A stretch of DNA of 23,306 bases from a virus, in the IMG/VR virus record IMGVR_UViG_3300032304_000037, positions 1 through 23,306 of that record. One strand, given 5' to 3'. The notes beneath the pieces are model-generated. The model worked only from the letters and a program-made list of their open reading frames with translations, made no database searches and was not told where the DNA came from. Position 1 is the first letter of the stretch; each line of letters starts with the position of its first letter. Shown here piece by piece: positions 1 through 23,306 of the stretch. Position numbers and translations under genes: made by a program.

Positions 1-1104
1 GGAATTAAAAACCCTAGAATTACCAGAGATGAGAAAGCTGCTAACGGCCGGATCATTGACGGACAAATCGTTGAGGTATCTTTGGTAGATCGCCCGGCGA
101 ACCCTAATTGCCAACTCGTTCTTGCAAAGAGCATAAACGGAGAAACAGGAGTATGGAAAGTGGAAGAACTCATTGAGAAAGAAGACGCGGTTGAGGCAAC
201 TCCAGTTACCGAGACTCCAGAACTTGTAGAAGAAGTATTACCAGAGACACCGATCTCTGAAATCGTAGAAGAAGAGAAGCTCGAACAACTAGGAATTGAA
301 AAGACCGCTCAGGCTAAGTCAATTCTTGCCTCACTTGTTAAGTTTGATAAGGCGCAATACGAAGCTGCTCGCGAAGCTCTCGCTAATCTCATTGCGGTAG
401 AAGCCGGTGAAATGAAAGAGGGATCTAACGAAATTATGTCTATCTCTCACCTACTTGAAGCCGTAGCGCACCTTGCTATGTGGTACGAGGGTGAAGAAGC
501 AGAAGGCGAAGTCGCTGAGGAGATCGAAGAATATGCCAAGGCTGCTGAGGAGACCGCAGACGAAGACAAGATGTGCGAAGACTGCGATAAATCTATGAAG
601 GAATGTATGTGCGATAAGAAAGCCAATCCAGATCCTGTTCCTACTGAGGAGACAGAAGCAGATCTAACCGGAACTACCAACATTGCTGCTGGCGAGACCG
701 CCGGAGTTCCGTTCGAGGCTACTGTGACAGACTCGCAAGCCCGGATCAACGCAGCTAAAACAGTTTCTGTCGATGAGACAGAAGTAAATGCCCTCGTGGA
801 GCAAGTAGTCAAGAGCGCAACAGAGTCACTTAAAGCAGAGATCGAATCTCTTGTAGCAGCAAAAGAGGCTGCACTTGAGAAGTCGGTAAGCCTTGAGGCC
901 GAGTTGGCAACTGCTAAATCTCTCGCGGTGGCTGGTGGCCCAAAAAGAACAGGAACATCATTAGCGCAAGACAATGATCTTCTTGTCAAGGCTGCTACCT
1001 ACAAAGCGAAAGCAAATGCAACAACAGATCCAGTTCTTGTAAAGGGATATAACGAACTAGCAAAAGAATATTTTGCAAGTGCCGAAGCGTCTCTTAATAA
1101 GTAA
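1..1104 (+). CDS. Prohead protease-scaffold fusion protein, 3' part only (5' end outside window)
   Basis: The frame is open from base 1, so the start lies upstream; the TTG at 82 falls inside the protease motif and is not the real start. The first visible residues contain GRIIDGQIVEVSLVDRPANP, the closing motif of prohead maturation proteases of the XkdF-like (S78) kind, which cleave scaffold and capsid inside the procapsid. After about residue 50 (window numbering) the chain becomes Glu-rich. A Cys cluster (C192, C195, C202, C204) follows, then a helical, coiled-coil-like stretch around residues 245-305, and a C-terminal tail. This layout fits a protease that carries its own scaffold (delta) domain, and no separate scaffold gene sits before the capsid gene. 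Family and role are known from homologous phages; the protease-scaffold reading is inferred from layout. Confidence 0.82.
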   Translation, partial: GIKNPRITRDEKAANGRIIDGQIVEVSLVDRPANPNCQLVLAKSINGETGVWKVEELIEKEDAVEATPVTETPELVEEVLPETPISEIVEEEKLEQLGIEKTAQAKSILASLVKFDKAQYEAAREALANLIAVEAGEMKEGSNEIMSISHLLEAVAHLAMWYEGEEAEGEVAEEIEEYAKAAEETADEDKMCEDCDKSMKECMCDKKANPDPVPTEETEADLTGTTNIAAGETAGVPFEATVTDSQARINAAKTVSVDETEVNALVEQVVKSATESLKAEIESLVAAKEAALEKSVSLEAELATAKSLAVAGGPKRTGTSLAQDNDLLVKAATYKAKANATTDPVLVKGYNELAKEYFASAEASLNK

Positions 1105-1134
1105 CTCAACCCAACTCGAAAGGAACTACCTCTT

Positions 1135-2805
1135 ATGGCATTGAATACGCCAAAGGCTAACGATCTTTTCGGCGATGCTACTCCACGCGAAGCAGCAGAG
1201 CGCTTTGAAGAATTTACCGGAGAACTCGGTAAGTCTCTATCACGCACTGCTCCAATGCCCGGACAAGCACCTGTCGTAGATCCAACTTCACAACTAGAAG
1301 CTCTCGTGGCTAACAAGTCACTCTCAGCAGACGCAAACGCAAGCCTCCAAAACGCACTCGCTGCTCAGCGCACCGCAATGGGAAGCATCAATAAGGAAAT
1401 CACTCTTGATGTTCCTTTGGCTTCTTCTTTCGCAGCGTTTGACCTAGAAGCTCCTGCTAAGTTACTAACACCTCGCCCAACACCACTTCGTAACCGCATT
1501 CCTCGCAAGAAGGGTGTCGGTACTTCACACCGCGTCAAGAGAATTCTTGGATACACCGGTACAGGTACAGGCGGAGTCGGACAGACATGGCCAGGAATTA
1601 CTCAGAGCACAACTACTGCGTTTGGTTCGATTAACTTCGAGCGTGGTCCACAGATCACATACGCAGCAGATGATTTGATCCTGCCTTACAACTCATACTC
1701 ACTATCTGACGCAGTAAGCTTCGATGCTAACTTCTCAGGTCTTGGATATCAGGATCTTCGCCAACTATCATCAACTTCAACTCTATACGCGACAATGCTT
1801 ATGGAAGAACGCATGATGCTAATGGCTCGCGGTACTGCTTCTGGTTATTCAGGAACAATGGCTGCACCTACATTCACACTTGCTTCACCAGTCGCATCAG
1901 GTTCACAGGTCGCTCTTGCTAACACTACATACTATGTAAATGTTACAACTGACGCTGGTATCTCAGGTAACGGCTTTGGTGAGTCAATTCTTGGTACAGA
2001 AGCAAGCACCGCAGTAGCATCAGGCGATGTTCTAACTGTGACTGTCTCAACTCCGGTTGTCGGCGCTCTTGGTTACAATATCTATGTCGGTACTGCTACT
2101 GGTGCTGCAAACCTTACATATCAGGGAACACTTAAGGGAACAGGTACTTTCACGATCCAAGGCGCAAACGCTCAGGGTCTAACAGGTAACAACGCTCCAT
2201 TTACAACTAACGGAGCTGCTGCTTCTCGCGCTGCTACAAACACTTCTGCTTACTCAACTGGATATGACGGAATTCTTCCTACTGTCCTTGGGCCAAACAC
2301 AGGTTTCAACAACGCAATCAACGGAACATTCTCAACCTCTAATCCGGGTGCGGAATACCAGACTGTGTTTGCTAACCTCTACCAGAATGTAAAGGCTGAT
2401 CCAGATGTCGTTCTTATGAACGGTAACGATCGCAAGCAGCTCTCTGACGCTATCAAGAACGGCTCAACTGCAAACTATCGTTTGACAATCAACGATCCGG
2501 GCACAAGCGGAACTACTTATGGTTCTATCGTGACTGGTCTTCAGAACGAAGTAACAGGCAAGGCAGTAGATATCATGGTTCACCCATGGTTGAACTCTGG
2601 CGTATCTCCTGTTCTATCGTTCACACTTCCAATCCCTGACACAGAGGTTTCTGATGTATGGGCAAACTTCATGGTTCAGGATTACATGGGCATCCAATGG
2701 CCAGTAACTCAGTTCCAGTATGAGTTCTCTACTTACTTCCGTGGAACATTCTTCTGTACCGCTCCAGCTTGGAACGGCGCAGTATCAGGAATTGTTTCTG
2801 CGTAA
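1135..2805 (+). CDS. Major capsid protein, HK97-like fold with inserted beta domain
   Basis: This 556-residue protein directly follows the protease-scaffold gene and has a good ribosome site (aaagga) ahead of the ATG. The N-terminal 80-100 residues look like a removable or scaffold-like arm. Residues about 100-240 and 370-556 look like a capsid core, with a basic RNRIPRKK patch, a 'LMEERMMLMARG' spine-helix-like segment and late 'DVVLMNGNDRKQLSDAI' and 'DIMVHPWL' segments. Between them, about residues 243-360, lies a Ser/Thr/Gly-rich beta stretch with GYNIYVGTATGA, resembling FN3/Ig-like surface insertions of other phage capsids. It would be the most abundant virion protein, forming the icosahedral shell. 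The assignment rests on position, length and general pattern; the fold is inferred. Confidence 0.85.
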   Translation: MALNTPKANDLFGDATPREAAERFEEFTGELGKSLSRTAPMPGQAPVVDPTSQLEALVANKSLSADANASLQNALAAQRTAMGSINKEITLDVPLASSFAAFDLEAPAKLLTPRPTPLRNRIPRKKGVGTSHRVKRILGYTGTGTGGVGQTWPGITQSTTTAFGSINFERGPQITYAADDLILPYNSYSLSDAVSFDANFSGLGYQDLRQLSSTSTLYATMLMEERMMLMARGTASGYSGTMAAPTFTLASPVASGSQVALANTTYYVNVTTDAGISGNGFGESILGTEASTAVASGDVLTVTVSTPVVGALGYNIYVGTATGAANLTYQGTLKGTGTFTIQGANAQGLTGNNAPFTTNGAAASRAATNTSAYSTGYDGILPTVLGPNTGFNNAINGTFSTSNPGAEYQTVFANLYQNVKADPDVVLMNGNDRKQLSDAIKNGSTANYRLTINDPGTSGTTYGSIVTGLQNEVTGKAVDIMVHPWLNSGVSPVLSFTLPIPDTEVSDVWANFMVQDYMGIQWPVTQFQYEFSTYFRGTFFCTAPAWNGAVSGIVSA

Positions 2806-2921
2806 TGTGCTTAGAGTGCGGTTGTCACGAGCCAGCAAATAGTCACGGCGGAGGTCAGACAGAATTGCCTGACGGATCTATGTCGCACATGACTACGGCT
2901 GAGATGATCACACAAAAGTAA
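2805..2921 (+). CDS. Tiny Cys/His-rich protein coupled to the capsid gene
   Basis: A 38-residue reading frame starts inside the capsid stop codon (TAATG), so it is probably made by reinitiation after the capsid protein. It begins MCLECGCHEPANSHGG, placing C2, C5, C7, H9 and H14 close together, which could bind a metal. The rest is polar (QTELPDGSMSHMTTAEMITQK). Small proteins starting MCxECGC are, to my knowledge, common right after capsid genes of actinobacterial phages, but I know no function. The overlap, the non-random start and the following hairpin argue that it is real. Confidence 0.6.
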   Translation: MCLECGCHEPANSHGGGQTELPDGSMSHMTTAEMITQK

Positions 2922-2930
2922 TTCGATAAG

Positions 2931-2968
2931 AAGGGAGGGTGCGTCATATATTGGGCGCACTCTCCCTT
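2931..2968 (+). terminator. Strong hairpin after the capsid cistrons
   Basis: AAGGGAGGGTGCG (2931-2943) pairs with CGCACTCTCCCTT (2956-2968): 13 base pairs with one G-U, loop of 12. The following sequence is only weakly T-rich (atctaattt), so it may be a partial terminator or attenuator, or a 3' stabiliser of the abundant capsid message. A ribosome site for the next gene follows within 10 bases. Confidence 0.6.
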
Positions 2969-2988
2969 ATCTAATTTAGGAGGCAAAT

Positions 2989-3264
2989 ATGGGTCGTTGG
3001 GTAGCACCAGACAAAGGCGTAAGAGAGACAGAAGTAAATGGGCGCACATATCGCCCGGATCGCGGTGGAATTTACAATGTAGATAGCCCTTCGGCAGAGC
3101 GGGCTATGAAGGCAGAAGGATTTTTTGAAGCGTCACTCAATCCGCATAGCGCAGGAGACGCACAAAGAGGATTTACTTGCGTAGAATGTGGTTTTGGTAG
3201 TTGGTTTAGAAAATGCTCTCGATGTGGGCACGAAAACGGAACGCCGGATAGAGACGGGGAATAA
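2989..3264 (+). CDS. Small zinc-ribbon protein of the head module
   Basis: A 91-residue protein with a very good ribosome site (aggagg). The N-terminal half (MGRWVAPDKGV..., NGRTYRPDRGGIYNVD) is polar with no recognised fold. The C-terminal part has four cysteines, C64-x2-C67-x8-C76-x2-C79, in CVECGFGSWFRKCSRCG, a clear zinc-ribbon pattern. It lies between the capsid and head-tail adaptor genes and overlaps the adaptor start (TAATG). Similar proteins occur at this place in other actinobacterial phages as far as I recall, without known function. A structural or assembly role in the head is inferred from position only. Confidence 0.7.
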   Translation: MGRWVAPDKGVRETEVNGRTYRPDRGGIYNVDSPSAERAMKAEGFFEASLNPHSAGDAQRGFTCVECGFGSWFRKCSRCGHENGTPDRDGE

Positions 3265-4154
3265 TGGCTACGGGGATCACACCAGATACTTTCTATGAGG
3301 CTAGTTATTTATCGGTTGCGGAGTTCAAAGACGCTCCGACCTCTATTGACTATGACAACCTAGTAGTAGGCGGTAACTTAGCTGCGCAAGACGCAGAATT
3401 GTCGCGTGTGATCCTTAGAGCTTCGTCTTACATGGACGAATATCTCAATCAAAGCGTAATAGCGACTCAATACACCGAGACTCAGCGCACAAGAATTACT
3501 CCACAGGGCTGGATCTCTCTACACCCAAACTGCTCGCCGATCATTTCTCTTGAGTCGTTCTCGTATGGGCCATATCCCGGATCTTTGACCCCTATCCAAG
3601 ATCCCTCTTATGCGTGGTTTGAGGGTCAGCAAATGATTATTCCGCTATCGCAGATACAAACAAATTACTCATCACAAGGCCCACTCGGATTTGGTGGAGG
3701 CCTTGGAGCTACTTCCATAGTCTTTACTGAATATAATTATGTCGCCGGCTTCGTGAATACTTATACAGTCACGGCCGTAGCAGCAGCAACGAGCCTAGTA
3801 GTCAGAGACGGCACAGGAATTATCGCCGGTCAGCGTCTCCGGATCTTTGACGGCGCTAAATCAGAACAAGTCACAGTAGCCAGCACTTACACATACGGCT
3901 CAACTACTGTTCCTTTGACCTCTGCGCTTGTTTATAGCCACGATGCCGGGGCGACCATAGGAAATCTACCTAACGCTATCAAACAGGCTTGTATCCTCAT
4001 CACAACGGCATTTATCAAAGCTCGAGGCGACAACTCTATGACGATGCAAATTACGACTCAGCCAACCGCCAGCCTAATCTCTTCTGCCAATCGTTACGGC
4101 AACGAGATTGCTTTGGCTCTTGATATGGTCGATAAGTACCGCAGGATCAGATAA
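3264..4154 (+). CDS. Head-tail adaptor (gp6/connector-like)
   Basis: This 296-residue protein has the layout of connector proteins that dock under the portal. An N-terminal helical part (SVAEFKDAPTSIDYDN, AELSRVILRASSYMDEYLNQ) is followed by a beta-rich middle and a final helical stretch (LPNAIKQACILITTAFIKARGD ... ALALDMVDKYRRIR). 'AIKQA..L.TTAFIKARGD' near the end is typical of this family. Residues about 175-235 look like an extra small beta domain (TSLVVRDGTGIIAGQRLRIFDG). Its start overlaps the previous stop and its stop overlaps the next start, so the head-completion genes are translated as a coupled block. The function is inferred from pattern and order. Confidence 0.7.
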   Translation: MATGITPDTFYEASYLSVAEFKDAPTSIDYDNLVVGGNLAAQDAELSRVILRASSYMDEYLNQSVIATQYTETQRTRITPQGWISLHPNCSPIISLESFSYGPYPGSLTPIQDPSYAWFEGQQMIIPLSQIQTNYSSQGPLGFGGGLGATSIVFTEYNYVAGFVNTYTVTAVAAATSLVVRDGTGIIAGQRLRIFDGAKSEQVTVASTYTYGSTTVPLTSALVYSHDAGATIGNLPNAIKQACILITTAFIKARGDNSMTMQITTQPTASLISSANRYGNEIALALDMVDKYRRIR

Positions 4155-4669
4155 TGCCTACGACCTCGACCACTTTGCCGACCGGCGGGCGCTCCGGAGT
4201 CCGATATACATTATTCAACTTTCTTTTTAACCCGCCAATCTCTACGCTTAATCAGGTATTTACTTCGTTTCCTAAACGCATAAATTATCAAGTCAATAGT
4301 CAGCCGGGGCAGCTCTCTCGATCTGCTGCGGTGATCTATATAGCCGGTGAGAACGAGTCTCGTATTGCCGTAGGCGGAGCAACTAACGGGTGGAAGCGCA
4401 TTGATTACACAGTCATTTTGCAGATCTTTCAGCACTCTATGGAACGAAATTCGGAAGAAGCCATGGTCGCGTTCGATACACTAATAGACGATATCAAAGC
4501 TCGACTTCGCTCCGATCACAATTTTGGTAATGCTGCTGGCAATCTAGTTTGGCAAGGAGCAGAGCCACAAATCAATGCTCGCTATGGCGAACCTGCTACT
4601 TCTAAAGAAGGCGCAACAGAGACCTACGCTGAGATAGAATTCATCGTTACCGAAATGATCCAAGCATAA
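4154..4669 (+). CDS. Tail terminator / head-tail joining protein (probable)
   Basis: A 171-residue protein between the adaptor and the tail tube gene, the usual place for the ring that caps the tail tube and joins it to the head. It has an N-terminal helix (YTLFNFLFNPPISTLNQVF) and then alternating beta strands with a central helix (NSEEAMVAFDTLIDDIKARLRSD). It ends in a strand (TYAEIEFIVTEMIQA). This alpha/beta layout fits tail terminator proteins of the lambda gpU type. It starts in a TAATG overlap with the adaptor. No diagnostic motif is visible, so a neck or stopper role remains possible. Confidence 0.55.
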   Translation: MPTTSTTLPTGGRSGVRYTLFNFLFNPPISTLNQVFTSFPKRINYQVNSQPGQLSRSAAVIYIAGENESRIAVGGATNGWKRIDYTVILQIFQHSMERNSEEAMVAFDTLIDDIKARLRSDHNFGNAAGNLVWQGAEPQINARYGEPATSKEGATETYAEIEFIVTEMIQA

Positions 4670-4677
4670 GGAGCAAC

Positions 4678-4863
4678 ATGAAATACAAATACACAGGAAC
4701 AGATGAGCGCGTGTTCCCTACGCTAGGGATCACAGTTCAGCCGGGAGAAGAGTTTGACGCACCAGCGAACTTTTCTGCACATGATGTTACTTCTGGGGCA
4801 ACAACCAAACCAGTAGAAGCACACAAGCCGTCAGCCCCGTCTGACCTGAAAACAGGAGAGTGA
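4678..4863 (+). CDS. Small protein before the major tail protein, function unknown
   Basis: A 61-residue protein with a strong ribosome site (aaggag) and a short gap to the tail tube gene. The first 30 residues (MKYKYTGTDERVFPTLGITVQPGEEFDAP) suggest a small beta fold of the kind found in short phage proteins at this spot. The C-terminal half is polar and Pro/Lys-rich, probably disordered. I do not know a function; a minor part in the virion or in tube assembly is guesswork. Confidence 0.6.
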   Translation: MKYKYTGTDERVFPTLGITVQPGEEFDAPANFSAHDVTSGATTKPVEAHKPSAPSDLKTGE

Positions 4864-4867
4864 TTAA

Positions 4868-5854
4868 ATGGCAGTACAAAATTCCGTACGCAGTTATTTA
4901 GGTATCGCAAAAGAAGCCACTAAAGGAACTGTCGTAGCACCAACACATTTTATTCCAGTCATGCAAAACACTATTAAGCCGGTAGATATCGTAGATCCTT
5001 TATACGACACAGGCCTTCGTGGATCTATGGCTACTAACTATGCTTATATTCAGGGTCGCACTCGTTCGACTTTCGATTTTGGCGGTTCAGTATTTGCTGA
5101 CACAATCGGCTTCCCAATTGCAGGTATTATGGGATCTGTCGCTACAACTGGCGCGAGCGCTCCATACACTCACACAGTATCTCTACTCAATGCCTCTGCG
5201 GTCGGAGCTGACTCTCAGCCAATCTCATACACATTGACCGATTTCTATGCCGCAAATGTTCGTTCTTATCCGGGAATTCAGTTTCACGATTTCTCACTTA
5301 AGTTCAACGCTGACGGAATGCTCGAATATGACGCTAAGGGAACAGGTTGGGCCTCCTCAACAGTAGCAACTCCTACTCCTTCTTTCTCAACGATCCTTCC
5401 TACTCCGGTATGGCGCGGAACAGTTAGCATTGGCGGAGCTACCGTATCTAACTCAGTAAGCGGAAATATCGATGTCACTCGCCCAGTAACTCCAATCTAC
5501 GGAATTGGTAATACACAAAATCCTTATCAAATCTTCACTGGCGCTCTTGACACATCAGCTAAGTTCACCTTCGTAATGGAGAACGATACTGAATTGACTC
5601 GCTTCCTAAATAACACTCAGCCAGCAATTGTGCTGAACTGGTCTTATGGCTCAGGAGCGACTCTTGTACAACTCCAAGCTACTATTTCTAAGGGCGCATA
5701 CACAACCGCCGTTATTGATCGTGGCTCAGATTTCGTACAGGTCATGGTAGATGTCAATGCTCAAGCTACTACGGCTGACGCAGGATCTACTGGTGGCTTC
5801 GCTCCAATCAAGTGGGTTCTTCAGAACGCATTTGCAGCAAGCGTCTATGCATAA
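4868..5854 (+). CDS. Major tail (tube) protein
   Basis: A 328-residue, beta-rich protein in the standard place between tail terminator and chaperone genes. It opens with RSYLGIAKEATKGTVVAPTHFIPV, the 'G..KE.T.GT...PT.F.PV' pattern common in siphovirus tube proteins. It continues with strand-rich segments including GIQFHDFSLKFNADGMLEYDAKGTGW, and closes with DFVQVMVDVNAQATTADAG. It would polymerise into the tail tube around the tape measure. Like the capsid gene it is followed by a strong hairpin, consistent with high expression. Confidence 0.85.
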   Translation: MAVQNSVRSYLGIAKEATKGTVVAPTHFIPVMQNTIKPVDIVDPLYDTGLRGSMATNYAYIQGRTRSTFDFGGSVFADTIGFPIAGIMGSVATTGASAPYTHTVSLLNASAVGADSQPISYTLTDFYAANVRSYPGIQFHDFSLKFNADGMLEYDAKGTGWASSTVATPTPSFSTILPTPVWRGTVSIGGATVSNSVSGNIDVTRPVTPIYGIGNTQNPYQIFTGALDTSAKFTFVMENDTELTRFLNNTQPAIVLNWSYGSGATLVQLQATISKGAYTTAVIDRGSDFVQVMVDVNAQATTADAGSTGGFAPIKWVLQNAFAASVYA

Positions 5855-5864
5855 ATAGTTCCAA

Positions 5865-5921
5865 GAGTAGGGGCGGTCAGGTAGATAGCGACTGCCTTCC
5901 CGCTATCCCGCGCCCCTACTC
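5865..5921 (+). terminator. Long nested hairpin after the tail tube gene
   Basis: GAGTAGGGGCG (5865-5875) pairs perfectly with CGCCCCTACTC (5911-5921). Inside it GATAGCG (5884-5890) pairs perfectly with CGCTATC (5901-5907). There is no T-run after it, so an mRNA stabiliser, a processing site or a leaky terminator are all possible. It separates the abundant tube protein from the low-level chaperones. Confidence 0.6.
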
Positions 5922-5961
5922 CCTGCTATTATCTGAGGAAGGCAAACCAACAGGAGGCATC

Positions 5962-6306
5962 ATGGCAAACACAATTAAACTGCCGTCAGGCAACACAGTA
6001 TCTCTCAAAGATCTTTCTTCTCTCAAGGTCGGAGATCGCAAGCGAGTAATTAAAGCGACCGACAAACAAGAAGGCGATTTATCTAAGGCTATGGCTCTGG
6101 GTGACGCTCTTATCGCAATGATGATTGAAGAGTGGTCGTTTGATCTTATTCTTCCGTCAGTACGCCTTGAGTCACTAGACGAATTATCTATGGCGGATTA
6201 TGACGCGCTAACAGAAGCGACTAAGGGCGCACAAAACTCTTTGTTCCCTTCGTTGTCTGATACTCCTACAAACGAGGCAGACCCAAAAGCGCCTACCGCC
6301 AATTAG
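5962..6306 (+). CDS. Tail assembly chaperone, short (gpG-like) form
   Basis: The ATG at 5962 is chosen because a strong ribosome site (aggagg) lies just upstream and the sequence between 5855 and 5961 is structured non-coding DNA. The 114-residue product (MANTIKLPSGNTVSLKDLSSLKVGDRKRV...) is mainly helical, with DLSKAMALGDALIAMMIEEWSFD and DELSMADYDALTEATKGAQN. That fits the N-terminal chaperone that coats the tape measure during tail assembly. Position between tube and tape measure genes, plus the frameshift to a second frame, supports this strongly. Confidence 0.8.
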   Translation: MANTIKLPSGNTVSLKDLSSLKVGDRKRVIKATDKQEGDLSKAMALGDALIAMMIEEWSFDLILPSVRLESLDELSMADYDALTEATKGAQNSLFPSLSDTPTNEADPKAPTAN

Positions 6307-6509
6307 AACGGCTGAAATGGCTGCTTAAAGGCGGGCAAAGATATGATGATTTCGAGTATCCTGATGAGTATTGGATCTACTATCAAATGGCAGATAGGTT
6401 CGGATATACGCCTGATGAGGTAGATAATCTCAATCCGGTTACTGCTGATTGGCTACTTGCAATAGCCGGAACAGTAGAGGAGATCAAGGCTGAGAGGATG
6501 TCGGAATAA
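5962..6509 (+). CDS. Tail assembly chaperone, long (gpGT-like) form made by -1 frameshift
   Basis: The frame that is open from 6261 to 6509 has no good start of its own but encodes a conserved-looking segment (LKWLLKGGQRYDDFEYPDEY, then ADRFGYTPDEVDNLNPVTAD). Slipping back one base at CCCAAAA (6282-6288) joins it to the short form, giving a protein of about 182 residues: 109 from the first frame, then SAYRQLERLKW... to ...KAERMSE. The stop overlaps the next start (TAATG). This copies the G/GT arrangement of lambda-like tails, where the extension binds tube subunits. The frameshift is inferred from sequence, not measured. Confidence 0.8.
6282..6288 (+). promoter_or_regulatory. Programmed -1 ribosomal frameshift site CCCAAAA
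   Basis: In the chaperone frame the codons read gac-cca-aaa-gcg, so the heptamer C CCA AAA fits X XXY YYZ exactly. It lies 15 bases before the zero-frame stop and inside the open stretch of the -1 frame. A possible stimulating stem starts 7 bases downstream, with CCGCC (6296-6300) pairing with GGCGG (6330-6334); it is short and less certain than the slippery site. Confidence 0.85.
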
Positions 6510-6961
6510 TGGGCGCACTTATTGTTCGTAATCTGACCGAAGCTCTTGCCTCCCTTAAGAACATAGAAGGCGATGTAGAAAAGGCTGCGCAGCTCGGTGT
6601 TGCTATGGCTGGTCTAAGAGTCGAGCGCGATGCCAAGATCAACGCCAGCAACGGATCTCGAACAAGAGTCGGCAACAAAATAGATCCGCCAAAGCACATT
6701 GGCCCAAGCGGATCTGGCCCAAATGTTATCACCGGAACACTTAGAAGATCTATCACTACTCGAGTTCGGCAAGGATTTGGAACTTATATTGCTGATGTCG
6801 GCCCAACTGTTGTTTATGCTCGCGCCGTAGAATTGGGATCTCCTATTTGGAAGTCCGGCGTAAAGTACCCATATTTAACACCAGCAGCAGATAAACTAAT
6901 CCAAAGCGGAGAATTGCAACGGATCTTTATTCAGCGCTTCAATCAAGTGATAAAGGGGTAA
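6509..6961 (+). CDS. HK97 gp10-like minor tail/connector protein
   Basis: A 150-residue protein with an N-terminal helical part (NLTEALASLKNIEGDVEKAAQL...). A loop with TGTLRRSITTRV follows, then strands (TYIADVGPTVVYARAVELGSP) and a final helix after KYPYLTPAADKL. 'YA..VE.G......YP.L.PA' is characteristic of the HK97 gp10-like family, whose members act at the head-tail joint or in tail completion. Here it sits between chaperone and tape measure genes, later than usual. It overlaps the chaperone stop (TAATG) and ends 3 bases before the tape measure start. Confidence 0.65.
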   Translation: MGALIVRNLTEALASLKNIEGDVEKAAQLGVAMAGLRVERDAKINASNGSRTRVGNKIDPPKHIGPSGSGPNVITGTLRRSITTRVRQGFGTYIADVGPTVVYARAVELGSPIWKSGVKYPYLTPAADKLIQSGELQRIFIQRFNQVIKG

Positions 6962-6964
6962 TCA

Positions 6965-9964
6965 ATGGCAACGACAGAGCCAATCCTCGTATCCATTCAG
7001 GCTGATGTTCAGCAACTTAAAAACGGATTAGCGCAAGCGCAAAACTCTCTCAAAGGATTGGGCGATAGCGTCAAACAATCCGGCAAATCCATGGACGACT
7101 TTGTAGGCAAACTTAAGCAAGTCGGAGCTACTTTAGGCGTTACTTTCGGTGCTACTGCGGTGCTTGGTTTTCTTAAAGCCTCAGTAGCCGATGCTAATGC
7201 AGCAGCAGCAGCACAAGATAGATTGCGTCAGATCCTTCTCACGACAGGCGGAGCTACTAACGATTTTGTAGATAGTCTCATAGCCCAAGCAGAGGCGTTG
7301 GAACAAGTCGGTGTAGTGACTGCCGATAATGTCTTGGTAGCCCAATCACAATTAGCGACTTTCGATCTCACCGGCGACACGATCAAGACTTTGACCCCGG
7401 CAATCTTAGATTATGTCACAGCTGAGAAGGGCGCTGCTGCGACCGCTGATGATTTTAGGCAGATGACTAACGGCCTTGCGCAAGCGCTCAACGGAAACTT
7501 CGGGTCTCTCACTCGAGTCGGATTTGTTCTTGACGATCAAACTAAGAAATTGATTTCTAGTGGAACAGAGAGCGAACGAGCAGCAGCGATCGTAGATGTA
7601 TTGAACTCTACCTACGAAGGTTTTAACGAGACTCTACGCGACACAAACCCAATTGCAGCAGCCAGAGCAGATCTATCAAAATTGCAAGGAGATATAGGCA
7701 AGGCACTATTACCGGCGGTCAAAGCCGTCAGCGAGTTTATTAGCACTCAATTTATTCCTGCGCTAAGAACTTTTGGCAAATTTATTAAAGATAACGCAGA
7801 TATTCTGGCCACTTTGACTATCGCTTTGGGTGCTGCTTATGTGGCTATGAAACTTTATCGCGGTATGGTAGTGATCACTGCTATCGCTTCGCAAGTCTAT
7901 GCAGTAGCAACGACTCTTATGAAAGGCGCTCAACTAGCCAGCATAGCCTCAACTAATGGACTCGCTGCTTCGATGCTTGCGCTCAACGCTGCTATGAGAG
8001 CCAACCCAATAGGAGTAATTGTCACCGCGCTCGCGTTGGTCGCAGCAGCCCTAGTGATTGCGTGGAAGCGATCCGAGACATTTAGAAATGTGGTTATCAC
8101 AGTAGCACAAGCTGCGTTGAAGGCTTTCGCTGCAATCGTTCCTATTATTGGTAAAGTGGCTGAGGCCGTTCTTAAATTGGTCACTGGGCCAATGCGAGGA
8201 TTTCTAACATTATTGTCTAAACTTCCCGGAGTAGGAAAGTATGCACAAGCAGGTTTGGATTTCATAAACAAAGGTCTAGACGGCGTATCTGATTTTGCTG
8301 ATACTGCTGCTAAAAAAGCAACTGAGTTATCAGCCGGCCTAGATAAATTACGCAAAAGTGCTACCAAAGCCGGAGAAGAAGTAGAAAAAGCCACTAAGGG
8401 TGGAGGCGGTGGAGGCGGAGACAAAAACGGAGGTTTAACTGACGAAGAAAAAGCAAAGCTTGAAGATTACAAAAAGAGCGTCAAAGATATTTACAAAGAT
8501 ATGAACGAAGTTATTGCTGACGCTAATGATCGCATGCAAGAAGCGACCAAGGATCGTGACGAGCGTATTGCCGAGGCTAACAAGCGCTATTCAGAGACAG
8601 TAGCCGATCTCAATAAGCGCTATTCAGAAGCATTGGCTGATGCTCAATTACGCTATGACGATGCAGAGATAGACGCACAAAAGACTTACGCCAAAGCACT
8701 AGCAGATAACGCAAAAGATTACGCCGATAAAGTCGCAGACATAGAAGAGAAACTGCAAGACAAAATATTAGATTTGCGCGAGAAGGCTCTGGAGAAGACG
8801 CAAGACCTGAATAGAGCTGCTACCGAAAGACAAGCTTCGATCGTCCAGCAATCTATGGATCGTCTTCGCTCCGCGTTCAACTCTGCTCTTAATCTAGATA
8901 ATTTTGTAAAGGGATCTAGCCCTAAGAACATGATCAAGCAATTGCAAGATGTTCTCAATGGCGCTAGAAAATTACAACAAAACGCTGCTGCTCTCGCGGG
9001 CATGGGTTACTCACAGACCTTTATCGAGCAGGTAGTGAAGAACGGCCCACGCCTCGGCAACAAAATCGCCGAAGCTCTCAAGAACGCCTCTCCTGAGACC
9101 AGTGAGAAACTTAAAGCGCTTTATATGGAAGTCGAGACCATTTCGAACACAGGAATGGACGACCTAGCCAAGACTATGAACGCCGGTGGCAAACTAGCGA
9201 CTCAAGAACTCATGGACGAATACAAGAAAGTCGCCACGGATCTTAAAGACTCTCTTGCCGAAGTAGATAAAGAACTTAGCAAGAGCCTCGCAGAAGCCCA
9301 TACAGATTATCGAAATGCAATCGCTGACGCTCAAGCGACAAGTATGGAACGCTTGGCTGACGCTAAGGCTCGCATGGATGAGGCTATCGCTAACGCTCTC
9401 CAAGCATTAACAAGATCCCGCGCCGAGGCCAAAAAGAACCTAGACGAAGGATTGGCAGAGGCCACTAAAACTCTTACTGAGTCATTAGCCGAGACACAAA
9501 AGAAATACGGCGAGGCTATCGATCAGATCAACAAAGACACTATGAAGAAGCTTGCAGATCTACAAGCCAAATTAGCCGAGGTTGCTGCTGCTATGGCTGC
9601 ACTTGGCGCTGCTAACGCTGCTGCTGACGCTCTAAGAAACGCTCCTAAATTTACGCCTTTCACTCCTGTGACTCCGGTAGTTCCTCCAAAAGACTCAAGC
9701 GGTAATTACATTCCTTACGGATCTCCGGGATCTGTAAAGCCCGGCGATAAAGGATTTATTGGGCCAGTTGCCGTAAATAATGTGAATATCACAGGCTATA
9801 ACTTAACCTCTCCTGCTGCGACCGGAGCTGCGGTATCTAATCAACTCAAATATGGATCTACTGTCAATACGACCACGCTGGCTGGTATCCTAGCTGCGAG
9901 CGCTCCTAAAACTACTACTCCTAAAGTCGCTCAATCATTAAGCGCTAATTTGAGGGATAGATAA
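6965..9964 (+). CDS. Tape measure protein with hendecad coiled coils
   Basis: The longest gene here (999 residues), between chaperones and distal tail protein. It sets tail length and may form a DNA channel at injection. Residues 1-270 are mostly helical. Hydrophobic, membrane-like segments lie near 280-320 and 349-367 (IGVIVTALALVAAALVIAW). A seven-glycine hinge (about 479-485) leads into ten exact 11-residue repeats (519-628), a mixed helical segment (629-758), and eleven more 11-residue repeats (759-879). The C-terminal 120 residues are Pro/Thr-rich and non-helical, perhaps the part cut off or bound at the tail tip. Length, position and layout make the call safe; no peptidase or lysozyme domain is visible. 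Confidence 0.92.
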   Translation: MATTEPILVSIQADVQQLKNGLAQAQNSLKGLGDSVKQSGKSMDDFVGKLKQVGATLGVTFGATAVLGFLKASVADANAAAAAQDRLRQILLTTGGATNDFVDSLIAQAEALEQVGVVTADNVLVAQSQLATFDLTGDTIKTLTPAILDYVTAEKGAAATADDFRQMTNGLAQALNGNFGSLTRVGFVLDDQTKKLISSGTESERAAAIVDVLNSTYEGFNETLRDTNPIAAARADLSKLQGDIGKALLPAVKAVSEFISTQFIPALRTFGKFIKDNADILATLTIALGAAYVAMKLYRGMVVITAIASQVYAVATTLMKGAQLASIASTNGLAASMLALNAAMRANPIGVIVTALALVAAALVIAWKRSETFRNVVITVAQAALKAFAAIVPIIGKVAEAVLKLVTGPMRGFLTLLSKLPGVGKYAQAGLDFINKGLDGVSDFADTAAKKATELSAGLDKLRKSATKAGEEVEKATKGGGGGGGDKNGGLTDEEKAKLEDYKKSVKDIYKDMNEVIADANDRMQEATKDRDERIAEANKRYSETVADLNKRYSEALADAQLRYDDAEIDAQKTYAKALADNAKDYADKVADIEEKLQDKILDLREKALEKTQDLNRAATERQASIVQQSMDRLRSAFNSALNLDNFVKGSSPKNMIKQLQDVLNGARKLQQNAAALAGMGYSQTFIEQVVKNGPRLGNKIAEALKNASPETSEKLKALYMEVETISNTGMDDLAKTMNAGGKLATQELMDEYKKVATDLKDSLAEVDKELSKSLAEAHTDYRNAIADAQATSMERLADAKARMDEAIANALQALTRSRAEAKKNLDEGLAEATKTLTESLAETQKKYGEAIDQINKDTMKKLADLQAKLAEVAAAMAALGAANAAADALRNAPKFTPFTPVTPVVPPKDSSGNYIPYGSPGSVKPGDKGFIGPVAVNNVNITGYNLTSPAATGAAVSNQLKYGSTVNTTTLAGILAASAPKTTTPKVAQSLSANLRDR
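8519..8848 (+). repeat. Ten 33-base (11-residue) repeats in the tape measure gene
   Basis: Residues 519-628 divide without gap into ten 11-residue units such as RYSETVADLNK, RYSEALADAQL, RYDDAEIDAQK, TYAKALADNAK and DYADKVADIEE. The 11-residue period points to a right-handed or straight coiled coil rather than the usual heptad type. Confidence 0.85.
9239..9601 (+). repeat. Eleven further 33-base (11-residue) repeats in the tape measure gene
   Basis: Residues 759-879 divide into units such as DLKDSLAEVDK, ELSKSLAEAHT, DYRNAIADAQA, NLDEGLAEATK, TLTESLAETQK and KYGEAIDQINK. The last unit (KLAEVAAAMAA) is degenerate. The phase is unbroken across the run. Confidence 0.82.
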
Positions 9965-10836
9965 TGAGTATTACTTTAACGGCAGAGTATTCGTTCTCCT
10001 TCAACGATCAAGTTTTTGGTGGCGCAGGATCTCCGTATCAGATCCAATCGGTAGATGGCCTCGAGGGAGTTCCTCCGATCCGCGCCCAAGACGATAACCG
10101 AGGCTACGCTGACGGAATGTTCTCCGGTAGAGATTTCTATGCCGGTCGTACTATCTCTATGATCCTTTTGGTTCTAGGATCAGACGACAACTCTGCTCAG
10201 GTCAATATGCAAACTTTGCAACGAGCGCTTCTTCCTCAGCAATCCGGAACTACGCCTTTGTATTTCTCTTTGCCACATAGCACCGGAGACATTACGCAAG
10301 TAATCAACGCTCGCGTTCGTGCCTTCCAGACGACTATCGACCCTAATTATACTTACGGGTATATCGTAGTCAGAGTCGAATTCTTCTGCCCTAATCCGAG
10401 CTACTTTAACGCCAACACTCAGACCGCTTTATTAGGCTACTTTCCTCCTACCGGGCGTGTCTATAACCGAACATACAATCTAGTCTATGATCCGGCTACG
10501 CTAGTCAAGACAACCACTATTAGCAATAACGGCTGGGCTACTACTTACCCGGTCATCTCCCTTAATGGCCCAATCGACAACCCAATCTTAGGCAACGAGA
10601 CTACAAACGAATATCTCAACTTCACAGTATCTATGGATAGCAATGATGTTCTCGTTGTCGATCTTTACAATAAATTGATTACATTAAACGGCGTATCTGC
10701 TCGTAATCTATTGACCTCCGGAGTTTGGTTCGCAGCTCCTCCGGGGAATTCAATCTTTACTCTTGAAGGAGATGTCGGCTCTACGGTAATCAATCAAACT
10801 GTCGCTACGATAGAATTCCAATCAGCATACATTTAG
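9964..10836 (+). CDS. Distal tail protein (Dit-like)
   Basis: A 290-residue beta-rich protein directly after the tape measure (TAATG overlap), the usual place for the ring that links tail tube and tip. The N-terminal part contains YQIQSVDGLEGVPPIRAQDD and GRTISMILLVLG. Then comes TTPLYFSLPHSTGD and YTYGYIVVRVEFFCPNPSYF, which matches the common Dit pattern in which a strand ends at 'F.cpdP.ff'. The C-terminal half resembles a galectin-like beta sandwich (STFTLEGDVGS-type ending, here IFTLEGDVGSTVINQTVATIEF). It is the hub to which the following fibres would attach. Confidence 0.82.
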   Translation: MSITLTAEYSFSFNDQVFGGAGSPYQIQSVDGLEGVPPIRAQDDNRGYADGMFSGRDFYAGRTISMILLVLGSDDNSAQVNMQTLQRALLPQQSGTTPLYFSLPHSTGDITQVINARVRAFQTTIDPNYTYGYIVVRVEFFCPNPSYFNANTQTALLGYFPPTGRVYNRTYNLVYDPATLVKTTTISNNGWATTYPVISLNGPIDNPILGNETTNEYLNFTVSMDSNDVLVVDLYNKLITLNGVSARNLLTSGVWFAAPPGNSIFTLEGDVGSTVINQTVATIEFQSAYI

Positions 10837-10843
10837 GAGAACA

Positions 10844-11758
10844 ATGACTCTACATACACCTCCGAGTTGGTTACAGAACGCCTCTCACCCGGCTGAGAAC
10901 GATCGTTTAACAACTCAGGCACTTTGGGCTACTACCGGCATTATCAATCCTGCTTCGCTCGCGGTGACTGCTAACTCTCCTGCTGCTATGAATGTTTATG
11001 TCGCTGACGGCTGGGCTGCAATTGTAGGAACTACTCAGGCCGACATGGGTACTTATGTGGCCTATAACGATGACCCTGTATTACTTACAATAACTACGGC
11101 GAACCCTACTAATCCGCGCCGAGATCTAATTTGTATGACAGTCAATGACTCTTATTACTCTGGAGCACTCGACAATGTCGTATTGCAAGTCATAGCAGGA
11201 ACTCCTGCTGCTACTCCAGTAGTACCTTCTACACCGGCCAACTCAATTGCTCTCGCTTCGGTTTATGTGGCTGCTGGTGCTACTTCGATCAACACCGGCA
11301 ATATCACGGATCTTCGCGTGTCGGTGACTACTAATCTTCCTATTGGAGACATCACTGGTGTAACTGCGGGAACTGGATTGACCGGCGGAGGAACTTCTGG
11401 AACTGTAACTCTGGCTATTGACTCAACTGTGGCGCTAAAAAATCTTCCAATCAACGCGCAAACAGGAACTACCTATACGACTGTTCTCTCAGATAACGGA
11501 TCGTTAGTTACTCAAACTAACGCGTCTGCTATTGCCACAACTATTGCTCTTAACTCCTCTGTCAATTATCCTGTGGGCGCACAAATTACTTTTGCGCAGC
11601 TTGGAGCAGGTCAGGTGACTATTTCTGGAGCAGGTGGCGTGACTGTCGTATCTACCGGTGCGACTGCTGCTGCTCCTAAATTACGCGTTCAATATTCGAC
11701 CGCTACTGCTATTCAGACTTCGACAAACAATTGGCTAGTGGTCGGTGATATCTCGTGA
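10844..11758 (+). CDS. Tail fibre / minor tail protein with GDITGVTAGTG module
   Basis: A 304-residue protein with a good ribosome site (taggaga). Residues 1-165 form a domain seen in many actinobacterial phage minor tail proteins: HPAENDRLTTQALWATTGI, later PRRDLICMTVNDSYYSGA, then ALASVYVAAGATSI. From residue 168 a second module starts, GDITGVTAGTGLTGGGTSG, a classic beta-helical fibre linker. It is followed by a C-terminal domain with STGATAAAPKLRVQYSTATA ending in WLVVGDIS. The same module recurs in the gene at 12009. It probably forms a trimeric fibre or adaptor at the tail tip. The stop overlaps the GTG start of the next gene. Confidence 0.72.
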   Translation: MTLHTPPSWLQNASHPAENDRLTTQALWATTGIINPASLAVTANSPAAMNVYVADGWAAIVGTTQADMGTYVAYNDDPVLLTITTANPTNPRRDLICMTVNDSYYSGALDNVVLQVIAGTPAATPVVPSTPANSIALASVYVAAGATSINTGNITDLRVSVTTNLPIGDITGVTAGTGLTGGGTSGTVTLAIDSTVALKNLPINAQTGTTYTTVLSDNGSLVTQTNASAIATTIALNSSVNYPVGAQITFAQLGAGQVTISGAGGVTVVSTGATAAAPKLRVQYSTATAIQTSTNNWLVVGDIS

Positions 11759-12012
11759 GTCGCTTAGCCTTAACTCCTACTAATGTTCCGGCTTCTGCCA
11801 CGGATATTTCTACGCCTACGCTTCGTGCCGGAGATCTATATTTCAATACTTCTACTGGGCTTATGGTTTATACCGGCTCAGCTTGGTCTCAAGTATCTAC
11901 TGATGCTTTGATCACCGAGATAGATGCTGGCGTGTTTGATAGTATTGCTCCATATAGCGGAGGCGATCCGACCACAACGGCAACTCAATCTTTTGAGGGA
12001 GGAACTCCATGA
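11755..12012 (+). CDS. Small fibre-associated protein with GDLYFNTSTG motif
   Basis: An 85-residue protein that begins at GTG in a GTGA overlap with the fibre gene before it. Its core RAGDLYFNTSTGLMVYTGSAW is the short beta motif seen at the ends or junctions of many phage fibre proteins, and a similar motif occurs in the gene at 17413. The C-terminus (IAPYSGGDPTTTATQSFEGG) is polar and may be a flexible linker. It ends in an overlap with the next gene. It is probably a fibre connector subunit, though it may also be a piece of a formerly longer fibre protein. Confidence 0.6.
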   Translation: MSRLALTPTNVPASATDISTPTLRAGDLYFNTSTGLMVYTGSAWSQVSTDALITEIDAGVFDSIAPYSGGDPTTTATQSFEGGTP

Positions 12013-12644
12013 GCGTAGTAACACAGATCCAAGTACGCCGGGGTACGGCTTCTCAATGGACTTCTTCTAACCCTACTTTAGCTGCGGGCGAGTTCGGCTT
12101 TGAAACCGACACTAACAAACTTAAGTGCGGTAACGGAGCTACGGTGTGGAACTCTCTGGCCTATCTGAACAATGACGGAGACATTACCGGCGTAACTGCG
12201 GGTACTGGTATCTCAGGTGGCGGAACATCAGGCACAGTCACAGTATCAATTAATACTAGCGTTACCGCAGATCTGACTACCGCGCAGACTTTGACTAACA
12301 AGACTCTGACCGATCCTAAAATCAACCTTGCCTTTGACGCTGAGACTGCTTCTTATACGGCCGTTCTGGCTAATAATGGTCAAGTAGTCACAATGGACAA
12401 CGCTTCTGCCAATACATTTTCTATTCCTACAAACGCCTCTGTTGCGTTCCCAATCGGCACACAAATAAATGTGCTACAAATAGGCGCAGGGCAAACAACT
12501 ATTCAGGCCGTCACAAGCGGAACGACTACAATCCAATCGACCGGTGCGACTTCAGCAGCTCCAAAACTTAGAGTGCGTTATAGCGCAGCTACTTGCCTAA
12601 AAGCCGGAACGGATCTTTGGTATGTGTTTGGAGATATTGCCTGA
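12009..12644 (+). CDS. Receptor-binding tail fibre with Mtd-N-like domain
   Basis: A 211-residue protein. Residues 4-52 (QIQVRRGTASQWTSSNPTLA then GEFGFETDTNKLKCGNGATVW) closely match the N-terminal beta-prism domain of the major tropism determinant of Bordetella phage (Mtd_N), found on many phage receptor-binding proteins. From residue 57 comes GDITGVTAGTGISGGGTSGT and a C-terminal domain (STGATSAAPKLRVRYSAATC ... LWYVFGDIA) paralogous to the end of the gene at 10844. It likely attaches to the tail tip through its N-terminus. No C-type lectin domain and no diversity-generating retroelement are visible. The start overlaps the previous stop (ATGA) and the stop overlaps the next start (TGATG). 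Confidence 0.75.
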   Translation: MSVVTQIQVRRGTASQWTSSNPTLAAGEFGFETDTNKLKCGNGATVWNSLAYLNNDGDITGVTAGTGISGGGTSGTVTVSINTSVTADLTTAQTLTNKTLTDPKINLAFDAETASYTAVLANNGQVVTMDNASANTFSIPTNASVAFPIGTQINVLQIGAGQTTIQAVTSGTTTIQSTGATSAAPKLRVRYSAATCLKAGTDLWYVFGDIA

Positions 12645-13201
12645 TGCCTATTCTTGGAGTCATTGACTCAGCCAAATCTGGAAATCTTTATGCTGCCTCT
12701 TATGAGTCTATTGCAACTATAAATTTTGCTATTGATAGTGCAGGTTTCGATTTTGCAAACATTCCACAAGTTTATCAACATCTAGAATTAAGGTTTGTAA
12801 CTCAATCTAGTTTATCTGCAACTCTTGATAATCTTGCTCTTTATGCAAATAATGACACATCAAATGTTTATAGCACTCATTCTTTGTACGGTAATGGTTC
12901 ATCAGTGACATCGAATGCCTTTACGACACAACCGCGTATTTATCTTCCTTCCATAGTGTCTGCTAATCTGACTGCACAATTTACTGTTGGAATCATACAA
13001 ATTCTTGATTACACAAATACAAATAAATTCAAAACCACTAAAACTTTTAGCGGTTTTGATGCTAATGGATCGGGCATTACAGGTTTTTCATCAGGCTCAT
13101 TTCAATCCACTAGTGCCATTACACGATTTAGTGGCGGAACATCTGCCAACATTAAAGCAGGTAGCACTTTTGCACTATACGGAATTAAAGGAGTTGTGTG
13201 A
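12644..13201 (+). CDS. LYGI-module protein, array copy 1 (putative adhesin)
   Basis: The ATG at 12644, inside the preceding stop (TGATG), is preferred over an earlier in-frame ATG at 12593 that would overlap the previous gene by 52 bases. The 185-residue product has a short extra leader (MPILGVIDSAKSGNLYAAS) and one module: YESIATINF..., IPQVYQHLELRF, GNGSSVTSN, IIQILDYTNTNKFKT, closing with STFALYGIKGVV. Alternating strands and the 'S.IP..Y..L.' and 'LYGIK' ends suggest a beta-sandwich, lectin-like unit. I recognise the pattern from many aquatic phages but know no named function. The gene is clearly more AT-rich than the genes upstream. Confidence 0.7.
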   Translation: MPILGVIDSAKSGNLYAASYESIATINFAIDSAGFDFANIPQVYQHLELRFVTQSSLSATLDNLALYANNDTSNVYSTHSLYGNGSSVTSNAFTTQPRIYLPSIVSANLTAQFTVGIIQILDYTNTNKFKTTKTFSGFDANGSGITGFSSGSFQSTSAITRFSGGTSANIKAGSTFALYGIKGVV

Positions 13202-13722
13202 TGCCTAGTACTTACACTCCAATTGCTACCAGTACAGTTTCAGGAACAAGCACTTTTCAAGTCACATTTTCAAGTGTTTCGACAACATATACAGATATAG
13301 TTTTAATTGTGTCTGCTCGTTCTGATTTTGCAAGTGTAAGTGACCAATTATTATTTAGAGTTGGAAATGGAACACTAGACACAGGGAATAATTATTCAAG
13401 AACCGAGTTATATGGTGACGGAGCTTCCGCGCTATCAACGAGAGCAAGCAACGATAGTTGGATACGCGCAGGATTTGCTATTCCGGGAGCGTCTACTGCA
13501 TCTGGAACATTCTCGACAAATATAATGAATTTAATGAACTATTCAAATACCTCAATCAATAAAACTTTCTTATTGAAAGGTGGAGCTGTAAGTGGTTGGA
13601 CTACTGCTTATGTCAATTTATGGAGAAATACGGCAGCAATCAATACAATACAAATCTTTTGCGGTAATGGAAATTTTGTGGCTGGTTCAACAATGACTCT
13701 TTATGGAATAAAGGCGGTGTGA
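13201..13722 (+). CDS. LYGI-module protein, array copy 2 (putative adhesin)
   Basis: The ATG at 13201 is used, with its A shared with the previous stop (TGATG); a GTG directly before it is in frame but less likely. The 173-residue product is a single module: TYTPIATSTVSG, FSSVSTTYTDIVLIVSARSD, YSRTELYGDGASALSTRASN, LWRNTAAINTIQIFCGNGNF and the end GSTMTLYGIKAV. It shares these landmarks with the copies on both sides but has only limited overall identity, so the duplication is old or the copies were acquired separately. It is AT-rich like copy 1. A carbohydrate-binding or receptor-binding role is inferred from location. Confidence 0.7.
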   Translation: MPSTYTPIATSTVSGTSTFQVTFSSVSTTYTDIVLIVSARSDFASVSDQLLFRVGNGTLDTGNNYSRTELYGDGASALSTRASNDSWIRAGFAIPGASTASGTFSTNIMNLMNYSNTSINKTFLLKGGAVSGWTTAYVNLWRNTAAINTIQIFCGNGNFVAGSTMTLYGIKAV

Positions 13723-13723
13723 C

Positions 13724-15031
13724 ATGGCTAATACATACAAAGCCTTACAAACTGTAACTGTTGGCGCTGGTGGCGCAGCGAGTATTACCTTTACTGGAAT
13801 TCCTCAAAATTATACCAATCTAGTAATTAAAACAAGTATGAGAACGGCATATGCTGGCGTGTACGATATTCTTAACTTACAGTTCAATGGTGGTGGAATT
13901 TATCTTGCTACTAGAAATTTATACGGTACTGGTTCTGCAGCAGCATCAGACAATATAAATGTTGGATCATCTGTTTATTGGGCTGGATATGTACAAGGAA
14001 ATAGTGGCACAGCAAACACATTCGGTAATGACGAGATCTATATTCCAAACTATGTAGCTGGAGTTAACAAATCTTTTTCTTATGATATGGTTGTAGAAAA
14101 TAACGCAACTGCGAACATAATGACTTTAGGTGCCGGTCTTTGGTCTAGCACTACTCCAATAACATCAATCAATTTGTCATCAGCAAACGGTTCGAACATT
14201 CTGCAATATTCAAGCTTCACTCTTTACGGAGTATTTAACGCTGATGTATCTGCTGCTCCAGCGACTCCTACGATCGGAACTGCATCAGACGGCGGAACAG
14301 GCGATAGCGCGTCAATCACATTCACAGGCGTATCAAACGCAGCTAGTTACACGATGACTTCCACTCCGGGATCATTCACGGCGACCGGAACGGCAAGCCC
14401 TATTGTGGTTTCAGGATTGACTGCTGGAACTTCTTATACTTTCAAGGTTAAGGCTAACAATCCTTTCGGATCAAGCGCGGAGTCTGATGCGTCTAACTCA
14501 GTCACGATCGTAGCTGCGGGAGTGTTCGAGTCTATTGCTTCTCTTAGCGGAACCGGATCTAGTGGAACTATTAGTTTCACTTCTATTCCGTCCACATACA
14601 AACACCTGCAAATTCGTTACAACGCTCGTTGCGCGTCAGGTGCGATCACAGATCATTACATCAAACTCAATAACGATAGCGGATCTAACTACTCACGACA
14701 TTGGATGTTTGCTCTGGACTCAGGTGGCCCATACACATCTCAGGCATCAACCACGACACCGCCTTCAATGGGATATGTTCAAGGGTATGACACTAATCCA
14801 ACTACTGGCGCAATTATTGATATTTTAGATTATCAAAGCACATCTAAGAACAAAACAATTAAATACATTACAGGTGGCGATGAGCAATCAACTTCATCAC
14901 AAGGAGCTATGGTGATCGGTTCTGCTTTGTGGATGAATAACACAAATGCAATTAATCAGATTGACATTACATTAGCCAGCAGCAACTTCTCAACATCTAG
15001 TACATTTTCGTTATACGGAATTAAGGGGTAA
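13724..15031 (+). CDS. Two LYGI modules joined by an FN3 domain, array copies 3 and 4
   Basis: This 435-residue protein carries array module 3 (residues 1-170: YTNLVIKTSMRT ... LWSSTTPITSINLSSANGSN ... FTLYGVF). A fibronectin type III domain follows (about 176-262: SASITFTGVSNAASYTMTS, SGLTAGTSYTFKVKANNPFG). Array module 4 occupies residues 267-435 (FESIASLSG, SIPSTYKHLQIRYNAR, IIDILDYQSTSKNKTIKYI, STFSLYGIKG). FN3 domains are common spacers in virion proteins. Base composition changes along the gene: the ends are AT-rich, while about 14250-14760 looks like the phage core. It starts 1 base after the previous stop. Confidence 0.75.
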   Translation: MANTYKALQTVTVGAGGAASITFTGIPQNYTNLVIKTSMRTAYAGVYDILNLQFNGGGIYLATRNLYGTGSAAASDNINVGSSVYWAGYVQGNSGTANTFGNDEIYIPNYVAGVNKSFSYDMVVENNATANIMTLGAGLWSSTTPITSINLSSANGSNILQYSSFTLYGVFNADVSAAPATPTIGTASDGGTGDSASITFTGVSNAASYTMTSTPGSFTATGTASPIVVSGLTAGTSYTFKVKANNPFGSSAESDASNSVTIVAAGVFESIASLSGTGSSGTISFTSIPSTYKHLQIRYNARCASGAITDHYIKLNNDSGSNYSRHWMFALDSGGPYTSQASTTTPPSMGYVQGYDTNPTTGAIIDILDYQSTSKNKTIKYITGGDEQSTSSQGAMVIGSALWMNNTNAINQIDITLASSNFSTSSTFSLYGIKG

Positions 15032-15034
15032 GCA

Positions 15035-15541
15035 ATGGCAATCACATACGAACCAATTGCTACTACTACGCTAAGTGGTACTGCTACATCTATTACATTT
15101 AGTTCTATACCAAATACCTATACTGATTTGGTCGTCTCTTGGACGGCTTTAGCCAGCACCGCATCGTATCAACCTGCCATTAGATTTAACGGAGATAACG
15201 GCGCAAATTACAATATGCTAGAACTTTGGGGAGATGGAACAAGTCCTTCGTTCGCCACAGAGAGAGACACTTCATATATTAACGCAGCACGAGGTTCTTC
15301 TCTTAGTACTACAATACCTGAATTTACTGAGTTTAATATATTTTCTTACGCTGGTTCCACATACAAAACTGCAATTAACAAATACGCAGGAGATAACAAT
15401 GGAAGTGGTGTGATCGAAATAACTGTTGGCCTATGGCGCTCTACTGCTGCAATCAATTCACTCACACTTGTTAGTGCTAATGGTGCACAATCTCTTGCTG
15501 CTGGAACGATCGCCACACTATACGGAATTCGGAAAGCATAA
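15035..15541 (+). CDS. LYGI-module protein, array copy 5 (putative adhesin)
   Basis: A 168-residue single-module protein: MAITYEPIATTTLSG, FSSIPNTYTDLVVSWTALAS, NYNMLELWGDGTS, GLWRSTAAINSLTLVSANGA, ending TIATLYGIRKA. The opening (atggcaatcacatacgaaccaattgct) resembles the openings of copies 2, 3 and 6, and the end (ctatacggaatt) matches copies 1 and 4 at the DNA level. It is 3 bases from the previous stop. It is AT-rich relative to neighbouring structural genes. Confidence 0.7.
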   Translation: MAITYEPIATTTLSGTATSITFSSIPNTYTDLVVSWTALASTASYQPAIRFNGDNGANYNMLELWGDGTSPSFATERDTSYINAARGSSLSTTIPEFTEFNIFSYAGSTYKTAINKYAGDNNGSGVIEITVGLWRSTAAINSLTLVSANGAQSLAAGTIATLYGIRKA

Positions 15542-15542
15542 A

Positions 15543-16055
15543 ATGGCAGCTACATACAAACTTATTTCATCTAATGTTCTTGGTACTGCTGCTGCGACAG
15601 TAGCATTTTCAAGTATTCCTAACACTTATACCGATCTAGTGTTCAAGATTACTGCTAGAAGTAATGCGACTAATGCTGGTATATACGACACGGGGTATTT
15701 TTTTGACGGCACTACTTTTAGCAATACACAACTTCTAGGTACAGGTGCTGCAAACACCAGTAGTCGAACGACTGGCTCACAATCCACGGGTGGAGCAATC
15801 TGGACACCCAATGCGAACTCGACTGCCAATACATTCTCTAATATTGATGTTTATTGGCCAAACTATAATTCTACTGTTAATAAACAAATTAGAATCTCGA
15901 CTGCAGTGGAGACAAACGCTTCGGGAGGAGCACTCGTAGAGTCGGCTTTACTGTGGCAAAGCACGAGCGCTTTAACTAGCGTAACATTATTTTGCGGTAA
16001 TGGTAGTTTTGTCTCAGGTTCATCGTTCTATTTGTACGGAATACTAAACTCATAA
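15543..16055 (+). CDS. LYGI-module protein, array copy 6 (putative adhesin)
   Basis: The ATG at 15543 sits 1 base after the previous stop and gives a 170-residue product. An earlier in-frame ATG at 15426 lies deep inside the preceding gene and is unlikely. Module landmarks are YKLISSNVLG, FSSIPNTYTDLVFKITARSN, LLGTGAANTSSR, LLWQSTSALTSVTLFCGNGS and SSFYLYGILNS. The 'FCGNG.F..GS' and 'TYTDL...ARS' strings are closest to copy 2. It is the last unit before normal base composition returns. Confidence 0.7.
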   Translation: MAATYKLISSNVLGTAAATVAFSSIPNTYTDLVFKITARSNATNAGIYDTGYFFDGTTFSNTQLLGTGAANTSSRTTGSQSTGGAIWTPNANSTANTFSNIDVYWPNYNSTVNKQIRISTAVETNASGGALVESALLWQSTSALTSVTLFCGNGSFVSGSSFYLYGILNS

Positions 16056-16065
16056 AGGAGAAAAA

Positions 16066-16302
16066 ATGACAACAGATACACCAATGGCGGTCGAAGTCAA
16101 TTGCGCAACCGGAGAACAAATTGTTCGCCCTTTGACTGCAGACGAGATCGCTGAACGCGCTCAGCAAGCAGAAGCATTTGCAGCTGAACAAGCAGCAGCA
16201 CAAGCAGAGGCACAGGCCAAGGCTGATGCTAAACTAGCTGCTCAGGCTAAGTTACAGGCTCTTGGACTATCTGGAGAAGAAGTAGCAGCTCTCACCGAAT
16301 AA
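16066..16302 (+). CDS. Small Ala/Gln-rich coiled-coil protein after the fibre array
   Basis: A 78-residue protein with a strong ribosome site (aaaggag). The N-terminus has VEVNCATGEQIVRPLTADEI, a pattern found in short phage proteins next to fibre genes. The rest is a continuous Ala/Gln/Glu helix (EAFAAEQAAAQAEAQAKADA). It ends with GLSGEEVAALTE. The layout recalls fibre assembly or fibre-attached chaperone proteins, and its place just after the receptor-binding array supports a link. The exact role is unknown. Confidence 0.65.
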   Translation: MTTDTPMAVEVNCATGEQIVRPLTADEIAERAQQAEAFAAEQAAAQAEAQAKADAKLAAQAKLQALGLSGEEVAALTE

Positions 16303-16315
16303 CTAGGAGGTAATC

Positions 16316-17413
16316 ATGCCGGTCACGACCTACCGATACCTCATTGCAAACCTAGTTACAAACGAGATAATTGCAGAGCTTCCCTTCACCGGAGTCTCCT
16401 TCACTCAGCAGTTAAATCAGGCTGGAAACTTTCAGGGTCATATCTTGATTGGTGGAATAAACACGGCTGAGTTCAATATTGACGAGGCTACTGTTCCTAT
16501 GAAGAACGCTATCTATGTGGATCGTAATGGCGTTCTTGTATGGGGCGGAGTGATTTGGGCTAGATCCTATAACTCGACAGATCAGCAATTATCTATTCAA
16601 GCGCGTGAGTTTATCTCGTACTTCGAGCGCCGAAGAATCATTGAGACCATAGATTATTACCAAGAAGATCAGTTGGTTATAGCCAGCGATATCATCACCG
16701 CTGCTCAGGCCGTACCTAACGGAGACATTGGCCTCCTTTTAAATACTGAAGGCGAGACTACTTCCGGTGTTCTAGTAGATCGCGTATATTACGATTACGA
16801 ACTGAAGCCGGTCTTTGGCGCTATCCAAGATCTCTCACGCCAGTTAGACGGCTTTGATTTCCGAGTAGATGTTTATTACGACAACATTACCGGGCTACCC
16901 GTAAAAGCGTTTAATACTTACTTTCCTCGATCCGGCGACCCTCTCAATATTCCGGTTTGGATCTTTCCTGCTGGAAACACAGTCGAGTACGAATATCCCG
17001 AAGACGGAGCTACGGCAGCGAATACAATTTACGCTCTTGGAGCGGGATCTAACGAAGGCAAATTGATAGCCGTAGCGCAAGATGTGGCTAAGTTCGCTGA
17101 GGGCTGGGCGCTCCTAGAAGATAGCGCTAACTATTCAGATATAGATGACGATGTGGTTCTCCAGCAGCTTGCTGACGGCCAAGTTCTAGCGGTCGCCTAT
17201 CCTCCAACTACTCTTAAACTCGTTGTGCCTCCCTTTGTAGATCCGGAGTTTGGAACATACGACATTGGAGACGATGCTCGAATTATGATCCGCGATGTGC
17301 GCTTTCCTAACGGCTTAGATGAGTTGTATCGGATCGTAGGTCTAACAGTAGAGCCGGGCGAAGACGGCCCAGAACGCGTTACGCTTACGCTAACTCAAGG
17401 AACAGGTGCGTAA
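16316..17413 (+). CDS. ReqiPepy6 Gp37-like tail tip hub protein
   Basis: A 365-residue protein with a near-perfect ribosome site (taggaggt). Features typical of the Gp37-like/baseplate hub family are visible. These include an early strand pair with SFTQQLNQAGNFQGHILIGG, an AIYVDRNGVLVWGGVIW segment, the QLSIQAREFISYFERRRI motif, and a long beta domain followed by RIVGLTVEPGEDGPERVTLT. In many actinobacterial phages this protein lies right after the distal tail protein; here the fibre genes are in between. It probably forms the hub of the tail tip. No hydrolase motif is visible. Its stop overlaps the next start (TAATG). Confidence 0.78.
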   Translation: MPVTTYRYLIANLVTNEIIAELPFTGVSFTQQLNQAGNFQGHILIGGINTAEFNIDEATVPMKNAIYVDRNGVLVWGGVIWARSYNSTDQQLSIQAREFISYFERRRIIETIDYYQEDQLVIASDIITAAQAVPNGDIGLLLNTEGETTSGVLVDRVYYDYELKPVFGAIQDLSRQLDGFDFRVDVYYDNITGLPVKAFNTYFPRSGDPLNIPVWIFPAGNTVEYEYPEDGATAANTIYALGAGSNEGKLIAVAQDVAKFAEGWALLEDSANYSDIDDDVVLQQLADGQVLAVAYPPTTLKLVVPPFVDPEFGTYDIGDDARIMIRDVRFPNGLDELYRIVGLTVEPGEDGPERVTLTLTQGTGA

Positions 17414-17640
17414 TGGGGTACATAAATCAGCCGTTCGATCTTCGTATCTTTGCTCAAGATATTTATGCGCGACTTAATAAACTCGAGACCGCGCAAAGAT
17501 TTACTGCGCCGGTAGTCAATTTTGCCACTTCTACCCCGAGCAATCCTCGTCAGGGAGATATCTTTTACGATACAAACTCTCAGCGCTTGGTTTATTGGAA
17601 CGGCGTAGCTTGGTTCAAATTGACTCAAACCGCTTTGTAA
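17413..17640 (+). CDS. Small tail-tip protein with GDIFYDTNSQ motif
   Basis: A 75-residue protein in a TAATG overlap with the hub gene. It has an N-terminal helix (FDLRIFAQDIYARLNKLETA) followed by the short beta motif RQGDIFYDTNSQRLVYWNGVAW, which is related to GDLYFNTSTGLMVYTGSAW in the gene at 11755. A helix plus this motif fits a small trimeric cap or adaptor on the tail tip. Function is inferred from motif and position only. Confidence 0.62.
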   Translation: MGYINQPFDLRIFAQDIYARLNKLETAQRFTAPVVNFATSTPSNPRQGDIFYDTNSQRLVYWNGVAWFKLTQTAL

Positions 17641-17658
17641 TCCGTTATTATTACGGCC

Positions 17659-17874
17659 ATGACTGCATCAGATTGGGCTGGTTTAGCCGTAGCCGTAACG
17701 ACACTTGTGGGATCTTTGGCAATAGGAGTTCGCTTCCTAGTCAAACATTACCTAGTCGAACTCAAGCCCAACTCTGGAAGCTCTATGAGAGACGAACAAA
17801 CGAGACAAGGCTTGACCATTAAGCGATTGGAAGAGCGCGTGGATGAGATATATCGCTTACTTTTGAGCAAATAA
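17659..17874 (+). CDS. One-helix membrane protein upstream of the endolysin
   Basis: A 71-residue protein with a hydrophobic segment at about residues 6-30 (WAGLAVAVTTLVGSLAIGVRFLV) and a charged, helical C-terminal tail (RLEERVDEIYRLLLSK). Its place, 11 bases before the endolysin gene, suggests a lysis role such as a holin or holin partner. A minor tail or superinfection role cannot be excluded. It has no strong ribosome site, so expression may depend on upstream translation. Confidence 0.6.
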   Translation: MTASDWAGLAVAVTTLVGSLAIGVRFLVKHYLVELKPNSGSSMRDEQTRQGLTIKRLEERVDEIYRLLLSK

Positions 17875-17885
17875 AAGGAGACAAG

Positions 17886-18362
17886 ATGATAGATGTTAAT
17901 AAATTATTGTCACTATGCAAAGCAGATCTTGGCTACCAAGAGACCGGAAACAACGATACAAAATTTGGTAAATGGTACGGCTTGAACAATCAGCCGTGGT
18001 GCGCTATGGCTGCTTCTAAAATGTTCTTCGATGCTGGCTTGATTAAGTCGGTATCGGACAAGGCAAAGGGCTACGCGAGCTGCGATGCTTGGCTCAAGTA
18101 CCTGACTAAGAACAATCAACTCGTGCCTTTGGGTCAAGCCCAACGCGGAGATCTGGTGTTCTTTCAATTCGATGAAGACGCTCAGCCGGATCATGTCGGG
18201 ATCGTTAAATTTCACAATACAAAACTCAAGTACCTACAAGTATTTGAGGGCAATACCTCAAGCGGTATAGCCGGTAGCCAATCAAACGGAGACGGCTTCT
18301 ACCTCAAGAGACGCACCTACGCTACGATTATGGCCGTAGCTCGACCAAAGGAGACAAAATGA
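17886..18362 (+). CDS. Endolysin, CHAP-type amidase/endopeptidase
   Basis: A 158-residue enzyme with an aaaggag ribosome site. CHAP-family landmarks are visible. C39 sits in QPWCAMAASKMFFDAG, R87-G88-D89 lie in RGDLVFFQF, H103 lies in DHVGIV, and E121 in VFEGNTSS fits the third catalytic position. CHAP domains cut peptidoglycan peptides or amide bonds and destroy the cell wall at lysis. The protein consists of the catalytic domain alone with no wall-binding domain, which is short for a phage of Gram-positive bacteria. There is no signal peptide, so it needs a holin. The stop overlaps the next gene (ATGA). Confidence 0.88.
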   Translation: MIDVNKLLSLCKADLGYQETGNNDTKFGKWYGLNNQPWCAMAASKMFFDAGLIKSVSDKAKGYASCDAWLKYLTKNNQLVPLGQAQRGDLVFFQFDEDAQPDHVGIVKFHNTKLKYLQVFEGNTSSGIAGSQSNGDGFYLKRRTYATIMAVARPKETK

Positions 18363-18601
18363 ACCCTAAGATCCAAGCAATTATTGAGTCGTATGTTCGA
18401 TCTTTCGTTGTGGCGTTAGGCGTTGCTTATAGCGATGGCCTACGAGGAACAGAAGAGATCCTTGTAGCAGCTTTGATTGCTATTGCTGGCCCAGCGATCC
18501 GCGCAATCAATCCTAAAGATCCGGCGTTTGGACTAATGGCAGACGCGGTGACTCAAGAGATCACAAAGTTGGCTAAAGCCGATAAGAAAAAAACTAAATA
18601 A
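18359..18601 (+). CDS. Putative holin
   Basis: An 80-residue protein that starts in an ATGA overlap with the endolysin stop, so both are made together. It has a moderately hydrophobic first segment (YVRSFVVALGVAYSDGL) and a stronger one (EILVAALIAIAGPAIRAI). INPKDPAFG follows, an ending frequent in actinobacterial phage holins, and then a Lys-rich tail (KADKKKTK) as seen in many holins. It would form the membrane holes through which the endolysin escapes. It is the last gene before the terminator. Confidence 0.7.
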   Translation: MNPKIQAIIESYVRSFVVALGVAYSDGLRGTEEILVAALIAIAGPAIRAINPKDPAFGLMADAVTQEITKLAKADKKKTK

Positions 18602-18613
18602 GCACGCAAGGCG

Positions 18614-18650
18614 AAGAAGACCCCGAGCCGTTCCTCGGGGTTTTCTTTTT
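18614..18650 (+). terminator. Intrinsic terminator at the end of the late operon
   Basis: ACCCCGAG (18620-18627) pairs with CTCGGGGT (18634-18641) around a 6-base loop, followed by TTTTCTTTTT. The A/G-rich left side (aagaaga) extends pairing into the T-run. This is the clearest intrinsic terminator in the window and marks the end of the structural and lysis genes. Confidence 0.92.
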
Positions 18651-18687
18651 GCCCATGTTAAGTTACGCTTTACCACAGGAGGCAATT

Positions 18688-18924
18688 ATGGGATTAGCAG
18701 ACAAGATCAGCACGATAAATAATAATCTTCACGGCGGTGTTTGCACTTACCAAAAGATGTTGAACAATATGCCGGAAGACGAAAGAAAAGCATTAGACGA
18801 AGCTTGGAAGAAAGAGATCTCTCAAAGGGTCATACTGCAAGCGTTGCGATCCGAAGGCTACAAGACCAGCAACGAAGCAATCAGAGCGCACAGAACTGGT
18901 GTTTGTAAGTGTCCGAAGAACTAG
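18688..18924 (+). CDS. Small HTH-like protein, possible DNA-binding
   Basis: The ATG at 18688 is chosen for its strong ribosome site (aggagg); the earlier in-frame ATG at 18655 lies right behind the terminator. The 78-residue product has a helical second half, SQRVILQALRSEGYKTSNEAIRAHRTGVCKC. This resembles the 'V..ALR.EG...s..tv..HR.g.C.C' pattern of small phage DNA-binding proteins with a helix-turn-helix, including terminase-small-subunit-like ones. It is the first gene after the terminator, so it may be the start of a new transcript. Function is not certain. Confidence 0.6.
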   Translation: MGLADKISTINNNLHGGVCTYQKMLNNMPEDERKALDEAWKKEISQRVILQALRSEGYKTSNEAIRAHRTGVCKCPKN

Positions 18925-19163
18925 ATGATGTTCTGAGCCAGCGCCAATCTCAATACGGAGATGCCTATAAGAACTTCACGGACATAGGAGTTATCTGGGG
19001 AACTTTGCTCGGGATCTCGCCCATTCCGGCGTACCAAGTAGCCTTACTTATGGATACACTAAAGACTGTACGACTGTTCCAAAATGGCTCGCATACCGAC
19101 TCTTGGATAGACAAGCAGGGCTATACCCAACACGGGAAAGAGATAGCAGATTATGAGTCTTAG
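18909..19163 (+). CDS. DUF6378-like protein
   Basis: An 84-residue protein from a GTG start, overlapping the previous gene by 16 bases. RQSQYGDAYKNFTDIGVIWG, then YQVALLMDTLKTVRLFQNG, then DSWIDKQGYTQHGKEIADYE matches the layout of DUF6378: an early 'R...YGd...nf..i...W', a middle 'vallM.llK..Rl', and a final 'Ds..D..GY'. The acidic and Lys residues recall all-helical nucleotide pyrophosphatases of the MazG kind, but that link is my inference. Many phages carry this gene in their DNA-metabolism region. Confidence 0.7.
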   Translation: MSEELDDVLSQRQSQYGDAYKNFTDIGVIWGTLLGISPIPAYQVALLMDTLKTVRLFQNGSHTDSWIDKQGYTQHGKEIADYES

Positions 19164-20184
19164 AGATCAACTAGAAAACGCACCTCCAGAATTACCGGAA
19201 GAAGTAGTAGAACTTAGACAAATCATTGTTCGACTACAAAAGCAACTGAAAAAAGCCAAAGAACGCACCGAAGATCTAGTAGAGACCACACAACAAGCTG
19301 CTTATGACGCCATGTTGTCTATGGGTAAAGTGCCTCCGGTCGCTAATCCGGTCGCAGATAAATCCAAAAAGAAGGCCGAAGTAGCGCTATGGCATATGAC
19401 AGATTGGCAAGGCGCTAAAAGAACTACCACCTACAACTCCGAGATTATGCGCAAACGCGTATTAGAGTTCGCCGATAAAGCAATCAAGATTACTGAGATC
19501 CAAAGAGCAGATCACCCGGTACGAGAGTGCTACATATTATTCGGCGGAGATATGGTCGAGGGTCTATTCAATTTCCCAACTCAAGCCTTCGAAGTAGATG
19601 CGACTTTATTTGAGCAATATGTCAATGTCTCGCGCCTTTGCGTAGATGTTGTCAGAGTAGCTCTGGCCAATTACGAAAAAGTCACAGTAGTTCCAGAGTG
19701 GGGTAATCACGGCCGTATTGGATCTAAGCGAGACAATGTTCCTCGATCCGATAACTTTGATCGTATGTGTTATGAACTTGCCCGTCAGTTACTTTCTGGG
19801 GAAAAGCGATTGACATGGCAAGAGTGCCCGGAGGATATTCAGCGAGTCGAGATTGGGAATTATCGAGCGCTGCTTATACATGGAGACGAAGTAGGAAGAA
19901 ACGGCTTCGCCTCCCCGGGCGCTATCGTTGGTCATGTATCTCGTTGGCTCTCGGGATCTTATCCTTGGCAATTTCGAGATTGCTACATAGGTCACTATCA
20001 CACGCATAATGAGTGGGCGCTACCTAACGGCCTTGGATCTGTTTATCAAACCGGATCTACCGAGTCAGATAATCGCTACGCCGGAGTTATGCTTGCTGCA
20101 AGCGCTACTCCTTCTCAGCGTCTTCACTTTATCGATCCAGTTCATGGCCGAGTAACTGCGGGGTACAAAGTATGGCTGGACTAA
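19153..20184 (+). CDS. Calcineurin-like metallophosphoesterase
   Basis: A 343-residue protein with an N-terminal coiled coil (about 16-50: EEVVELRQIIVRLQKQLKKA) and a Lys-rich linker, then the phosphoesterase core. Metal-site motifs are in order: D84 in HMTDWQ, D133 in LFGGDMVEG, N185-H186 in WGNHGR, H243 in IHGDE, and H281/H283 in GHYHT. The first motif normally reads D-x-H but here is D-W-Q86. Such phage enzymes may act as nucleases (SbcD-like) or phosphodiesterases; the real substrate is unknown. The gene overlaps both neighbours, placing it in one operon with the DUF6378-like and GP88 genes. Confidence 0.82.
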   Translation: MSLRDQLENAPPELPEEVVELRQIIVRLQKQLKKAKERTEDLVETTQQAAYDAMLSMGKVPPVANPVADKSKKKAEVALWHMTDWQGAKRTTTYNSEIMRKRVLEFADKAIKITEIQRADHPVRECYILFGGDMVEGLFNFPTQAFEVDATLFEQYVNVSRLCVDVVRVALANYEKVTVVPEWGNHGRIGSKRDNVPRSDNFDRMCYELARQLLSGEKRLTWQECPEDIQRVEIGNYRALLIHGDEVGRNGFASPGAIVGHVSRWLSGSYPWQFRDCYIGHYHTHNEWALPNGLGSVYQTGSTESDNRYAGVMLAASATPSQRLHFIDPVHGRVTAGYKVWLD

Positions 20185-20867
20185 GACCGGAGAAATTGCT
20201 TACTCAAAATTCAGAGCTTCGCCCTGACGGGATCTTTAATTGGGCGATACCTGCGCTTGCCGTCAAATTATCTAACGGAACAAATGTGAAGACTTGTCCC
20301 AACGCCGGTGCTTGCGCGACTGTTTGCTACGCTCGTAACGGCACTTACAATTTCAGTAATGTCAAAGGTCGGCACACTCAAAACTTAGAATACATAATCG
20401 AAGATCCCGAGGGCTGGTTTGGTCAAATGCTTGCTGAGGTTCAGCACCCTAAGAAGCGCGGAAAATTCATTCGCATACACGACTCCGGAGATTTTTTCTC
20501 TGAGGAATACCTGCGCCTGTGGCTCAAGATAGCTCTACTCACTCCCGAAGTGACTTTTTATTGTTATACCAAAGAAGTCTCAATGTTCAAGAGAGTAGTC
20601 GAGCCTAATTGCCCGCCTAATTTCAGGTATCTCTACTCCCTTGGAGGCCGGGAAGATCACCTTGTAGATCTGGAAAATGATCGCCACGCTGATGTATTTC
20701 CTAACGATGCCGCAATTCTTGACGCTGGATATAGCAATCAATCTGACTCGGATCTATTGGCTATCACTTTGCCTTCTAACAAGATCGGAATACCGCAAAA
20801 CAATATTCCACAATTTAGAAAGCGATTAGCCGGCCGGACATTTAGCGAAGCCCAGAAAGATCGATAA
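20172..20867 (+). CDS. GP88-family protein with Cys cluster
   Basis: A 231-residue protein starting inside the previous gene (13-base overlap). It has the marks of the phage gene product 88 family. NSELRPDGIFNWAIPA comes early, then the Cys cluster C42-P-N-A-G-A-C48-x3-C52-Y-A. GKFIRIHDSGDFFSEEYLRLW lies near 115 and TPEVTFYCYTKE near 150. The C42/C48/C52 set plus the conserved acidic 'IHDSGDFFS' stretch suggests a metal or Fe-S site and an enzyme, possibly of nucleotide or DNA metabolism, but the family has no proven function that I know. Its stop is directly followed by the next ATG (TAAATG). Confidence 0.75.
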   Translation: MAGLRPEKLLTQNSELRPDGIFNWAIPALAVKLSNGTNVKTCPNAGACATVCYARNGTYNFSNVKGRHTQNLEYIIEDPEGWFGQMLAEVQHPKKRGKFIRIHDSGDFFSEEYLRLWLKIALLTPEVTFYCYTKEVSMFKRVVEPNCPPNFRYLYSLGGREDHLVDLENDRHADVFPNDAAILDAGYSNQSDSDLLAITLPSNKIGIPQNNIPQFRKRLAGRTFSEAQKDR

Positions 20868-21503
20868 ATGAACGAGGCAGTTAGGTTCTTGGACTTTGCT
20901 CAAGTCGAGGAAATTGTAAAGACCTCGCCAAAAGGAACAAACACTAAGTTCCTATCTTCGGCGCACTCTCTTTGGTATCGGTTCAAGAATTACGACAAGA
21001 CCCCGCCAATGGCTTTAGAGGTCAATGGGGAAGTAGTCTCGCTAATCTTCGCTACTTACAACCGCGATACTTATTCCAACCTATATGAAATAGTCACAAT
21101 CCAAGGCAAAGAAGGCAACGGATACGCCTCAAGGATTTGGGAGATCTGGATAAATTATGCGGTCTTAGAACGAGGAGTGACTCGGTTAAAAATGTCTTGC
21201 ACACCTAGTTCGATCACATGGCATCAAAGAAATGGATTGCTTTGGTGGGCGGTAGATCCTTCTGGATCTTTGAGATCGGATCAGCCTTTATTTCCAACGA
21301 GATCTGAACAACTGGCCTATCGTGACTTTGCTATAAACAATCCGTTAGAAGCTCTGCCACCAATAAAAACTATCAAGAAATTGATCCCGGAAGGCTTAGA
21401 AAATTATCCGTGGGGCGACAAAAAGCGCACAAAGACTCAAGACGCTATCAATGCTGCTGGAAGATCTTGGTTGCGTAAGTTTATGATCCAAGGGGATCAG
21501 TAG
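20868..21503 (+). CDS. GNAT-like acyltransferase, partner of the GP88 gene
   Basis: A 211-residue protein beginning at the base after the GP88 stop. The core has GNAT features: a strand pair MALEVNGEVVSLIFATYN, then YEIVTIQGKEGNGYASRIWE (residues about 73-92) where QGKEGNGYA resembles the acetyl-CoA loop, though not the exact Q/R-x-x-G-x-G/A. The segment RGVTRLKMSCTPSSITWHQR follows, then NGLLWWAVD. The last 60 residues are Pro/Lys-rich. GNAT-fold phage enzymes include Mom, which modifies adenine in DNA; whether this one acts on DNA, RNA or protein cannot be told. The end overlaps the minus-strand gene by 7 bases. Confidence 0.62.
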   Translation: MNEAVRFLDFAQVEEIVKTSPKGTNTKFLSSAHSLWYRFKNYDKTPPMALEVNGEVVSLIFATYNRDTYSNLYEIVTIQGKEGNGYASRIWEIWINYAVLERGVTRLKMSCTPSSITWHQRNGLLWWAVDPSGSLRSDQPLFPTRSEQLAYRDFAINNPLEALPPIKTIKKLIPEGLENYPWGDKKRTKTQDAINAAGRSWLRKFMIQGDQ

Positions 21504-21697
21504 TCGTCATCGTCTTCGTCTAGTTCTAGCAGCGCTATTTCAGTTATGTCTATGCCGGTCTCTTTAGCGGTCAAGAGAGCATTCTGAAATAGATTGAGAG
21601 TGCGATTAGCCATATCCGTCATTTGATCTGGATACGCGTTATCGGCTTCTAACTCAACGATTAAGTTGAACAGGCTGATATGGACTCGAGCTGCCAT
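21497..21697 (-). CDS. Lone minus-strand small protein
   Basis: The start at 21697 is chosen because an aaggag ribosome site sits 4 bases before the ATG on the minus strand; a longer reading to 21766 lacks one. The 66-residue product (MAARVHISLFNLIVELEADN, AYPDQMTDMANRTLNLFQNA, LLTAKETGIDITEIALLELD, then five acidic residues and Y) is a plausible small alpha/beta fold with a strongly acidic tail. Such tails occur in DNA-mimicking or regulatory proteins, but I do not recognise it for certain. It is the only credible gene on this strand and has its own promoter candidate. Confidence 0.65.
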   Translation of the reverse strand: MAARVHISLFNLIVELEADNAYPDQMTDMANRTLNLFQNALLTAKETGIDITEIALLELDEDDDDY

Positions 21698-21737
21698 TTT
21701 GGACTCCTTAGACTCCTCTATTCTCTCACCTTTGCAC

Positions 21738-21766
21738 ACATTACAGACGACTCGCCGGCGTGGCAA
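21738..21766 (-). promoter_or_regulatory. Candidate promoter for the minus-strand gene
   Basis: Read on the minus strand: TTGCCA (-35, five of six matches to TTGACA; + strand 21761-21766), a 17-base spacer, then TAATGT (-10, weak but with the key T, A and final T; 21738-21743). It points toward the gene starting at 21697. It is only a motif match. Confidence 0.4.
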
Positions 21767-21795
21767 TCCCGGGAGATCCGTAATCTATCGGGATA

Positions 21796-21820
21796 CTTGT
21801 GCCTAACAGGAGCGCACAAG
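21796..21820. promoter_or_regulatory. Inverted repeat in the divergent gap, possible operator
   Basis: CTTGTGC (21796-21802) and GCACAAG (21814-21820) form a perfect 7-base inverted repeat with an 11-base centre, 25 bases before the ATG at 21845. A second, weaker pair, ATCCCG (21766-21771) and CGGGAT (21789-21794), lies beside it and touches the promoter candidate. They could be a repressor site or an RNA hairpin in the leader. The 147-base gap (21698-21844) is the largest non-coding stretch in the window. Confidence 0.4.
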
Positions 21821-21844
21821 CGTTCCCCCAACGGAAGGATAGTT

Positions 21845-22402
21845 ATGGCAAAGTTCGATCTTGAGGCGTATGACACAGTCGAGACCCGGCTTGCCCGGTT
21901 CTGGGAGGCTCATCCAAACGGGCGCGTTCTCACGAAGCTTGAGTTTCATGATGAGCGCAGATTTATTGTTTATTCAGAGATCTATTTTGACAGAGAAGAT
22001 CACACTCCGGTAGCCACCGGATACGCGGAGGAAATTGTAGGAGCTTCTCCCGTCAATCGAACCTCTGCCCTTGAGAACTGCGAGACCTCCTCAATTGGGC
22101 GCAGTTTAGCCAATTGCGGATTTGCCTCTCTTGGCAAGCGCCCTAGCAAGGAAGAAATGGAAAAGGTTCAGCGGTACTCAGAAGAGCCTCGCAAGCCAAT
22201 CAAAGAAGCAGAGCCGGCTCGTGTTTATACCGAAGAAGAGATAGCCAAAGCGACTAAGGCAATTGTCTTGTTTGGGGAAGCGCCCACAGTCGAGGCTCTT
22301 AAACTGGTTTGGGAGGAATACAAAGATCTTGGAGAGTGCAAGATAGACGGCGTTAGCCTTCTTAGTGCGGTCAATATCAAGAAGAAGCAGCTTGAGTTAT
22401 GA
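21845..22402 (+). CDS. Erf/Rad52-like single-strand annealing protein (probable)
   Basis: The ATG at 21845 has a ggaagga ribosome site; the longer in-frame start at 21680 would overlap the minus-strand gene and reads as unnatural sequence. In the 185-residue product, residues 1-60 form strands (VLTKLEFHDERRFIVYSEIY). VNRTSALENCETSSIGRSLA at 70-89 follows, close to the 'ETS.iGRaLa..G' motif of phage Erf/Rad52-related proteins. The C-terminal half is charged and helical and may bind partners. Such proteins anneal DNA strands in phage recombination and replication. The stop overlaps the next gene (ATGA). Confidence 0.62.
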   Translation: MAKFDLEAYDTVETRLARFWEAHPNGRVLTKLEFHDERRFIVYSEIYFDREDHTPVATGYAEEIVGASPVNRTSALENCETSSIGRSLANCGFASLGKRPSKEEMEKVQRYSEEPRKPIKEAEPARVYTEEEIAKATKAIVLFGEAPTVEALKLVWEEYKDLGECKIDGVSLLSAVNIKKKQLEL

Positions 22403-22713
22403 GCGTAGATCGTAACTCGGTCTTAATCGCTAAGAACGCTCAGCGCACATCAGTCGCAGCAGCTCTGTCTGCTCTGCCTCGTACGGGAACTATTCGCCGA
22501 AAGGTCTATGACTACTTTGTAGATCGTGGTCTTCGAGGCGCAACGGATCAAGAGGTCGAAATAGCTTTGCAAATATCAGGCAATACACTCCGACCTACTC
22601 GGGGTTCGCTCGTCAAAGACGGGTATCTAATTGACACAGGAACGACCCGTAAAAACTACAACCAACAAGACTGCATCGTTTGGCGAGCAGCAGAAGGAGA
22701 TATGTTGCTATGA
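22399..22713 (+). CDS. Winged-helix DNA-binding protein
   Basis: A 104-residue protein in ATGA overlap with the annealing gene. After a short leader, GTIRRKVYDYFVDRGLRGAT, DQEVEIALQISGNTLRPTRG, then SLVKDGYLIDTGTTRKNYNQ and CIVWRA give the helix-helix-recognition helix-wing pattern of small winged-helix proteins. 'TLRPTRGSLVKDGYL' is the likely recognition helix and start of the wing. Similar phage proteins occur near replication genes, as regulators or replication accessory factors. The target is unknown. The stop overlaps the next start (ATGA). Confidence 0.7.
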   Translation: MSVDRNSVLIAKNAQRTSVAAALSALPRTGTIRRKVYDYFVDRGLRGATDQEVEIALQISGNTLRPTRGSLVKDGYLIDTGTTRKNYNQQDCIVWRAAEGDMLL

Positions 22714-22952
22714 GTAAAGAAAATAAATTCAATCCACCGGTGGGCTATATCGTTACGATCCACGAACACATTGGTCGTATTCACGCGCTTGCCTCGAAGC
22801 TTGACCAAGATCCCTACGAGATTGCTCAGGTTCTTGAGTCGGTAGGGCTGAGCCTTGTCACAGATCCGTTTGATATATCTGCCGACTCCGGCAAAGTAAT
22901 CCTCCAGCAGAAAAACAAAAAGAATTTGGAGGTAGTTCCAAATGGCGACTAA
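22710..22952 (+). CDS. Small protein of unknown function
   Basis: The ATG at 22710 overlaps the previous stop (ATGA) and is preferred to the in-frame ATG at 22680 inside that gene. The 80-residue product has a helical first half (GYIVTIHEHIGRIHALASKL, DPYEIAQVLESVGLSLV) and a polar, Lys-rich end. I do not recognise it. The tight overlaps on both sides put it in the same operon as the annealing and winged-helix genes. Confidence 0.62.
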   Translation: MSKENKFNPPVGYIVTIHEHIGRIHALASKLDQDPYEIAQVLESVGLSLVTDPFDISADSGKVILQQKNKKNLEVVPNGD

Positions 22953-23166
22953 TTTTGGAGGTTGGAACACCGAGCGTACCTATGACATGGACGCAGGATC
23001 TATCTCTTTTAAATGGGAGCAGCACTCGCAAGAGGTTGTCTTTACTGTCGAGAATTATATGAACGGCAAATTGACGATACCCGGAGTCTCCTTTCATGAT
23101 CTTCATGTTCTCAATCACATACTTGAGGAGTTCCTCGGAGAAATGTGGAAGCCCGATGAGATCTAA
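22942..23166 (+). CDS. Small protein of unknown function
   Basis: A 74-residue protein with a good ribosome site (ggaggt) inside the end of the previous gene. It has two or three strands (GSISFKWEQHSQEVVFTVENY, KLTIPGVSFHD) and a final amphipathic helix (LHVLNHILEEFLGEMWKPDE). Not recognised. Good start signals and normal composition argue that it is a real gene. Confidence 0.62.
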   Translation: MATNFGGWNTERTYDMDAGSISFKWEQHSQEVVFTVENYMNGKLTIPGVSFHDLHVLNHILEEFLGEMWKPDEI

Positions 23167-23168
23167 CT

Positions 23169-23267
23169 ATGTTCGATTTATTTTTTGGTTATCGGATCTA
23201 TTTCACCGAGCGCAGATTAATCTCAATCTTCACGGCCTCAATGTCAAAAAAAGAGCAAAGTGAATAG
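23169..23267 (+). CDS. Very short possible gene (32 residues)
   Basis: An ATG 2 bases after the previous stop opens a 32-residue frame (MFDLFFGYRIYFTERRLISI ... KKEQSE). It is hydrophobic and aromatic at the start and charged at the end. No clear ribosome site is present, so it would depend on coupling. It fills the space up to the next start, which supports it a little. Confidence 0.35.
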   Translation: MFDLFFGYRIYFTERRLISIFTASMSKKEQSE

Positions 23268-23306
23268 CCAAGTCATTACGCCGGAGATGATAGAACGCCG
23301 GCTCAA
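23260..23306 (+). CDS. 5' end of a gene cut by the window edge
   Basis: A GTG start with an upstream aaagagc stretch opens MNSQVITPEMIERRL, which stays open to the end. Starts of the 'I.PE.IE..' kind are familiar from small phage recombination or replication genes, but too little is visible for a call. Confidence 0.4.
   Translation, partial: MNSQVITPEMIERRL

Follow-up and report, generated by a model that had tools for sequence, protein, structure and literature searches.

The stretch of DNA analysed here, called the window, is an entire IMG/VR record of 23,306 bases and possibly a genome fragment. Its structural region is siphophage-like, with genes for a tape measure protein, Dit, minor tail proteins, a Tal-like protein, and an endolysin. 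Five adjacent genes on the + strand (g1 to g5), spaced by gaps of -1 to +3 bases, are flanked by the Dit and Tal-like genes, the tail-tip gene position of a receptor-binding cassette (Table 1). Together they encode six modules of about 165 aa each, two of which lie in g3 and are joined by an FN3 domain (Pfam fn3, E = 2e-4 over residues 190-258, a score below the gathering cut-off). The G+C content of g1 and g2 (12644-13722) is 36-38%, against a window mean of 46%. Two minor tail proteins upstream (10844-11758 and 12009-12644) have their last ~100 residues in common at about 50% identity (...GATAAAPKLRVQYSTATA...WLVVGDI), and relatives retain this C-terminal region even where they have no LYGI array. 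Short proteins encoded at 11755-12012 and 17413-17640 share a motif (DLYFNTSTG.MVY.GSAW / DIFYDTNSQRLVYWNGVAW) known from phage tail proteins.

Table 1. Features of the array and its flanks in the window; A, B, and C are the module types described in the text.
Feature	Position	Strand	Basis
Dit-like distal tail protein, upstream anchor at the tail tip	9964..10836	+	phrog_5577 4e-29, phrog_33 Dit 3e-24, Pfam SPP1_Dit 4e-9
Mtd_N-containing minor tail protein, directly upstream of the cassette	12009..12644	+	Pfam Mtd_N 4e-16; phrog_8780 minor tail protein 1.5e-15
g1 N-terminal leader MPILGVIDSAKSGNL, probable docking peptide	12644..12688	+	same kind of leader opens unrelated proteins in relatives
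g1, trio 1 type A, module about 12692-13189	12644..13201	+	type-A profile 129 bits vs 96 and 75
g2, trio 1 type B	13201..13722 (GTG alternative start 13198)	+	type-B profile 136 bits vs 98 and 109
g3, C of trio 1 + FN3 linker + A of trio 2	13724..15031	+	type-C 154 bits, type-A 151 bits
Parts of g3	type C 13733-14233; FN3 about 14237-14521; type A 14522-15025	+	
g4, trio 2 type B	15035..15541	+	type-B profile 147 bits vs 108 and 102
g5, trio 2 type C	15543..16055	+	type-C profile 124 bits vs 82 and 78
78-aa helical/coiled-coil-like protein, trio-linked	16066..16302	+	presence/absence across Dit-Tal regions
Tal/hub-like minor tail protein, downstream anchor	16316..17413	+	phrog_1885 1e-55

Comparison with phmmer linked all six modules as homologues (27-78 bits over nearly the full length), a pair being accepted when it was recovered in at least one direction or via a third copy. 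A search of the record with g5 retrieved four other copies at E = 5e-24 to 2e-9, and the best pairs were g1 with the second module of g3, g2 with g4, and the first module of g3 with g5. This linkage bears out an earlier note on this DNA, which had described six homologous modules in five genes between 12644 and 16055; the shared landmarks it named are real in the module alignment. It had treated the modules as a loose set of copies, overlooking that they are of three types in the repeating order A-B-C-A-B-C. Apart from the FN3 domain in g3, the array genes had no match in Pfam or NCBIfam and none to a PHROG at E < 0.1, while the family consensus weakly matched phrog_31512 and phrog_14820, both of unknown function.

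Relatives were collected through the Tal-like protein and Dit, which are independent of the module, as well as through LYGI DNA patterns, and their modules were counted with an iterated profile. Among 98 complete, non-redundant arrays on viral contigs, 90 read A-B-C and seven A-B-C-A-B-C, and lone modules occurred in none; the remaining array (L144, 'AC') has two modules above the cut-off and a middle B copy at 47 bits. Profiles for the first, second, and third positions, trained on 20 trios from the Tal/Dit set, returned A-B-C for 59 of 59 three-module arrays outside the training set and A-B-C-A-B-C for all seven six-module arrays, the window among these. By this typing g1 is A, g2 is B, g3 is C followed by FN3 and A, g4 is B, and g5 is C. 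Mapped onto a tree built from 70 modules, the labels for position required 12 changes, compared with 37 in shuffles, a position-specific phylogeny of consecutive sister genes like that of Dishui Lake virophage 2 (DSLV2), discussed below. The strict A-B-C unit is the strongest new point of this analysis.

Incomplete arrays are prefixes or suffixes of the A-B-C order, with the sole exception of L293, which, like L329, looks like a frame-shifted trio. In L163, A and B lie within one ORF and the end of A is missing, probably through a chimera or a deletion. One possible exception to the rule is L233, which carries an extra, divergent B-like copy (59 bits); it has four modules in the profile typing and A-B-C in the count of 98 arrays, the two handling redundancy differently. 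The module is present in over 170 viral loci, and the trio holders form a large, mainly freshwater phage group. A scan of genome contigs disclosed a frame-shifted trio on an 8.4-kb contig of a Polynucleobacter MAG and one further match, in Treponema, that is unrelated.

The three types also vary together: their distance matrices correlate at 0.64-0.71 over 159 trios, where the permutation maximum was 0.23. At 21 non-redundant loci with a Tal homologue, the mutual correlations of A, B, and C were 0.47-0.51 and those with Tal 0.04-0.15. This co-variation also follows from joint inheritance of the genes.

The earlier note had likened the array to a cassette bank. A bank of independent single-module adhesins, each with its own receptor, would agree with the swapping of the array between close relatives, with its great sequence diversity, and with the presence of two different trios in one phage. 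We nevertheless regard it as very improbable, given that copy number is three or six, the order is always A-B-C, none of the 98 arrays is a lone module, and the types are distinct and co-vary; a random assortment of modules was rejected on the multiples of three and the constant order. The related suggestion of a mixed repertoire may hold for the two different trios of the window, and is not supported for single modules. A recent duplication of the trio in place was likewise rejected: the two trios of the window are 30-40% identical and have their nearest relatives in different phages, so the second is either old or acquired.

An AlphaFold2 model of g5 is an 11-strand all-beta domain (pLDDT 89.4, pTM 0.86), and the same kind of strand order recurs in all three domains of a trio model, as anticipated if the copies share one fold. 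Foldseek against the PDB gave no match to the module at E <= 1e-3, with TM 0.36 or less among the matches listed, and a profile search of PDB sequences with the module found nothing; a known lectin fold was rejected on these grounds. Several of the PDB Foldseek matches were beta-sandwich lectins of the laminin G/galectin kind, and at a single-domain TM of 0.36 or less among the matches listed they are not significant and the window modules are not members of that class. In the viral structure library BFVD, Foldseek retrieved 136 predicted proteins at E <= 1e-3, including some annotated as collagen triple helix repeat, Stf side-tail-fibre repeat, or glycine-rich proteins. These have the same predicted fold (TM by query about 0.68-0.93) and are other proteins of uncultured phages, of unknown function and likened to the module by fold alone. 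Collagen and Stf-type fibres are usually trimers. The oligomeric state of the module thus rests on analogy, since no solved structure resembles it.

The trio model was built from an artificial A-B-C polypeptide of L198, read through the stop codons, with 32 aligned rows. The alignment combined full triples with A-B pairs and left out single modules and B-C pairs, which MAFFT misplaced; six rows are full triples, and only these cover chain C. The resulting model reached pLDDT 87.8 and pTM 0.86 over 499 residues, and pLDDT fell below 50 nowhere but in the linkers. Had the three domains been placed independently of one another, pTM should have been much lower; the model therefore predicts that A, B, and C pack in a defined way, as judged by the pTM of this artificial chain.

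Residues specific to the types alternate along strands 29-36, 100-107, 116-124, and 132-140 and thereby mark one face of a sheet (p = 0.003). Column 28 holds H in A and D in B and C; column 32, R in A; column 102, D in A and Y in C; column 116, R in A, L in B, and S in C; and column 118, L, R, and D in A, B, and C, respectively. Several of these are switches of charge or polarity at one place (columns 28, 116, and 118). Type-specific residues gathered on one face have the look of chain interfaces in a hetero-oligomer, and function-specific surfaces could also give this pattern.

The types differ in their termini as well. Only type A has an N-terminal leader, usually with about 20-35 residues before the module compared with 5-10 in B and C. 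The start of g1, MPILGVIDS, resembles that of a 453-aa protein in the nearest relative of the window (L087/L006), MPILGVIASS; the leader is common to both and the remainder unrelated, and the DNA alignment of the two phages ends at 12665, inside the g1 leader. In many relatives the first gene of the block opens with the MPILGVI leader, whether or not the module is present, and a conserved N-terminal leader is thus combined with an exchangeable distal part (LYGI, FN3, or glycine-rich proteins), as in adhesin cassettes. This arrangement suggests that the leader anchors the protein to the tail. In L036/L159, L038, L043/L044, L077, and L330, MPILGVI gives way to a second leader type, S.K.G..S.S.LVGN..F, which is common to glycine-rich proteins and type A modules.

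Extensions of more than 150 aa past the module were found in 0 of 170 type A copies. Among the 18 intact trios with such extensions, 15 have them on both B and C and three on C alone, with none on B alone; where examined, these C-terminal extensions are glycine-rich. Median start-stop spacings of +1 (A-B) and -1 (B-C) would be suited to coupled translation. Downstream, the gene for the 78-aa protein follows 85 of 88 arrays, and it is present in 22 of 22 Dit-Tal regions with a trio and in 0 of 41 without one. Its product is a candidate chaperone or assembly factor.

These features bear on a division of the three types into specialised homotrimers (A3, B3, C3) at separate places of the tail tip, such as a series of stacked collars and the tip itself. 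Most phage fibre tips are homotrimeric, stacked or tip placement would also fix number and order, and a division of labour would fit the distinct conserved types, their constant order, and the large C-terminal domains borne in some phages by B and C and not by A. With the leader on A only, however, B and C would need another way of docking; moreover, the modules have matched chain-specific faces, the A-B-C read-through chain is predicted as one body, and trios double as whole sets. Separate homotrimers therefore appear unlikely to us, although not negligibly so.

Exchange of the block is evident between close relatives, as the earlier note had supposed. In pairs of phages with Tal 89-98% identical, the modules are just 20-60% identical (L052 and L038, for instance, share 98% in Tal and 39-45% in the modules), and in the window's nearest relative, with Tal 97% identical, the whole array is absent. 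DNA identity between the window and that relative is 83-94% on the left side up to 11,337 and 68-70% up to 12,665; the stretch 12,665-16,324 is unalignable, after which identity is again 90%. In place of the array the relative encodes one 453-aa FN3-FN3-glycine-rich protein and a 129-aa partner. In these sequence comparisons the trio with the small downstream gene is the unit of exchange. In addition, 76 complete trio arrays occur at loci without a detectable homologue of the window-type Tal or Dit (e.g., L164, L198, L208, and L235), some of them adjoining other tail-fibre genes; the cassette therefore seems to have spread across phage groups.

Alternative cassettes (13023-14740 in L087; also L008, L017, L043, L077, and others) encode glycine-rich proteins (PF21722, phrog_2295) paired with a MAHFAE-type ORF of 97-143 aa (phrog_7759, unknown function), and where B and C of an array are fused to glycine-rich domains, the MAHFAE ORF and the 78-aa gene occur together. 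A diversity-generating retroelement (DGR) target was considered and rejected on the domain and fold searches; no Mtd-type variable domain was reported in the six modules, and Mtd_N belongs only to the upstream gene.

Fast variation and swapping are typical of host-recognition genes, not of scaffold. The Dit-Tal position would also suit proteins that serve only to build the tail tip (as collar or hub decoration) and take no part in receptor binding, and in those phages where the outer domain is glycine-rich the modules may be just its stem. Because the block trades places with FN3/glycine-rich proteins and diverges much more quickly than Tal does, we consider a purely structural role improbable; position and exchange together point to receptor binding by the trio.

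Considering these data, we propose that A, B, and C probably form a heterotrimeric receptor-binding head that is swapped whole, and that the window encodes two such heads in series. The heterotrimer is the most economical reading because it accounts for the number and order of the genes, the single leader per trio, the chain-specific faces, and the FN3 bridge in g3. In this model the array would specify two tail-tip heads, each composed of three sister chains whose modules form a single trimeric beta head at the fibre tip, with one sheet face of each module holding the chain-specific contacts. Chain A would dock on the tail through its short N-terminal leader, the leaderless B and C would reach the tail through assembly with A, and the 78-aa protein may help the trio assemble. 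Host contact could be made by variable loops or, in some phages, by the glycine-rich C-terminal domains that B and C bear. In the window, the FN3 linker would connect the C chain of trio 1 to the trio 2 A chain and so tether the second trimer, which would need no leader because it is joined to the first in this manner. The cassette of A, B, C, and the small gene would be exchanged whole, also against unrelated adhesins with the same leader. The broader proposal, of a widespread, obligate three-paralogue adhesin in which A anchors and B and C can bear tips, inherited and exchanged as a four-gene cassette and present in the window as two FN3-bridged copies in series, stands in our view at even balance.

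A precedent for such an assembly is DSLV2, in which the consecutive tail proteins QIG59353-QIG59355 form a 1:1:1 heterotrimer, as revealed by co-purification; they group in trees by position, and receptor binding was proposed (PMC12724248). The two systems share three consecutive sister genes of similar length in fixed order with position-specific clades, although the complex is only predicted here. The DSLV2 proteins are T4 gp37-like, contain the collar domain PF07484, and sit on a virophage capsid, whereas the window module belongs to tailed phages, where it lies between Dit and Tal, may occur in two sets, and is swapped together with a small downstream gene. A Pfam search found PF07484 in no array protein; since this domain defines the family, the window proteins are not members of it. 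If the heterotrimer model is right, they would work like the DSLV2 trimer. In Alteromonas phage A5 a fibre and its cognate chaperone, an adhesin gene with a small partner gene, are reported to have moved together between distant phages (PMC10579305), a mobility like that seen here; such homotrimeric tips are encoded by one fibre gene, whereas here there are three obligate sister genes. A search of titles and abstracts in the open literature found no heterotrimeric or consecutive paralogous adhesins in tailed phages.

The trio is also carried by two cultured Planktophila phages, LanE43AprE7 and AprF5 (OX376640 and OX376641; PMC10202952), which infect the same host, 'Ca. Planktophila' LanE-43. 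The E7 trio has a 74-aa homologue of the 78-aa gene on its downstream side and, ahead of A, two glycine-rich proteins whose leader resembles that of A; E7 and F5 are 96.6% identical over the trio region. These isolates make a direct test of the model possible. Fibre tips of tailed phages are generally taken as homotrimers, in which a change in one gene alters all three faces. If the proposal is true, a three-chain head would let a phage set different binding surfaces side by side and would explain the strict multiple-of-three gene number; how the right 1:1:1 assembly is selected would then become a question, with the 78-aa protein as a candidate. Nanopelagicales are an abundant freshwater order of actinobacteria. 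Given the more than 170 loci and the two cultured Nanopelagicales phages, the module would be relevant to host range in a virus-host pair of very high abundance.
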